Below, piece by piece: positions 1 to 64,000 of a stretch of 64,000 nucleotides of DNA. Below the pieces are notes generated by a model. The model was not told the origin of the DNA, did no database searches, and saw only the letters and a program-made list of their open reading frames with translations. The position numbers and the translations under genes are program-made. Each line of letters opens with the position of its first letter. Position 1 is the stretch's first letter. Origin of the DNA: Desulfonauticus submarinus (lineage in GTDB: Bacteria > Desulfobacterota > Desulfovibrionia > Desulfovibrionales > Desulfonatronovibrionaceae); assembly GCF_900104045.1 (NCBI RefSeq), contig NZ_FNIN01000001.1, positions 372,001 to 436,000 on the forward strand, written 5' to 3'.

Positions 1-70
1 CAAACAAATTAGTAACTGTTAAAGTTCCTTGTCCACCTACTCCTGCAAAAAAAATTCTTACCAAAGACAT
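1..70 (-). CDS. iorB: Indolepyruvate ferredoxin oxidoreductase subunit beta (partial, N-terminus only)
   Basis: The start codon is at 70 and the gene runs off the window edge. The 23 visible residues begin MSLVRIFFAGVGGQGT, the glycine-rich opening of the gamma/beta domain of 2-oxoacid:ferredoxin oxidoreductases. An AGGAG ribosome site lies just upstream (about 75-79). It follows iorA on the same strand after an 85-base gap, the usual iorA-iorB order. Its product would pair with IorA to oxidise aryl pyruvates to aryl-acetyl-CoA and reduce ferredoxin. Only the N-terminus can be judged, but motif and context agree. Confidence 0.85.
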   Translation of the reverse strand, partial: MSLVRIFFAGVGGQGTLTVTNLF

Positions 71-155
71 ATTAACTCCTTTCAAACCTACCTAAATTCA
101 GTTTAATACAATAATTGTATTTTTAAAATAACAAGTTAATTTACGTATTTATTTT

Positions 156-1982
156 TTACTTTGCTTTTATATGTTCACAAATTTGCAAACACACCATGCA
201 ACCAGAGCAAAGAGCTTCATCTATTTTTACTTTACCTTCCTCAATAAAAAAAGCAGGACAAGCTAATTCTTGAACACACTTTAGACAATTATCACAGTTT
301 TCTGTAATATAGGCTTTTTTATCCTTTTTTATACCCATCACTTTGCGAGCAAAAAGAGGACACGGCTCTTCAGAAATAAGTACCCTCACTCCATCAAGAT
401 TTTTAAGTTCTTCTAAAGCTTTTATTAATGCCTTTTGATTTAAAGCTCTTACTTTTTTTACTTGAGATACTCCTATAGCCCTTACAATTGGCTCTATTTC
501 TATAGGCGTTACATCTTGGGACATTTTTTCAGCACTCACTCCAGGATGCGGTTGATGTCCTGTCATAGCTGTAGTTTTATTGTCTAAAATAACTAATAGA
601 ATATTATGCCTATTATATACCGCATTTACTAACCCTGTAAGGCCTGAATGGAAAAACGTAGAGTCTCCAATAAAAGCCACCACTGGTTTATCCACAACTT
701 TGGCCATGCCACTACCCGCAGAAATAGAAGATCCCATACATAAAAGGAAATCTGCCATTTTTAAAGGCGGTAAAATTCCCAAAGTATAACAACCTATATC
801 TGAAGAATAATAAGCATCATCTCCAAAAACCTTACGAACTGCATAATAAGTAGAGCGATGAGGACATCCTGCACACAAATTAGGTGGTCTATTAGCAAGA
901 TTTTTCTCTTCCTCACATAATTTAACTTCAGTAATACTTTCTCCCATAAATTTTGAGAGGGCCTTAGCAATTAAGGTGGTAGAATACTCTCCAAATCGTG
1001 GCAAACCAATATTTTTGCCCATAATTTCTATGGAAACTTTTTGCTTCTGAACCAATGCTCTAACTTCTGTTTCTAAAATAGGTTCTAATTCCTCTAAAAT
1101 TAAAACTTTTTCCACTCCATCTAAAAAATTCAGAATTAACTTTTCACTTATAGGATAAGTAAATCCAAGCTCTAATACCTTTATTTTATTTAATTGAGGA
1201 AAATCTTTTAAAACATCATGTAAATAGGCTCTACTTATTCCTGAAACAACTATACCTAACTTTCCTGTTCCCCAAATTTTATTAAAAGAAGATTTGTTCA
1301 CTTCTTCTTTTATTTCTTCCAATTTAGATAATAAAACTTTATGTCGTTCTCTAGCCACTACAGGAATAGGAACAAATCTAAAAGACACTTTTTGAAATTC
1401 AGCCTTTGTTATCGCAGGTTGTACTTCCTCAAATACCACCTTTCCTCTTAAATGATTCACTCTAGTTGTAGTCCTTAACACAAACGGCTGCTCATATTTT
1501 TTTGATAACCTAAAAGCTTCTTTGGTCATATCTTTACATTCTTGAGCAGAAGCTGGTTCAAAACAAGGAAATCCGCCTAATCTAGCATAATAACGATTAT
1601 CCTGTTCATTTTGACTAGAATGACAAAAAGGATCATCTGCACTTAAAATCACCATTCCACCAGGTGTTCCAATATAAGCCAAAGTCATTAAAGGATCAGC
1701 TGCTACATTTACTCCTACATGTTTCATAGTAACCATACTTGGCACACCTGCTAAGGTAGCTCCTCCAGCTACTTCCATAGCCACTTTTTCATTAGTAGAA
1801 TATTCAAAATAATAGCTTCCCTCATTTTTCAAACGATAAAAAGTATCAGGGACCTCTGAAGATGGGGTTCCTGGATAACAAGAAACAAACCCAACTCCTG
1901 CCTCAATTGCTCCCCTTACAATGGCTTGATTACCAAGAAGTAAATGTTGATCTCCACTTTTTCCTTTAACAAGTATATCCAT
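156..1982 (-). CDS. iorA: Indolepyruvate ferredoxin oxidoreductase subunit alpha
   Basis: This 608-residue protein has the normal IorA length and layout. The N-terminal half is a pyrimidine-binding domain opening with LLGNQAIVRGAIEAGV and CYPGTPSSEV. The central part is a thiamine-diphosphate domain with the GDSTFFHSG and DNKTTAMTG segments. A C-terminal ferredoxin domain has two cysteine clusters (CDNCLKC near 565 and CSGCMVC near 594) for 4Fe-4S centres. The family converts arylpyruvates plus CoA to arylacetyl-CoA with ferredoxin reduction during amino-acid fermentation or its reverse. The start lies 3 bases past the stop of the upstream TPR gene, so the two are probably co-transcribed; iorB follows. 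Confidence 0.95.
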   Translation of the reverse strand: MDILVKGKSGDQHLLLGNQAIVRGAIEAGVGFVSCYPGTPSSEVPDTFYRLKNEGSYYFEYSTNEKVAMEVAGGATLAGVPSMVTMKHVGVNVAADPLMTLAYIGTPGGMVILSADDPFCHSSQNEQDNRYYARLGGFPCFEPASAQECKDMTKEAFRLSKKYEQPFVLRTTTRVNHLRGKVVFEEVQPAITKAEFQKVSFRFVPIPVVARERHKVLLSKLEEIKEEVNKSSFNKIWGTGKLGIVVSGISRAYLHDVLKDFPQLNKIKVLELGFTYPISEKLILNFLDGVEKVLILEELEPILETEVRALVQKQKVSIEIMGKNIGLPRFGEYSTTLIAKALSKFMGESITEVKLCEEEKNLANRPPNLCAGCPHRSTYYAVRKVFGDDAYYSSDIGCYTLGILPPLKMADFLLCMGSSISAGSGMAKVVDKPVVAFIGDSTFFHSGLTGLVNAVYNRHNILLVILDNKTTAMTGHQPHPGVSAEKMSQDVTPIEIEPIVRAIGVSQVKKVRALNQKALIKALEELKNLDGVRVLISEEPCPLFARKVMGIKKDKKAYITENCDNCLKCVQELACPAFFIEEGKVKIDEALCSGCMVCLQICEHIKAK

Positions 1983-1985
1983 ATC

Positions 1986-2633
1986 TTACCCCTGCATTTC
2001 TTCTTCTATTTTTTTTAATTTATAATCAAGATAAGTAGTATCCTCGCCTTGAGATAAAGTTTTTAATTCTTGATAAAACGCATAAGCATTTTTTAGATCC
2101 CTAGTTTTTTCAGCCAAAAAGGCTTTTTTATATAAAACTTCTTTTTTATAATCTGATGGTATTTTGTCTTCTGCAGATTTTAAAAGCTGATAAGCAGTCT
2201 TATACTTATCTTTATCTATCAACAAATTAACTTCAGTTAAAATGCAAATAGGATAAATATCCACATCCATATTTTCTAACTTTTTAAATACATTTAAAGC
2301 CTTTTGTTCTTGTTTTTGAGCAACATAAATTTTTGCCAATTCTATATAAACAGCAGGCTTCAATCTATCTGGAGCTTTATTTAAAAAATTCTCTAAATCC
2401 TGGGCCTTATTTTTAGAACTAACCAAAATTACACCCAATTCATTTTTTGCTTTTTGCAAAGTTTGGGTTTGATAATACTTAACTCCTGAATAAATACCCA
2501 CTGCCAAAACAATAGCTCCCAATGTATAAGCAATGGGCTTAATATTGTTTAAAATCTTTTCCAAAAGTGGATGAACTGTTTCATCAACTTCTGCTTCTAT
2601 CTGTTCCAAAATTTGAGGTCCTTGCTCTTTCAT
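1986..2633 (-). CDS. Membrane-anchored tetratricopeptide protein (YfgM-like)
   Basis: The 215-residue protein has a soluble N-terminal 30 residues, one hydrophobic segment (about 33-52, IAYTLGAIVLAVGIYSGVKYY) and a C-terminal region of helix-turn-helix TPR-like repeats (about 90-205). This is the arrangement of YfgM-type proteins, single-span inner-membrane proteins whose TPR domain faces the periplasm and works with SecYEG or PpiD. Sequence similarity is only architectural here, so the family name is tentative. It lies between hypB (1-base gap) and iorA (3-base gap) in a tight minus-strand run, which suggests co-transcription rather than shared function. Confidence 0.6.
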   Translation of the reverse strand: MKEQGPQILEQIEAEVDETVHPLLEKILNNIKPIAYTLGAIVLAVGIYSGVKYYQTQTLQKAKNELGVILVSSKNKAQDLENFLNKAPDRLKPAVYIELAKIYVAQKQEQKALNVFKKLENMDVDIYPICILTEVNLLIDKDKYKTAYQLLKSAEDKIPSDYKKEVLYKKAFLAEKTRDLKNAYAFYQELKTLSQGEDTTYLDYKLKKIEEEMQG

Positions 2634-2634
2634 C

Positions 2635-3294
2635 TTAATTCTCCTTTTTCTTTTTTACTTCTTGTCTCAACCAATCATACCACGCATTCAAACCTTCTCC
2701 TGTTCGTGCAGAAACAGGAAAAATATCTATATCTGGATTCAAACTTTTAGCAAAATTAGATGCTTTTTCTACACTAAAATCAACATAAGGCAATAAATCT
2801 ATCTTATTTAAAATCATTACCTTTGATTCTGCAAAAATAAGGGGATATTTTTCTGGTTTGTCATCTCCCTCAGTAACGCTCAAAATAGTTACTTTATAAT
2901 CTTCTCCTACTGTAAACTCTGCAGGACAAACTAAATTACCAACATTTTCCACAAATAAAATATCAACGCCATTCAAGTCTATTTTATTCACTGCTTCTAA
3001 TACCATACTGCTATCTAAATGACATCCTCCATCTGTATTAATTTGAATAGCCTGAGCTCCTGTTGCTGCAACGCGTTTAGCATCGTTATTAGTTTGCACA
3101 TCTCCTTCAATTACAGCCATTTTAAACTCATTTTTTAAATCAGCTAAAGTTCTTTCTAAAGTAGTTGTTTTCCCAGCACCAGGAGAGCTCATTAAATTTA
3201 AGACCAAAATCTTTCGCTCTAAAAACATTTTTTTTAACTCTTGAGCAATGCGTTCATTTGCCTCTAAAATATTTCTTACAACCTGAATTTGCAT
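2635..3294 (-). CDS. hypB: Hydrogenase nickel incorporation GTPase HypB
   Basis: HypB is the SIMIBI GTPase that, with HypA, delivers nickel to [NiFe] hydrogenase large subunits. The 219 residues carry the P-loop SSPGAGKTTT (about 37-46), GDVQTNNDAKR, the NVGNLVCPAEF segment with the conserved metal-site cysteine, NKIDLLP as G4 and SARTGEGL as G5. It lacks both the N-terminal CXXCGC site and the His-rich stretch found in some HypB proteins, so it is the minimal form. It is followed by the TPR gene and preceded by hypA with a 15-base gap. The hydrogenases it would serve are encoded 7-13 kb away. Confidence 0.96.
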   Translation of the reverse strand: MQIQVVRNILEANERIAQELKKMFLERKILVLNLMSSPGAGKTTTLERTLADLKNEFKMAVIEGDVQTNNDAKRVAATGAQAIQINTDGGCHLDSSMVLEAVNKIDLNGVDILFVENVGNLVCPAEFTVGEDYKVTILSVTEGDDKPEKYPLIFAESKVMILNKIDLLPYVDFSVEKASNFAKSLNPDIDIFPVSARTGEGLNAWYDWLRQEVKKKKEN

Positions 3295-3309
3295 ACCCTT
3301 ACTCCTTAT

Positions 3310-3663
3310 TTATTCTGCTTCAATCTCTTCTATAATCAACTCTTTCCCAGAGATAATTTCATGACCAAACTCTGCTTTACAATAAGGACAATAGATTACT
3401 ACAAATTCATCTGGATCAGGTGTAAATTCTCGCTTACATACTCTACACCTTGCTTTCAAAGGAACTTCTTCAGTAATTATCTCTGCCCCTTCCAAGGGAG
3501 TATCTGCTGTCAATACCTGAAAAGCTGTTTGTAAAGCCTCAGGCACTATAGCAGATATCTGACCATATTTTATCTTCACCCTTATTAACTTATTTACATT
3601 ATGTTTGGCCATCTCTTCTTTAATTATCTTTAAAAGAGATTCAGCCACAGATAGTTCATGCAT
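3310..3663 (-). CDS. hypA: Hydrogenase maturation nickel metallochaperone HypA
   Basis: The 117-residue protein begins MHEL, whose His2 is the nickel ligand of HypA, and has the zinc site formed by two CXXC pairs (CRVC near 73 and CPYC near 91). Length and motifs are standard. HypA hands nickel to HypB or the hydrogenase large subunit. It lies 27 bases after malic enzyme and 15 before hypB. The remaining maturation genes hypCDEF are not in this window. Confidence 0.95.
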   Translation of the reverse strand: MHELSVAESLLKIIKEEMAKHNVNKLIRVKIKYGQISAIVPEALQTAFQVLTADTPLEGAEIITEEVPLKARCRVCKREFTPDPDEFVVIYCPYCKAEFGHEIISGKELIIEEIEAE

Positions 3664-3690
3664 AAATTCTCCTAATCCATTAACAAAAAA

Positions 3691-5010
3691 TTAAAATCCA
3701 AGATTATAAGAGGCTATAAACTCTGCCATTCTTTTCCTCGAAGCCTTAAGTCTTGTTTTTAGCTGTTCTCTATATGAATCTATATTTAAATTTTTCCTAG
3801 CAACACCTGAGTCGATTGCAGCTTTAGCTACAGCTGGAGCTTCCCACTCTAAAATTCTCAAATCAAGAGGTTTAGGAATAATATAATCTGGGCCAAATTC
3901 AAGTTCTTTTAACCCATAAGCATCTAATACATCTTGCGGAACAGGTTCTTTAGCTAAATCAGCCAAAGCCCTAGCAGCAGCCCTTTTCATCTCTTCATTA
4001 ATTTTTTTGGCATGCACATCTAATGCACCCCTAAAAATAAATGGAAACCCTGAAACATTGTTTACCTGGTTGGGATAATCAGATCTTCCAGTAGCCATAA
4101 TACAATCTGGCCTTACTTCCTTGGCTACTTCAAATTCAATCTCTGGATCAGGATTAGCCATAGCAAAAATAATAGGAGATTTACCCATAGACTTAACCAT
4201 TTCAGGTTTTAAAATACCCTTTACAGAAAGTCCTACAAAGACATCAGCGCCCCTTATAACTTCAGCCATTGAGCCATAATCTTTATCCTGAGCAAACTCT
4301 AATTTAAACTCATTTAAGTCAGGTCTATCCTTATGAAGTAATCCTTTAGAATCAAACATAAAAATATTCTCTTTTTTTAAACCTAAGCTTACATAAAATC
4401 TACAACAAGCAATGGCAGCTGCTCCAGCTCCAGATACAATAACTTTTACATCTTCAATTCTCTTACCTTCTATTTCTAAAGCATTTAAAAGCCCTGCACC
4501 AGAAATAATAGCAGTACCGTGCTGATCATCATGAAAAACAGGAATTTCCATTTCCTCTATTAATTTTTTTTCAATATAAAAACACTCAGGGGCTTTAATA
4601 TCCTCTAAATTTATACCACCAAAAGTCGGCTCCATACTTTTTACAATCTCAATAAGTTTCTCTGGATCGTTAACTCTTAAGTTAATATCATACACATCAA
4701 TATCTGCAAAAATTTTAAATAACACCCCCTTACCTTCCATAACTGGTTTTCCAGCTTCTGGTCCAATATTGCCTAATCCAAGCACTGCTGTTCCATTAGA
4801 AATCACAGCTACTAAATTTGCTTTATTAGTGTATTCATAAACAGCTTCTATATCCTTTTCTATCTCTTTACAGGCCAAAGCAACTCCTGGAGTGTAAGCC
4901 ATGGAAAGATGTTTTTGAGTTATACAAGGTTTAGTGGGAACCACCTCTAACTTACCCTTTCTGCCAAGGGCATGATAATCTAATGCTTCTTGTGGAGTAA
5001 AAAGAGCCAT
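3691..5010 (-). CDS. NAD(P)-dependent malic enzyme (short form)
   Basis: The 439-residue enzyme decarboxylates malate to pyruvate. Visible motifs are YTPGVA, the [13 protein letters not shown] and [14 protein letters not shown] segments with metal and substrate acids, [10 protein letters not shown], and the Rossmann motif [12 protein letters not shown]. It lacks the C-terminal phosphotransacetylase-like domain of long bacterial malic enzymes. AGGAGG precedes the ATG. It heads the minus-strand run through hypA-hypB to ior, divergent from the sensory operon, with a promoter overlapped by direct repeats. Together with the nearby fumarase and frd genes it completes a fumarate-malate-pyruvate branch. 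Confidence 0.93.
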
Positions 5011-5040
5011 ACTTCCTCCTAAAATTTGATTTGACCTTTC

Positions 5041-5069
5041 TCTTTAAGCTAGATTAAGCTAGGTTTCAA
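5041..5069 (-). promoter_or_regulatory. Malic enzyme promoter with 10-bp direct repeats in the spacer
   Basis: Read on the minus strand, a TTGAAA -35 (5064-5069) and TAAAGA -10 (5041-5046) are separated by 17 bases. Two copies of CTAGCTTAA, offset by 10 bases (5054-5062 and 5044-5052), fill the spacer and touch the -10 box. One-turn spacing suggests a regulator binding the same face. The promoter call rests on consensus only. Confidence 0.4.
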
Positions 5070-5127
5070 TAAGGAATTTACTAAATAAAAAACAAACCTT
5101 ACCTAACCATTTGTTTTTATTAACCTC

Positions 5128-6258
5128 ATGAAAAAATACAATTATAAATATTTTTGGATATTTACAATAGTCATTAGTTGTATCCTATTCTGTGCTTTTA
5201 TTTTTAAAATTAAAATCAAACAAAAATTTATTAAAATTGGATTATGTGTCCAACTTTCAGGCCCAGGAGCTGAACTAGGACTGGGAGTAAGAAATGGAGC
5301 AAGATTAGCTGTAGATAAAATTAATGCCAACGGTGGAATAGCTGGAAAGAAAATTATTTTATTAGTAAAAGATGATCAAGGAAAACCAACTATAGCTAAA
5401 CAAAAGGACTTAGAACTTATAAAACAAGGTGTTGTTGCCATAATAGGACATATTACAAGTTCTGTTAGTATAGCTGCTGTGCCTATAGCAAACAAATATA
5501 AGACTGTTTTACTTAGTCCAACATCCTCAACTCCAGCTTTAAAAGATAAAGATGATTATTTTTTTAGAATAGACAAAGTATCAGAAGATGAAGCCCAACT
5601 TCTTGCTAATTTTGCCTTTAATCATTTAAAACTTAATCAAATAGGTATTATATGGGACAAAAAAAACATTTATTATTCTAGATATTATGCTAGAAACTTT
5701 ACTCAAGCCTTTAGTAAACTAGGAGGAAATGTTCTATTTTCCATTGGCTATGATAAACCTAATAGTATAAATTTGTCCTTAGAAAAAATAACTCCTCAGT
5801 TTAAAATAAAGAATATTTTATTTATATGTAGCGATATAGATTTACTAGCATTCCTCAAATCTAAATTTAGACACATATCATATATCTTAGCCAGTGGATG
5901 GCCTATGACTCAAACTTTAACAATTAATAAGCCTCTGCTTGAAAACAAAAATATATTTTTTGCGTCTTCAACTCCTCCTAAAAAAAATCAAAAAGAAATT
6001 ATTTTTGAAGAAAGTTATAAAAAAATATACGGATTCTCACCAGTATTTTCAGCAGCCAGAGGATATGACGCTGTCAGGTTAATAGTAAAGGCATTACAGA
6101 TAAATCCAAATAATTTAAAAAAAGGACTTTTAAAAATTAAAAATTTTCCAGGTATTCAATATAAAATTACTTTTAATAAGTATGGAGACATAAAAACCCC
6201 CACATATATATACCAAATTAAAAACGGACATTTTATACATATTAAGTATGATAAATAA
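5128..6258 (+). CDS. Membrane-anchored branched-chain amino acid-type substrate-binding protein
   Basis: The 376-residue protein has one N-terminal hydrophobic segment (about 9-27) and then a type I periplasmic binding fold of the LivJ family. Typical segments are IGLCVQLSGPGAELGLGVRNGA, INANGGIAGKKI and the SAARGYDAVRLI stretch near the C-terminus. There is no clear signal-peptidase or lipobox site, so it probably stays tethered to the inner membrane facing the periplasm. No transporter permease or ATPase genes are nearby. Instead it overlaps the histidine kinase gene by 11 bases, which suggests it senses a ligand for the kinase. The ribosome site is weak. The ligand is unknown. Confidence 0.8.
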   Translation: MKKYNYKYFWIFTIVISCILFCAFIFKIKIKQKFIKIGLCVQLSGPGAELGLGVRNGARLAVDKINANGGIAGKKIILLVKDDQGKPTIAKQKDLELIKQGVVAIIGHITSSVSIAAVPIANKYKTVLLSPTSSTPALKDKDDYFFRIDKVSEDEAQLLANFAFNHLKLNQIGIIWDKKNIYYSRYYARNFTQAFSKLGGNVLFSIGYDKPNSINLSLEKITPQFKIKNILFICSDIDLLAFLKSKFRHISYILASGWPMTQTLTINKPLLENKNIFFASSTPPKKNQKEIIFEESYKKIYGFSPVFSAARGYDAVRLIVKALQINPNNLKKGLLKIKNFPGIQYKITFNKYGDIKTPTYIYQIKNGHFIHIKYDK

Positions 6259-8791
6259 CAAACATAAATTAACACATCTTGCCAAAAAATTTGTGATTCA
6301 AAAAATAGGATATCCGTCTATTATTATAAGTATTATTTTAACTAGCTTACTAGGATATGCTGAAATAAAATATTGGATAAATATCTCAAAACAACAAAAT
6401 AAAATCATTAATCAACAAATAAATATATTCTTTAACCTAACATTAAAACAATTAAGAAAGTTAGAAGTATTTTTTGAATCAAAATCATTAAACGATCTTA
6501 CTACATCTCAAATTTCTCTTCCCTCCTTTGCAGACAATCTTTTTATTTTAGATAAAAAATATCGTCCAATATATGTATATCCAGAAGATCATAAAATACC
6601 CTATCTTAATTTGATATTTGATAATTTTAACAAAAAAGTTGCTTATTCTAGACTTTATTATTCAATAAATCTTAATAAACTAGCATTTGCTATTCTGGAT
6701 AATGCAAGAGCTAAGTACTCTTACCTAGTTGAAATGGATATTGATGTGTTCCAAAAAAGCATTCAAAAACTTGTGGAGACGCAAAAAAAAGAAATATTAA
6801 TAGTTACTGATAACTATGGGAATGTAATTGCTTCTTCCTTACCACATCTTTTGGATATTCAAGAAAATATTAATTATTTAAAATTTTTTAAAAAGCTCAA
6901 AAAAAATAAAAATATATTTTATATATCTATTTTTAATAGTTCTCCATATTTTATATTTGGAGAGAATTTTGGACACTATCAAGTTATAAGACTAATAAAA
7001 CCTATAAATATAGTCTTACCATTAATATACATCTTGCTAATAACATCTCTTATATTAATATCTTTAAACATTTACTTTGGAATTTCTATAAATAACTTTA
7101 TTTATAAAACTATATCAAAACATGTAAATAGATTTAGTGAAATATTAGATAGCAGTTTAGACAATAAATTTATTGTTAAAAATTTAAACAAACTAAAATC
7201 TGAAACAAAATTTAAGGAACTAGATATTGTTATTAGAAAATTAATATATTATTTAAATAAATTAAATATTTTTGAAGAAACATTAAAAGAAAAAAATCAA
7301 GATTTAGAATTCCTTTTAAACAATCTTCCCATGTGGATATGGTATTTAAATGATCCTACCACTTTTGGCATAATCAATAAAAACCTTGCAGATTTTTTTG
7401 GTCTTAATATTCATTCTTATATATATCAAAAAATACCATTTGAACGACTATCTTCTCAAGAACTAACAGAAGCCACCAAGCGAGAAAATAAATATCTCTT
7501 TGAAAAAGGCAAAACTATTAAAGTAAAAAGATGGTTTACTAATAAAAATGGGCAAAAAAGATTAATAGCTATCACTAAACAACCTATTTTTGATGAAAAA
7601 GGACAAGTAAAACAAGCAATATGTTTTGGATTAGATATAACCGAAAACTACTTACAAGAAGAAAAAAGAAAACAACTAGAAGAACAACTACGCAGAATGC
7701 AAAAAATGGAAGCTATTGGTACTTTGTCTTCTGGAATAGCTCATCATTTTAGTAATCTACTACAAGCAATATATAGTTATTTAAATATTTTAAAACGTTC
7801 TCAAAACAATATTGATAAAAATATATTTGAGAAAATTGATGAACAAATAAAAAAAGGAAAATCTTTAGTTCAATCATTACTTGCTGCAACACATAAAACA
7901 CCAGAAGAATTTGAAATTTTTGAACTTAATAAATTTATTCAACAAATTTTAGATATTATTCAATCTTCTTATCCTAAAAACATTAAAATTAAATCATATA
8001 TTGAACAAACTAAATTGTATATTAATGGGAATCAAGGCTTATTAGAACAGGCTATTTTAAATATAACAAATAATGCTAAAGATGTTTTAAAGACAAAAAC
8101 TCAAGCAGAAATAAATATTACAATTGCTTCTGAGACTATTAATAAACAAAACTATATCAAAATAAAAATTAGTGATAACGGACCAGGAATCCCATCTAAA
8201 CACCAAAACAAAGTATTTGAACCTTTTTTTACTACTAAAGATATTGGCAAAGGAACAGGATTGGGGCTATATTTAACTTATCAAATAATAAAAATGCATA
8301 AAGGCAAAATAAATTTTATCACTAATAATAAAGGAACAACTTTTATAATATATCTCCCACAAAGTAATCCACCCACGTATCCCAAAACAAATAACTCCTA
8401 CCTTCCAAAACCTCCTTTTTCAGCCACTATATTGACTATAGAAGATGAAGAACTTATTTTAGATGGTGTTAAGGATTTCCTTGAAGATAAAGGACTTAAA
8501 GTAATTGGGGCCAAAGATGGAGAGCAAGGACTTGAATTATTTTATAAATTACAAAATAAATTAGATATAGTAATCCTTGATCTAGGACTGCCAGGTATCC
8601 CAGGCAAAGAAATTTTAACTAAAATAACTAAATACTCTTCAAATATTAAAATAATAGTCTGTTCAGGATATCACCATCATGAAATTGCTAAAAATCCCCA
8701 AAAATTTAAAGTAAGTGCTTTTCTTTCAAAACCATACGAACTAGAAGATTTATATAAAGTTATTTTAAAAATCTTAGAAGTAGAACAATGA
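6248..8791 (+). CDS. Hybrid sensor histidine kinase (periplasmic sensor, PAS, kinase, receiver)
   Basis: The 847-residue protein has a transmembrane segment near 20-42, a periplasmic region to about 250, a second transmembrane segment near 252-277, a coiled segment and a PAS domain (about 345-475). The kinase core follows: H-box LSSGIAHHFSNLL with the likely phospho-His at 499 (the usual following Asp is His here), N-box NITNNAKD, DNGPGIP and GKGTGLGLYL. A C-terminal receiver (about 725-840) has the phospho-Asp at 778 (VILDLGLPG) and SKPY. It is translationally coupled to the binding-protein gene before it and to the receiver-TPR gene after it (ATGA overlap). The output is unclear because no DNA-binding regulator is encoded in the operon. 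Confidence 0.9.
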   Translation: MINNKHKLTHLAKKFVIQKIGYPSIIISIILTSLLGYAEIKYWINISKQQNKIINQQINIFFNLTLKQLRKLEVFFESKSLNDLTTSQISLPSFADNLFILDKKYRPIYVYPEDHKIPYLNLIFDNFNKKVAYSRLYYSINLNKLAFAILDNARAKYSYLVEMDIDVFQKSIQKLVETQKKEILIVTDNYGNVIASSLPHLLDIQENINYLKFFKKLKKNKNIFYISIFNSSPYFIFGENFGHYQVIRLIKPINIVLPLIYILLITSLILISLNIYFGISINNFIYKTISKHVNRFSEILDSSLDNKFIVKNLNKLKSETKFKELDIVIRKLIYYLNKLNIFEETLKEKNQDLEFLLNNLPMWIWYLNDPTTFGIINKNLADFFGLNIHSYIYQKIPFERLSSQELTEATKRENKYLFEKGKTIKVKRWFTNKNGQKRLIAITKQPIFDEKGQVKQAICFGLDITENYLQEEKRKQLEEQLRRMQKMEAIGTLSSGIAHHFSNLLQAIYSYLNILKRSQNNIDKNIFEKIDEQIKKGKSLVQSLLAATHKTPEEFEIFELNKFIQQILDIIQSSYPKNIKIKSYIEQTKLYINGNQGLLEQAILNITNNAKDVLKTKTQAEINITIASETINKQNYIKIKISDNGPGIPSKHQNKVFEPFFTTKDIGKGTGLGLYLTYQIIKMHKGKINFITNNKGTTFIIYLPQSNPPTYPKTNNSYLPKPPFSATILTIEDEELILDGVKDFLEDKGLKVIGAKDGEQGLELFYKLQNKLDIVILDLGLPGIPGKEILTKITKYSSNIKIIVCSGYHHHEIAKNPQKFKVSAFLSKPYELEDLYKVILKILEVEQ

Positions 8792-10116
8792 TTAACAAAT
8801 ATGATAAAGAAGTTATAGATTTTATTTTAAATAAAAATGGATATTTCATTATAGTATCAAAAGACAATCTTTTTGAAAAAACATTCTTGGCAATGCTTAA
8901 AACTCTTGCTCTAAAAGATACCTGCTTTTGTATTTGTTCAGAAAATAATTTAATTTCTAAAATAAAAGATATAATCAATCAAAATCTAAAACCAATTATT
9001 TTTATAGAACTATTCTCACAATCAGAAATAAATATAGTAAAAATAAGTGATTTAAAAAGTTATTTTGGTAATAAAATAAAGATAATATGCTTATCTAATG
9101 AAATAGACAGAGATAGAGTAGCACAAATATTAGAAAGCGGAGCAGACAATCTTATTATAAAACCTATATCAATAAATTCCCTAGTACAAAAAATATCTTC
9201 AACTATAAAACCAAATAACATTACTAAAAAAGTTGATTTATGTAGATATTTTATAGAAAAAAAAGATTTTGTCCAAGCAGAAAAAATTGTTAAAGATATT
9301 CTCACAATCAAACCAGACAGTGCTATTGCTTATATCCTAAAAGGAGATATTTTAAGACATAAAAAAGAATTTGAAAAAGCCGAAGAATATTATTTAAAAG
9401 CATCTTTAAGAAGTAAACTTTATTTAGAACCTTTGAAAAAATTAGCTGAATTATATGCAGAAATTGGAGATTTAGAAAAAAAATTAAACTACTTAAAAAA
9501 ACTAGACAGGTTATCGCCACTAAATTTTAAAAGAAAAATAGATATTGGAGAAACCTACATAAAACTAGATCAAATTGAGGAAGGAAAAAATTATATAGAT
9601 GAAGCTATTAAGCAGGTTAAAAAACTTTCTAAAGAGCTATTAGCCAGCACTCTAATGGATATAGCAATGAGAATTAAAGATAAAACCCCTGATTTAAGTA
9701 CACAATACATGAAACAAGCAATTGATACTAAAGAAGATTTTCTTCATCCCAATGATCTATGGATGTTTAATGAATTAGGTATTCTTTTAAGAAAAAAGGG
9801 TAAATGGGAAGACGCAATTAAATACTATAAAAAAGCCCTTACTATAGCACCTAACGATAGTCATCTTCATTATAATATAGCACTCGCTTATTTAGAAGCT
9901 AATAAACCATATAAAGCTCTAGAGTTTGCTGAAAAAGCTCTTAGTTTTGATGCAGAACTTCCTTTAAAAGGAGCAAATATTGCTTATAATTTAGCCTTTA
10001 TTTACTTTCGTGCTCATAAAATTGTAGAAGCACAAAAATTTATTTCTCTCTGTTTAAAACAAGAGCCACAGCATGTTCAAGCTAGAAAACTTTTAAAGCG
10101 TATCAGTCAAAACTAG
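8788..10116 (+). CDS. Degenerate receiver domain fused to TPR repeats
   Basis: The 442-residue protein starts with a receiver-like fold (about 15-140). The position of the phospho-acceptor Asp appears to be Glu74 (IIFIELFS), while the later ESGADNLIIKPI segment with Lys125 is kept. The rest (about 150-440) is TPR repeats, for example YYLKASLRSKLYLEPLKKL and YYKKALTIAPNDSHLHYNIA. It overlaps the kinase gene by 4 bases. It probably acts by protein contact as a non-phosphorylatable or constitutively 'on' partner of the kinase; this is inferred. Its 3' end overlaps the convergent hydrogenase protease gene by 14 bases. Confidence 0.8.
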   Translation: MINKYDKEVIDFILNKNGYFIIVSKDNLFEKTFLAMLKTLALKDTCFCICSENNLISKIKDIINQNLKPIIFIELFSQSEINIVKISDLKSYFGNKIKIICLSNEIDRDRVAQILESGADNLIIKPISINSLVQKISSTIKPNNITKKVDLCRYFIEKKDFVQAEKIVKDILTIKPDSAIAYILKGDILRHKKEFEKAEEYYLKASLRSKLYLEPLKKLAELYAEIGDLEKKLNYLKKLDRLSPLNFKRKIDIGETYIKLDQIEEGKNYIDEAIKQVKKLSKELLASTLMDIAMRIKDKTPDLSTQYMKQAIDTKEDFLHPNDLWMFNELGILLRKKGKWEDAIKYYKKALTIAPNDSHLHYNIALAYLEANKPYKALEFAEKALSFDAELPLKGANIAYNLAFIYFRAHKIVEAQKFISLCLKQEPQHVQARKLLKRISQN

Positions 10117-10603
10117 ACTTTTTTTTAAAGTCTCCTCCTACTCTTTTAATTTCAGCCAATACCTTTTCTATTACTAAAGGAATCACTCGTTCTAATTCAG
10201 GACTTACTTTCATATTAACATCATCCATATTTTTAGGTTCTACTCCAATAACTACTGCCTTAGGACGATTTCCCATAAGCTCACAATAGGTTAAAGTATC
10301 TACCAAATCGGTTTGATGTAAAGAATTTTTAAAAGAAATGCTTTTTCTAAGTCCATCTCCTTCCAATCGATATATCTCTCCAGGCTCACCATCCCCCAAC
10401 ACAGCATCTACAATAATAAGGTTTTCACTCCTTAAAATATAGTCCATTAGCTTCATTCCAAGAGTACCACCATCCAAAAGCACTACATTTTCTGAAAATT
10501 CATATAACTCTTCTAACTTTTGAATTACTTTTACTCCTATGCCCTCATCTGTGTATAAAATATTTCCTACTCCTAGCACTAAAACAGGTATTTTTTCTCT
10601 CAT
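10103..10603 (-). CDS. HyaD/HybD-family hydrogenase maturation endopeptidase (for HynA)
   Basis: The 166-residue protein has the protease-family N-terminus VLGVGNILYTDEGIGV with the nickel-sensing Glu/Asp region, and a VDAVLGDGEPG segment with the central Asp. A His near 97-98 (NSLHQTDL) completes the metal site. The family removes the C-terminal tail of [NiFe] hydrogenase large subunits after nickel insertion. It lies directly downstream of hynA on the same strand, so HynA is the expected substrate; the corresponding gene in Desulfovibrio is often called hynC or hynD. A strong hairpin terminator separates it from hynA. Confidence 0.9.
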   Translation of the reverse strand: MREKIPVLVLGVGNILYTDEGIGVKVIQKLEELYEFSENVVLLDGGTLGMKLMDYILRSENLIIVDAVLGDGEPGEIYRLEGDGLRKSISFKNSLHQTDLVDTLTYCELMGNRPKAVVIGVEPKNMDDVNMKVSPELERVIPLVIEKVLAEIKRVGGDFKKKSSFD

Positions 10604-10630
10604 CCCTCTCCCTTTTTAATCCCTTTAAAA

Positions 10631-10668
10631 AAACAAGAGAGACCTAAAATTTTAGGTCTCTCTTGTTT
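10631..10668 (-). terminator. Perfect 38-base palindrome terminator after hynA
   Basis: Two 19-base arms (10631-10649 and 10650-10668, centred on CCTAAAATTTTAGG) are exact complements. On the minus strand the hairpin runs into TTTTTTT. It lies between the hynA stop and the protease gene, so it should end or attenuate the hynBA message and give a lower dose of the protease. Confidence 0.8.
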
Positions 10669-10687
10669 TCTAATTTTTTAATTTATC

Positions 10688-12388
10688 TTACAAAATCCTA
10701 AACTTATACACTTCATTATTTCTGGCATCAATTACATGTACACCACAAGCAATACATGGATCAAAAGAATGAACAGTACGTAAAAGTTCTACAGGACGTT
10801 TAGGATCTGCCACTGGAGTATTTAATAATGCCTCCTCAACTGGGCCTAATTTGTTATTTTTACATCTTGGACCTAAATTCCAAGTAGAAGGAACTACTAA
10901 TTGATAATTCTCAATTTTCTTATTTTTAATCCTAATCCAATGGCTAAGCGCTCCTCTAGGAGCAGTAGAAAAACCAACACCTTCCGCTTTATCTGGCATT
11001 TCATATTCTTGATAAAGTTTTGTATTTCCAGATTTCACATTCTCTTCCAACTCATTTACCCAATTCACCATTCTATCTGCAGTCACTTTAGTCTCAATAG
11101 CCCTAGCTGCTGTTCTACCCAATGTAGAAAATAAAGCATTTGGACCAACACCTAAGTAATTAAGAACATAATCTACTAATTTTTTTACTTCTGGAACTCC
11201 TCGAACATATGCGACCAACACAGAAGCCAAGGGACCTGTTTCACAAGGTTCACCTTTATATCTGGGAGCCTTCATCCAAGAGTATTTCTCTTTATCTTCC
11301 AAGCTAGTATAATGAGGCCTTGTTTCTCCATCGTAAGGATGAAGAGCAGCATCTCCTTCATACCAACTATGTTTTACGTGTTCATAAATAGCTTTTGGAT
11401 CAAAGTCCTCCACTCTACTTAGATCTCTATTAAAAATCACACCTGCAGGTAAAAATCTTGATGCTATATCATTAGCTTTCTCAGGAAATTCACCAAAAGT
11501 AAGAAAGTTTGTACATCCACCATACTGGGACCAATCTTTATAATATGAGGCTACTGTAAGTAAATCAGGAATATAAACTTCATCAATAAATTTCTTACAC
11601 TCTGCTAATAATTTTCTAAATTCTTTAAGTCGTTCTGGAGTAAGAGCCTCATAATTAGTTACACCACCTACTACTGTAAATTGAGTATGTGGGTTTTTAG
11701 CTCCAAAAACAGCCATTGCTCTGGCAGCTTTCACTTGTAAGTGCAAAGCTTCTAAATAGTGAGCTGTTGCAATCAAATTTACTTCTGGAGGTAAATAATA
11801 AGCCTTATGCCCGCCCAAGAAAAATGCATTAGTAAAAATACCAAGTTGTCCACTATCTACAAAAGCCTTTAATTTTTCTTGAACAGCCTTTAAATCTTCT
11901 GCTTTGGGAGGATTTGGATAAATATTAGCAGCTATCTTTGCAGCTTTATAAGGATCTGCTTTTAAACCTGAAGTTACATCTACCCAATCCAAGGCATGAA
12001 GATGATAAAAATGCACAATATGGTCATGAATATATTGTGCACCCATTACTAAATTTCTCATAATCCTAGCATTAGCAGGAATATCTACTTTTGCTGCATC
12101 CTCTACACAACGAAGAGAAGCCAAAGCATGCACATAAGTACAAACTCCACAAGCTCTTTGAGTAATATGCTGAGCATCTCTTGGATCTCTACCTTTTAAA
12201 ATAATTTCTAATCCCCTAAATAACTGAGGCTTGCTCCAAGCATTTTTTACCTTTCCATTTTCAACCTCTACCTCTATTCTTAAATGTCCTTCTATTCTAG
12301 TTACTGGGTCCACCACAATAGGACCACTAAAAGAACTTTTTGGAGTAACTGGAATAGCAGGAGCCTGCTTTACTCTACAACCAGACAT
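10688..12388 (-). CDS. hynA: Periplasmic [NiFe] hydrogenase large subunit
   Basis: The 566-residue protein binds the NiFe centre through two CXXC pairs: RACGVCTYVH near the N-terminus and DPCIACGVH near the C-terminus. Cleavage after this His would remove the last 15 residues. VVDPVTRIEGHLRIEVE and the overall length match group 1 uptake hydrogenases of Desulfovibrio type. All four ligands are Cys; no in-frame UGA replaces one, so this is not the NiFeSe form. It is exported by riding with the Tat-targeted small subunit encoded 34 bases upstream. Confidence 0.96.
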   Translation of the reverse strand: MSGCRVKQAPAIPVTPKSSFSGPIVVDPVTRIEGHLRIEVEVENGKVKNAWSKPQLFRGLEIILKGRDPRDAQHITQRACGVCTYVHALASLRCVEDAAKVDIPANARIMRNLVMGAQYIHDHIVHFYHLHALDWVDVTSGLKADPYKAAKIAANIYPNPPKAEDLKAVQEKLKAFVDSGQLGIFTNAFFLGGHKAYYLPPEVNLIATAHYLEALHLQVKAARAMAVFGAKNPHTQFTVVGGVTNYEALTPERLKEFRKLLAECKKFIDEVYIPDLLTVASYYKDWSQYGGCTNFLTFGEFPEKANDIASRFLPAGVIFNRDLSRVEDFDPKAIYEHVKHSWYEGDAALHPYDGETRPHYTSLEDKEKYSWMKAPRYKGEPCETGPLASVLVAYVRGVPEVKKLVDYVLNYLGVGPNALFSTLGRTAARAIETKVTADRMVNWVNELEENVKSGNTKLYQEYEMPDKAEGVGFSTAPRGALSHWIRIKNKKIENYQLVVPSTWNLGPRCKNNKLGPVEEALLNTPVADPKRPVELLRTVHSFDPCIACGVHVIDARNNEVYKFRIL

Positions 12389-12422
12389 AAACTTCCTCCT
12401 TTATGTTTAGGCCCTTTAAAAC

Positions 12423-13376
12423 CTACATAGATTCATAAAATGGTGCCATTTCATCCCAAAAATCTGGTTCACTACAACCAATACAAGGATGTCCTGCTTC
12501 TACAGGCCAATTGGTTTGATTAAATTTTATCTTAGGACAATTATTGTAAGTATAAGGACCTTTGCAACCAAGCTCATACAAACACCAACCTTTTTTAGCC
12601 TCTTCAGAATCAAAAGAAGGTGCAAATTCACCATTATCAAAATGTTTTCTTCTTGGACATAAATCATGCACTGTTTGTCCATAAAACATCAAAGGTCTAT
12701 TATTATCATCTAATTCAGGCATACCCTTAGTTAGCAAGTGCACTACTGTGCCGACAAAATTATAAGGATTAGGAGGACAACCACCTAAATTAATAGCTTT
12801 AACCCCATGCTTTCCTAAAGCATCGTTTACCCCTTTTGCGCCAGTAGGATTTGGAGCAGCAGCTTGCACTCCACCAAACGCAGCACAAGTACCTATAGCA
12901 ATAGTAGCAAGGGCTTTTGGCGCTACTTCTTTACAAATATCATACATTGTCCTACCACTTACCTTTCCATATATACCACCATCTTTAGTAGGAATAGCTC
13001 CTTCAATTACACAAATATATCCTTTTGGCGAAGATATCGCCTTTTTTAAGGCTTCTTCGGCAAGCTCACCTGCTGCAACCATTAAAGTCTCATGATAATC
13101 CAAAGAAATAGTGTCTAAAATCAATTCGTCTACATAAGGTTTAACTGTTCTAAGAACAGCCTCTGAACATCCTGTGCATTCTGCATTATGTAACCAAACA
13201 ACACTAGGACGTTCTTTGCTTGTAAGAGCTTCAGCAACTTTTGGAGCAAAAGCAGGCCCCATTCCCATCATCACCGCAACTGTTGTACAAAATTTCATAA
13301 AATCACGGCGCGATATACCTCTTTTCTCCAACCTCTCAAGAGGTTCCTCCTTGGCCAGCCCAATACTATACTTCAT
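12423..13376 (-). CDS. hynB: Periplasmic [NiFe] hydrogenase small subunit (Tat-exported)
   Basis: The chosen start gives 317 residues: ATG at 13376 has GGAGG six bases upstream, whereas the longer frame would need an unsupported start at 13412. The N-terminus carries the twin-arginine motif SRRDFMKF, then a hydrophobic stretch and a likely cleavage near AEA. Mature-chain motifs are [11 protein letters not shown] (proximal 4Fe-4S), [30 protein letters not shown] and C-terminal cysteines for the medial and distal clusters ([10 protein letters not shown] and [13 protein letters not shown]). It transfers electrons from HynA to periplasmic cytochromes; no cytochrome gene follows. Confidence 0.96.
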
Positions 13377-13444
13377 AGGGCACCTCCATTGTTTTATAAA
13401 AGTTAAATACAATAAAACCTTACGTATTATTTTTTATACTTCTT

Positions 13445-13473
13445 TTTATGCATAAAAAACAGAAAAAAGGCAA
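13445..13473 (-). promoter_or_regulatory. Possible promoter of hynBA
   Basis: On the minus strand TTGCCT (13468-13473) and CATAAA (13445-13450) are 17 bases apart, about 70 bases before the hynB start, in a 162-base AT-rich gap. The match is modest and the region is so AT-rich that chance matches are likely. Confidence 0.3.
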
Positions 13474-13538
13474 GGGAAATTTTAATATAGATATTTTCTT
13501 TTTTAAAAAAAATGTTTGATTTGTTTTTTATATAATTT

Positions 13539-13991
13539 TTATAAACACAGTTCTTGTTTTATTCTTTGTTTTACTTCTTCTACTGCTTTTTTTACTTCTG
13601 GAGTAAAATTTTTAGAAAACTCTTCAATATTTTCTACTTCTATTAAAAAAATTTTAACTTCTTTTGGCATTAAATCAGGATAAAGTTCAAAACCTAACTT
13701 TAAACTCGTTCCTATGTGCATGGCATGAGAATTAACTAATTTAGAAGAAGCAAAAATATCTTCTACTTTGACCTCTAAAATATCTCCTATTTTTTGTCCT
13801 AACATGCATGCATCTACAATAATGGCCTTTTTATATCCCAAAATCTTATCTAAAAGTTCGAAACCAACTGTATAAAGTATCTCAAATTGGGCTGGAAGTC
13901 CTTCTCTCTCCAAATCTTCTACAATTACAATCCCAGCTCTATCATCTGATAATAAAGGATTACCAATACCTATAACAACAACTTCTTTCAT
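13539..13991 (-). CDS. Hydrogenase maturation endopeptidase (for MvhA)
   Basis: This 150-residue protein has the protease-family signature VIGIGNPLLSDDRAGI, the VDACMLGQKIGD segment and a His in SHAMHIGTSL. It resembles the HoxW/HycI/MvhM branch that processes cytosolic hydrogenase large subunits and differs clearly from the HynA protease at 10103-10603. It lies directly after mvhA, so MvhA is the expected substrate. A terminator hairpin (14043-14073) precedes it, as for the other protease. Confidence 0.88.
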   Translation of the reverse strand: MKEVVVIGIGNPLLSDDRAGIVIVEDLEREGLPAQFEILYTVGFELLDKILGYKKAIIVDACMLGQKIGDILEVKVEDIFASSKLVNSHAMHIGTSLKLGFELYPDLMPKEVKIFLIEVENIEEFSKNFTPEVKKAVEEVKQRIKQELCL

Positions 13992-14042
13992 TTATTTCTC
14001 CTTAATTTGTAAAAACTTATAACCTAAAATATTTATAAAGAA

Positions 14043-14073
14043 AAAAGGCCAGGCTTATGAAGCCTGGCCTTTT
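14043..14073 (-). terminator. Hairpin terminator after mvhA
   Basis: The arms 14043-14056 and 14060-14073 (core GGCCAGGCTT) pair perfectly over 14 bases around a 3-base loop. On the minus strand the stem is followed by a U run. It separates the hdr-mvh operon from its maturation protease. Confidence 0.82.
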
Positions 14074-14094
14074 GATTTTAAACATCTTTCTAAC

Positions 14095-15633
14095 CTAGAA
14101 GTTCCTAAGTTTCTTTTGCAATCTACCTTCACAATCATAAATTTCCATTTCCAAAGGAAAAACACCTGTAACTGTATGAGTAGCACAAGCTAGACATAAA
14201 TCATAAGGTCTAAATGCCATCTCAACATAATTTAAAATACCTTCACTTACGTTACCATCTTTAATAAAATGTTTAGCTGCATTTTTAATAGCTAAATTAA
14301 TAGGACCATTATTATGAGTAGTAGCTACAATTAGGTTAGCATTAGTTACTACACCTTTATCATCTGTAACATAATGATGAATCAATGTACCTCTTGGAGC
14401 TTCAATTATACCAACGCCCTCACCTACAACACTATCAGGTTTATTCCAATTATCTGTTCCAGTAATATCAGGATCATTAATAAGTTCTTTCATTCTTTCA
14501 GCAGCACTCAAAAGTTCAATAGCCCTTGCCCAGTGATAAGCCAAAACAAAGTGTACAGGTCTAGATCCAAAAGTAGAATGAAACTTCTCATAGTGTTTTT
14601 GAGCTTCTGGAGTATCCATACCACCTGCAACATTTAATCTTGGCAATGGACCTACTGCATATAAATTAGTTCCTTGTCCTTCTTTAATACCATCCCAGCC
14701 ACCTACTTTCTTTTGATAAGGGAATTTTAAATAAGACCAAGGCAATGTTCTTTCAGCAATAAAATCCAAATACTCTTTTCCTCTAAACGTACCTATCTCA
14801 TTTCCTTCTGTATCAATAACCTTTTGCAAACCATCATAGTAAGCAATACGACCTTGCTCATCAACACTACCCATATAATTAACTACAACTTTATACATAT
14901 CTCCAGTAACAAGTTTCATGTAGTCTTCATTTTTTAAGACCACATCTTCAAAAATCTGCAAGGTCAGTTGCCCTAATTCAATAAGCTCATCTATCCAACC
15001 AGCAACCATTTTACGTTCATCTTCAGTAAGAGTCTTAGACCATCCACCTGGTAATGCAGCTACTGGATGGTTAGGCTTACCACCTAACAATTCAAAGATT
15101 TTTACTGCCAGTCTTCTTTTATTTAGTACAAGCTTTCCAGTTTCAGCTCCAACAGCCTCGATAAGACCAACTACATTTCTTTTAGCAGGATCAGCCTCTG
15201 GTCCAACTACAAAATCAGGAAACCCAAGAGCATATAAAATAACTGCATGGTCTTCTACATAATGAGCCATATAAAAAAGCTCTCTTAACTTTCTAGCAGT
15301 AGGAGTTGGCTCAACTCCAAAAACACCATCCATTGCTTTCATAGAAGCAGTAAAATGAACCCCTCTACAAACACCGCATATAGTAGATACTGAACGAGGT
15401 ACTTCCTCCATAGGCATGCCTTGAAGGAATTTCTCATAACCACGAAATTCCACTACCTGGAAGAAGGCATCATCAACATTGCCACTATCATCTAAGAAAA
15501 TGGCAATTTTTCCATGGCCTTCTAACCTGGTTATTGGATTTATTTCTATTTTTTTCACTTTCCCATTCCTCCCTATTTCTTCTTTCTTCTCTCTTCCTCC
15601 AAAAAACTTGGAGAATACTTCTTTTATTTTCAT
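14095..15633 (-). CDS. mvhA: F420-non-reducing (Mvh-type, group 3c) [NiFe] hydrogenase large subunit
   Basis: The 512-residue protein has NPITRLEGHGKI, the N-terminal nickel motif TICGVCRGVH and the C-terminal motif DLCLACATH. Processing after the His would remove the last 26 residues. There are about 30 extra residues before the usual beginning, including a basic stretch (FFGGREKKEEIGRNGK). No export signal is visible, so it is cytosolic. It is the last structural gene of the hdrACB-mvhDGA cluster. In methanogens the complex oxidises H2 and bifurcates electrons to ferredoxin and heterodisulfide; in sulfate reducers the disulfide acceptor is proposed to be DsrC or a similar protein. Confidence 0.94.
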   Translation of the reverse strand: MKIKEVFSKFFGGREKKEEIGRNGKVKKIEINPITRLEGHGKIAIFLDDSGNVDDAFFQVVEFRGYEKFLQGMPMEEVPRSVSTICGVCRGVHFTASMKAMDGVFGVEPTPTARKLRELFYMAHYVEDHAVILYALGFPDFVVGPEADPAKRNVVGLIEAVGAETGKLVLNKRRLAVKIFELLGGKPNHPVAALPGGWSKTLTEDERKMVAGWIDELIELGQLTLQIFEDVVLKNEDYMKLVTGDMYKVVVNYMGSVDEQGRIAYYDGLQKVIDTEGNEIGTFRGKEYLDFIAERTLPWSYLKFPYQKKVGGWDGIKEGQGTNLYAVGPLPRLNVAGGMDTPEAQKHYEKFHSTFGSRPVHFVLAYHWARAIELLSAAERMKELINDPDITGTDNWNKPDSVVGEGVGIIEAPRGTLIHHYVTDDKGVVTNANLIVATTHNNGPINLAIKNAAKHFIKDGNVSEGILNYVEMAFRPYDLCLACATHTVTGVFPLEMEIYDCEGRLQKKLRNF

Positions 15634-15674
15634 AGGACCTTCTCCATTAGGCCCATAACGGGGTTTAAAGGATT

Positions 15675-16667
15675 CTATCCTTTTTTATATTTTAAAGCCT
15701 TTCTCTTTCTTTCTACTAAGGAACTAGGATAGGAGTACCTATAGTAAAACTTAGCTAAAACAGGATATTTTTGCATAAGCTCTTCTACAGCTTCCTCGCT
15801 TCCCAAAATAGAGCCTATGGCACTCATAGCTCTTGCACCATAATCATTAACTCCTGGAATAGGACCGCCACATCCTCTACAAGGAATACCTACTTGCAAA
15901 CAAGATGCTCCACAATCGCCTTGAGTAAATGGACCAAAACAAATAATACCCTGCTCTAATAAACACTTATCTTCTTCTGGAGCCTTTTCAATAGTACGAT
16001 AAACTTTATCTACAAACTTCCTATCTTCCCCTTTATTTCTTGGATTTCTCTTACAAACATCACAAACAGCTTTACCAGAAGTAATCCAAGAACCCTTAGG
16101 TGGTAAATTACCCTCAATAATAGCTTGAACAGCTGCTGCTACAAAATCAGGATGCGGAGGGCACCCACCTATATAATAGTCAACTTCTACTATCTCATCT
16201 AAAACTCTAACATCATCTAAAAACTTAGGTAAGGTTAAATTATATTTACCATCTAATAAGTATTCAGGTTGAGGCAAGACACCATCTGGATTATCTGTAC
16301 TAAAGGTATCTATATAACCTTGTTTTAAAAGTTCCTCTGCACTGTGCATATTACTCATACCAGGAATACTGCCCATAGAAGCACAAGCACCATAAGCAAT
16401 AAGGACTTTACACTTATCCCTCATAACTTTTGTCATATGCTCCTGTTCACTCAATCGAACCATACCGTCAATAAAGCCAACATCTATAGATTTATCTGGC
16501 ATTGCCTCTAAATCTTTATATTTTACATCAGCAACTGTAGGAGCCCAAAAGGCCACTTCCAAATGACCTAAGGCATCTACAAGTTTATCTCCCATATCAA
16601 CCAAACTCATTTCACAGCCAGCACACCCGCCAGCTAAGAGAACTGCAATTTTTATCTTATCTGCCAT
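15675..16667 (-). CDS. mvhG: F420-non-reducing hydrogenase small subunit
   Basis: The 330-residue protein opens with VLLAGGCAGCEMSL, the proximal cluster site of group 3 small subunits, and has GACASMGSIPG and GGCPPHPDFV. Further cysteines (CDVCKRNPRNKG, FGPFTQGDCGASC and GIPCRGCGGP) would bind the other clusters. No Tat signal is present, as expected for a cytosolic enzyme. It passes electrons from MvhA to MvhD. The gene is 2 bases after mvhD and 41 before mvhA. Confidence 0.94.
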   Translation of the reverse strand: MADKIKIAVLLAGGCAGCEMSLVDMGDKLVDALGHLEVAFWAPTVADVKYKDLEAMPDKSIDVGFIDGMVRLSEQEHMTKVMRDKCKVLIAYGACASMGSIPGMSNMHSAEELLKQGYIDTFSTDNPDGVLPQPEYLLDGKYNLTLPKFLDDVRVLDEIVEVDYYIGGCPPHPDFVAAAVQAIIEGNLPPKGSWITSGKAVCDVCKRNPRNKGEDRKFVDKVYRTIEKAPEEDKCLLEQGIICFGPFTQGDCGASCLQVGIPCRGCGGPIPGVNDYGARAMSAIGSILGSEEAVEELMQKYPVLAKFYYRYSYPSSLVERKRKALKYKKG

Positions 16668-16669
16668 CT

Positions 16670-17083
16670 CTATTTACCTCCCTTGAGAGGGTTAGGACCT
16701 AATTTCTTAATGGTTTCTGTAAATTCAGTAACTACTTCTGCAAACTTTTGACCTTCTGAACCAGAAATCCATTCCCAACGAAACCTTTCTGGTTCAATTC
16801 CTAACTCTTTAATCATTACTTCTACTTGTTTCATTCTTCTTGCAGTTTTGTAGTTACCGTCTTTATAATGACAATCACCAAAATGACAACCACCTACCAA
16901 CACACCATCTGCTCCATTAGCTAAAGCCTGAATAATATATTCTGGCTCAATACGACCAGAACAAGGAACACGAATCAATTTTATAGTTGGAGGGTACTTT
17001 AACCTCAAACTTCCAGCTAAATCAGCGCCTGCATAAGTACACCAATGACAGGCAAAGCCAACTATATTGGGTTTAAATTCCAT
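16670..17083 (-). CDS. mvhD: Methyl-viologen-reducing hydrogenase delta subunit
   Basis: The 137-residue protein has the MvhD pattern: CHWCTYAGADLAG near the start, VPCSGRIEP and GCHFGDCHYKDGN. These cysteines hold a 2Fe-2S cluster that links the hydrogenase to HdrA. Some methanogens have selenocysteine in the homologous VhuD, but all positions here are Cys. It sits between hdrB (12-base gap) and mvhG (2-base gap), which supports a physical HdrABC-MvhADG complex. Confidence 0.95.
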   Translation of the reverse strand: MEFKPNIVGFACHWCTYAGADLAGSLRLKYPPTIKLIRVPCSGRIEPEYIIQALANGADGVLVGGCHFGDCHYKDGNYKTARRMKQVEVMIKELGIEPERFRWEWISGSEGQKFAEVVTEFTETIKKLGPNPLKGGK

Positions 17084-17095
17084 TTCCTGCCCTCC

Positions 17096-18004
17096 TTATT
17101 TAACTAAACGTTTTTCACTTTGTATTTCTTTTATTACTGCATCCCTTGGAGTTTGGCTAATAGAAGCCACTTCCTGAGGATTAAATCCCATAGCCAAAGC
17201 CAAAAATTGCACAACATGAAATACAGGAATCTCAAAATCTATTTCTCCTTTCTCCTTTAATGCCTGCTGAGAACCATCAAATTGGAGATAACAAGAAGAA
17301 CATCCTGTAACAATCATATCAGGGTCAATTTCTTCTTTAATAGAAAGAATTTTACGTTTAAAAGTTTGCAAAGATTTCTCCCTATCTGTAGAGCTCATTG
17401 CTCCCATTCCACAACAATCTTCTATTCTACTATAATGAGGAGCTTCTGCTCCTGTTGCTTCTACAAGCTCTTTTAATTGAATTGGGAAAAATGGATTTTC
17501 TTCTTTTACTTCATATACATCACTTGGCCACAATGCATGGCAACCTTGTTGTATACCAATTTTCAAACCTTCCAAATTATACTTAGAAGCTTCTTTTATC
17601 TTTTCAGCACCTACAAATTTATAAAGTAAATGCATAATATGATAAATCTTAGCAGTTCCTTTATATTCCTTACCAATTAATTTTAATTTTTCATTTACTA
17701 TCTCAAACTTACCTGGCTTATGATCAATCATATGTTTGGCTTCACTCAAAACTCCAAAACAACTATTACAACCTGTAGTAATATCTACTCCTTTTTCTTC
17801 AGCCAAAGCAATATTCCTTCCAGATAAAGAAAGCCATGTATCCACATCAAAAGAAGGAGCCGTACCCCAAGCAGGACAACAACTAGCACCTTCTAAATCA
17901 ACCGGCTCTATACCAAAAACAGGTAATATCTTACGGAAGGACTGCTCTATATCTGGAGCTCTAAAAGGAATATTACATCCTAAAAACAATCCTATTTTTT
18001 CCAT
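17096..18004 (-). CDS. hdrB: CoB-CoM heterodisulfide reductase-type subunit B
   Basis: The 302-residue protein has two cysteine-rich CCG domains: SCCPAWG with GCNSCFG in the first, and DCCGMGAMSS with GCSSCYLQ in the second. These bind the noncubane 4Fe-4S clusters that cleave the disulfide substrate. In this organism the substrate is unlikely to be CoM-S-S-CoB because no methanogenesis gene is seen; a DsrC-type or other thiol is more likely, by inference. It lies between hdrC (18 bases) and mvhD. Confidence 0.94.
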   Translation of the reverse strand: MEKIGLFLGCNIPFRAPDIEQSFRKILPVFGIEPVDLEGASCCPAWGTAPSFDVDTWLSLSGRNIALAEEKGVDITTGCNSCFGVLSEAKHMIDHKPGKFEIVNEKLKLIGKEYKGTAKIYHIMHLLYKFVGAEKIKEASKYNLEGLKIGIQQGCHALWPSDVYEVKEENPFFPIQLKELVEATGAEAPHYSRIEDCCGMGAMSSTDREKSLQTFKRKILSIKEEIDPDMIVTGCSSCYLQFDGSQQALKEKGEIDFEIPVFHVVQFLALAMGFNPQEVASISQTPRDAVIKEIQSEKRLVK

Positions 18005-18022
18005 TTTTACTCCACTCCTTGT

Positions 18023-18544
18023 TTAAAATATTCCTAAATCTGCCATTGGACTATTATCCAACAATGTTTGGATTTCTTTCTGAGCTTGTTCATTATTTAA
18101 AGCAGTTGGAGGAACTTCTGGCAGACCAACTTTCTTTCTATTTTCACCAACAGCTTCTGGGCTAATAGTTACTGCGTGGCCCTTTTCATACAAGCTCATC
18201 TGTGGGCCAAATGCAGATGTAGAAAGAGCCAATTCAGAAGCTTGATAACGTCTAAACGCAAACACTACTTCCATAGGACGAACACCTTGAGGACAAATTT
18301 CTGTACATCTATTACAGGCCTGACATCCCCAAGTAGACATTTCTTCTATTGTTTCTTCTAATTGACCAGTTAATACTCTTTTTATCAACATTCTACATAA
18401 AATATTAAAACCCACTCTTACGCCAGGACATACGCTAGAGCATGCCCCACACTGTACACACTTAATCAAGGCTTCTCCACCAAAACCACTAATGGTTTCG
18501 ATTGCCTCTTTAACTTTTGCATCATCTATTTTTAAACCAGCCAT
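18023..18544 (-). CDS. hdrC: Heterodisulfide reductase-type subunit C
   Basis: The 173-residue protein has two ferredoxin-type 4Fe-4S motifs, CVQCGACSSVCP (about 35-46) and CQACNRCTEICP (about 79-90). It relays electrons from HdrA to HdrB. Size and spacing are standard, and no membrane segment is present. It lies 11 bases after hdrA and 18 before hdrB, with adjacent ribosome sites, in one operon. Confidence 0.94.
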   Translation of the reverse strand: MAGLKIDDAKVKEAIETISGFGGEALIKCVQCGACSSVCPGVRVGFNILCRMLIKRVLTGQLEETIEEMSTWGCQACNRCTEICPQGVRPMEVVFAFRRYQASELALSTSAFGPQMSLYEKGHAVTISPEAVGENRKKVGLPEVPPTALNNEQAQKEIQTLLDNSPMADLGIF

Positions 18545-18555
18545 AAAAAATCCTC

Positions 18556-20565
18556 CTACGCTGTTAAAGCATCTATCTGAGCAAAAATTTCTTCATCAGT
18601 AAAACCATGAAGCGTTATTGCCTGAGATGGACATGCAGAGGTACAAACTCCACACCCCTTACACAAGCTATAATTAATTTCTGCTCTCAAAGTTTCTCCC
18701 CATTCCTGCATAGAAATAGCTCCATACGGACAAAGAGGAACACAAATACCACATCCACTACATTTATCAGGATTGATTTCAGAAATAAGAGGTTCAATCT
18801 TAACTTTACCTTGAGCTAATGGCACAGCTGCTACTGCCGCAGCACCCTTGGCCTGAGCTACTGTAGCTGGAATATCTTTTGGCCCTTGACAACAACCAGC
18901 AACAAAAACTCCGCTAACAGCAGTTTCAACAGGACCAAGTTTTGGATGAAGTTCTCTATAAAAATGACTACCACAAAATTGAAGTCCTAATTTTTGAGCT
19001 AACTCTTCTGCACCTTCAGGCATTTCAATAGCTGTAGCCAAAACAACTAAATCAGATTCATATTCAATAGGTGTACATTGTTCCATATCATAAGCTAACA
19101 CCCTTAATTTATCTCCTGGCAATACTTCTAAGCCACCAACTTTTCCTTTAAAAATGTTAATACCCATTTTCCTTGCGCCAACATAATATTCATCATAGCC
19201 CTTACCAGGAGTTCTCACATCAATAAAATGCATATTAATATTAATATCTGGATATTTATCTTTAATTAAACGAGCTTGTTTAATCATATACATACAACAA
19301 ATTCCAGAACAATAGGTATGAAATTTTTCATCTCTAGAACCTACACAAGAAATAAAGGTAATAGTATGAGGCTTTTCATTATCAGAAGGACGTAACAACT
19401 TTCCACCAGTATGACCTATACTAGACATAATTCTTTCAAGTTGAAGCGCTGTGATAACATTTGGATTTTTAGGAGCAAATTCTTTAAAATGATCTTTTTC
19501 CATAACCTTAAATCCAGTTGCTACCACAATAGAACCAACCTCAACTTCTAATATTTCGCCCTCTGGATCTAAGTTTAAACTTCTGTCAATTGCTTCTGCC
19601 TGACATGCTTTCTGACATGGAGCTAAAATTGGCTTGCCTGTTTTTTTACTAATTCTTGGTTCTTCACCATATTTACGCCCATCACAATTACGACAATTAT
19701 CTATATCAATAACAGCCTTCTTTGGGACTGCTTGAGGAAACATAATATAAGCAGCGCCTCTTGTACCTAAACCACAATTAAATTCATCAGGAACCTTAAC
19801 AGGACAAACTTCAGCACAAGCACCACAACCTGTACATTTATCCCAATCTACATAAGTCTGTTTTTTACGGATTTTTACTCTAAAATCACCAATAGAACCC
19901 TCTACATCTTCTACTTCAGAATAAGTAAGAAGTTCGATATTTTTGTGCATCCCAACCTGGGACATCTTAGGAGTGAGTATTCACGCAGAACAGTCATTGG
20001 TAGGGAATGTCTTGTCAAGTTGAGCCATAACCCCACCAATAGATGGATTTTTTTCTACTAAATATACTTTATATCCCATTTCTGCCAACTCTAAAGCAGA
20101 AGACATTCCAGCAATACCACCGCCAATTACCAAAGCAGCTTGTTTTACATCTACATATTTTTCTTCCAATGGTTCTAAACGAGCAGCTTTAGCGACTGCA
20201 GAAGCAACTAATTTTTTAGCCTTTTCTGTAGCAGCTTCTGGCTCATGAGGGTGAACCCAACTGCCTTGGTCACGAATATTGGCCATCTCAAATAAATACC
20301 TATTCAGACCAGCAGCTTCCACAGCAGCTCTAAAAATAGGTTCATGAGTTCTGGGAGTACAAGCAGCTACTACAACCCTGTCTACCAATCCTTCTCTAAT
20401 GTCTTTTTTAATTACTTCCTGACCAGCATCAGAACACATAAAAAGATTAGTTCTTGCTACTGCAACATCAGGCAAACTCTCAGCAAAATCCCGTACGGCC
20501 TCAACATCTATAACACCCGCGATGTTGGTGCCGCAATAACATACGTAAACTCCTACCTTTGCCAT
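18556..20565 (-). CDS. hdrA: Heterodisulfide reductase-type subunit A, selenocysteine-containing (UGA at 19981-19983)
   Basis: HdrA is the FAD and iron-sulfur subunit that bifurcates electrons from MvhD. The reading frame is interrupted by a single UGA at codon 195. Read as selenocysteine (U), the local sequence is [16 protein letters not shown], which restores the conserved DCSxCILTPKM motif with U replacing Cys. The frame continues for 474 codons after it. The full product is 669 residues: N-terminal Cys motif (VCYCGTN), FAD motif [19 protein letters not shown], cluster motifs [12 protein letters not shown], and two C-terminal ferredoxin motifs ([12 protein letters not shown] and [12 protein letters not shown]). 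Start 20565 follows AAGGAGG. The fragment starting at 19965 has no ribosome site. A plain gene break is much less likely. Confidence 0.92.
19945..19968 (-). promoter_or_regulatory. Bacterial SECIS-like hairpin in hdrA
   Basis: Beginning 19 bases after the UGA, UCCC (19962-19959) pairs with GGGA (19953-19950) around the loop AGGUU (19958-19954); two G-U wobble pairs extend the stem. Bacterial SECIS elements place a short stem with a GU-bearing apical loop about 16-37 bases after the UGA, and this fits. It is weaker than the E. coli fdhF element, so folding software is the real test. Confidence 0.65.
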
Positions 20566-20657
20566 CGCTACCTCCTTAACTTTTTGGCAAACATAAAAGA
20601 TTAAGGCCCTCGCCCTAATCTCAAAAACCACCAGAATTAACTCATTTTTCAGTTCGG

Positions 20658-20687
20658 CTTATAATCGAAAAAAAATATATTTGTCAA
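20658..20687 (-). promoter_or_regulatory. Promoter of the hdrACB-mvhDGA operon
   Basis: On the minus strand a perfect TTGACA (20682-20687) and TATAAG (20658-20663) are 18 bases apart, about 90 bases before the hdrA ATG. This is the best sigma70-type match in the hydrogenase region. The 325-base divergent gap holds no other obvious gene. Confidence 0.6.
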
Positions 20688-20817
20688 AGGATTATTCTTA
20701 AAAATAAAAAAATTTCTTATCTAATCTTGATTTTTCTCAATACTTATATAGCTTATCTCCAGTAACACTATTTTACCTTTTTTCTTACAACAATTTAAAG
20801 GATTCTAAAAAAAATAT

Positions 20818-20846
20818 TTGGACTCTATTTAGAGGTATGTTATAAT
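20818..20846 (+). promoter_or_regulatory. Promoter of the ADP-forming acyl-CoA synthetase gene
   Basis: TTGGAC (20818-20823) and TATAAT (20841-20846) are 17 bases apart. TGT immediately before the -10 box gives an extended -10. It lies 45 bases before the ATG. Confidence 0.65.
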
Positions 20847-20890
20847 ATTTTTAGAAATTAATTTTTAATAATAATAAAGGGTATAGAGTT

Positions 20891-23014
20891 ATGAAACAAA
20901 ACCTTGAATATCTATTTTCTCCTAAAAGTATTGCTATTATTGGAGCATCATCTCATCCTGAAAAAATTGGACACATTGTGTTACAAAATCTTCAAGAAAT
21001 GAATTTTAAAGGTGAAATTTATCCTGTAAATCCTAAAGCAAAAACTATCTTAGGATTGCCAGTTTTTTCAGACATTAAATCCCTACCTAAAAAAATAGAC
21101 TTAGCTGTTATCACTGTTCCTAGAGGACTAGCTGTAAAATCTGTAGAAGAGTTAGGGGAAAAAGGAGTCAAGGCTGTTATTGTCATCTCTGCAGGTTTTA
21201 AAGAAATTGGAGGTAAAGGATATCACCAAGAACAAAAATTAATAGAAATAGCTAAAAAGTATAATATCGCTCTTTTAGGGCCAAATTGTCTGGGACTTAT
21301 TAATACCCACGCTAATTTAAATACAACTTTTGCTACAGGTATTCCCAATAAAGGTAATATCAGCTTTTTTTCTCAATCTGGAGCATTATGTGTAGCAATC
21401 TTGGATTGGGCTTTGGGAGAAAATATTGGGTTTTCAAAATTTATCAGTCTTGGCAATAAGGCCATTTTAGATGAAACTGACATGATTGAATACTTGGGAA
21501 AAGATCCAAAAACAAAAGTTATCTTGGGTTATATTGAAAATGTATGCTCCGGAGAAAAATTTATTCAAACGGCAAAAAAAGTCACTAGAAACAAACCAAT
21601 ACTCCTCATAAAATCTGGAAGAACAGCAGCAGGAGCAAGAGCAGCTTCCTCCCATACAGGAGCAATTGCTGGTTCAGATAAAGCCTATTCTACTGCGTTT
21701 TCTAAGGCTGGAATTATTAGAGTGTTTGATGTAGAAACCCTTTTTAATCTTGCTCTTGCGTTTTCAACTCAACCCCTCCCTCAAGGACCTAATCTCACTA
21801 TCATTACCAATTCAGGCGGACCAGGAATAATGGCAGCAGACATATGCGAAAATTCTAAACTTCAAATGACAAGGCTTTCTGCAGAAACAATTCAAAAACT
21901 GAAACAAATACTGCCAGGCTATGCAGCCTTATACAATCCCATAGATATCATAGGAGATGCAGATGCCAAGCGCTATTTAGACACAATTGACGTTATTGTT
22001 GATGATCCCAATACCCATGCTATTTTAGTTCTTCTAAGCCCAACTTCTGCCATTGCTCCTCAAATAACAGAACTTGCCAAAGGAATTGTAAAAAAATGTA
22101 AGAATATCCCTAAACCCATATTCTGTGTATTTATGGGAAAACATCATGTTAAAAAAGGACAAAAAATACTTTTAGACAACAATATTCCCTGTTATTTATT
22201 TCCTGAACCAGCTATCAGATCTTTAGAAACTATGTATAAACACTGGGAATGGACAAAAAAAGGTGAAATAAAAATAGAAATTCCTAAGAGAAATTTAGAG
22301 TTAGCTAAAAAAGTAATAAACGAAGCTATTGTCACAAAACAAAGAGAAATTGTAGAGTTTCAAGCCCTAAAAATATTACAAGCCTACAACCTACCACATC
22401 CTAAAACCAAATTAGCAAGATCTAGTGATGAAGCAATGCATATTGCAGAAGAAATAGGATTCCCTGTAGTTCTTAAAATAGCTTCTCCAAGCATTTCTCA
22501 TAAAACAGATGTAAAAGGAGTTATTATCAATTTAAACTCTCCTAAAGAAGTAAAAAATGCCTTCTTAGAAATAACCTCCAGAGCCCAAAGGTTACGCCCA
22601 GAAGCTCATATAACAGGATGTTTAGTGCAAAAAATGGCACCCAAAGGATGTAAAGAAGTGATTGTTGGATTTAAACGAGACGACCAATTTGGCCCCTTAA
22701 TTATGTTTGGCCTCGGAGGAATTTATGTAGAAGTTTTGAAAGACATATCTTTTGGTCTTGCTCCTTTAACTAGAGATGATGCCCAAAATATGATCAGACA
22801 AATTAAATCCTATCTCCTTTTAAAAGGATTTAGAGGAGAGCCTCCTGTAAATTTTAAAGCAATAGAAGATATCATCTTAATAATGTCCCAATTATCTTTA
22901 GATCTCCCTGAGGTATTTGAAGCCGAATTTAATCCTGTATTAGTTAATGATAAAGAAGCCTTAGTAGCGGATGTAAGATTAATTATCTCCGCAAATAATA
23001 ATAAAAAAAATTAA
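20891..23014 (+). CDS. Acetate/acyl-CoA ligase, ADP-forming (fused alpha and beta)
   Basis: The 707-residue protein combines a CoA-binding Rossmann domain (SIAIIGASSHPEKIG, about 13-27), a succinyl-CoA ligase-like domain (SFFSQSGAL and, near 255, SSHTGAIAGSD with the phospho-His candidate) and a C-terminal ATP-grasp domain (about 485-700, including FPVVLKIASPSISHKTDVKG). The family converts acyl-CoA, phosphate and ADP to acid, CoA and ATP by substrate-level phosphorylation. Its closeness to keto-acid oxidoreductase genes suggests acetyl- or arylacetyl-CoA, but the substrate cannot be read from sequence. It is transcribed alone from its own promoter. Confidence 0.9.
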   Translation: MKQNLEYLFSPKSIAIIGASSHPEKIGHIVLQNLQEMNFKGEIYPVNPKAKTILGLPVFSDIKSLPKKIDLAVITVPRGLAVKSVEELGEKGVKAVIVISAGFKEIGGKGYHQEQKLIEIAKKYNIALLGPNCLGLINTHANLNTTFATGIPNKGNISFFSQSGALCVAILDWALGENIGFSKFISLGNKAILDETDMIEYLGKDPKTKVILGYIENVCSGEKFIQTAKKVTRNKPILLIKSGRTAAGARAASSHTGAIAGSDKAYSTAFSKAGIIRVFDVETLFNLALAFSTQPLPQGPNLTIITNSGGPGIMAADICENSKLQMTRLSAETIQKLKQILPGYAALYNPIDIIGDADAKRYLDTIDVIVDDPNTHAILVLLSPTSAIAPQITELAKGIVKKCKNIPKPIFCVFMGKHHVKKGQKILLDNNIPCYLFPEPAIRSLETMYKHWEWTKKGEIKIEIPKRNLELAKKVINEAIVTKQREIVEFQALKILQAYNLPHPKTKLARSSDEAMHIAEEIGFPVVLKIASPSISHKTDVKGVIINLNSPKEVKNAFLEITSRAQRLRPEAHITGCLVQKMAPKGCKEVIVGFKRDDQFGPLIMFGLGGIYVEVLKDISFGLAPLTRDDAQNMIRQIKSYLLLKGFRGEPPVNFKAIEDIILIMSQLSLDLPEVFEAEFNPVLVNDKEALVADVRLIISANNNKKN

Positions 23015-23419
23015 AAATGATCAGTATGTATCTTCTTTTTAATAAAAATTAATTTTCCTTTATTTGTAAAAATTTTACCTACAAAAGATAGCAATATAGA
23101 TTACACAATAAATATTAACAAAAGATTAAATTACCTAATACATAAAGTTAAATTAATTCTAAATTTTGTAAAAAAAATTCTATATGTGGTAAAAAAATAC
23201 TATTAACATATTTTTACATATCAAGTTCAGTATCTTTATTCACAAATAAGTCTTTTCAAATTAAAAAGGTTCATAGCATTTATTATATTAAAGAAAATTA
23301 TTTTTCTCCTAACACCTCATATTGACAATTTTAAAAATTTTCTCCATAAAGGAAAATGTTTTAGTCTTGAGAAAAATTATTTCCCCTATTTTATAGTCAA
23401 AAATTAAGGAGAAAATATT
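23015..23419 (+). other. 405-base intergenic region
   Basis: Very AT-rich sequence between the acyl-CoA ligase and dctP genes. Apart from a possible promoter near its end (23322-23350) I see no RNA gene, repeat or hairpin of note and no supported short ORF. Confidence 0.6.
23322..23350 (+). promoter_or_regulatory. Possible dctP promoter
   Basis: A perfect TTGACA (23322-23327) is followed after 17 bases by CATAAA (23345-23350), about 70 bases before the dctP start. The -10 box is imperfect. Confidence 0.45.
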
Positions 23420-24427
23420 ATGATAAATATGATAAAGAAAAAATTTTTCTTCATAATACTTATTTTTAGTATATGCTTAAATTTTGCGTCCATTTCTTAC
23501 GGACAAAAATTTTTAATCAATTTTGTTCACATATTGCCAAAAAATACACCCAAAGGAATGGCAGCAGACTATTTAAAAAAACTCTTAGAAGAAAAGTCAA
23601 ATGGTCGATTTATTGTAAAAGTTTTTGAAAATATGTCTAAAAAAGGCTACAATGATGCCAGAGCAGTAGAAGGTATTAAAAGAAATGCCATTCAATTAGC
23701 ATGTCCTTCTTTTTCCAAATTTCCCAAAAAAGTACCTCAAATTCAACTTTTTGACTTACCTTTTTTGTTTGAATCTCAGCAACATGTAAATAAATTTGAA
23801 GACAGTGCATATGGAAAGGAAATTTTAAGTTTTTTAAAAAAAGAAGGTATTATTGGTCTAGCCTATTGGAGTAATGGATTCAAATGTATATTTAATAATA
23901 AAAAACCCATTCGCACTCCCTCGGATTTAGCTGGGTTAAAATTTAGAATAATGCCCTCTGAAGTATTAAAGGCTCAATTTGAAGTTGCAGGAGCTATCCC
24001 TATTCCTATGCCATTTTCAAAAGTTTATGATGCACTCAAGACTGGAAAAGTAGATGGCTTTGAAAATACATGGAGTAATTTTTATTCTAAAAAATTTTAT
24101 GAAGTCCAAAAATATATTACTGTAACCTATCATGGATATCTTGGTTATGTATTAATCACAAGTCCAAAATTTTTAAATAGCTTACCTTCAGATTTAAGAA
24201 ATATATTCTTAGAATGTGTAAGACTTGCTACTGCCTATGAAAGAAGTATAGCCTATAAAACTAATCAAGAGTTCTTTCATAAAGTGCAAAAGATCCCTGG
24301 CTTAGAAATTATAACTTTAAACCAACAAGAAAAAGCTAAATGGAAAAAAATAATGACTCAGATTTATCCAAAATTTTATCAATCAATTGGCAAAAAATAT
24401 ATAGACGCAGCTTTAAAAATGAAATAA
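23420..24427 (+). CDS. TRAP-type C4-dicarboxylate-family substrate-binding protein (orphan)
   Basis: The 335-residue protein has a signal peptide (about 1-29, ending near SYG) and the DctP fold: a KFLINFVHILPKNTPKGMAADY start, the conserved FDLPFLFESQQH region and GLKFRIMPSE with the substrate-pairing Arg near 180. AAGGAG eight bases before the ATG supports the first Met. No dctQ or dctM permease genes are adjacent, so it either uses a permease elsewhere or has a sensing role. It converges on the fumarase genes, whose substrates are C4-dicarboxylates, but the ligand could equally be another carboxylate. Confidence 0.88.
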   Translation: MINMIKKKFFFIILIFSICLNFASISYGQKFLINFVHILPKNTPKGMAADYLKKLLEEKSNGRFIVKVFENMSKKGYNDARAVEGIKRNAIQLACPSFSKFPKKVPQIQLFDLPFLFESQQHVNKFEDSAYGKEILSFLKKEGIIGLAYWSNGFKCIFNNKKPIRTPSDLAGLKFRIMPSEVLKAQFEVAGAIPIPMPFSKVYDALKTGKVDGFENTWSNFYSKKFYEVQKYITVTYHGYLGYVLITSPKFLNSLPSDLRNIFLECVRLATAYERSIAYKTNQEFFHKVQKIPGLEIITLNQQEKAKWKKIMTQIYPKFYQSIGKKYIDAALKMK

Positions 24428-24457
24428 AAAAGGCGGCTTTTAAAAGCCGCCTTTTTT
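24426..24457. terminator. Bidirectional terminator between dctP and fumarase beta
   Basis: A 32-base perfect palindrome (arms 24426-24441 and 24442-24457, core GGCGGCTTTTAAAAGCCGCC) has A/T runs on both sides and overlaps the stop codons of the two converging genes. It should stop transcription from both directions. Confidence 0.88.
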
Positions 24458-24998
24458 ATTTATAGTTTGGCTTAGCATATAATTCACCCCCAAAAGCATC
24501 ATTAATCACCAATAGGGGAAAATCTTGAACTTGAAGTACTCTGATAGCTTCAGGCCCTAAATCCTCATAAGCAATCACTTTTGCTTGTTTTATACATTGA
24601 GATAACAAAGCCCCTGCTCCTCCTGTTGCCCCAAAATATACCCCTTTATATGTTTTCAAAGCATCTTTTACCGCCTCATTTCTTTTTCCCTTACCTATAG
24701 TTGCTTTTAAACCAAGTTCATAAAGTTTAGGAGCATAAGTATCCATTCTATAACTAGTAGTAGGTCCAGCAGAACCTATAGGCCGTCCTGGAGGTGCAGG
24801 ACTAGGACCAACATAATAAATAACAGCTCCTTCAATAGGAAAAGGTAATTTTTCTCCTTTTTCCAAAGCCTGAAACAGTCTCTTATGAGCTGCATCTCTA
24901 GCAGTATAAACCAACCCAGACAGCAAGACCTTATCTCCTGACCTTAACTTTAAAATATCTTCCTCAGTAAGAGGAGTTTGTAATTTATATTCACTCAT
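24456..24998 (-). CDS. Class I fumarate hydratase, beta (C-terminal) subunit
   Basis: The 180-residue protein is the C-terminal domain of iron-sulfur class I fumarases and tartrate dehydratases. Visible segments are GDKVLLSGLVYTARDAAHKR, the PSPAPPGRPIGSAGPTTSYRMD substrate loop and FGATGGAGALL. It needs the alpha subunit for the 4Fe-4S site. Its ATG follows the alpha stop codon directly with no gap, so the two are translationally coupled. It would interconvert fumarate and malate between the adjacent frd genes and malic enzyme. Confidence 0.93.
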   Translation of the reverse strand: MSEYKLQTPLTEEDILKLRSGDKVLLSGLVYTARDAAHKRLFQALEKGEKLPFPIEGAVIYYVGPSPAPPGRPIGSAGPTTSYRMDTYAPKLYELGLKATIGKGKRNEAVKDALKTYKGVYFGATGGAGALLSQCIKQAKVIAYEDLGPEAIRVLQVQDFPLLVINDAFGGELYAKPNYK

Positions 24999-25835
24999 TT
25001 ACAATATTACCTCCTTGTGTCTAGCAGAATGGCACTGAATATTCACGGCCACGGGTAATGAAGCTATATGACAAGGATGCTTTTCTATTTTCACACCCAA
25101 GCAAGTAGTTTTGCCTCCAAGCCCCATAGGACCTATACCTAAATCATTTATAGCCTCTAAAAGTTCTTGTTCTTTTTCTGCTAAATCAGAATCTGGATTA
25201 ACATCATCTAAGCTTCTAAAAAGAGCTTTTTTAGCCAAAATTGGAGCATAATCAAATGTTCCGCCTATGCCAATTCCTACAATTATTGGAGGACAAGGAT
25301 TTGGACCTGCCTCTGCCACTCTTTTTAAGACAAATTCTTTTATCCCATTAAAACCTTGAGCAGGAGTGAGCATAGTGGCTCTAGACATATTTTCACTCCC
25401 ACCACCTTTAGCCATAAAATTCAACTTTAATTTATCTCCAGAAACTAATTCTATATGAATAAGAGCAGGAGTATTATCTCCTGTATTTTTTCTAGTAAAT
25501 GGATCACAAGCAGATTTTCTTAAAAAACCTTCTTCATATCCTTTTCTCACTCCCCGATTGATTGCCTCTATTAAATTTCCCTCTATCTTTAAATCTTGTC
25601 CCAATTCTACAAAAAATACAGCTAAACCTGTATCTTGACAAAGAGGTAACTTTGTTTTTTCTGCTAATTTATAATTTTCAATTAGCTGTCTCAAAACTTC
25701 TTTACCTGCCTCACTGCTCTCTTGCTCAAAGGCATTATTTAAAGCATTTTTAACATCCTGAGGCAAATAAATATTGGCTTCTACCACTAATTTGGCAACA
25801 GCCTCCTCAATCGTTATCATCTTTAAAGTCCGCAT
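24999..25835 (-). CDS. Class I fumarate hydratase, alpha (N-terminal) subunit
   Basis: The 278-residue protein provides the 4Fe-4S cluster site: cysteines in LCQDTGLAVFF (about 62), GPNPCPPIIVGIGIGGTFD and the C-terminal HCPC-like HIASLPVAVNIQCHSARH region. The start at 25835 is chosen because GAGGGAG lies five bases upstream; the alternative Met at residue 6 has no such site. It precedes the beta subunit without a gap and follows frdB by 57 bases, so a frdCAB-fumAB message is likely. Confidence 0.93.
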   Translation of the reverse strand: MRTLKMITIEEAVAKLVVEANIYLPQDVKNALNNAFEQESSEAGKEVLRQLIENYKLAEKTKLPLCQDTGLAVFFVELGQDLKIEGNLIEAINRGVRKGYEEGFLRKSACDPFTRKNTGDNTPALIHIELVSGDKLKLNFMAKGGGSENMSRATMLTPAQGFNGIKEFVLKRVAEAGPNPCPPIIVGIGIGGTFDYAPILAKKALFRSLDDVNPDSDLAEKEQELLEAINDLGIGPMGLGGKTTCLGVKIEKHPCHIASLPVAVNIQCHSARHKEVIL

Positions 25836-25892
25836 ACATACTCCCTCTTAACTTCTTTTTCACCAATATCCCACATCGTCACTTAAAACATT

Positions 25893-26642
25893 TTATTTCT
25901 TTTTTCTCCATGATAAATAATTTTTAACAGCAGCAATTCCCATTTTACGTCGCAAATACCCTAATTGATCTTGCAGTGGAATATTTTTAGGGCATACATC
26001 TTCACAAGCTAAAAGCCCCATGCATCCAAAAATACCTTGATCTGAACCAACAATTTCAAAATAATCTTTATCTGTTCGTTCATCTCTAGGGTCTAAAATA
26101 AATCTTGCAATTCTGTTTAAAGCAACTGCGCCTAAAAAGTCTGGTCTCATTTGAGCAGTAGCACATGCAGCAATACAACATCCACATTCAATACACCTAT
26201 CCAATTCATAAATTTGTTCTGCTAAAGCATTGTCCATCCTTTCTTCTTCTGCACTAGGATCAAATTCTTTAGTTGAGTGAACCCAAGCCTCAATCCTTTC
26301 ATTCATAGCTCTAAACCATGTTCCTGTATCTACTGAAAGATCTCCTACTAGTTTAAATCCTGGTAAAGGCAATAAATTAATCTGCTCTGGCAAGTCTTTA
26401 GTCTTTGTCTTACATGCTAAACCAGGTTTTCCATTTATAACCATGGCACAAGCACCACAAATAGCTGCTCTACAACAAAAATCAAACATCAAAGAAGGAT
26501 CTTGTTCCTCTCTAATTCTATTTAATGCTATAAATAAATTTAAATTTGGAGTCTCATCTAAATAAAAACTCTGTAGATGAGGTTTTGAATCAGGATCATT
26601 TGGATTATATCGAAATATATTAAACTGTAAAATTCTTGCCAT
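25893..26642 (-). CDS. frdB: Succinate dehydrogenase/fumarate reductase iron-sulfur subunit
   Basis: The 249-residue protein has the 2Fe-2S motif CCRAAICGACAM (about 57-68) with a later Cys, and two C-terminal cluster motifs, CIECGCCIAAC and CMGLLACEDVCPKN. This is the standard SdhB/FrdB arrangement. It passes electrons between the flavoprotein and the diheme cytochrome b. The gene follows frdA after an 87-base gap. Confidence 0.94.
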   Translation of the reverse strand: MARILQFNIFRYNPNDPDSKPHLQSFYLDETPNLNLFIALNRIREEQDPSLMFDFCCRAAICGACAMVINGKPGLACKTKTKDLPEQINLLPLPGFKLVGDLSVDTGTWFRAMNERIEAWVHSTKEFDPSAEEERMDNALAEQIYELDRCIECGCCIAACATAQMRPDFLGAVALNRIARFILDPRDERTDKDYFEIVGSDQGIFGCMGLLACEDVCPKNIPLQDQLGYLRRKMGIAAVKNYLSWRKKK

Positions 26643-26729
26643 CTTGCTACCTCTTAAATTATTTTATACTTTTTCACCTATTTTTCACATTACTAAAATT
26701 ACACCTTTTCCCCACTACTCAAATATTTT

Positions 26730-28583
26730 TTACTCTTCTTCTGGCAAAGGCTTATCCTTTGGATAATCATAAGGAATTATCTTTGCTCCTCCATATCCTC
26801 TATCACCAGGAGGTAAAATAACTTCTTTTGTAGCAGGTTCATATTTTAAAGTGGGCAAGGTTTTACCTTCTTCAAAATAAGCGAGGGTTCTCACCCACCA
26901 ATCTCGATCATTCCTATAAGGATAATCTTCTCTGGCATGGCTACCTCTACTTTCTTTTCTTTCCAAAGCTCCATACGCTACACACAAAGCAAGCTTAACC
27001 ATTCCTTCTATTTTGGTAGCCAAAGTAAGTTCTGCATTGGCTCCAATTCCATTAGATCTAAGTTTTACATTTTTTGCTCTTTCTAAAACTTCTTGCAGTT
27101 TATCCACAGCTGTTTGTAAATCCTTTTCATTTCTAAAAATACCAACATAATCCATAAGAATATCTTGCATCGCACCTCGAACTTTATAGACATTTTCCTT
27201 ACCACTGCCAGAGATAAGGCGTTTTATTCTCTCTTCCTGTTTTTTTACTTCTAATTCTACTAAATTAGACTTAAAATTAACTTCTGCATTTTGCAAAAAT
27301 TCAACGATCCTTTTCCCAACTATCATTCCCGCAACAACAGTTTCTGCCAAAGAATTTCCACCCAGTCTATTAAACCCATGCATATCCCAACAAGAGGCCT
27401 CTCCAGCAGAAAATAATCCTTTTAATCCATATGCTTCACCAAACTTATTGGTTCTAATACCTCCCATACTGTAATGTTGAGTAGGTCTTACAGGAATTAG
27501 CTCGTGAATTGGATTTATACCTAAAAAATTCATACAAATATCATAAACTTCTCTAAGCTTAGTAGTAATATGGGCCTCTCCAAGATGCCGAATATCTAAC
27601 CACAAATGTTCGCCATAAGGACTTTTCACTCCAAGTCCTTTTCTAATATGCTCTATCATTCTTCTAGATACAACATCTCTTGAGGCTAGTTCTGCCTTCT
27701 CAGGCTCATAAATATGCATAAACCTTTCTTCATTCACATCTAATAAAGTTCCTCCATCTCCTCTACACCCTTCAGTAACTAAAATATCTCCTGGAACAAT
27801 ACCTGTAGGATGAAATTGCACAGCCTCCATGTTACCCAAAGGAACAAGACCTGTATCTAACGCAATAATCAATCCTCCACCTTCATTTATAACTGCATTA
27901 GTAGAAGCTCTATAAATTCTTCCAAATCCTCCAGTAGCAATAAGAGTGGCTTTGGCAAGATACACTCTTAATTTTCCTGTCCTCAAACATCTAACCACAG
28001 CTCCTAAACAATTTTCTCCATCATGAATTAATGAAATCGCCTCACTTCTATCATGAACTTCAACTCCCTTACTAACAGCCACGCTATCCATTGTATATAA
28101 CATAGCATGTCCTGTTCCATCAGAACAATAACAAGCTCTCCATTTTGCAGTTCCACCAAAATCACGGGCAGTAATTAAACCCTCTTTTTCTTTTTTTTCT
28201 TCTTTTTCAAATTTTTTACCACCTTTATAATAAAAAGATTTCCCAGCAACTACTCTATTCCAAGGAACTCCCCAATAAGCCAATTGTCTAATAGCAATTG
28301 GAGCTGTTTCAGCAAAAAGTTTGGCAACCTCCTGATCACATCCCCAGTCTGAGCCTTTTACAGTGTCTTCAAAATGTATTTCAGGATTATCTCCCTCTCC
28401 TTTAACACAATTACCCAAGGCAGCCTGCATACCTCCTTGGGCTGCAGAAGAATGGGATCTTCTGGCAGGAACTATACTCAAACAAATTGTCTTAAAACCT
28501 GCATCAGCAGCTTCTACTGCTACTCTTTCTCCTGCCAACCCTGCACCTATACATAACAAGTCTGTATAAATTACATCCACCAT
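26730..28583 (-). CDS. frdA: Succinate dehydrogenase/fumarate reductase flavoprotein subunit
   Basis: The 617-residue protein has the FAD motif CIGAGLAGERVAVEAADAG, the flavin-attachment His in RSHSSAAQGGMQ (near 43-45), the QFHPTGIVPGDILVTEG and RGDGG active-site segments and MGGIRTN. It oxidises succinate or reduces fumarate. With a single five-helix cytochrome b gene in front and frdB behind, it belongs to the B-type quinol:fumarate reductase/succinate dehydrogenase known from Wolinella and Desulfovibrio. Direction of use cannot be told from sequence. Confidence 0.95.
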   Translation of the reverse strand: MVDVIYTDLLCIGAGLAGERVAVEAADAGFKTICLSIVPARRSHSSAAQGGMQAALGNCVKGEGDNPEIHFEDTVKGSDWGCDQEVAKLFAETAPIAIRQLAYWGVPWNRVVAGKSFYYKGGKKFEKEEKKEKEGLITARDFGGTAKWRACYCSDGTGHAMLYTMDSVAVSKGVEVHDRSEAISLIHDGENCLGAVVRCLRTGKLRVYLAKATLIATGGFGRIYRASTNAVINEGGGLIIALDTGLVPLGNMEAVQFHPTGIVPGDILVTEGCRGDGGTLLDVNEERFMHIYEPEKAELASRDVVSRRMIEHIRKGLGVKSPYGEHLWLDIRHLGEAHITTKLREVYDICMNFLGINPIHELIPVRPTQHYSMGGIRTNKFGEAYGLKGLFSAGEASCWDMHGFNRLGGNSLAETVVAGMIVGKRIVEFLQNAEVNFKSNLVELEVKKQEERIKRLISGSGKENVYKVRGAMQDILMDYVGIFRNEKDLQTAVDKLQEVLERAKNVKLRSNGIGANAELTLATKIEGMVKLALCVAYGALERKESRGSHAREDYPYRNDRDWWVRTLAYFEEGKTLPTLKYEPATKEVILPPGDRGYGGAKIIPYDYPKDKPLPEEE

Positions 28584-28595
28584 AATCTCCCCTTT

Positions 28596-29237
28596 TTATA
28601 CAAAATAAAATCTAATTAAACTAATCACATCTAATACTATCAAAGCCCCAATTAAACCAAAAACAATTTTCTTGATTTTAGACCTATTGGCTCTTGTTAC
28701 AAATCCCCATTTAGCTCCCACTCTATAAAGACCAATTCCTAGATGCAAAGCTATACACAATAAAAATAAAATATTAAAGTAAAGCCATAAACCACTTTGA
28801 ATTAAAAGTTTTGACTTCAAAGCAGTAATTGGTAAATCATTTAAAATTACCCAAAGATGAATACTTCCTAAAAGTAAAATACTCATTCCTGTAAATACTT
28901 GCACTAACCACAGCCATGTGTCCTGGTGTTTAAGCATCTTAGCATGTTTCCATACAGTTTGCTGTTCTTTAAAAGAAAATGGTATTTTTCTAGCTGCTAA
29001 AATAAAATGAACTAGAAAAATCAACGCTAAAATAACTCCACCTGTCTGAGCTAAGCCAGTATCCTCAAAAAATAAAGCCACTTTATTAAAAACCTTTGCT
29101 CCAAACACAACACTAAAAATAAATAAAGTATGACATAACATAAATAACGACAAAATAACCCCACTTATGGCCTGAGACCAGTCCATATATGCAGGGGCTT
29201 TAGAAACATTTAAGCTCACTACATTGGATGCCTTCAT
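28596..29237 (-). CDS. frdC: Diheme cytochrome b membrane anchor of succinate dehydrogenase/fumarate reductase (B-type)
   Basis: The 213-residue protein has five hydrophobic segments and His residues placed in four of them (CHTLF, LVHFIL, SIHLW and ALHLGIG). This matches the four axial ligands of the two haems b in Wolinella-type FrdC. It anchors FrdAB at the inner membrane and exchanges electrons with menaquinone. It is the first gene of the frdCAB group, 21 bases after xth on the same strand. Confidence 0.9.
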   Translation of the reverse strand: MKASNVVSLNVSKAPAYMDWSQAISGVILSLFMLCHTLFIFSVVFGAKVFNKVALFFEDTGLAQTGGVILALIFLVHFILAARKIPFSFKEQQTVWKHAKMLKHQDTWLWLVQVFTGMSILLLGSIHLWVILNDLPITALKSKLLIQSGLWLYFNILFLLCIALHLGIGLYRVGAKWGFVTRANRSKIKKIVFGLIGALIVLDVISLIRFYFV

Positions 29238-29258
29238 AAAACCTCCATCAAAGTATTT

Positions 29259-30023
29259 TTAAATTTCTAACTCTAAACCAATAGGACAATGGTCAGAGCC
29301 ATAAACATCACTTTCAATCCAAGCTCTCTTAACCTTGTCCTTTAACTCCATTGACACAAAAAAATAATCTATACGCCATCCAGCATTTCTTTCTCTTGCC
29401 TTAAATCTATAGTCCCACCAGGTATAATGCCCTCCTTCTTGGACAAATAGCCGAAAAGTATCAACATATCCACTCTCAACAAATCTATCTAACCATTTTC
29501 TCTCCACTGGTAAAAACCCAGACCTTTTCTCATTTTGTTTAGGATTTTTCAAGTCTATTTCTCGATGAGCTGTATTAAAGTCTCCACAAGCTATAATCGG
29601 CTTACTCTTTCTCAATTCTTCACAATACTTTAAAAAATGTTCATAATATCCTAATTTAAATTTTAGTCTATCCTCGCTCATTTGACCATTTGGAAAATAA
29701 ATATTTAATAGATAAAAATTATCATACTCTAAGGTAATTAACCTTCCCTCACCCTTGAAAGCTTCATCAGGAAAACCCAAAAAATAAGCACATGGTTCTT
29801 TTTTACAAAAACAAACTACACCAGAATATCCTTTTTTAATTTTTGAAGGGTTCCAAATAGCATAATAATCTTTAGGTTTCTTTTCTTCTAAAGAAAGCTG
29901 ATCTGGATGTACTTTGGTTTCTTGCAAACAAACAATATCTGCCTTTCTTTTATAAAACCAGTCCCAAAAACCTTTCTTTAAGATAGCTCGAAATCCATTA
30001 ACATTCCAAGAATATAAAATCAT
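29259..30023 (-). CDS. xth: Exodeoxyribonuclease III
   Basis: The 254-residue AP endonuclease/3'-5' exonuclease has the family motifs SWNVNGFRA (about 5-13), LQETK (about 34-38), ACGDFNTAHREID (about 146-158) and GSDHCPIGLE near the C-terminus with the catalytic Asp-His pair. Length is normal. It acts in base-excision repair. It lies between a phosphoesterase gene (53-base gap) and frdC (21-base gap) on the same strand. Confidence 0.95.
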   Translation of the reverse strand: MILYSWNVNGFRAILKKGFWDWFYKRKADIVCLQETKVHPDQLSLEEKKPKDYYAIWNPSKIKKGYSGVVCFCKKEPCAYFLGFPDEAFKGEGRLITLEYDNFYLLNIYFPNGQMSEDRLKFKLGYYEHFLKYCEELRKSKPIIACGDFNTAHREIDLKNPKQNEKRSGFLPVERKWLDRFVESGYVDTFRLFVQEGGHYTWWDYRFKARERNAGWRIDYFFVSMELKDKVKRAWIESDVYGSDHCPIGLELEI

Positions 30024-30076
30024 TTCTAATTTATCCTAACCTATTTATTCAAAAACTCTCTAAACGAATTTATATT

Positions 30077-30736
30077 TTAATGCAATTCTAACTCTAACCT
30101 TCCATCTCTAAAAAATATCTTTACATAACCCCCATCACCAACAGGCCCGGGATTTACTATAAGCGTCTTACCAATTTCATCTATTGCCTTAGACTCATGG
30201 ATATGACCTGTAAGACAAATATCTGGCTGCACTTCCTCAATAAATTCTCGAACAGATTTGCTTCCAACATGAGAGCCACCTAACACTACATCACACTTAG
30301 TATCTAAAGGTGGAGTATGAGACATAAAAATAAGATGTTTTTTATTTTTTGCTTCTAATTTCAATTGTTTTAACCATTTTGCCATTGCATCCTCAGAAAC
30401 TTCTGAAGGAGTATTAAAAGGCGTAAACGTAGAATAACCTACTCCTGCTAAGAAAATTCCTGAATCTAACTCTATAACCCTTAAATGAGTATTTATACCT
30501 AAATCATCTAATACTTCCTCTATCTCAAAACTATCCATATTCCCAATTTGAGCAAAAATTTTAGGGTTATTTTCTTTTAGTTTCTGAAAAAAATTGTAAA
30601 CTTTTTCTTTATTCCCTTTATTAGTAATATCTCCTGATATTAGAATACCAGAAGATTCCTTTAAATTAGGAAGATTAAAAACTTGCTCAAAATCCTCATG
30701 AATATCGCCAAATCCAATCCATAACTTACTTCCCAT
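30077..30736 (-). CDS. Calcineurin-like metallophosphoesterase
   Basis: The 219-residue protein has the dinuclear metal motifs of the family: GDIHEDF, SGDITNKG, IGNMDS (in place of GNHD), MSHTPP and GHIHES. The fold resembles YfcE-type or archaeal phosphodiesterases. The substrate cannot be predicted. It lies between the cysK fusion gene and xth on the same strand with short gaps. Confidence 0.85.
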   Translation of the reverse strand: MGSKLWIGFGDIHEDFEQVFNLPNLKESSGILISGDITNKGNKEKVYNFFQKLKENNPKIFAQIGNMDSFEIEEVLDDLGINTHLRVIELDSGIFLAGVGYSTFTPFNTPSEVSEDAMAKWLKQLKLEAKNKKHLIFMSHTPPLDTKCDVVLGGSHVGSKSVREFIEEVQPDICLTGHIHESKAIDEIGKTLIVNPGPVGDGGYVKIFFRDGRLELELH

Positions 30737-30779
30737 ATTTCCTCCTCAATAAATCTATAATTTTGGAATTAAATTAATA

Positions 30780-33092
30780 TTATTCATTTAACCCATTCTT
30801 TTTACGATGCAATAAAACTACCGTCTCAGTTCCCATATCCACGACTTTATAACCAAAATCTTCTATTTTTTCTCTTAACTTATCACTTAAAGCAAAATTC
30901 TTATTCACTCTAGCTTGCTTTCTTTCTAATAATAATTCTTTTATCTTTTCTGGAGGATTATCATCAAAACTAATGCGCTCCTCTTCAAATAAATCAAAAA
31001 TTTTGTTTAATTCTTGTAAAATATTTTTAATGCTACTTACATCTTCTTTTGTAAGCTGATTATTATTTAAAATATAATTGACTTGTTTAATAAAATTAAA
31101 CAGATTAGACCAAAATAAATGAATTTTAAAACCACTTTCAAATAACTGTCTCAAATCTCCTTTAATTTTCAAAATCAATCCTTCAATCTCTGAACACAAA
31201 TCACCATCTTTAAAAGGTAATACATTTAATTTAAACCACAAATCAGATATTTTTTGATAGTTTTTTTGCCACATTTTTAAACTTTCTAAAGTCAATTTTT
31301 GTCGCTTTTGAATAGAGGAAGAAACTAACCAACCTTTAAGAACCTTTAATTTATCTTCACTTAAAGAAAAAATATCCAAATCAACTTCATCTTTAACACC
31401 TAAAACAACTCCCCATGCTTTAGGCAGCTCTTTATTTTTATTTTTTAATAAAGAGATCAAGTTATCTAGATGAGGAAAAACTTGTCCTTCTCCTGCCACT
31501 ACCATCTGGACTGGTTTTTGAAGAGAAGATAAAATACTTGCTTGTTGTAAATACCAAGAAGGACGCACTTTACCCCATTTTGTATTCAAAACTTCACCTT
31601 CTTTTAGATCTTGCAAACTTGCTCTTTTTAATAAAGTAAAATCTTCAGGGTTATCTTTTAAATACCGTCCTTTTATTATATCCTGCTTTGGCCTTAATTG
31701 AATATCTTTCAAACCAAGATATCCATAATTATCTTGTCTTCGCACATCAAAATACACAGATCTTAATTTTTCATAAGCCTTACCTTTAGTTAAAAGATCT
31801 GTACAAATCTCTAAAGCTATTTCTATACGCTCTGAAAAAAACGCAAATTCTATTTTTTGAAGACCAAATTTTTGGCATACCTTAGCCAATTCTTTTTTAC
31901 TTTCTCTAATAAGATCCTCTCTGCTAACCTTTTTCAAACGACAATAATTTAAAGTTCTATCATCAAAATCCGAAATCCCTACTATTACTATACTTTCAAT
32001 TCCTATATGCTGAAAATACCTTGCTAAAACTTCTAAAAAAACAATTCTTCTCCAGGCACTTAAATTCTTTAAATCATCTAAAGTGGGCCCAAAAGTAAAA
32101 AAATTAAAAGCATTATCTTGAGGACATAGCAAAACTTTCTTACCATCTAGTCCAACAAATTCAATTCCCCTCTTCTCTGGAGATAAAAATAGAGAAGTAC
32201 TTAAATAACGTTCACCACTATCTGGAAAAATAGTTACTATTATTCCATTTTCTATTCTTTTAGCAACTTTAATAGCCCCAGCTAAGGCAGCCCCTGAACT
32301 CATACCAACCAATAAACCTTCTTCTCTAGCTAACCTACGACACAGTTCAAAAGCCTCTTCATCCTCTACTCTTAAAATCTCATCAACTAAATCAGGATTA
32401 TAAATACCTGGAGGATATGATTCTTGCATATTCTTAAGACCTTGAATTTTATGTCTAAGTCCTGGTTCAACAGCTATGCATTTTATTTGGGAATCAACTT
32501 CTTTTAGATATTTTGTTACTCCCATTACAGTTCCAGAAGTGCCTAAACATCCTACAAAATGAGTAATCTTTCCCCCTGTCTGTTGCCAAATTTCGCTTCC
32601 AGTGTGTTTATAATGAGCTTCTACACAAGCCTGGTTGTTATATTGATCCATAAGAATATACTTATTTGGATATTCCCTTGCTAATCTATAAGCTTCTTCT
32701 ATTGCCCCATCTGTACCTAAATGAGCTGGCGTAAGAACTAACTTTGCTCCATAAGCCTGTAAAATACGTTTTCTTTCCTCAGAAGCAGACTCAGGCATTA
32801 TAAGCATTAATCTGTATCCTTTTACTGCACAAACCATTGCCAAGCCAATACCCGTATTACCACTTGTTGCTTCAATAATAACTTTATCAGAAGTAATTAA
32901 GCCACTAGACTCTGCAGCTTCAACCATTGCCAAAGCAGCCCTATCTTTAATAGATCCACCAGGATTAAACGCCTCTAATTTTGCCAAAATTCTCACACCA
33001 CTTTTAAACCAAACCTTTTTTATTTCTATTAAAGGAGTATTTCCTATAAGATCTAGAAGAGTTTGCACTTGAATTTGATTTTGGTTATACAC
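30780..33092 (-). CDS. Cysteine synthase fused to a catalytically degenerate cysteinyl-tRNA synthetase-like domain
   Basis: The 770-residue protein has two parts. Residues 1-305 are a complete O-acetylserine sulfhydrylase with the PLP lysine at 49 (GGSIKDR), TSGNTG (76-81) and GLLVGMSSGAA (259-269). Residues 325-765 align with cysteinyl-tRNA synthetase end to end: FGPTLDD for CGPTVYD, SDFDDR for TDVDDK, RPSWYLQQAS for RPGWHIECSA and a CysRS-like tail (NFALSDKLREKIEDFGY). The zinc cysteines are replaced (Phe334 and near Gln516), HIGH reads NLSA (343-346) and KMSKS is absent, so it should not charge tRNA. The start is GTG. A sensor or channelling role is possible but unproven. Confidence 0.88.
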   Translation of the reverse strand: MYNQNQIQVQTLLDLIGNTPLIEIKKVWFKSGVRILAKLEAFNPGGSIKDRAALAMVEAAESSGLITSDKVIIEATSGNTGIGLAMVCAVKGYRLMLIMPESASEERKRILQAYGAKLVLTPAHLGTDGAIEEAYRLAREYPNKYILMDQYNNQACVEAHYKHTGSEIWQQTGGKITHFVGCLGTSGTVMGVTKYLKEVDSQIKCIAVEPGLRHKIQGLKNMQESYPPGIYNPDLVDEILRVEDEEAFELCRRLAREEGLLVGMSSGAALAGAIKVAKRIENGIIVTIFPDSGERYLSTSLFLSPEKRGIEFVGLDGKKVLLCPQDNAFNFFTFGPTLDDLKNLSAWRRIVFLEVLARYFQHIGIESIVIVGISDFDDRTLNYCRLKKVSREDLIRESKKELAKVCQKFGLQKIEFAFFSERIEIALEICTDLLTKGKAYEKLRSVYFDVRRQDNYGYLGLKDIQLRPKQDIIKGRYLKDNPEDFTLLKRASLQDLKEGEVLNTKWGKVRPSWYLQQASILSSLQKPVQMVVAGEGQVFPHLDNLISLLKNKNKELPKAWGVVLGVKDEVDLDIFSLSEDKLKVLKGWLVSSSIQKRQKLTLESLKMWQKNYQKISDLWFKLNVLPFKDGDLCSEIEGLILKIKGDLRQLFESGFKIHLFWSNLFNFIKQVNYILNNNQLTKEDVSSIKNILQELNKIFDLFEEERISFDDNPPEKIKELLLERKQARVNKNFALSDKLREKIEDFGYKVVDMGTETVVLLHRKKNGLNE

Positions 33093-33120
33093 TTTTCTTA
33101 CTTTCCTTTTGGAGAAATAA

Positions 33121-33999
33121 ATGTCTAATCCTAAAAAAGCTTATCTTTTTGGATTATTAACTGTTTTTATTTGGTCCACTGTGGCCTCAGCATTTAAACT
33201 AACCCTTGTTTATATTTCACCTCTTGAGTTGCTATTTTATTCCTGCCTAACTTCTACTTGTGTGCTTTTTGCTTCTGCTTATCTCAATACCAAAGGTTTT
33301 ATTTTTATTCTAAAAAAAGAAATATTCAAGTCTGCTTGGCTTGGTTTTATTAATCCATTCTGTTATTATTTAGTTTTATTTAAAGCTTATGATTTACTTC
33401 CAGCTCAAGAAGCTCAACCCTTAAACTATACTTGGGGTATTACTTTAAGCCTTTTATCTATTCCTCTATTAAAACAAAAAATATCCTTTCATCAGTTAGG
33501 AGCTATTTTATTGAGTTATTTTGGAGTGTTAATAATTTCTACTCACGGACATATTTTTTCCCTTCATTTTACAAATCCTTTAGGAGTAGGTTTGGCTTTA
33601 TTTAGCACTATTCTTTGGGCTCTTTATTGGATATTTAATACTAAAGACACCCTAAATCCTTCTCTTCGTCTATTTTATAATTTTTTATTTGGTAGTATTT
33701 ATATATCCATTTATTTTTTATTAACAAAAACATCTCCTACCTTTAATTTAAAAGGATTTCTTGGTGCTTTTTATGTAGGACTATTTGAGATGGGAATAAC
33801 CTTTATTTTATGGCTAAAAGCACTTAAATACGCCCAAAATACTGCCCAAGTAAGCAATTTAATTTATTTATCACCTTTTTTATCCTTAATTTTCATTCAT
33901 TTTTTAGTAGGAGAAAAAATTCTCTTTTCCACCTATATAGGCCTAATTTTTATTTTAGCAGGACTTATTTATCAAAACCAGGCCACTCAAAAGCTTTAG
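33121..33999 (+). CDS. EamA/DMT-family transporter
   Basis: The 292-residue protein has about ten hydrophobic segments in two homologous halves, typical of the drug/metabolite transporter superfamily; for example LFGLLTVFIWSTVASAFKLTL at the start and AGLIYQNQ at the end. GGAGA precedes the ATG. Some members export cysteine or related thiols, and the divergent neighbour is a cysteine synthase fusion only 28 bases away. That makes amino-acid export a reasonable guess, but no substrate can be assigned. Its 3' end overlaps the convergent mscS-type gene by 35 bases. Confidence 0.85.
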   Translation: MSNPKKAYLFGLLTVFIWSTVASAFKLTLVYISPLELLFYSCLTSTCVLFASAYLNTKGFIFILKKEIFKSAWLGFINPFCYYLVLFKAYDLLPAQEAQPLNYTWGITLSLLSIPLLKQKISFHQLGAILLSYFGVLIISTHGHIFSLHFTNPLGVGLALFSTILWALYWIFNTKDTLNPSLRLFYNFLFGSIYISIYFLLTKTSPTFNLKGFLGAFYVGLFEMGITFILWLKALKYAQNTAQVSNLIYLSPFLSLIFIHFLVGEKILFSTYIGLIFILAGLIYQNQATQKL

Positions 34000-35176
34000 C
34001 TACTTCATCTCGCTTATCCACAAGCGCATTACGTTGATAAGCCCTTAAACCAAAAAAAGGCAATGCTGCTAAAAGATGGTCAAATATATCTGCTTGTAAC
34101 CTCTCATATTCTGCCCACCGAGTTTCATCTACAAAACAATATATTTCCAGAGGCAACCCTTTACTTGCCTCTGGTTGCAAGTGTCTTACCAAAAAAGTTA
34201 AATTCTTAACTACCCTAGGGTGACGTTGCAAATAGTTAACAACATAAGCTCTATATGTACCTAAATTAGTTAAATATCTCCCATTTAGCACAATTCTATC
34301 TTTGTTTTCTGCATTAGCCTTAGCCAACTCCTCCTCTTTCTTTCTTAAATATCCTTCTATTAACTTAATTTTTTTTAACCTATTTACTTCCTCAGGAGAT
34401 AGAAATCTAACACTAGACTGGTCTATTAAAATAGAGCGCTTAATCCTTCTTGCCCCAACTTCATACATACCCCGCCAATTTTTAAAAGAATTATCTAAAA
34501 ATTTATGGGTAGGAACAGTAATAATCGTCTTATCAAAATTTTGCACCTTAACAACATGAAGAGATATATCTATTACATCTCCATCAACTCCAAATGAAGG
34601 CATCTCTATCCAATCTCCAACTCTAAGCAATCCGTAAGAGTTAATTTGTAAACTTGCCACAAAAGATAAAATAGTATCTCTAAAAATTATTAACACAACT
34701 GCGGTCAATGCACCAATTCCACTCAATATACCCCAAGGAGATTTATCTAGTAAATAAGAAATAATAAATATAGACCCTATTATATAAATAAAAATCTTAA
34801 TTAATTGAATATATCCTTTAATTGGCCTATTCTTTGATATTTCAAATGTATTATAAAGATCATTACAAAAATTGAGGAATCTAGATAAAATTAAAACAAA
34901 TACACATGTTAAATATATAAAAGCTATCTTTTGTCCATAATATTCAAATCTAGGAAATAAATTGACAAAATAATATAATAAAATACCTGGTATAAGGAGG
35001 ACTAAAGCATGAAGTAATTTATTTTTAAGAATAAGATCATCTCTTTTACTTTTAGTTTTTTGTAAGATCTTTTTAAATAAACTTAAAATAACTATTTTTG
35101 ATATCCAATAACTAAAAAAAATGGCAAATAAAAACAATGCAAATCTAATCCATATATTTAACCCTAAAAATTCCAT
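33965..35176 (-). CDS. MscS-family mechanosensitive ion channel (YbdG/MscM-like)
   Basis: The 403-residue protein has five hydrophobic segments before the pore helix. A conserved MscS beta domain follows (LRVGDWIEMPSFGVDGDVIDISLHVVKVQNFD, about 180-211, then VPTHKFLDNSFKNWR). A C-terminal domain includes the RHLQPEASKGLPLEIYCF segment of the YbdG branch. It probably releases solutes on hypo-osmotic stress. No operon partner is on its strand. Confidence 0.88.
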   Translation of the reverse strand: MEFLGLNIWIRFALFLFAIFFSYWISKIVILSLFKKILQKTKSKRDDLILKNKLLHALVLLIPGILLYYFVNLFPRFEYYGQKIAFIYLTCVFVLILSRFLNFCNDLYNTFEISKNRPIKGYIQLIKIFIYIIGSIFIISYLLDKSPWGILSGIGALTAVVLIIFRDTILSFVASLQINSYGLLRVGDWIEMPSFGVDGDVIDISLHVVKVQNFDKTIITVPTHKFLDNSFKNWRGMYEVGARRIKRSILIDQSSVRFLSPEEVNRLKKIKLIEGYLRKKEEELAKANAENKDRIVLNGRYLTNLGTYRAYVVNYLQRHPRVVKNLTFLVRHLQPEASKGLPLEIYCFVDETRWAEYERLQADIFDHLLAALPFFGLRAYQRNALVDKRDEVAKAFEWPGFDK

Positions 35177-35562
35177 ACTGCCCTCTCTTCAAAATATACA
35201 TTATTATTTAAATTTTTTTCCCTTCTTTGCCAAAAAATTTTAAGATCAAAATAAAAAACACCTATATCTTTTTTGTAAAATATTCCTTCTGGTTTAGCAA
35301 GTTAAAGAAAATAATAAAAATTCTAAAATCTTCCAAGCATAGCTTTATATAGTTAATAACTTAAAAAATATAATTAGATTGTGCTTTTTCTCTACTTGCC
35401 TAAACCACAACCTCTTGATAAAAACTAAGAAGCTATTTTAAGATGAGATAAGAATTTTCTTTTCTCTAGCGAAAATCATGGTCAAATCTCGACTATGAAG
35501 GAGAGTGGCAAGACGAAAAAATACTAACAAAATCAAAAAATAATAAAGAATAAGAGGATATT
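35177..35562 (+). other. 386-base divergent intergenic region with a hairpin in the 5' leader
   Basis: The region lies between mscS and the MuiA-like gene. It holds a 7-base-pair stem, CATGGTC (35477-35483) with GACTATG (35491-35497; one G-U pair), and a 7-base loop, followed by GGAGAG that can pair with an upstream CTCT. The hairpin is about 65 bases before the MuiA-like ATG. It resembles no riboswitch I can name. No ORF or RNA gene is seen. Confidence 0.35.
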
Positions 35563-37029
35563 ATGAAAAAAAAAGTAATTTTTACAATCTGCTTACTACT
35601 TTGTAGTTCTCTAAGTTTGGCAAAAATAGAGAAAATATATTTATATCCAAAGGGAGCAGAAATTATCTCTAGTGCAATTACAAATAACTCTGAATTTGAA
35701 TTAGTGCTTCCTGGCTCAGCCCAACCAGAAACATTGACATTTTCTTCTGATATAGAAAATTTTTCTTATCATCTTAGAGAAAAAACTCCAAAATCTATAG
35801 AAAAATTAAAACAACAATTAAAAAAACTTATATTAGAAAAGCAAAAAATTAAATCCAATATCATATCCCAAGAAAATTCTTTAATGTTTTGGAAAACTCA
35901 GGCTGAAAGAAAAGACATTGGCTTTAAAAATCTTGTTAATTTTAATAAATTAATTCTAAAAAACTTCACTCTCGCTAAATTTAATATTTTGCAATTAGAG
36001 TTAAAATTAAAAGAAATAAAAAAGAAAATAGAAAAAATAAAAAAGAAAATAGAAAATATTGCGGCTAAAAAAGATAAAGAATGGTTAATAAAAATAAAAA
36101 CCAAAAGAAAGGGAATTATCAGGTACTCATATTTTGATAGCAGTGCAGGATGGACTAGCTCTTATAGTTTATATGCATTGCCAATGAAAAAAAAGATAAA
36201 AATAAAACAAAAAGCTAAAATATGGCAGAAAACTGGAAGTAATTGGGATAATGCCTCTATTATATTAGTAAGTGGACATTTCTCTAAACAATTAAAACCC
36301 CTACCTCTTAGTCCCTGGATCATTCGTCAAAAAGAAATTTTTTATAGAAAGGCAGCATTAAAAGCACCGAGCGATATCTTTGGAAAAATGGAAGCAGATA
36401 AAGCTAATATCAATCTCCCTATCCAAAAACAGAGAAACTTTTTTGACGAATACTATCTTGGCAAACTATCATTAAAAACAGGTGGGGAAAAATATATCAC
36501 ATTAAAACAACTTACGACTAATGCCAACTATTCTTATATTATTAGGCCTTATATTTCTCCAAAAGCCTTTCTTCAAAGCAAAGCTTCTTTAAAGCATAGT
36601 TTAAAACTACCTCCAGGTAAGGCTAAATTATTTTTAGATGATACTTTTATAGGAAAAACCTCATTTTCTCTTTGGGATAAAAACTTGAAAATATATTTTG
36701 GCAATGATCCAGAAATAAAAACAAAATTTTATTTTCACAAAGAATATGGAAATAAAGGAATATTTAAAAAAGAAAAAATATATACTTATATTTATGAATT
36801 AAAAATTCAAAACTTAAAAAAAATGCCTGTGAATATCGAAGTAGAAGATGCTAAACTTCAAAGTGAAGAAAAAAATGTTAAAATAAAATTAGATTATAAT
36901 ATTAAACCTATAATAAAAGATAATAAAATTAGTTGGAAATTTGTTTTACAGCCTCAAGAAGAAAAAATATTACATTATGAATACACTATTTCATTCCCAT
37001 TAAATTTAAATCTAGACATGGGAAGATAA
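35563..37029 (+). CDS. DUF4139/MuiA (mucoidy inhibitor A)-like secreted protein
   Basis: The 488-residue protein has a signal peptide (about 1-20, ending SLA) and a short beta domain. A long charged coiled coil follows (about 80-170), with an exact 7-residue duplication (IKKKIEK/IKKKIEN) coded by a 21-base tandem repeat at 36016-36057. The C-terminal part is the beta-rich DUF4139 domain, for example YFDSSAGWTSSYSLYA and a VQPQEEK-like end (VLQPQEEKILHYEYTISFP). The molecular function is unknown. AGAGGATATT precedes the ATG, and the thiamine-binding-type gene follows after 16 bases. Confidence 0.72.
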   Translation: MKKKVIFTICLLLCSSLSLAKIEKIYLYPKGAEIISSAITNNSEFELVLPGSAQPETLTFSSDIENFSYHLREKTPKSIEKLKQQLKKLILEKQKIKSNIISQENSLMFWKTQAERKDIGFKNLVNFNKLILKNFTLAKFNILQLELKLKEIKKKIEKIKKKIENIAAKKDKEWLIKIKTKRKGIIRYSYFDSSAGWTSSYSLYALPMKKKIKIKQKAKIWQKTGSNWDNASIILVSGHFSKQLKPLPLSPWIIRQKEIFYRKAALKAPSDIFGKMEADKANINLPIQKQRNFFDEYYLGKLSLKTGGEKYITLKQLTTNANYSYIIRPYISPKAFLQSKASLKHSLKLPPGKAKLFLDDTFIGKTSFSLWDKNLKIYFGNDPEIKTKFYFHKEYGNKGIFKKEKIYTYIYELKIQNLKKMPVNIEVEDAKLQSEEKNVKIKLDYNIKPIIKDNKISWKFVLQPQEEKILHYEYTISFPLNLNLDMGR

Positions 37030-37045
37030 AAAAAGAGGTAAAACT

Positions 37046-37345
37046 ATGAGTACATTAGCAGAATTGGCTATTTTCCCTTTAGATAAAGGAGAAAGTGTAA
37101 GTGAATATGTAGCCAAGGTATTAAAAATTATCCAGCAAAGCAATCTAGAACACCAATTAACCCCTATGGGAACCTGTATAGAAGGAGAATTTGATGATAT
37201 AATGAATATTGTATCTAAATGTTTTAAAGCTCTTGAACCAGAATGTAATCGTATTTATCTAACGTTAAAAATAGATTTTAGAAAAAATAGAAAGAATGCA
37301 TTAAAGCAAAAAATTAAATCTGTTGAAGACAAACTACATGATTAA
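37046..37345 (+). CDS. MTH1187/YkoF-family thiamine-binding-type protein
   Basis: The 99-residue protein has the ferredoxin-like fold of the MTH1187 family: [26 protein letters not shown] followed by [18 protein letters not shown]-like [14 protein letters not shown]. Members bind thiamine or its pyrimidine part, or another small ligand, at subunit interfaces. It is co-transcribed with the MuiA-like gene. Its end overlaps the stop of convergent tgt by 4 bases. The ligand is inferred from the family only. Confidence 0.82.
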
Positions 37346-38439
37346 CAAGTATATATTGATTTTATATGATTATAAAAATTTTCAAATGTACCATTAAAAA
37401 TAGAAGCTCTAGCTTGATTAACCAAATTAAGAAAATAAGTAATATTATGAAGAGTATTTAATCTATAAGCTAAAAGTTCTCTAGAAGTGTACAGATGTCT
37501 TAGATAGGCCTTAGAAAAGTTTCTACAAGTATAGCAATTACATTCTGGATCAAGAGGAGAAAGATCTCTTTTATATTCTTCTCTTTTGATATTAATTTTT
37601 CCTTTAGAGGTATAAAGGGTCCCATTCCTAGCATTTCTTGTGGGTAAGACACAGTCAAACATATCCACACCAGCTCGAATACCTTCTAAAATATCCAACG
37701 GTTTTCCTACTCCCATAAGGTAACGAGGCTTATCTTCTGGCAATAAAGGAGCAGTAAAATAAAGAAACTCTATCATTTGAGCTTTTGGCTCTCCAACACT
37801 AAGTCCTCCTATAGCATACCCATCAAAAGGTATATTAGTAATTTGCCTAGCACTTTCTTCCCGTAAATCCTTAAAAAAACCTCCTTGAACAATACCAAAA
37901 AGTAACTGTTTTCCAGAAGGATAAAATTCCCTACATCTCTTTGCCCAATATGTAGTAATTCCTACAGAAGACCGCGTGTAGTCATAATCTGCACCATATG
38001 GTACACACTCATCTAACACCATCATTATATCTGAACCAAGATTTTTTTGAATCTGCATCACCTTTTCAGGAGTAAAAAAATGTTTTGAGCCATCTATATG
38101 AGAAGAAAATTCCACACCATCTCTAGTGAGTTTACGCAACTTGGCTAAACTAAAAACCTGAAATCCTCCAGAATCAGTAAGAATTGGCTTAGGCCAAGAC
38201 ATAAAGTTATGAAGACCGCCTAAATCTCTAATTAACTCATCACCTGGCCTTAAATATAAATGATAAGTATTGCCTAAAATAATCTGAGCTTTTGCCTCTA
38301 TTAAATCATTAGGAGATAAACTCTTTACACTGGCTTGAGTTCCTACTGGCATAAATATAGGTGTGTTGATCTCTCCATGCGCAGTTCTTAGTACACCTGC
38401 CCTAGCCTGTTTATCCTTAGCCACTAATTTAAAACTCAT
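37342..38439 (-). CDS. tgt: Queuine/preQ1 tRNA-guanine transglycosylase
   Basis: The 365-residue enzyme exchanges guanine-34 of GUN anticodons for preQ1. It shows the nucleophile region [11 protein letters not shown] (near 87-97), the [12 protein letters not shown] segment, the second catalytic Asp in [12 protein letters not shown] and the zinc site [17 protein letters not shown]. Length is standard for bacteria. It is followed by nothing on its strand for 4 bases past the convergent gene and is preceded by nth 62 bases upstream. Confidence 0.96.
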
Positions 38440-38501
38440 AAATCCTAATTCCTAATTTTTTATTATTCAAAAGCTTACAAAAATCTCCCAAACCTTTCTA
38501 T

Positions 38502-39128
38502 TTAAATATTTTTTTCGCAAATATCATTTAAAGGGCACTTTTCACAATTTGGCTTTCTTGCCTTACATACTTCTCTTCCTAAATAAACAAGTAAGTGATT
38601 TACATTGCTCCACTCTTTTTTAGGAAAAATTTTCATTAAATCTTGCTCAACTTTATTAGGTGTAGTGTTTTTAGTTAAGCCAATCCTAAAAGCAAGACGT
38701 TTTACATGAGTATCTACTGCAATCCCTTCCTGAATCCCAAACGCATTCCCCAATACTATATTTGCTGTTTTTCGTGCCACACCTGGTAGGGAAACGAGTT
38801 CTTCCATAGTTTTTGGCACTTGTCCATTATATTTTTCTATTAATATTTTAGCTGTATTAACCAAATTCCTTGCCTTATTCCTAAAAAAACCAGTAGACCG
38901 TATAACTTTTTCCACTTCCTCTATTTCAGCATTTGCTAATTTACTGGGATCTGGCCATTTTTCAAAAAAAACAGGAGTTACTTTATTTACTCTTTCATCA
39001 GTGCACTGAGCTGCTAAAACAGTTGCTACCAATAATTCCCAAGCATTCTTCCACGTTAAAGCTGTTTTTAACTGATATCGCTTTTTTAACCTTTCTAAAA
39101 CTTTCCTTGCTATCTGTTGTTTATCCAT
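38502..39128 (-). CDS. nth: Endonuclease III
   Basis: The 208-residue DNA glycosylase/AP lyase has the helix-hairpin-helix LVSLPGVARKTANIVLG with its catalytic Lys, the catalytic Asp in VDTHVKRLAFR, and the C-terminal 4Fe-4S loop with the spacing C-x6-C-x2-C-x5-C (CKARKPNCEKCPLNDIC). The start at 39128 (MDKQQIARK) has AAGGAGG upstream; the longer frame adds 28 residues with no support. It removes oxidised pyrimidines. Confidence 0.95.
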   Translation of the reverse strand: MDKQQIARKVLERLKKRYQLKTALTWKNAWELLVATVLAAQCTDERVNKVTPVFFEKWPDPSKLANAEIEEVEKVIRSTGFFRNKARNLVNTAKILIEKYNGQVPKTMEELVSLPGVARKTANIVLGNAFGIQEGIAVDTHVKRLAFRIGLTKNTTPNKVEQDLMKIFPKKEWSNVNHLLVYLGREVCKARKPNCEKCPLNDICEKNI

Positions 39129-39247
39129 AATTGCCTCCTTTTTTAACTTTAAATTAAAAAATATCTTAAATTTAATTATTCTAGTTGAAAAAAAAATTAA
39201 ATTAAATAACAATTTTTATAAATTCCTAACAAATAGGAGGAGATAAA

Positions 39248-40012
39248 ATGAGACTATTCATCATTAACTTAATAATTATTATTTTGTACCCATCTTTATT
39301 GCTAGCACAAAATAAACCCTATATAGGAATATGGGAAAGAAAAGCAACGTATATAAATAAAAAACTAGTAAGTAAAGAAAAATCTTTATTATTTATTACT
39401 AAAAAGGACTATATCGAGTTATTTACAAACTCAAAAATAAAAAATTGTTCATTTAGTGGTAAAATAAGAGTTAAAAAAAATAATATATACTTAAAAATAA
39501 ATATGTCATCTTGTTATAAAATTAAAAAAGGTGAAAAAATAGTTTATACATACTATATTAATAGTAAAGGAAATCTTATATTAAAAACAAATAAAAATAA
39601 TAGAATAATAAAAAAAATTTACACTAGGCGATATTTTTCAAAATTTCATTCTATTGAAAAAATTTACGGTAAGCCATTATGTTCTCATCCTTTATGTGGA
39701 ATATGGAATAGAGTTGCCACATACACAGGAGACGAATTAGTAAATAATACTCCAGCATATACTGTTATAACTGAATATGATTATTATTCTATAGCACCAA
39801 TTTGTTATAATTATTTAAAAATAAACTCAATCCAAGCAGATCAATTCACTATGACAATGACTAGGCATAATTGCCCTACTGGTGGATTGGGTATAAAAAT
39901 TGGAGATAAAGTAATACAAAAATATTATTTAACTGATAATGGTAATAAATTAGTTATAATTAACACCTCATATGGAATTCCAGTAAAAACAGTATTTATA
40001 CGCATAAAATAA
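39248..40012 (+). CDS. Secreted protein of unknown function with two homologous halves
   Basis: I do not recognise the family. The 254-residue protein has a signal peptide (about 1-20, ending LLA). Two related domains follow, residues 27-127 and 151-254. Both start GIW-(E/N)-R-x-ATY and share the order: a Tyr-rich strand (DYIEL/DYYSI), two Cys (67 and 89 in the first, with counterparts ICYN and HNCPT in the second), a KIxxGxKxxxxYY strand and an IKKI/VKTV end. This is the pattern of a small lipocalin-like beta barrel with one disulfide each. GGAGGAG precedes the ATG. It stands alone before the sigma54 regulator gene. Confidence 0.7.
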   Translation: MRLFIINLIIIILYPSLLLAQNKPYIGIWERKATYINKKLVSKEKSLLFITKKDYIELFTNSKIKNCSFSGKIRVKKNNIYLKINMSSCYKIKKGEKIVYTYYINSKGNLILKTNKNNRIIKKIYTRRYFSKFHSIEKIYGKPLCSHPLCGIWNRVATYTGDELVNNTPAYTVITEYDYYSIAPICYNYLKINSIQADQFTMTMTRHNCPTGGLGIKIGDKVIQKYYLTDNGNKLVIINTSYGIPVKTVFIRIK

Positions 40013-40037
40013 TATTTTAAAATAACATTCTACCAGC

Positions 40038-40066
40038 TTGTCAAACAGCGTTAATAATCTTATTCT
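40038..40066 (+). promoter_or_regulatory. Possible promoter of the sigma54 activator gene
   Basis: TTGTCA (40038-40043) and TATTCT (40061-40066) are 17 bases apart, 30 bases before the GTG start. Moderate consensus match. Confidence 0.45.
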
Positions 40067-40095
40067 TATATTTTACTCAAAAAGGAAGCTGTGCT

Positions 40096-41439
40096 GTGAA
40101 AAAAATATTATTAGATGCAGAATCCATATTAGAAAGTATTTCAGATGGAGTGTTTACAGTAGATAAAAATTGGAGAATTACTTACTTTAACAGAGCTGCT
40201 GAAGAAATTACAGGTATAAAAAAACAAGATGCCTTAGGACGTCTCTGCGCAGAGGTTTTTCGCTCTAATATGTGTGAAACAGAATGTGCCTTAAGACAAA
40301 CTCTTAAAACAGGAAAACCCATAATTGGAAAGTCTGGGTACATAATTGATTTTGAGGGAAACAAAATTCCTATAAGTGTATCTACTGCGGTTTTAAAAGA
40401 TGAAAAAGGAAATATTATAGGAGGAGCAGAAACCTTTCGAGATCTAAGTGAACTTGAAAGCCTGCGCCAAGAACTTCAAGGTCGCTATCGAGTTGGTAAT
40501 CTAATTAGTCGTTCTCCTAAAATGCAACAAATTTTTGAAATCCTTCCTGCTATAGCAGAAAGCTCTAGTACTGTGCTTATCCTCGGAGAAACAGGTACAG
40601 GCAAAGAATTAATAGCACGAACTATTCACCAACTAAGCCCTCGTCAAAAACAACCCTTTGTGGCTATAAACTGTGGAGCATTACCAGAAAATCTTTTAGA
40701 AGCAGAATTGTTTGGATACAAAAAAGGTGCATTTACAGGAGCAACAAAAGATAAACTAGGCCGCTTTGTCCTGGCCCATAAAGGAACTCTATTTTTAGAT
40801 GAAGTTGCAGAAATGCCACTCTCTATTCAAGTTAAACTCCTTCGCGTACTTCAAGACAAAACCATTGAACCCTTAGGAAGCACTTCTTCTAAAAAAATAG
40901 ATGTAAGAATTTTAGCAGCCACTAATAGAAATCTTAAAGAAATGGTAGAGAAAAAAGAATTTAGAGAAGATCTTTATTATCGCTTAAATGTTATTCGTTT
41001 GGAACTCCCTCCTTTAAGAGAAAGAAAAGAAGATATTCCTCTTTTAATAGAACACTTTATCCAACGCTATAAAAAATTAGAACAAAAACCTATCACAGGT
41101 ATCTCTGCAGAAGCCATATCTTTGCTTTTAGCTTATCACTGGCCTGGGAACATAAGAGAGTTAGAAAATGTCATTGAAAGAGCTTTTATTCTATGCCCTA
41201 AAGGAGAAATAAATACCCAACACCTACCAGAGGAAATTTTAAGCCTTGCCCCAAAAATTAAAATTAAACAACAAAACCTAAAACAAAACAAGGAACAAAT
41301 TGAAAAAGAACTTATCCTCAAAACTCTTAAAAAACACAATTATAATAAAATAGCCACAGCCAAGGAACTAGGTATACACAAGACAACTCTTTTTAGGAAA
41401 TTAAAAAAATTTAATATTCCTTACCACCCCACAAAGTAG
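40096..41439 (+). CDS. PAS-containing sigma54-dependent transcriptional activator (ORP-locus regulator type)
   Basis: The 447-residue protein starts with GTG, with AAGGAAG upstream. An N-terminal PAS domain (about 5-120) has a Cys group (C51, C60, C64; NMCETECAL) that could sense redox state or hold a cofactor. The AAA+ domain carries Walker A GETGTGKE (from about 164), the sigma54-contact loop GAFTGA (211-216) and LFLDEVAEM. A Fis-type helix-turn-helix ends it (ATAKELGIHKTTLFRKL). In Desulfovibrio vulgaris a similar activator (DVU2106) drives the ORP operons; here the ORP-type genes lie directly downstream on the same strand. Confidence 0.9.
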   Translation: MKKILLDAESILESISDGVFTVDKNWRITYFNRAAEEITGIKKQDALGRLCAEVFRSNMCETECALRQTLKTGKPIIGKSGYIIDFEGNKIPISVSTAVLKDEKGNIIGGAETFRDLSELESLRQELQGRYRVGNLISRSPKMQQIFEILPAIAESSSTVLILGETGTGKELIARTIHQLSPRQKQPFVAINCGALPENLLEAELFGYKKGAFTGATKDKLGRFVLAHKGTLFLDEVAEMPLSIQVKLLRVLQDKTIEPLGSTSSKKIDVRILAATNRNLKEMVEKKEFREDLYYRLNVIRLELPPLRERKEDIPLLIEHFIQRYKKLEQKPITGISAEAISLLLAYHWPGNIRELENVIERAFILCPKGEINTQHLPEEILSLAPKIKIKQQNLKQNKEQIEKELILKTLKKHNYNKIATAKELGIHKTTLFRKLKKFNIPYHPTK

Positions 41440-41483
41440 CAAAAAAGCTACTAATACTACCTAAAAGTATCATTTTAGCTACT
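41435..41483 (+). promoter_or_regulatory. Candidate enhancer (activator binding) sites with GCTACT half-sites
   Basis: An inverted repeat AGTAGC (41435-41440), A6, GCTACT (41447-41452) is followed by another GCTACT at 41478-41483 and the related CTAAAA/TTTTAG dyad between them. They lie 75-120 bases before the sigma54 -24 element, a usual place for activator sites. The first overlaps the activator's own stop codon. Confidence 0.5.
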
Positions 41484-41554
41484 CAAATTTTAAACTCTTT
41501 ATCTCTACAATTCTAAAAATTATTTAATTTCAGTATGTTAAGAAAAAATAAAAT

Positions 41555-41571
41555 TTGGCATCAAATATGCT
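41555..41571 (+). promoter_or_regulatory. Sigma54 (-24/-12) promoter of the ORP-type operon
   Basis: The 17 bases TTGGCATCAAATATGCT match the -24/-12 consensus with the invariant GG (41557-41558) and GC (41569-41570) ten bases apart, plus T before the GC. Transcription would start near 41582. It sits between a sigma54-activator gene and a known type of sigma54-controlled operon. Confidence 0.7.
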
Positions 41572-41584
41572 TACTAAAGTAGCG

Positions 41585-42166
41585 ATGAAAGTAGGATTTA
41601 CAGTATGGCAAAATAGGATTGCGCCAGTTTTTGATGTGGCCAAAACTCTAGAGATAGTAGAAATAGAAAATGATTCTATTATCAGGGAATGTGTAGCAAC
41701 CATAAATACTCCACTGATATGGCAAAAAATCAAAGAACTGGAATTACTTGGATTAGATACAGTGGTATGTGGAGCTATTTCTCGCTCAGTATGGGAATTT
41801 TTACAGGCTCGGAAGATAGAAGTTATTCCTTTTATATCTGGCCATATCAATGAAGTAAAAAGAGCTTTTTTGGAAAACAAGTTAATTGGCAGCGCAATCT
41901 TTGCCATGCCAGGATGCTTAAAACGACAACAAGAGAGGTGGTTTATGCCAGGACAAGGTGGAGGAAGAGGAGTAGGCGGAGGCCGAGGTACAGGTAGAGG
42001 CATGGGCGCTGGAAGCGGAAAATGTAGAGCAGGAGGGCCCATGAGAGGAAGACAAGATGGTATGTGTATTTGCCCTCAATGTGGCTATAAAGAGCCACAC
42101 TTAAGAGGTGTTCCATGCTTTGAAAAAAAATGTCCTAAATGTGGGACGGTTTTAACTAGAGAATAA
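41585..42166 (+). CDS. NifX/dinitrogenase-cofactor-type domain with Gly-rich linker and zinc ribbon
   Basis: From the chosen ATG the protein is 193 residues. Residues 1-115 are a NifX/NafY-like (MTH1175-type) domain beginning MKVGFTVWQNRIAPVFDVA. Then comes a Gly/Arg-rich stretch (about 122-155) and a C-terminal zinc ribbon with paired CPxCG knuckles (CICPQCGY and KKCPKCG). Earlier starts exist (TTG 41555, ATG 41567), but they lie upstream of the predicted sigma54 start point. No start has a good ribosome site, so translation may be nearly leaderless. It is first in the ORP-type operon. Role unknown. Confidence 0.75.
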   Translation: MKVGFTVWQNRIAPVFDVAKTLEIVEIENDSIIRECVATINTPLIWQKIKELELLGLDTVVCGAISRSVWEFLQARKIEVIPFISGHINEVKRAFLENKLIGSAIFAMPGCLKRQQERWFMPGQGGGRGVGGGRGTGRGMGAGSGKCRAGGPMRGRQDGMCICPQCGYKEPHLRGVPCFEKKCPKCGTVLTRE

Positions 42167-42187
42167 AATTAAAAAGGGAGGTGTGTT

Positions 42188-42529
42188 ATGCCTTGGGGAG
42201 ATAGAACAGGACCTTTGGGCAATGGCCCAAGAACAGGACGTGGTCTTGGTTTTTGCAGCGGCTATGATAGCCCAGGATATGTAAAAGGAAGAGGATATGG
42301 GTTTGGCCGAGGCTTTGGCCGTGGATTTGGTAGGGGTTTTGGTTTTAGGCGTGGTTTTGGATGGTGGGGGCCAGGATTTGGTTTTAGAGCCCGTTTTTGG
42401 GGTGTTGGGCAAGTTCCAGAAACAGCCCCCAGCAATGAAAAAGAATATCTGGAACAGGAAGCAAAGGTATTAGAACAAGAGTTAGAGGCTATCAAAAAAC
42501 GATTAGAATCTTTAGAGGCTCAAAAATAG
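42188..42529 (+). CDS. DUF5320-type Gly/Arg/Phe-rich protein with C-terminal coiled coil
   Basis: The 113-residue protein begins MPWGDRTGPLGNGPRTGRGLGFCSG, the hallmark of small DUF5320-type proteins found beside NifX-like genes in anaerobes. The middle is a low-complexity run of GRGFG units (about 35-65). The end is a charged coiled coil (EKEYLEQEAKVLEQELEAIKK). GGGAGG precedes the ATG, 21 bases after the zinc-ribbon gene. Function unknown; oligomerisation through the coiled coil is likely. Confidence 0.75.
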   Translation: MPWGDRTGPLGNGPRTGRGLGFCSGYDSPGYVKGRGYGFGRGFGRGFGRGFGFRRGFGWWGPGFGFRARFWGVGQVPETAPSNEKEYLEQEAKVLEQELEAIKKRLESLEAQK

Positions 42530-42546
42530 GCTCTCTAACCCTCCTT

Positions 42547-42578
42547 GTATCAACGGGGACAAAAAGTCCCCGTTGTAC
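42547..42578 (+). terminator. Hairpin between the DUF5320 gene and the ORP-type gene
   Basis: CAACGGGGAC (42551-42560) and GTCCCCGTTG (42566-42575) form a 10-base-pair GC-rich stem with an AAAAA loop; GTA/TAC extend it. A moderately T-rich tail follows. It could terminate most transcripts or set different levels for the upstream and downstream genes. Confidence 0.65.
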
Positions 42579-42614
42579 TTTAATTTAAAACAAAATTTTT
42601 AAAAGGAGATACAA

Positions 42615-42977
42615 ATGAAAATAGCTATTCCAACTTCAGGTGATAATTTAGAAGCAGCATTTGATCAACGTTTTGGCAGAGCAGCTAAATTTATTATTTA
42701 CGATACAGAAACTAAAAAATTTAAAACCATTGATAACACTCAAAATTTGAATGCTATGCAGGGTGCAGGCGTACAAACAGCTCAAAATGTAGCTGCAGAA
42801 AAAGTAGATGTGGTTCTAACTGCCAATTGCGGGCCAAAAGCTTTTCAAGTTTTATCTCACGCTAATATAAAGGTCTATACTGTGCAGGCAAACACTGTAC
42901 AAGAGGCAATAGACAAATTCTTAAATAATGAAGTTAGTCCTTTAAACGACGCAAACGTAGAGGGGCATTGGGCATGA
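42615..42977 (+). CDS. Orange protein (ORP)-like NifX-family protein
   Basis: The 120-residue protein is a single MTH1175/NifX-type domain: MKIAIPTSGDNLEAAFDQRFGRAAKF, then TANCGPKAFQVL. In Desulfovibrio the related ORP holds a Mo-Cu-sulfide cluster bound non-covalently, but metal content cannot be read here. AAAGGAGAT precedes the ATG. It overlaps the next ATPase gene by 4 bases (ATGA). Confidence 0.82.
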   Translation: MKIAIPTSGDNLEAAFDQRFGRAAKFIIYDTETKKFKTIDNTQNLNAMQGAGVQTAQNVAAEKVDVVLTANCGPKAFQVLSHANIKVYTVQANTVQEAIDKFLNNEVSPLNDANVEGHWA

Positions 42978-43816
42978 TCTTAGCCATTGCATCAGGAAAA
43001 GGTGGTACTGGGAAAACCACTGTGGCGGTAAATTTGGCTCAAACCATAGAACAAGATGTTTTTCTTTTGGATTGTGATGTGGAAGAGCCAAACTCTCATA
43101 TTTTTATTCAAGGCAACAAAATAAAAGAAAAAGATTTTAGCGTTCCTATTCCTAAAGTAGATGAAGATTTATGTCAGGAATGCGGAGAGTGTGCTAAAAT
43201 ATGTCAATTTAATGCTATAGTTTCTTTTAAAACAATTCCTCTTATTTTTCCAGAATTATGTCATAGTTGTGGAGGATGTATAAAAGTATGCCCAACCAAT
43301 GCCTTAAGTGAAGTTGAGCATACTATTGGCAAGATATCTATATATAAAAATAAACATATAACTTTAGTAGAGGGCAAATTAAATATCGGACATCCAATGG
43401 CCCCTCCTCTTATTAAGGCAGTAAAAAAGCATATTCCAGAGGATAAAATTACTATCTTAGATGCTCCTCCAGGGACCTCTTGTCCTGTAATTGCCACTCT
43501 AAAAAAAGCCGATGTTGTTTTATTAGTAACTGAACCCACTCCTTTTGGATTAAATGATCTTAAATTAGCAGTAGAAACGGTTCGAGAATTAAAAATACCA
43601 TTTGGAGTAGTGGTTAACAGGGCAGAACCAGGACAAGATATTATAGAGAATTACTGTCAGGAAGAAGGTATACCTATTTTACTACAAATACCTGACAGCA
43701 GAAAAATTGCAGAACTTTATTCTCAAGGGAAAACTATTGTAAATCATCTTCCCGAATTCAAAAAAGAATTTAAAACTCTTTTAGAGCAGGCGATGTTACT
43801 TGCAAGGAGGCAATAA
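42974..43816 (+). CDS. MinD/Mrp-like ATPase with inserted two-cluster ferredoxin domain (first copy)
   Basis: The 280-residue protein has the deviant Walker A SGKGGTGKTTVAVNLA at its start. A ferredoxin insert (about 60-110) with two 4Fe-4S motifs (CQECGECAKICQ and CHSCGGCIKVCP) interrupts the ATPase fold, which resumes with LDAPPGTSCPV. Start 42974 is chosen because GAGGGG is eight bases upstream and gives an ATGA overlap with the ORP-type gene; the TTG at 42968 is too close to that site. Homologues in D. vulgaris (DVU2103/2104) belong to the ORP complex. It precedes mrp without a gap. Confidence 0.88.
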   Translation: MILAIASGKGGTGKTTVAVNLAQTIEQDVFLLDCDVEEPNSHIFIQGNKIKEKDFSVPIPKVDEDLCQECGECAKICQFNAIVSFKTIPLIFPELCHSCGGCIKVCPTNALSEVEHTIGKISIYKNKHITLVEGKLNIGHPMAPPLIKAVKKHIPEDKITILDAPPGTSCPVIATLKKADVVLLVTEPTPFGLNDLKLAVETVRELKIPFGVVVNRAEPGQDIIENYCQEEGIPILLQIPDSRKIAELYSQGKTIVNHLPEFKKEFKTLLEQAMLLARRQ

Positions 43817-44668
43817 ATGGCAGACCGTGAATGCAAATCTTGTGAGCAAAAAGAAAGTTGTGACAAAGAAACTTGCCAAAAAGAAGAAGAACAAAAATTA
43901 AAGAAAAGTTTATCTAGAATAAAACATAAATTAGTAATTCTTTCTGGAAAAGGAGGAGTTGGAAAAAGTACAATAGCAGTAAATTTAGCAGTGGGCTTAG
44001 CTTTAAAAGGCAAAAAAGTTGGTCTCTTAGATGTAGATGTACATGGTCCTTCTATCCCTCGTTTACTTAGTTTAAAGGGAAATCCTCCTCATATAGAAGA
44101 AAATTATATTGATCCTGTGCCGTGGAGTAAAAATTTATTTGTAATGTCTTTAGGATTCCTAATCCCTTCAGAAAAAGAAGCTGTTATTTGGCGCGGTCCT
44201 ATTAAAATGGGATTAATTAAACAATTTCTAAGAGATGTGGCCTGGGGAGATTTAGATTTTTTAGTAGTAGATTGTCCACCAGGCACAGGAGATGAACCAT
44301 TAAGTGTTATGCAACTTTTAGGCACTAGTGCTTATGGTATTGTAGTTACTACTCCTCAGCAAGTAGCAATAGATGATGTAAGACGTTCCATTACTTTTTG
44401 TAAACAGTTAGGCAACCCTGTACTAGGAATTGTAGAAAATATGAGCGGTTTTATATGCCCTAAATGCAAAGAACGTACAGATATATTCTTGAGCGGAGGC
44501 GGACAACAATTGGCTCAAGAATTTAATGTGCCTTTTTTAGCTAAAATCCCTTTGGATCCTGAAATAGTAAGAGCAGGAGAAGAAGGTTATGTATATGTAA
44601 AAACTCATCCAGATAGTGAACCTGCAAAAGAGATAAATAAAATAGTAGCAGAGGCATTAACCTTATAA
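43817..44668 (+). CDS. mrp: Mrp/ApbC-family iron-sulfur carrier ATPase
   Basis: The 283-residue protein has a Cys-rich N-terminus ([15 protein letters not shown], about 6-20), the Walker [42 protein letters not shown], and the C-terminal CPKC pair (near 216) that binds a bridging 4Fe-4S cluster. The family carries and inserts iron-sulfur clusters. It corresponds to DVU2109 in the ORP locus. AAGGAGG overlaps the end of the preceding gene. Confidence 0.93.
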
Positions 44669-44734
44669 CAAACTTTTATTTATCTTGATTTAAAAACTTT
44701 AAAACAAAGCGTAAAAAACAAATTGAGGCGGTCA

Positions 44735-45628
44735 ATGAGCAAAAAAAAATCAAAAGAAATTATAGTACTAAGCGGAAAAGGGGGTACTGGAAAAACCAGT
44801 ATTACTGCTTCTTTAGCTGCTTTACAAAAAAAACAAGCAGTACTTGCAGATTGTGATGTAGATGCAGCTAATTTACATTTACTTTTAAACCCTTCTATAA
44901 AACAAAAAACTCCTTTTGTTTCTGGGAAATTAGCTAAAATTAGGCAGGAGGACTGCATCAGCTGTGGGCTTTGTCTAGAAAACTGTCGATTTGACGCTAT
45001 AATCCAGCAAAAACTTTTGGACAAAGTAGTATTTACAGTAGATCCTATCGAATGTGAGGGATGTGGTGTTTGCGTGCATTTTTGCCCTGCCAAAGCCATT
45101 GACTTTGATGAACAAGAGTGTGGGAATTGGATGATTTCTTCTACCAAATATGGGCCTATGGTGCATGCAAAACTACATATTGGTGCAGAAAATTCAGGAA
45201 AACTTGTCTCTTTAGTAAGAAATGAAGCCCGAAAACTAGCAGAAGAAAACAACATTCCTTATATATTAGTAGATGGCCCTCCGGGTATCGGTTGTCCAGT
45301 AATTGCGTCTCTTACAGGAAGTGATTTTGTCTTAATTATAACAGAACCTACTTTATCTGGCAGACATGACTTTGAAAGAATTTTAAAGCTAGTTAAACAT
45401 TTTAAACTTCCTTCTGCCTTACTTATTAACAAATGGGACTTAAACCCTGAAATAGCAGCTCAAATAGAAGAAACAGCTCATGAATATGGATCAATCATTT
45501 TAGACTCTATTCCCTATGATCCAGCTTTTACTAAAGCTCAACTATCAGTAAAACCAGTAGTAGAAATTAGCCCTATATTAAAAGATAAAATTGAAATCAT
45601 TTGGGAAAAAATAACAGAATATATTTAA
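44735..45628 (+). CDS. MinD/Mrp-like ATPase with inserted two-cluster ferredoxin domain (second copy)
   Basis: The 297-residue protein is a paralogue of the ATPase at 42974: VLSGKGGTGKTSITASLA, a ferredoxin insert (CISCGLCLENCR and CEGCGVCVHFCP, about 70-125) and VDGPPGIGCPV. The ATG at 44735 has GAGG six bases upstream; the longer frame would need TTG at 44723 inside that site. The two copies are well diverged and may form a heterodimer. It is followed by another NifX-type gene. Confidence 0.88.
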   Translation: MSKKKSKEIIVLSGKGGTGKTSITASLAALQKKQAVLADCDVDAANLHLLLNPSIKQKTPFVSGKLAKIRQEDCISCGLCLENCRFDAIIQQKLLDKVVFTVDPIECEGCGVCVHFCPAKAIDFDEQECGNWMISSTKYGPMVHAKLHIGAENSGKLVSLVRNEARKLAEENNIPYILVDGPPGIGCPVIASLTGSDFVLIITEPTLSGRHDFERILKLVKHFKLPSALLINKWDLNPEIAAQIEETAHEYGSIILDSIPYDPAFTKAQLSVKPVVEISPILKDKIEIIWEKITEYI

Positions 45629-45651
45629 AAAAATCTAAACAAGGAGGGATT

Positions 45652-45990
45652 ATGAAAATCGCTATTCCTGTTGCAGGAAACCAATTGTGTCTCCATTTTG
45701 GACATTGCGAACGTTTTGCCATGATAGAGGTAAATGAGGAACAAAAAACCATTCTAAATGTAGAATATGTAGATGCTCCACCTCATCAACCTGGGTTACT
45801 TCCCCCATGGATGAAAGAAAGAGGAGTAAACTTAGTAATAGCTGGAGGAATGGGAGCAAGAGCAATCGGACTCTTTAATCAATTAGGAATTCAAGTACTT
45901 GTTGGAGCAAGCCCTGATGTGCCAGAAAATATTGTTAAGGCGTATTTAGATGGCACATTAAAAACAGGGCAAAACGTATGCGACCATTAA
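45652..45990 (+). CDS. NifX/ORP-like small protein (second copy)
   Basis: The 112-residue protein starts MKIAIPVAGNQLCLHFGHCERFAMIEV, a single NifX-type domain with Cys and His near the N-terminus (CLHFGHC) absent from the copy at 42615, then GGMGARAIGLFNQLG. AAGGAGGGATT precedes the ATG; the longer frame from 45601 overlaps the preceding gene and has no support. It is likely a metal-cluster-binding partner of the ATPases. Confidence 0.85.
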   Translation: MKIAIPVAGNQLCLHFGHCERFAMIEVNEEQKTILNVEYVDAPPHQPGLLPPWMKERGVNLVIAGGMGARAIGLFNQLGIQVLVGASPDVPENIVKAYLDGTLKTGQNVCDH

Positions 45991-46029
45991 CTTCTCTCTA
46001 AATTAATATGTTTGAGGTTATAACGCACT

Positions 46030-46914
46030 ATGGACATTTATTTACAGAAAAAGGACATCCTGACGACTCGGGCAGGATGTCCTCAAATAAAAATTATTTT
46101 TTTAATAGAAAATAAATCTCTTAACAACTCTTTATCTGCAGAACATGGACTGAGCTTATGGCTGGAAATAGGAAAAGAAAAAATTTTATTTGACACTGGC
46201 AGTTCAAATAAATTTATTCAAAATGCTAAACAGCTAGGAGTTGATCTATCTGAAACAAAGTGGATAATATTAAGCCATGGCCACTACGATCACACCAGTG
46301 GTTTAGCTGAAGCACTAAAATTAGCTCCAAAAGCAAAAATAGTGCTTCATCCCAACTCCATTGTACCAAGATACTCAATAGAAAAAAATAATCCCAGAAA
46401 GATAAGCATGCCCATTGAATCTAAAAAAGCTCTTCTTCAAATCAAAGAAGAGCAAATTATTTGGAATTCTGGGCCATTTAGATTATTCCAAGGAGTTGGA
46501 GTAAGTGGCTTTATACCAAGAGAACATCTAGAACAAGACAAGCAAAATTTTTTTGAAGACCCAAAAGGACAAAGAAAAGACATTATACCAGATGACCAAA
46601 CCATGTGGATAAACTGTGAAGATAAACTTATCCTCATAACTGGCTGTTGTCATGCAGGAGTATTAAACACTTTGGATTATCTTATCAAAATAACAGGTAG
46701 CCCCAATAAACCAATTATCTTAATAGGTGGACTACATCTTTACAAAACTCCTCTTCAAAATATCCAAAAGTTAATCCAAGACCTTAAAAAATATAATATC
46801 CAAACCATCATTCCCTGTCATTGCACAGGAGATACGGCTTCTCAAGAATTTTCTAAATACTTTTTCAACACCATCAAAGCTCATACTGGATTTATCTGGA
46901 AAGTAGAAAATTAA
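46030..46914 (+). CDS. Metallo-beta-lactamase-fold hydrolase
   Basis: The 294-residue protein has the di-metal motif SHGHYDHTSG (near 87-96), GCCHAGVLNTL and the C-terminal PCHCTGD. It is of the type annotated as dihydropteroate-synthase-like or 'MBL-fold' proteins in ORP and NifB-related loci. Homologues usually start at the segment matching IKIIFLIENKSL (residue 20 on), so the first 19 residues are doubtful. They are encoded across a strong hairpin (46052-46083), and the ATG has only a distant GAGG. No alternative ATG in frame exists closer to the domain. Confidence 0.8.
   Translation: MDIYLQKKDILTTRAGCPQIKIIFLIENKSLNNSLSAEHGLSLWLEIGKEKILFDTGSSNKFIQNAKQLGVDLSETKWIILSHGHYDHTSGLAEALKLAPKAKIVLHPNSIVPRYSIEKNNPRKISMPIESKKALLQIKEEQIIWNSGPFRLFQGVGVSGFIPREHLEQDKQNFFEDPKGQRKDIIPDDQTMWINCEDKLILITGCCHAGVLNTLDYLIKITGSPNKPIILIGGLHLYKTPLQNIQKLIQDLKKYNIQTIIPCHCTGDTASQEFSKYFFNTIKAHTGFIWKVEN
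46052..46083 (+). repeat. GC-rich hairpin across the 5' end of the MBL-fold gene
   Basis: GGACATCCTG (46053-46062) and CAGGATGTCC (46073-46082) pair perfectly over 10 bases with a 10-base loop; one more A-T pair closes the base. It stands out in an AT-rich genome and lies within the first codons of the annotated gene. It may control translation or mark the end of the upstream transcript; no U run follows directly. Confidence 0.6.
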
Positions 46915-46950
46915 AAAAAATTTATTCTCAATTTTTAGCTAAAAATTTAA

Positions 46951-46994
46951 AAGCCTACGCAATTAATACATCTTACGATTGTATGCGTAGGCTT
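46951..46994 (+). terminator. Hairpin terminator after the ORP-type cluster
   Basis: AAGCCTACGC (46951-46960) pairs with GCGTAGGCTT (46985-46994), with an inner ATACA/TGTAT stem. The hairpin follows the MBL gene stop by 37 bases. The U run after it is weak. Confidence 0.6.
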
Positions 46995-47025
46995 AAACTT
47001 ATCTTAAACTCTAACCATTTAAAGG

Positions 47026-47054
47026 TTGACCATAAAGATTACAATGAATAATAA
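47026..47054 (+). promoter_or_regulatory. Possible promoter of the permease gene
   Basis: TTGACC (47026-47031) and TAATAA (47049-47054) are 17 bases apart, 36 bases before the permease ATG and just after the upstream terminator. Confidence 0.4.
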
Positions 47055-47090
47055 ACAATATTAACTAAATTCTAAAAAAAGGATAAGCCT

Positions 47091-48350
47091 ATGTTTGACC
47101 CTATCATATGGAAAACTTTAAGCCAAAACTTATGGATTACTACTACAGCATTAAGTTTGTGGTTATTTGTAGGACTATTAATGGCTGGACTCCTCCACAT
47201 ACTTGTTCCAGACAACTTTATCATTAAACACTTAGGACATGAAAAAGGTATTTTAAGTGTCATTAAAGCTGTCTTATTAGGAGTCCCTATGCCTCTTTGC
47301 TCTTGTGGAGTAATACCTGCTGCTTTAGGTATAAAAAAACAAGGCGCAGGAGATGGCGCTGCCATTGGCTTTCTTATTAGCACTCCTCAAACAGGAATAG
47401 ACTCTATTATGGTCAGTGCTTCTTTGCTTGGCTTACCTTTTGCTATTTTCAAAGTTATTAGTGCATTTTTTATTGGCATTATAGGAGGAATATGGGCATT
47501 TATAGCTAGTTCATCTACCCCATCATCTTTACTTATTCCTATATCAACTAACTCCATTACTTCTGAACAAAAAAAAGAAAAACTACAAGAACTTTTCAAT
47601 TTTGCTATAAACGATCTTTTGAAAAGTATTTGGAAATGGTTAGTTGTAGGTTTAATAATATCTGCCCTTATCTCGACATTTTTACCTAAAAATTTTTTCT
47701 ATGCTTATCTGTCTAATAACATCTTCCTTTCTATGCTAATAGTTTTAATTATTTCTCTTCCCATGTATGTTTGTAGTACAGCTTCAGTACCTATTGCAGC
47801 ATCTTTAGTAGCTGCTGGTATGCCTCCTGGAGCTGCATTAGTGTTTCTCATGGCTGGACCAGCAACAAATGTAGCAACCCTCGGTGCTGTGTATAAAAGT
47901 TTTGGCGTTAAAAAGTTATTTATTTATCTATCCTCTATCATTAGTGGAAGCTTATTAGCAGGAATTTTATTTAACTCAGTTATTCCAGTAGAAAAAATTC
48001 AGGATGTTATTTTAAATAATCACACACCATCAATAATAGAAGTAATTTCTGCTATAATTCTTATAGCTTTTATATTGAAATTTATTTTTGAAGATTTACA
48101 AAAATATATTAAAAAAATTAATAAAAAAAACAAAGATAATTTAGAAGAATTAGAACTAAGATTATCAGGATTAAAGTGTAAAATGTGCGCTGAAAAATTA
48201 AAAGGAAATCTAATAAAATTAAAATTTATAAATGATGTAAGTATATCAGAAGACTTAAAAAAGTTAATAGTAAAAGGTAAAACTCTAAATATTGAAACTA
48301 TAAAAAAAACCATTGATAAGGCTGGCTACAATGTGTTAGATAAGGATTAA
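47091..48350 (+). CDS. Metal efflux-type permease (SO_0444/DUF318-like) with C-terminal HMA-like domain
   Basis: The 419-residue protein has about eight transmembrane segments with the MPLCSCGVIPAALGIKKQGA motif (about 65-84) and a repeated SLPMYVCSTASVPIAASLVAAG motif, as in permeases annotated as Cu/Zn efflux or arsenic-type transporters. The C-terminal 70 residues (about 350-419) look like a heavy-metal-associated domain with KCKMCAEKL, an atypical CxxC site, and end AGYNVLDKD. The substrate is probably a soft metal but is not proven. The gene stands after a terminator and precedes a glycosyltransferase gene. Confidence 0.82.
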   Translation: MFDPIIWKTLSQNLWITTTALSLWLFVGLLMAGLLHILVPDNFIIKHLGHEKGILSVIKAVLLGVPMPLCSCGVIPAALGIKKQGAGDGAAIGFLISTPQTGIDSIMVSASLLGLPFAIFKVISAFFIGIIGGIWAFIASSSTPSSLLIPISTNSITSEQKKEKLQELFNFAINDLLKSIWKWLVVGLIISALISTFLPKNFFYAYLSNNIFLSMLIVLIISLPMYVCSTASVPIAASLVAAGMPPGAALVFLMAGPATNVATLGAVYKSFGVKKLFIYLSSIISGSLLAGILFNSVIPVEKIQDVILNNHTPSIIEVISAIILIAFILKFIFEDLQKYIKKINKKNKDNLEELELRLSGLKCKMCAEKLKGNLIKLKFINDVSISEDLKKLIVKGKTLNIETIKKTIDKAGYNVLDKD

Positions 48351-48375
48351 ATTACTTAATTTCTTATAAAAATAA

Positions 48376-49980
48376 ATGCAAAAAAAAATCTGGGCATCGT
48401 TAGATCCATTTGTAGAAGGTGGTAACATCTTAGGAAGAAAGGTTGCTAATGCAAACTTTCTCATATCTCTTCTAAAAAATAACCCCTTTGATGAGTATCA
48501 TTTTTTTCTTCCCTCTAAACAACAAATCCAATATGTAAAAAATTTTATTCAAAAAAATTTTGAAATTCTTTCATCTAAAATAAAAATATTTTCTAGAGTA
48601 CAACTTTGGTCAAGAGTTCAAAACACTAATTATTTCTGCTTTCATCTATCTGACTGTATTTCTTATTTTCCCTACCTTGCGTCTTTTAGAAACAAAGTAG
48701 CTAAAAATAATTTCCCAATTACAGGAACAACTCACAGCCTTAGCTATAAAAACTTTATTCACGCTTATTTTAGTCATTTATGGACAGATTGGATAGGAAA
48801 TGAAGCTATTATTGCAACCTCTTTTTCTGGAAAAAAGGTATTAAAAAATTTTTATGCTCATCTTAGTCAAAATTATAAGTTAGAAGCAAAATATCTTCCA
48901 CCCAAAATAGTCAATATTCCTCTAGGAATTCCTGACATATATTTTTCTCATCAAGATAAAAAAAATCTTAGGAAAAAATACAATCTTCCATTAAATGATC
49001 CTATTTTTATTTATGTCGGAAGAATTTCTCATTATTCTAAAATGGATATACTCCCTCTTCTTAGAGCTCTAAGTCAAGCTCAGATAATTATTGGTAAACC
49101 TCTTCATTTAATTTTAGCAGGTTATGTAGATATAGAGCAGCATAATCTAAATACAATAAAAAATTTAGCGCAAAATACAAAAATAAATATCCATCTTTTT
49201 CCTAATCTAAAAGAAATTACTAAAATAGAACTACTTCAAACAAGCGATATCTTTTTATCTCTAAGTGACAATATTCAAGAAACATTTGGATTATCTATTT
49301 TAGAGGCTAAAGCTAGTAAACTTGCCATTATTGCCTCACACTTTGATGGATATAAAGAATTACTACACCATAAAGTAGACAGTTTTTTAATACCTATATT
49401 TTCCCCTTCTAATGATCCTCTCTTATCTGAAATAGCAAGCTTACTCTTTGATAACCAAACTCATCTTCTTGTAGCTCAGCAAACTAGTTTTGATTTCTCC
49501 ACCCTAGTTCAAACTATAGTAACCTTATATACAAATAAATCATTGAGAAAAAAAATCAGTCAAAAAGCATTTGAAGATGCTCATAATTATAAGTGGGACA
49601 ATATAATTCAACAATATTTTAATTTATGGGAAAAATTACAAAATGTTAAAATACCTAAAAATAAGAACTCCCATCCTTTAAACTTTGATTTTTTCCAAAT
49701 ATTTTCTCACTACCCTACTAAAACTATTGATTCTTCTACTAAAATAAAAACCTCTAAACTAGGATACAAAATTATCCAAAAAAAAGATTTTCCTGTTATT
49801 TATCCTTTATTAGAAAATTTTTTAGATTTAGATAAAATAGAAGACATTTTGACCTTCTTTTTAACTCCCCATCAAATAATCGATTATACTAAAACTCAAA
49901 AATCAATATCACAAATCTATAAGACTAAATTTTCTATTTTTTGGATGATTAAACAAGGGTTTATAGAGATAATAAGTTAG
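48376..49980 (+). CDS. Family 1-type (GT4-like) glycosyltransferase with C-terminal extension
   Basis: The 534-residue protein has a GT-B fold: IFIYVGRISHYSKMDILPLL starts the C-terminal nucleotide-sugar domain (about 210), and QETFGLSILEAKASKLAIIASHFDGYKELL (about 305-335) is the family donor-binding motif. About 100 extra residues after position 430 have no match I can name. No sugar can be assigned. It is 25 bases after the permease gene; the 142 bases after it hold no visible feature. Confidence 0.8.
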   Translation: MQKKIWASLDPFVEGGNILGRKVANANFLISLLKNNPFDEYHFFLPSKQQIQYVKNFIQKNFEILSSKIKIFSRVQLWSRVQNTNYFCFHLSDCISYFPYLASFRNKVAKNNFPITGTTHSLSYKNFIHAYFSHLWTDWIGNEAIIATSFSGKKVLKNFYAHLSQNYKLEAKYLPPKIVNIPLGIPDIYFSHQDKKNLRKKYNLPLNDPIFIYVGRISHYSKMDILPLLRALSQAQIIIGKPLHLILAGYVDIEQHNLNTIKNLAQNTKINIHLFPNLKEITKIELLQTSDIFLSLSDNIQETFGLSILEAKASKLAIIASHFDGYKELLHHKVDSFLIPIFSPSNDPLLSEIASLLFDNQTHLLVAQQTSFDFSTLVQTIVTLYTNKSLRKKISQKAFEDAHNYKWDNIIQQYFNLWEKLQNVKIPKNKNSHPLNFDFFQIFSHYPTKTIDSSTKIKTSKLGYKIIQKKDFPVIYPLLENFLDLDKIEDILTFFLTPHQIIDYTKTQKSISQIYKTKFSIFWMIKQGFIEIIS

Positions 49981-50122
49981 GTTATTTCTAATTTTTTCAA
50001 ACCAATTTTTTACTGGATAAAAAAATAAGTTTTGTTTATGAACCCCTCAAGCATAAAGTCTGTTTGGATAAATATTTGAAACACACACCTATAAACTTAA
50101 AATTTATAAATTAGGGGAAAAA

Positions 50123-50395
50123 ATGGACCTCAAACTTCTTTCTTCTACTTTTCTTACTATTTTTTTAGCAGAACTTGGAGATAAAACTCAGTTAGCTTGT
50201 ATTATGCTCGCTGCAAAAACTCAAAAACCTTGGACAGTTTTTATTGCTGCTTCCATTGCCCTTTCTCTGGTAAGCCTAATTGGAGTTCTTTTAGCAAATT
50301 TTATCTCAACCTATATTTCTCCTCAAATTGTAAAAAAAATTGCTTCTATTGGTTTTATAAGCATAGGGATTTTAATGTTAATAGATAAAATCTAA
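50123..50395 (+). CDS. Half-size Gdt1/UPF0016 (TMEM165-like) transport protein
   Basis: The 90-residue protein has one set of three hydrophobic segments with the cation motif ELGDKTQ (17-22), one half of the usual duplicated Gdt1 protein. The family transports Mn2+ or Ca2+, and half-size members must act as dimers. It lies 26 bases before the Pit gene, with a ribosome site GGGG upstream. Its partner gene, if any, is not adjacent. Confidence 0.85.
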   Translation: MDLKLLSSTFLTIFLAELGDKTQLACIMLAAKTQKPWTVFIAASIALSLVSLIGVLLANFISTYISPQIVKKIASIGFISIGILMLIDKI

Positions 50396-50421
50396 TTTAT
50401 TTTTAAGGAGATAATTAAACA

Positions 50422-51657
50422 ATGACTGCTTTTGACGTATTCTTTTATCTCTCCTTTGTAGCTGGATTTTTAATGGCCTTTAATTTAGGGGCTAACGACG
50501 TAGCCAATTCTATGGCTTCAGCAGTTGGTGCGAGAGCAATTACAGTCAAACAAGCTCTTTTTATTGCAGGTATCTTAAACATTGCCGGAGCTGTATTTTT
50601 AGGCTCTCAAGTAACAGCCACCATAAGCAAAGGAATCATAGACCCTTCCTCCATTAGTGATCCTAAGCTAATAATGTTAGGAATGTTTGCCTCACTTATT
50701 TCAGCAGGATTTTGGATACTTATTTCTACTTTAAGTGGTCTTCCTGTATCTTCTACCCATTCTATTGTTGGAGGTATATTCGGTTTTGGCCTGGTAGTAG
50801 GTGGACCTAATGTAGTAAATTGGGGAAAAATGGGAAGCGTAGTCCTATCTTGGATTATATCACCTTTTTTTGCTGCTCTAATAGGTTTTTTAGTATTCTC
50901 TCATATAAGAAAATATATATTTTTTAAAAAAGAATATTTAGAAAATGCAAAAAAATGGGCTCCAAGATGGGTTGGACTTACCTTTGCTATAATTTGTGGC
51001 TCTTTTTTATACAAAACACCTTTAGGTAAAAAACTACACTTACCGTGGTATGAAGCAATTGCTGTTGTTTTTGTCCTAGGAATTACTTTTTGGCTTATAG
51101 GAAAAATTATTGTAAAAAAAGTTTTTTCCCATTTAGAAAAAAGCGCTGAAAGCGTAGAGGAAATTTTTCGCAGACTACAAATTTTAACCTCTTGTTATAT
51201 GGCCTTATCCCACGGTGCAAATGATGTTGCCAATGCCATTGGACCTGTAGCAGCAGTATACATGATTGCAAAATATCACGTTTTCTCAGCAAAAGCAGAA
51301 ATTCCCCTTTATTTTCTTTTATTTGGTGGAGTAGGTATAGCATTAGGTATTTTCTGGCTAGGAAGAAGAGTTATTGCTACTGTAGGAGAAAAAATTACAA
51401 CCCTTACTAATACTCGAGGATTTGCCGTTGATTTTGGGGCAGCTACTACAGTACTTTTAGCTTCTAATCTAGGACTACCTGTTTCTACTACTCATGCAGC
51501 AGTAGGATCAGTAATTGGCGTAGGTCTTGCCAGAGGTTTTTCTGCTGTAAATTTTAAAATCTTATGGAAAATATTTTTATATTGGATACTAACTGTGCCT
51601 TTTGCTGCCCTAACAACTATAATATTTTTCCAAGTTTTAAAATGGATGGTTTATTAA
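50422..51657 (+). CDS. Pit-family inorganic phosphate transporter
   Basis: The 411-residue membrane protein has about ten transmembrane segments and the duplicated PHO4 signature, GANDVANSMASAVGARA near the N-terminus and SHGANDVANAIGPVAAV near 255. The family carries metal-phosphate with H+ or Na+. It is followed 34 bases later by its usual DUF47 accessory gene. Confidence 0.94.
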   Translation: MTAFDVFFYLSFVAGFLMAFNLGANDVANSMASAVGARAITVKQALFIAGILNIAGAVFLGSQVTATISKGIIDPSSISDPKLIMLGMFASLISAGFWILISTLSGLPVSSTHSIVGGIFGFGLVVGGPNVVNWGKMGSVVLSWIISPFFAALIGFLVFSHIRKYIFFKKEYLENAKKWAPRWVGLTFAIICGSFLYKTPLGKKLHLPWYEAIAVVFVLGITFWLIGKIIVKKVFSHLEKSAESVEEIFRRLQILTSCYMALSHGANDVANAIGPVAAVYMIAKYHVFSAKAEIPLYFLLFGGVGIALGIFWLGRRVIATVGEKITTLTNTRGFAVDFGAATTVLLASNLGLPVSTTHAAVGSVIGVGLARGFSAVNFKILWKIFLYWILTVPFAALTTIIFFQVLKWMVY

Positions 51658-51691
51658 TTTTTATATATTTGTCAAAAAACGGAGGATGCCT

Positions 51692-52372
51692 ATGAAACTT
51701 TTAAAACTGCCTTTATTCGGACTTTTAGCCCCAAAATCTCCTATGGAAAAATTGGTAGAACATTACGATAAAATCGCTGGCTGCGTTAAAATAATTAAGG
51801 AGTCTTTAGAATGCTATGTTTCTGGTGGCGGAGCATGCAGAGAATTTCAAGATCTGTGGGAAGAAATAGATTCTATTGAAAATCATGCAGATAAAATTAA
51901 AAGAAATATTCGTAATCATTTGCCTCGAAGCATGTTTATGGCTGTAGATAAAACTCTCTTTTTGAACTACACTAAAGCACAAGACAATATTCTAGATTCA
52001 GGACAAGATGCTCTTCAATGGTTAGGGATGAGACGAGTTGTTATCTCTGAAGGATTCCAAAAAGATTTAATCTTTTTAATTGATGAAGTAAGCACTGCTA
52101 CCGAATTACTTGGGCCAGCTTTAAAAGCTACAATAGCTCTTGTACATGGAGAAAGCTTAGATAGAGAAGGGACAAAAGAACATTACCGCAACATCAGAGC
52201 CCAACGCCATAAAATACAAAAAACCGCAAGAGAAATTACTATAAAAATTTATAATTCTGAATTGGATTTTAAAGATATATATCAACTCATTCATTTTGTA
52301 CAATGCCTTGATAACATGGCCCATAACTGTGAAAATTGTGCTGATATTCTAAGAGCAATGATTGCTAGATAA
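51692..52372 (+). CDS. DUF47/PhoU-like Pit accessory protein
   Basis: The 226-residue protein is all helical, with two PhoU-like halves. The family starts near LLAPKSPMEKLVEHYDKIAGCV. The ATG at 51692 has GGAGG six bases upstream; the ATG at 51686 sits right on that site. It is the regular Pit partner thought to control phosphate transport. The lptD start codon follows its stop directly. Confidence 0.9.
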   Translation: MKLLKLPLFGLLAPKSPMEKLVEHYDKIAGCVKIIKESLECYVSGGGACREFQDLWEEIDSIENHADKIKRNIRNHLPRSMFMAVDKTLFLNYTKAQDNILDSGQDALQWLGMRRVVISEGFQKDLIFLIDEVSTATELLGPALKATIALVHGESLDREGTKEHYRNIRAQRHKIQKTAREITIKIYNSELDFKDIYQLIHFVQCLDNMAHNCENCADILRAMIAR

Positions 52373-54625
52373 ATGTCCAAACTCTATCTTTCTCTCCTTT
52401 TCTTCATAGGGATATTTTTTCTGTCTTTTAATCAAGCAGGAGCCGAGGAAAATTCTCCTTGGCACCTGCAAGCAGATAAAATTACGGCTAACGATCAAAC
52501 TAAAATTATTGAAGCCAAAGGGAATATCTATTTATATCAAAAAGATAATTTTTTAAAAGCAGACTATATTCGGTATTATATAGATACTAATTGGATATAT
52601 CTAAAAGGAAATGTAAAAATAAAATGGTCAGGAGACCTCTTAGAAGGAAAAGAAGCTGAGTTTGATTTAAAAAATAAAATTGGCTGGATAAAACAGGGAA
52701 AAATATTTATCCCCAAACCCCACCTTTATATAAAAGCCCATTATTTAGAACGAAAAAATTCAAATACATATGTATTTAAAGAAGCAACTCTAACTAGCTG
52801 TGATGGAACAACTCCTGCTTGGTCTTTAAAAACTTCTTCTGGAACAATAACTATAGAAGGTTATGCCAAACTCTGGAACACTCGCTTTTTAGTAAAAGAC
52901 TATCCTGTATTATATTCTCCTTTTCTTATTATGCCAGCTAAAACTAAACGCCAAAGTGGTTTACTTTTACCCCAAATATCCTATTCTTCCCAAAAAGGAT
53001 ACAACTACAATCAACCTTATTTCCAAGTTATTAATGATGAACAAGATATCACCCTATATGAAAATTATTATTCTAAAAAAAATCTTATGCATGGTCTTGA
53101 ATATAGATTTACTCCTAATCTTAATACTAAAGGCTTATTAAGAGGAGACTATCTGTATGACCCTAAAATTGCTAAAACAGAACAGCAAGAATTATCTCAA
53201 TTTCAAAACGATGGCTTAATTCGTCCTAATCATGATCGCTTTTGGCTTAGAGGCAAAATAAACTCTTTTTTATTTTCGCCAGAATGGGAAACTAAAATAG
53301 ACATAGATTATGTATCAGATCAAAACTATTTAAGAGAATTTAAATCAGGATATTCAGGATTTAACTATAGCCGCAAAATATTTTTAAAACAATTTGGAAG
53401 AGACATTGAGGAAACAGATGATCTCACTAGAACCAATATTTTAAGTATCTTCCGCTCTTTTAAAAATACTTCTTTAAATGCAAAAATAGTTTATACTGAA
53501 AATTTAAAATATAGAAATCATAATCTACCAGAAAGCAAAGATCCAACTATACAACGCCTGCCAGAATTAAATCTTAATTTATATAAGACTACCATTCCAT
53601 ATTTTAGTTTCGATATAGAAGCACAAAATCAAGCTGTATATTTCTGGAGAAGATATGGAACTATAGGAAAACGTATAGATATATATCCTAAAATAAGTAA
53701 ATCATTCAAATTTGATTATTTTACTCTTATACCTAAATTTGGCTATAGAGAAACTCTTTACTTCATAGATAAATACGAAAATGAAAATTCCTTAACAGAT
53801 ACAAAACATAAAATTTTACAAAGAAATATATATGATTTTTCTATCTCATCATATACAGAATTATTTAAAATTTATGATTTTCTTAACACTCCTGTTAAAG
53901 AAAAAAAATCCAATTTCACTAAACTAAAACATACTATTAAACCAGAATTAAAATACAAATTTAGACCTGACAAAGATCAAAGAGAACTTCCCTATTTTGA
54001 CAGTGTAGATAGACTAGATCCTCAAGAAGAACTAACCTACTCTTTAACCAATTTATTTACTCTTAGAAAAGACACTTTAACCAATAATACTCTTCAAAAA
54101 CAATATTTAGATTTTTTACGTATAAAATTTGAACAAAGTTATGATTTTAGAGAAGCGAGAAGAAATAATGATTTAAATCGTTACAAAAGAAGGCCCTTTT
54201 CTGATATTTTAACAGAAGTAGATATAAAGTTTCTTCCCTATTTATCTCACAACTCAAAAACATATTATTCATGTTATTTACATAAAATCACAGAGCATGA
54301 ACACCTTTTAGAATTAACATGGCCAGACAAAATACATGCCTATTTTGGTTTAGATTTCCAAGAACCAGTAGATGAATATAAACGTCATCGAAATAAAAGA
54401 GTAAAAATTTTAAAATGGGGAGGAGATATTCTATTCATACCCAGATGGAAACTATCTCTTATTTTTCGCCATGATTTAGAAAAAAATAAAGACTTAGAAA
54501 AAACTCTTATCCTATCATATTTTCATCAATGTTTCAGTCTAGACTTTACTTTTTCTAAAACAGATTACGAAGATAGGTACCAAGTAATGATAAACCTCTT
54601 AAATTTCGGCTCAATGGGGAAATAA
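52373..54625 (+). CDS. lptD: LPS-assembly protein LptD
   Basis: The 750-residue protein has a signal peptide (about 1-24, ending AGA), an OstA/LptA-like domain (about 30-130, LQADKITANDQTKIIEAKGN and EAEFDL) and a large C-terminal beta barrel rich in Tyr/Phe strands, including the conserved PVLYSPFLIMPAKTKRQSGLLLPQ region. It inserts LPS in the outer leaflet and proves a Gram-negative envelope. Few Cys are present, so disulfide linkage as in E. coli is limited. It is tightly placed between DUF47 and mutL. Confidence 0.92.
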   Translation: MSKLYLSLLFFIGIFFLSFNQAGAEENSPWHLQADKITANDQTKIIEAKGNIYLYQKDNFLKADYIRYYIDTNWIYLKGNVKIKWSGDLLEGKEAEFDLKNKIGWIKQGKIFIPKPHLYIKAHYLERKNSNTYVFKEATLTSCDGTTPAWSLKTSSGTITIEGYAKLWNTRFLVKDYPVLYSPFLIMPAKTKRQSGLLLPQISYSSQKGYNYNQPYFQVINDEQDITLYENYYSKKNLMHGLEYRFTPNLNTKGLLRGDYLYDPKIAKTEQQELSQFQNDGLIRPNHDRFWLRGKINSFLFSPEWETKIDIDYVSDQNYLREFKSGYSGFNYSRKIFLKQFGRDIEETDDLTRTNILSIFRSFKNTSLNAKIVYTENLKYRNHNLPESKDPTIQRLPELNLNLYKTTIPYFSFDIEAQNQAVYFWRRYGTIGKRIDIYPKISKSFKFDYFTLIPKFGYRETLYFIDKYENENSLTDTKHKILQRNIYDFSISSYTELFKIYDFLNTPVKEKKSNFTKLKHTIKPELKYKFRPDKDQRELPYFDSVDRLDPQEELTYSLTNLFTLRKDTLTNNTLQKQYLDFLRIKFEQSYDFREARRNNDLNRYKRRPFSDILTEVDIKFLPYLSHNSKTYYSCYLHKITEHEHLLELTWPDKIHAYFGLDFQEPVDEYKRHRNKRVKILKWGGDILFIPRWKLSLIFRHDLEKNKDLEKTLILSYFHQCFSLDFTFSKTDYEDRYQVMINLLNFGSMGK

Positions 54626-54627
54626 AA

Positions 54628-56346
54628 ATGGTACCAAGTATTAAAATATTGCCTCCAGAAATTCAAAACCAAATTGCAGCAGGAGAAGTAGTAGAAAGGC
54701 CAGCTAGTGTTTTAAAAGAGTTAATTGAAAATAGTTTAGATGCTGGTGCAACCTCTATTGAAGTAAACTTAAAAAAAGGAGGTCTTGAGTCAATAGAAGT
54801 TATTGATAATGGAGTTGGTATTCAAGAACAAGAACTAGAACTTGCCCTTACAAGACATGCTACTAGCAAAATAACTTATTTTCCAGATTTACTTTCTATT
54901 TCTACTTATGGTTTTAGAGGGGAGGCTCTTCCTTCTATTGCATCTGTATCTAAATTTACTTTAAAATCACGCCCCAAATATCAAGAAATAGGTTTTGAGA
55001 TAAATGTAAAATTTGGACAAATACAACCTAAAAAACCTATAACTATGCCTTATGGAACACATGTTATAGTAAATGAACTTTTTGCCAATATACCTGCAAG
55101 ATTAAAATTTCTAAAAACTCCCCCTACAGAAAAAAGACGCTCAATACAAACCTTTCTCAAGCAAGCTCTCCCCCATACCGAAATCGAATTTAAACTATTT
55201 TCAGACAAGCAGGAAATTTTTCACTTCTACGCCCAAGAAGATATTCTCTCTCGACTTACTAAAATATGGCCCAAACATATTGTTTCTTGTCTTGAAAAAA
55301 TAAACTTCCAAGACGATAATATTCAGATTACTGGGTTGGCTAGTAGGCCAGAAAGTATTCAAGCCAGAGGGGATAGAATTTTTCTTTATGTAAATAAAAG
55401 ACCTGTTCAAGACAAACTTTTACTTAGCGCAATAAAAAAAGCTTATGAAGGAAAAATTCTTAGAAATGAATTTCCACAAGTAATTCTATTTTTAGATATT
55501 CCTCCTGAGTTGGTGGATGTAAATGTACATCCAGCAAAACTTGAGGTACGCTTTTCTGAAGAAAAGACAATTTTTAATGCAGTTAGAAAAGCTATCCAAA
55601 ACACTCTTGAGGCTACTACTCTTTTTAGTTTTCACCCAACAAAAACTAATCAACCAAATTCTTTATCAACAATAAAAGAGATAAAAGAACATAGCCCTAT
55701 TTACATAGCTCCAGAAATTAATGCTAAACCAACTATTAATTTTCAAACAGAACAAAGCAAAAAAAATACTTTTACTCAAAACAAAGAAAAAATTTCTGTT
55801 GTAAAAGAAGATTTTGTTTACTTAGGTCAAATAGACAAAACTTATTTACTTCTCAAACAAGCAAATATCTTCTTAGTTCTAGATCAACATGCTATTCACG
55901 AACGTATTTTATTTGAAGAATTCAAAAATCAAAAAACAGAAAAGAAAAAACTACTTTTACCTTTAAATTATTCCTTAACTGGAGAAGAAAAAATTTGTTT
56001 AGAAAAATTTTGGGTTACCTTTAATAAAATGGGGTTTTCTTTATCTCTTTCTGCAAACAATATTCTAGAAATAAATGCCATTCCTTCCCCATTTTCTCCT
56101 GAAGAGGCAAAATTATTTATTCAAGAAATTTTAAGTAAACAAATTAATAAATTTGAAGAAATGTTAAAAATAATGGCTTGTAGGGCAAGTATTAAAGCAG
56201 GAGATGAACTTACCACAGATGAAGCACTAGCCTTAATTTTCAAATGGCAATCCTGTCCCAATAAAGAATTCTGCCCCCATGGAAGACCAACTCTTCTTGT
56301 TTTAAAGGACGATATTCTTGCTCCTCTCTTTAAAAGAGGTAAATAA
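54628..56346 (+). CDS. mutL: DNA mismatch repair endonuclease MutL
   Basis: The 572-residue protein has the GHKL ATPase motifs LKELIENSLDAGA (Glu/Asn site), DNGVGI and TYGFRGEALPSI, then DVNVHPAKLEVRF. The C-terminal domain carries the endonuclease motif DQHAIHERILFEEF (near 415) plus ACRASIKAGDEL and CPHGRPT, so this is the nicking type of MutL found in bacteria without MutH. mutS is not adjacent. Confidence 0.95.
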   Translation: MVPSIKILPPEIQNQIAAGEVVERPASVLKELIENSLDAGATSIEVNLKKGGLESIEVIDNGVGIQEQELELALTRHATSKITYFPDLLSISTYGFRGEALPSIASVSKFTLKSRPKYQEIGFEINVKFGQIQPKKPITMPYGTHVIVNELFANIPARLKFLKTPPTEKRRSIQTFLKQALPHTEIEFKLFSDKQEIFHFYAQEDILSRLTKIWPKHIVSCLEKINFQDDNIQITGLASRPESIQARGDRIFLYVNKRPVQDKLLLSAIKKAYEGKILRNEFPQVILFLDIPPELVDVNVHPAKLEVRFSEEKTIFNAVRKAIQNTLEATTLFSFHPTKTNQPNSLSTIKEIKEHSPIYIAPEINAKPTINFQTEQSKKNTFTQNKEKISVVKEDFVYLGQIDKTYLLLKQANIFLVLDQHAIHERILFEEFKNQKTEKKKLLLPLNYSLTGEEKICLEKFWVTFNKMGFSLSLSANNILEINAIPSPFSPEEAKLFIQEILSKQINKFEEMLKIMACRASIKAGDELTTDEALALIFKWQSCPNKEFCPHGRPTLLVLKDDILAPLFKRGK

Positions 56347-56379
56347 AAAAGCCCGTATTTTCTCAACACGGGCTTTTTT
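56345..56379. terminator. Bidirectional terminator between mutL and ilvC
   Basis: AAAAAAGCCCGT (56345-56356) and ACGGGCTTTTTT (56368-56379) form a 12-base-pair stem with an 11-base loop between the converging mutL and ilvC genes. Confidence 0.85.
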
Positions 56380-56400
56380 ATAAACTTACAATCATAAAAA

Positions 56401-57390
56401 CTATTTTTTTAACCAAGCCATCATAGAACGGAGTTTATCGCCTACTTCTTCTATCTGATGTTCATGCATTTTTCTACGTAAAGCAAGAAATGCTGGATTA
56501 CCCGCTTTGTTTTCTAAAATCCATTCTCTGGCAAAAGTTCCCTCTTGAATTTCTTTTAAAACCTTTTTCATTTCTTGTTTGACACACTCATTTACAATCC
56601 TAGGTCCACGAGTATAATCACCATATTCTGCTGTATCAGAAATAGAATAATGCATTTTTTTAAATCCACCTTCATAAAGTAAATCTACTATCAATTTTAA
56701 CTCATGCATACATTCAAAAAAAGCTATTTCAGGTTGATAACCTGCTTCTACCAATGTCTCAAATCCTGCTCGAATAAGGGCACTAACTCCCCCACAAAGC
56801 ACACACTGTTCTCCAAATAAGTCTGTTTCTGTCTCTTCAGCAAAAGTAGTTTCTATAACCCCAGAACGAGTAGCACCAATACCTTTAGCATAAGCTAAAG
56901 CATAATCAAGAGCTTTGCCAGTATAATTCTGATGCACTGCAACTAAAGCAGGAACACCTCCTCCTTTTTCATACTCCCTTCTTACTAAGTGTCCTGGACC
57001 TTTAGGTGCTACCATAACCACATCAACATCTTTTGGAGGAATAATCTGGTGATAGTGAATATTAAAACCATGACTAAAAACCAACACTTTTCCAGCCGTA
57101 AGATTTGGCAATACTTCTTTTACAAATACTTGAGGTTGATATTGATCTTGAACTAAAATTTGAATTAAATCTGCCTGAGCTGCTGCTTCTGAAGCACTTA
57201 CAGGTTCAAAGCCATCTTCCTTTGCCTTTAAATAGTTAGGTCCTCCAGGTCTTTGCCCAACTACAACTTTTACTCCAGAATCCCTTAAATTCTGAGCATG
57301 GGCATGCCCCTGACTTCCATAGCCAATAACAGCTACCACCTTATTTTTTAAAACATCTAAGCTAGCATCTTGTTCATAATAAATCTTCAT
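56401..57390 (-). CDS. ilvC: Ketol-acid reductoisomerase (class I)
   Basis: The 329-residue enzyme converts acetolactate or acetohydroxybutyrate to dihydroxyacids. It has [17 protein letters not shown] at the NADP site, [17 protein letters not shown], the Mg-binding acids near [16 protein letters not shown] and a [15 protein letters not shown] segment. It is the last gene of the ilvB-ilvN-ilvC unit, 21 bases after ilvN. Confidence 0.97.
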
Positions 57391-57411
57391 TGTATCTCCT
57401 CTCCATGATTT

Positions 57412-57897
57412 TTAATCTATTTGCATTGACCGTCGCATAGCCACGGTTCCAGAACGCGCAAATTCTTTTATTTGAAATCGCTGTAATAAATTTACAATAG
57501 CTTTAATTTTATTTTGATCACCTGTTACTTCTAAAGTCAAATCCGTAGGACTAACATCTACCACCTTACACCGAAAAATATCTGCTATTCTCAATACCTC
57601 AGCTCTTTTTTCGTCTTCAGCACTTACTTTAATTAACACCATTTCCCTTTCCACTGCCTTTTCATAAGTAAGATCTACAACCTTAATAACTGTAATCAAC
57701 TTTCGTAACTGCTTTACAATTTGCTCAACAATATGTTCATCTCCCCTAGTTGTAATAGTCATCAAGGAAATATCAGGTTCTAATGTAGGGCCAACATTTA
57801 AACTTTCTATATTAAATCCTCTTCCACTAAATAAACCAGCCACTCTGGATAATACCCCAGGTTCATTCTCAACCAAAACAGATAAAACATGTCTCAC
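57412..57897 (-). CDS. ilvN: Acetolactate synthase regulatory (small) subunit
   Basis: The 161-residue protein begins VLSVLVENEPGVLSRVAGLFSGRGFNIESLNVG, the ACT domain that binds valine, followed by a second conserved domain (about 80-160, ALIKVSAEDEKRAEVLRIADIF-like). It activates IlvB and gives feedback inhibition. It lies 13 bases after ilvB. Confidence 0.96.
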   Translation of the reverse strand: MRHVLSVLVENEPGVLSRVAGLFSGRGFNIESLNVGPTLEPDISLMTITTRGDEHIVEQIVKQLRKLITVIKVVDLTYEKAVEREMVLIKVSAEDEKRAEVLRIADIFRCKVVDVSPTDLTLEVTGDQNKIKAIVNLLQRFQIKEFARSGTVAMRRSMQID

Positions 57898-57910
57898 TTT
57901 TCAGCCCTCC

Positions 57911-59599
57911 CTAAACCAAAAGCATTTCAGTTAAAGATGCTCCCGCAGGCACCATGGGATAAACATTTTCCTCTGGTTCAACCCATACATCTACCACTAC
58001 TGTCTTCTTAGAAGCAAGGGCTTTTTCTAAAACAGGCTCAACTTCTTTATTCTCTTTAATCCTATAGCCTTCTGCACCATAAGCCTTAGCCAGGGCTACA
58101 AAATCTGGGTTTTGATGTAAACATGTAGCACAATAGTTTTTATTATAAAACAATTCTTGCCACTGTCTAACCATTCCCAAATAACCATTATTTAAAATAA
58201 CAATCTTTACAGGTAAGTTGTAACTCACAGCAGTAGCCAATTCTTGAATATTCATTTGAATAGAGCCATCACCTGCTATATCAATAACCATTTTATCAGG
58301 ATTAGCCATTTGAGCACCTATTGCAGCAGGAAATCCATATCCCATAGTACCAAGACCACCAGAAGAAATAAAAGTCCTTGGATGTTTATAGTGATAAAAC
58401 TGAGCAGCCCACATCTGATTCTGTCCAACTTCAGTAGTAATAATAGCATCTCCCTTAGTTAATTCATAAAGCTTTTCTACAACAAACTGAGGTTTTATAG
58501 CTTTGCCACCCCTTTCATAACGTAAAGGATATTTAGTTTTCCATTCTTTTACCATTTCCAACCACGAAGCATGTTTTTCTTCCCAGTTCTCATCTTTTCT
58601 GTCTACTAATTCGTTAAATAGTGATTCCAAAGCTAATTTACAATCTGCTACAATAGGCACATCTACTTGTACATTTTTTCTAATAGAAGTTGGGTCTATA
58701 TCTATATGAATAATCTTTGCTCTGGGAGCAAAACTAGATATTTTACCAGTTACTCTGTCATCAAATCTTGCTCCAACTGAAATTAAAACGTCAGAATTAT
58801 TTACGCTCATATTAGCAGCATAGGTGCCATGCATGCCAAGCATACCAAGCCAAAGATCATGATCTCCAGGAAAAGCTCCAAGTCCCATTAAAGTAGTGGT
58901 TACTGGAATATGAAACTTTTGAGCCAATATTGTTAAAATCTCATGAGCGCTAGAAGAAATAACCCCACCACCTGCGTAAATAAGAGGACGAGTAGCTTTA
59001 GATATTAAACTTGCTGCTCTTTTAATTTGTTTTTTATTAGGTTCATAGTGAGGATTATAGCTTCTTAAAGAAATTTTCTCAGGATAAGAAAACTTTGCCT
59101 TGGCTTGCATAACATCTTTAGGCAAATCAACTAAAACAGGACCTGGCCTTCCTGTTCGCGCAATATGAAAAGCTTTTTTTACTACATACGCCAATTCTTT
59201 TACATCTTTCACCAAAAAATTGTGTTTTGTACAAGGCCTAGTAATACCAACAATATCTACTTCTTGAAAGGCATCATTGCCAATCAAAGCAGTTGGAACC
59301 TGACCTGTAAACACTACTAAGGGAACAGAATCCATATAAGCAGTAGCAATACCAGTAACAGTATTAGTCGCTCCAGGTCCAGAAGTTACTAAACACACCC
59401 CTACTTTGCCTGTGGACCTAGCATATCCATCTGCAGCATGCACTGCTCCTTGCTCATGCCTTACTAAAATATGTTTAAAAGGAAACTTAGGTAAATAATG
59501 ATAAATATCTATTACTGCTCCCCCAGGAAAACCAAAAATATGGGAAACGCCTTCTTTTTTCAAACACTCTAAGAGTATCTGAGCTCCTGTGAGCTCCAT
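57911..59599 (-). CDS. ilvB: Acetolactate synthase catalytic (large) subunit
   Basis: The 562-residue thiamine-diphosphate enzyme has the catalytic Glu in [19 protein letters not shown] (near 47), the FAD region [20 protein letters not shown] and the ThDP motif [12 protein letters not shown]...[12 protein letters not shown] near 440-475. It condenses two pyruvates, the first common step of branched-chain amino acid synthesis. It begins 1 base after the stop of the DUF465 gene, so it belongs to the long upstream run. Confidence 0.97.
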
Positions 59600-59600
59600 T

Positions 59601-59834
59601 TTACTTATCCTCCATATCTTTATATTTATTTAACAAAGCCAACAACTTAGTCTTACCTGCCAATTTCATCTTCTTTAATTCTTTTACTTCCAACTCCTCT
59701 TCTGGAGTTAGAAAAGGCTTGCTTTCAAATTTCTCTAACTTTTTTTCATATTCTAGATGATCTTCCCATAAAGATTTTAGTTCTGGATCTTTATCACTAT
59801 ACTTGGCAATTAATTCCAATTCATACTGTTCCAT
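59601..59834 (-). CDS. DUF465/YdcH-type small protein
   Basis: The 77-residue protein matches the YdcH pattern: [30 protein letters not shown] followed by [27 protein letters not shown]. It is a helical hairpin of unknown function. A ribosome site AGGAGG is upstream. It sits between DUF167 (19-base gap) and ilvB (1-base gap). Confidence 0.85.
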
Positions 59835-59853
59835 AATTTTACCTCCTAAAATG

Positions 59854-60147
59854 TTAAGGTTTATTTAACCCTTCCCAGTCTGGATGACTGGCATCTATAA
59901 AAATAACCTTTTCTCTACTACTTTTTCCTTTAACTAATTGGAGCTCACTCTGTTTTATTTTTAAAACATTAGCTAAAAATTTTAAAACAGCTTTATTAGC
60001 CTTACTATCTACTGGCGGTGCATTTACTCTTATTTTAAGCTTTCCATTTTGTTCACCAACTATCTCTGTTTGTTTAGCTCTAGGCTGTATCCAAACTGTT
60101 AAATACCATCCACCTGATTTAGCACACCGCAAAAAACTATACTCCAT
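59854..60147 (-). CDS. DUF167/YggU-family protein
   Basis: The 97-residue protein has the family signature: VWIQPRAKQTEIVGEQNGKLKIRVNAPPVDSKANKAV is the conserved core, and VKGKSSREKVIFI completes it. Function is unknown. Family members often sit beside yggT in division-related clusters, as here. Confidence 0.9.
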   Translation of the reverse strand: MEYSFLRCAKSGGWYLTVWIQPRAKQTEIVGEQNGKLKIRVNAPPVDSKANKAVLKFLANVLKIKQSELQLVKGKSSREKVIFIDASHPDWEGLNKP

Positions 60148-60151
60148 AACC

Positions 60152-60649
60152 CTATTTAACCATAAATCTTATTTTACTCTCAATCTCATCTAATTCTTCT
60201 GACTGTCTTTTCTCTTCCTCTAATAAGTCTAAATGAGATTCAATTAAATTCTTTAACTCTATCTCAAACCGAGTCTTTTGTCTTTTCAATTCTGAAATAT
60301 CAGAATGAATCTGAGATAAGCGCCTATGAGCCTCATTTAAAATTTCTTCAGCTTTGTTTTGGGCTGATTCTATAATGTTCTTCGCTTGTTTATGAGCATT
60401 TGCCTTTACATCTTCAGCCATTTTTTGAGTAGTTAAAAGAGTATCTTGCAAGACTTTTTCTCGACTTTGATAATCCTTTAGTCTAATTTCAAGTTCTTCA
60501 ACCTTCGATTTAAGACAAATATTTTCTTCTGTAAGTTTGCCAATTTGCTCAGATATCTCTTGTATCAAATCGTCTACTTCTTCCTTTGTATATCCAAAAA
60601 GAGACGTAGAAAAACTATAATGTAATAAATCTACTTTTGTCTTTCCCAT
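60152..60649 (-). CDS. DivIVA-domain cell division/polarity protein
   Basis: The 165-residue protein has the DivIVA N-terminal signature (YSFSTSLFGYTKEEVDDLIQEI, about 11-32) followed by long coiled coils to about 160. DivIVA proteins bind curved membrane and recruit other proteins to division sites or poles. It is 4 bases upstream of DUF167 and 9 bases downstream of yggT, the classical sequence of division-associated genes. Confidence 0.88.
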   Translation of the reverse strand: MGKTKVDLLHYSFSTSLFGYTKEEVDDLIQEISEQIGKLTEENICLKSKVEELEIRLKDYQSREKVLQDTLLTTQKMAEDVKANAHKQAKNIIESAQNKAEEILNEAHRRLSQIHSDISELKRQKTRFEIELKNLIESHLDLLEEEKRQSEELDEIESKIRFMVK

Positions 60650-60658
60650 ATTGTCTCC

Positions 60659-60967
60659 TTATGGCATAGCTATAGATACAGAAATTTGGAATAAAGTTTT
60701 TACCAAAAAAACTTTTAAAAATTGAATCACCAATAAAACAACAATTGGAGATAAATCTAATCCTCCAATATAAGTAAATGGTAACCACTTTCTCACCCTA
60801 TAAAAAACAGGTTCTGTCAAATTATGCAAAATCCTAACAATAGGATTATAAGGATCTGGATTGACCCAAGAAAGTAAGGCAGAAATAATAACCACCCAAA
60901 AATATAGCGTTAACAAAGTATCAATAACACTCGCTAACGCTTGAAGTAAATTACTTAAAACAAACAT
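60659..60967 (-). CDS. YggT-family membrane protein
   Basis: The 102-residue protein has two YggT hydrophobic segments around the core NPYNPIVRILHNLTEPVFYRVRKWLP (about 44-70; here DPYNPIVRIL). The ATG at 60967 has AAGGAGAG upstream, whereas the longer frame adds ten residues without support. The family is implicated in osmotic or division functions. Confidence 0.88.
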   Translation of the reverse strand: MFVLSNLLQALASVIDTLLTLYFWVVIISALLSWVNPDPYNPIVRILHNLTEPVFYRVRKWLPFTYIGGLDLSPIVVLLVIQFLKVFLVKTLFQISVSIAMP

Positions 60968-61038
60968 AATATCTCTCCTTCCAAAAACTAAAATCAAAAA
61001 TAAAAATTCTTTAAATAATCAATAACATAATGTATTAA

Positions 61039-61695
61039 TTACTTCAAATTATTAACCAAAAACTGTTTCAATGTCCAAAAATTTGGAATATACATGTCGC
61101 ATTTTAATTTTCTATTTTTATAACTCCAAAACAATACGTTACTATTCCTTGCGCATTCCTCATCTAGCTTAGAATCTCCAATATAAGCAACTTCTTCTGA
61201 AGATATTTTCCATTTATTTAAAATAAAATAAACACTTTCAGGGTGAGGCTTTGAATTAGAAATCATACTAGCTGTTACCACTGGATAGAAATATATATGT
61301 AAATTATAATAATACAAAATTGGAAGCATTGTATTTGTTCTGTTAGTATTGATAGCAACCCAAATACCTTTATTCTTTAAAAATAAAAGCAATTCTAAAA
61401 GTCCATCTTCCATTTTAAGATATTTATACAACTCTTTATAATTAATAGCTTTTCTAATCTCTTCTATTCTATCCCACAAAGAACGAGGTAATATCTTATA
61501 AAATGATTCATATACAGAATGCATGTGAACATAATCTTCCTCCTCTGGAGTTAGAGGAGGAAGATTATGCATTTCTCTAGCCCAGTTATAATATTTTATA
61601 TTAGCTAGCCGTGAATCAAATAATACTCCATCGCAGTCAAAAATAATTCCTTTCACTTGCCTTTTCAATCTTGCCAAAGGATTGCAAATAACCAA
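61039..61695 (-). CDS. HAD-superfamily hydrolase (phosphoglycolate phosphatase-like)
   Basis: The 218-residue protein has motif I GIIFDCDGVLFDSR (near 18-30), motif II AINTNRT, and motifs III-IV SNSKPHPESVYF and IGDSKLDEECARN. The start is a TTG at 61695 with AAGGAG seven bases upstream; no ATG is available before motif I. The phosphatase substrate is unknown. It follows the acyl-CoA ligase gene by 15 bases. Confidence 0.82.
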   Translation of the reverse strand: MVICNPLARLKRQVKGIIFDCDGVLFDSRLANIKYYNWAREMHNLPPLTPEEEDYVHMHSVYESFYKILPRSLWDRIEEIRKAINYKELYKYLKMEDGLLELLLFLKNKGIWVAINTNRTNTMLPILYYYNLHIYFYPVVTASMISNSKPHPESVYFILNKWKISSEEVAYIGDSKLDEECARNSNVLFWSYKNRKLKCDMYIPNFWTLKQFLVNNLK

Positions 61696-61710
61696 ATTTT
61701 TTCTCCTTAA

Positions 61711-63357
61711 CTAGGCATCTGGGAAAAGTTGAGCTGACATTTCTCTTAACTTATATTTTTGTATCTTACCACTTGCAGTCATAGGGTATTCTTTTACAAA
61801 GGCAATATATTTAGGAATTTTATACCTAGCAATCCGTCCCCTACAAAAATCCTTAACATCTTCTGGAGTAAGATCGTAACCTTCTTTTAAAATAATAAAG
61901 GCTCCCACTTCTTCTCCATATTTTTTACTAGGCACGCCTACTACCTGAACATCTTGAATACCTTCCATATTATATAAAAATTCTTCTATTTCTCTAGGAT
62001 AAATATTTTCTCCGCCTCTAATAATCATATCTTTTAAACGGCCAGTAATGCTCAAGTAGCCATCTTCATCCATTACTCCTAAGTCACCAGAATGTAGCCA
62101 TCCATCATTATCTATAGCTTCTTTAGTAGCCTCAGGCATATTATAATATCCTTTCATTACATTATATCCCCTACAACATACTTCCCCTTGCACGCCTGGA
62201 GGAACAGGTTTACCTGTATCTGGATCTACTAATCTTACTTCTATTTCAGGCAAAGGTTTGCCCACGGTTTCTACTCTTTTTTCAATAGGATCATTTACTC
62301 TTGTTTGGGTCATAACTGGAGAAGCTTCCGTAAGACCATAACAAATAGTAATTTCTTTCATATACATTTTATCCATAACTTGACGCATCACTTTTATAGG
62401 ACAAGGAGAACCTGCCATAATACCTGTTCTAAGAGAACTAAAATCAAATTTAGAGAAACTTTTATGTTCTAAAACAGCAATAAACATGGTTGGTACACCA
62501 TAGAGTGCAGTACATTTTTCTGCCTCAATAGAAGCCATTACTAAGTAAGGATTAAAACTTTCTAAAATAACCAAAGCAGAAGCATGCGAACAGGCTGCTA
62601 ACACACCTAATACACATCCAAAACAATGAAATAATGGTACAGGCAAACAAATCCTGTCATTCGGGCCAAGTTTTTGATTCTCACCTATCCAATAACCATT
62701 ATTTACTATGTTATAATGAGTAAGCATGACTCCTTTAGGAAAACCTGTGGTACCAGATGTGTATTGCATATTTACTACATCATGAGGAGAAAGGCTTTTT
62801 TGCCTAGCCAGATATTCAGCTTCACTAATTAGTTTTCCCATTGCCATTAACTCTGGCAAAGTATACATACCCCTATGCTTTTCTTGACCTAAGAAAAAAA
62901 CTCTTTTTAGATTAGGAAACTCTCTACTACTCAAAAATCCTCTTTGTTGAGTTTTTAGTTCAGGAACCAAATCATAAATAGTTTGGACATAATCAGTATC
63001 TCTAAACCCATCTATTAAAAAAATATTTTCTGCTTCAGACTGTTTTAAAAGATAAGCTAACTCATCTCGTTTATAATAAGTATTTACTGTAAGTAAAACA
63101 GCTCCTATCTTAGCTGTAGCAAATTGAAGCACCACCCAATAAGGCACATTTGTAGCCCATACAGCTACTTTTTCTCCTTTTTTTACTCCCAAGGCCATAA
63201 GACCTTTTGCCACTTGATCCACTAAATCAGAAAATTCTTTATATGTTAAACGAAAGTCTCTATCCACATAAACCACAAAGTCATTGTCTGGATAATTAGA
63301 AACAGCCTCATCCAACAATTGGCCGAGGGTTATTTCTCTTAAAGGTTTATCCCACAT
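61711..63357 (-). CDS. AMP-forming acyl-CoA synthetase (long/medium-chain fatty-acid type)
   Basis: The 548-residue ANL-family enzyme has [16 protein letters not shown] (near 198), [23 protein letters not shown] and the catalytic Lys in [11 protein letters not shown] near the C-terminus. It activates a carboxylic acid with ATP and CoA. Substrate length cannot be predicted. It lies 15 bases after the XRE-cupin regulator gene, which may control it. Confidence 0.9.
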
Positions 63358-63372
63358 TAAACATTGCCTCCT

Positions 63373-63945
63373 TTAATTTTCTGGAAAATAGAGTACAGCG
63401 TAGATCTTTGCAGGAGTCTCTCCTTTACAAGATAAATAGTGTGGAACAATAGAATTATAATAAACACTATCTCCGGCTTTTAAAGTATAAACTTCTTGAC
63501 CATAAATCAATTCAATTTCTCCAGAATGAACTACGATAAACTCTTCTCCTTCATGAGAAGAAAGCTTTTTTTCTTTTGCAGATTCAGGTAAAACTTCTAT
63601 AAAAAAAGGTTCCATATGCCTATCACTCTTTCCCTTTCCAAGAGAATAAAAACGCAAAGCTGCTGGTTTGTCTTTGCCTTTTAAAATACTCAATTCTTCT
63701 TCTCTTTCCTCTAAACGAATAATAAGAGGGTCTTGACTAATTGTATCATCTAAAAAGGTACCTAGCCTGGTTCCCAGAGCTCTAGCAATTTTTAGCAAAG
63801 GACCTAAAGATGGATATACTCCATCTTCTTCCACAGCCTTTAAAAAATTTACTTCTAACCCTGTTCTTTCAGCCAGTTCTTCTAAGGAAATTTCTTCCAT
63901 CTCCCTAAATTTTTTAATTCTGGCGCCAACCTTTTCAGTTCCCAT
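63373..63945 (-). CDS. XRE-family regulator with C-terminal cupin domain
   Basis: The 190-residue protein has an N-terminal helix-turn-helix (about 8-62; MEEISLEELAERTGLEVNFLKAVE) and a C-terminal cupin (about 105-188; EGEEFIVVHSGEIELIYG and KAGDSVYYNSIVPH). Start 63945 is preceded by AAGGAGG; a TTG at 63960 lies right on it. Such regulators often control the next operon in response to a small ligand bound by the cupin. It heads the minus-strand run. Confidence 0.9.
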   Translation of the reverse strand: MGTEKVGARIKKFREMEEISLEELAERTGLEVNFLKAVEEDGVYPSLGPLLKIARALGTRLGTFLDDTISQDPLIIRLEEREEELSILKGKDKPAALRFYSLGKGKSDRHMEPFFIEVLPESAKEKKLSSHEGEEFIVVHSGEIELIYGQEVYTLKAGDSVYYNSIVPHYLSCKGETPAKIYAVLYFPEN

Positions 63946-64000
63946 CTTCTCCTCCTTCAAATCTTTTTCCTATATATAAATTTTCTAATTTTCCCTTTTT

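Follow-up and report, generated by a model that had tools for sequence, protein, structure and literature searches.

A cysteine synthase fused to a degenerate cysteinyl-tRNA synthetase in Desulfobacterota, with a putative tRNA-Cys-reading role for the fused domain

In GCN2, an enzyme carries a fused HisRS-like domain, a pseudo-synthetase whose readout is through tRNA. A related case is HisZ, a paralogue of HisRS without adenylation, which regulates HisG (PMC9437257). The CysRS* of Desulfobacterales, encoded by cysS*, is active on the selC* tRNA, lacks the anticodon-binding domain and is linked to selC*/selB*; changes in its CP1 region permit the reading of an altered acceptor pair (PMC7609411). 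In E. coli CysRS, G34 of tRNA-Cys is contacted by residues R423, R427, W432 and D436 (PMC12684709).

We analyzed a gene located within a 64,000-nucleotide stretch of the genome of Desulfonauticus submarinus (referred to below as the window), whose product combines a complete CysM-type cysteine synthase with a full-length CysRS fold that lacks the catalytic signature (Table 1). No earlier description of this fusion was found in the literature searched, which consisted mostly of papers available without subscription.

Architecture, distribution and genomic context of the fusion

The original prediction described a complete cysteine synthase followed by approximately 440 residues that follow CysRS. 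Domain profiles located both halves, namely PALP at residues 14-291 (6e-73) and tRNA-synt_1e, the CysRS catalytic domain, at residues 326-547 (82 bits against a cut-off of 27). The N-terminal half also passes the NCBIfam profile cysKM (TIGR01136; 381 bits against a cut-off of 344), and among solved structures E. coli CysM is closest to it. It contains the PLP lysine and the TSGNTG and phosphate loops of the CysK/CysM enzymes (PLP fold II). Lys49 and the residues of the TSGNTG and GTSGT loops are invariant in the family alignment A2; SSGNTG replaces TSGNTG in a few other fusion members. Judged by its motifs, the synthase half is competent.

The C-terminal half aligns by sequence over 430 residues (its residues 15-444) to a solved CysRS (8qhp, 6e-25). 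The best PDB match of its AlphaFold model (pTM 0.84, pLDDT 84) was, over the whole length, the E. coli CysRS-tRNA-Cys complex (1u0b, 5e-20), and MshC (3c8z) was among the best structural matches. The CysRS identity of this half was therefore upheld in both length and fold, with the exception of the claimed CGPTVYD motif, which reads FGPTLDD. The two-domain model reached a pTM of 0.62, and the orientation of the synthase relative to the CysRS-like arm is uncertain there.

Table 1. Features of the fusion gene (nucleotide positions refer to the window, residue numbers to the encoded protein)
Feature	Residues	Position	Strand	Remarks
Whole fusion gene		30780..33092	-	One open frame, 770 aa, GTG start
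CysM-type cysteine synthase domain	8-302	32187..33071	-	Lys49, TSGNTG loop and GTSGT loop intact
GLKNM motif	218-222	32427..32441	-	Found in 73/73 fusions checked, in this or a closely similar form
CysRS-like domain	325-764	30801..32120	-	Profile, sequence and structure matches
Degenerate HIGH site, NLSA	343-346	32055..32066	-	Joint alignment
Family-specific motif YEKLRSVYFDV, CP-like region	440-450	31743..31775	-	Family alignments
Family-specific motif NPEDFTLLKRASLQDLK	481-497	31602..31652	-	Family alignments
Family motif WGKVRPSWYLQ	506-516	31545..31577	-	Next residue, Q517, at the position of zinc ligand C209
KMSKS deletion point	about 566-571	31380..31397	-	Joint alignment
Anticodon-binding domain	713-764	30801..30956	-	R724, R728, F733, D737, R740, D752

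A search for the two-domain architecture revealed that it is not a one-off. At a cut-off of about 1e-66, a level at which two genomes (G114 and G394) are doubtful, the fusion was detected in about 154 of the 395 Desulfobacterota genomes sampled (about two fifths), and most of the window's relatives carry it. The C-domains of the fusions form a single clade, with 100/100 support, apart from the true CysRS. Relatives of the arm were found by an alignment scan at 501 loci of the GTDB collection; a single-sequence scan of the genome contigs gave no matches. The matches listed come from Desulfovibrionales, Desulfobacterales, Desulfarculus and further deltaproteobacterial lineages, the nearest relative with a name being Desulfonauticus sp. 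38_4375. The strong matches listed lie in reading frames that encode at least about 740 aa, which indicates that the arm occurs fused and not alone. The fusion and dsrA were present together in 133 genomes, the fusion only in 21, dsrA only in 57 and neither in 184 (OR 20, kinship being ignored). One genome of the window's genus (G001, 96% complete) carried a true CysRS only and no fusion, due to either loss or an assembly gap.

As the original prediction supposed, a canonical cysS is present elsewhere in the window's genome (G000:C1:49617, 479 bits), with HIGH, KMSKS and the CCHE zinc ligands intact. A separate canonical cysS also occurs in nearly every fusion genome, including the complete ones checked. 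For the window's genome and these complete ones, the possibility that the fusion is the sole CysRS of the cell was therefore rejected; some incomplete genomes are doubtful in this respect.

Clustering of the neighbours over 119 loci revealed lineage-local genes only, such as those for a metallophosphatase and exonuclease III in Desulfohalobiaceae-type loci, and the idea of an operon partner was rejected on these grounds; several neighbour clusters in GC-rich loci resemble antisense artefacts. In the window, the metallophosphatase (30077-30736) and exonuclease III (29259-30023) genes are placed after the fusion on the same strand, and in 17 Desulfohalobiaceae-type loci the metallophosphatase gene is directly downstream of the fusion. 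Neither a tRNA-Cys gene nor a T-box was found near the fusion, and no tRNA genes were found in the window. In several Desulfobacterales-type loci, a tRNA-Ser pair (GCU, UGA) in opposite orientation adjoins the fusion or is located 4-5 kb from it (L145:4116-4446, L155:5420-5642, L146:11395-12010 and L156:12386-12672); a tRNA-Cys gene was never found in these places.

Decay of the catalytic site and retention of the anticodon-binding residues

The C-domains of 73 fusions were aligned jointly with E. coli CysRS and with 21 true CysRS from the phylum. This confirmed that in the window protein HIGH is replaced by NLSA, KMSKS is missing and both zinc cysteines are gone: the ligands C28, C209, H234 and E238 correspond to F, Q, H and L, respectively, and only H234 is kept. 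The catalytic and zinc-binding features of an active CysRS are thus lost from this protein, which retains the fold, including the anticodon-binding domain. In the family as a whole, the two HIGH histidines occur together in 0 of the 72 aligned members, and an intact HIGH/KMSKS pair is likewise found in 0/72, in keeping with the predicted dead paralogue.

The individual elements of the site have been lost to a different extent. Basal members retain H37 of HIGH, KMSRS is confined to some basal members, and the complete CCHE zinc set is present in 12/72 members, mostly on deep branches. HIGH, KMSKS and the zinc site are all lost in the window's order, where three of the four zinc ligands are gone in all 46 Desulfovibrionales members. 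The catalytic site thus decays gradually along the tree, with basal members still possessing the zinc site and KMSRS. In one member (L221, genome G136) the second HIGH histidine is kept and the first is lost (GLGH), which suggests inactivation by different routes.

The residues R724, R728, F733, D737, R740 and D752 of the anticodon-binding domain correspond to E. coli R423, R427, W432, D436, R439 and D451. The R423 position is occupied by R in 73/73 arms, R427 by R or K in 71/73, W432 by an aromatic residue in 73/73 and D436 by D in 73/73, and the R439 and D451 positions are likewise invariant among the fusion arms. For positions invariant in true CysRS, mean retention is 0.86 in the anticodon-binding domain versus 0.45 elsewhere (Mann-Whitney p=0.0009). 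The arm of Desulfovibrionales is the most diverged, still with its anticodon residues kept, and the corresponding values for this order alone are 0.83 and 0.36 (p=0.0016). A looser permutation test restricted to three G34 positions was borderline (p=0.04 to 0.05). The R423-D436 and R439-D451 pairs could instead be structural salt bridges.

A second conserved block, located in the CP-like region, comprises YEKLRSVYFD, DFTLLKR, LxDLK and WGNVRPSW and adds conserved basic residues. By analogy with the CP1 changes of CysRS*, this block may face the acceptor end of the tRNA. Full constraint on the arm is restricted to this block and the tRNA-reading end. Many columns of the arm are invariant, and identity to the window's arm drops to about 30-45% within the order.

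Predicted substrate and proposed function of the arm

K220 of the GLKNM motif occupies the position of Arg220 in M. tuberculosis CysM (ALRNM; the fragment was compared with 3dwi/3dki, Arg being residue 220 in the 3dwi chain), and the residue is basic in 73/73 fusions. Arg220 is the determinant of O-phosphoserine use in that enzyme. The window genome's own free CysK contains GIGAG where the fusion has GLKNM.

A cysE match was absent in 75 of the 154 fusion genomes versus 53 of the 241 others (OR 0.30, p=5e-8, kinship being ignored), absence being called with one HMM; O-acetylserine could also be supplied by acetyltransferases of other families. Among 20 near-complete fusion genomes, 12 contain a second cysK and cysE, one contains a second synthase without cysE, and seven contain neither, the fusion being the sole cysteine synthase in these seven. 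The cysE-less fusion genomes checked carry phosphoglycerate dehydrogenase, and SepCysS was not found in the ten genomes tested. The competent motifs, GLKNM and the frequent absence of cysE suggest that the fused synthase is very likely able to work independently of CysE; its most plausible substrate is O-phosphoserine. The missing phosphoserine phosphatase of D. vulgaris (PMC5764234) may bear on the use of this compound in the group. In the complete Desulfovibrionales genomes checked, including that of the window, both cysE and a free cysK are present, which weakens the rationale for a built-in sensor in this order.

The loss of the catalytic signature, combined with retention of the anticodon-reading residues, suggests that tRNA-Cys probably sets the cysteine supply. 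The reading that we favor, and to which we would give nearly even chances, is that of a CysE-independent, probably O-phosphoserine-using synthase that is tuned by a tRNA-Cys-binding pseudo-CysRS arm. The enzyme would form cysteine from O-phosphoserine and sulfide, and the disabled CysRS would act as a built-in sensor arm, gripping tRNA-Cys by the anticodon-binding domain and the family-specific, basic CP-like region. Binding of tRNA-Cys (probably uncharged) would make the attached synthase more or less active, cysteine output thereby tracking the demand for Cys-tRNA; activation by the uncharged form would be the physiologically sensible direction of control. In the O-acetylserine route, feedback by cysteine normally acts on CysE. 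With no CysE, and with a precursor shared with serine, the synthase would become the committed step and would need a sensor of its own. It is possible, though we would lean against it, that the fusion represents a phylum-wide bacterial device that equips a metabolic enzyme with a fused pseudo-synthetase for reading tRNA-Cys directly and thereby provides cysteine feedback in a CysE-less O-phosphoserine route.

The retained anticodon site and the co-occurrence with dsrA (OR 20) would also suit a scaffold or channel, in which the arm holds tRNA-Cys or the true CysRS beside the synthase and new cysteine is charged at once, with no allostery; so would the toxicity of cysteine and the plentiful sulfide in sulfate reducers. 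However, competition between such an arm and CysRS for the anticodon would be expected, the fusion and cysS genes are unlinked and the neighbourhood revealed no conserved operon partner, and we consider this arrangement unlikely. If the arm were instead a sensor like HisZ (PMC9437257), it would bind cysteine (in the zinc pocket of basal members) and inhibit the synthase, the anticodon domain serving for stability only. The 12/72 members with an intact CCHE set are consistent with this, but the loss of three zinc ligands in 46/46 Desulfovibrionales members and the retention in all members of the anticodon-reading residues, the stacking aromatic included, make it distinctly unlikely. Free cysteine was one of the two signals named in the original prediction, the other being Cys-tRNA. 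Its sensing by a zinc pocket is unsupported for the window protein, given the lost ligands, and is possible for the members with an intact CCHE set; tRNA-Cys is the favored signal, in view of the kept anticodon residues. The predicted dead paralogue has thus stood, and its regulatory role is put forward here as a proposal.

It is improbable that the arm is a mere module for oligomerization or stability, i.e. a ligand-free relic. The free degeneration of the catalytic site and the low identity within the order would agree with this, but the arm contains many invariant columns and family-specific motifs, its anticodon site is intact across the phylum, and it is never lost among the strong matches listed. 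A still catalytic arm, which would activate cysteine or a precursor, or perform tRNA-dependent synthesis on a tRNA-Cys-bound precursor, is very improbable. In its favor, basal members hold KMSRS, H37 and the zinc site, and the SepRS/SepCysS route likewise has O-phosphoserine as its precursor (PMC5424206); against it, both HIGH histidines occur in 0/72 members, all three sites are lost in the window's order, a separate cysS is present and SepCysS was not found in the ten genomes tested. An active synthetase or a SepCysS-type route was accordingly rejected.

Implications and comparison with described systems

If the proposed function of the arm is correct, it would explain cysteine synthesis without serine acetyltransferase in many sulfate reducers, as well as the restraint of cysteine production amid abundant sulfide. 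The graded decay, in which an intact HIGH is gone everywhere, KMSKS and the zinc site have gone from some lineages and the anticodon site is never lost, would form a natural record of a synthetase becoming a putative sensor. The fusion genes are probably annotated merely as cysteine synthase or cysteine-tRNA ligase, and this may have introduced errors into the pathway predictions and cysS counts of these bacteria.

Several described systems share part of this design. (i) CysRS* is a divergent second CysRS of the same phylum, but the fusion is its reverse: the site is dead, the anticodon-binding domain is kept and the arm is joined to a synthase, while the neighbours differ and the window contains no tRNA gene. 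(ii) MshC, the mycothiol cysteine ligase, is a CysRS-fold paralogue acting outside translation; in contrast to the arm, it is an active ATP-dependent ligase, tRNA-independent and unfused. (iii) M. tuberculosis CysM shares the CysM-type domain and the basic residue of the LRNM/LKNM motif, but has no synthetase arm and contains Arg where the fusion, with its putative use of O-phosphoserine, has Lys. (iv) SepRS/SepCysS couples O-phosphoserine, cysteine and tRNA-Cys, by enzymes different from those of the fusion (PMC5424206). (v) GCN2 likewise joins a pseudo-synthetase to an enzyme, but is a eukaryotic kinase controlling translation, whereas the fusion is a bacterial biosynthetic enzyme in which the tRNA readout is putative.

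The likeness to HisZ, whose regulatory side is putative for the arm, lies in a synthetase paralogue that has no intact adenylation site and is attached to the enzyme that makes its own amino acid. HisZ is a class II protein of HisRS origin, a separate subunit, and senses histidine; the arm of the fusion is of class I and CysRS origin, is covalently joined to the cysteine synthase and has kept the anticodon-binding domain. If the proposed mechanism holds, the fusion would represent a biosynthetic enzyme of bacteria that carries a tRNA-reading domain of its own and corresponds, in a single chain, to HisZ-HisG.
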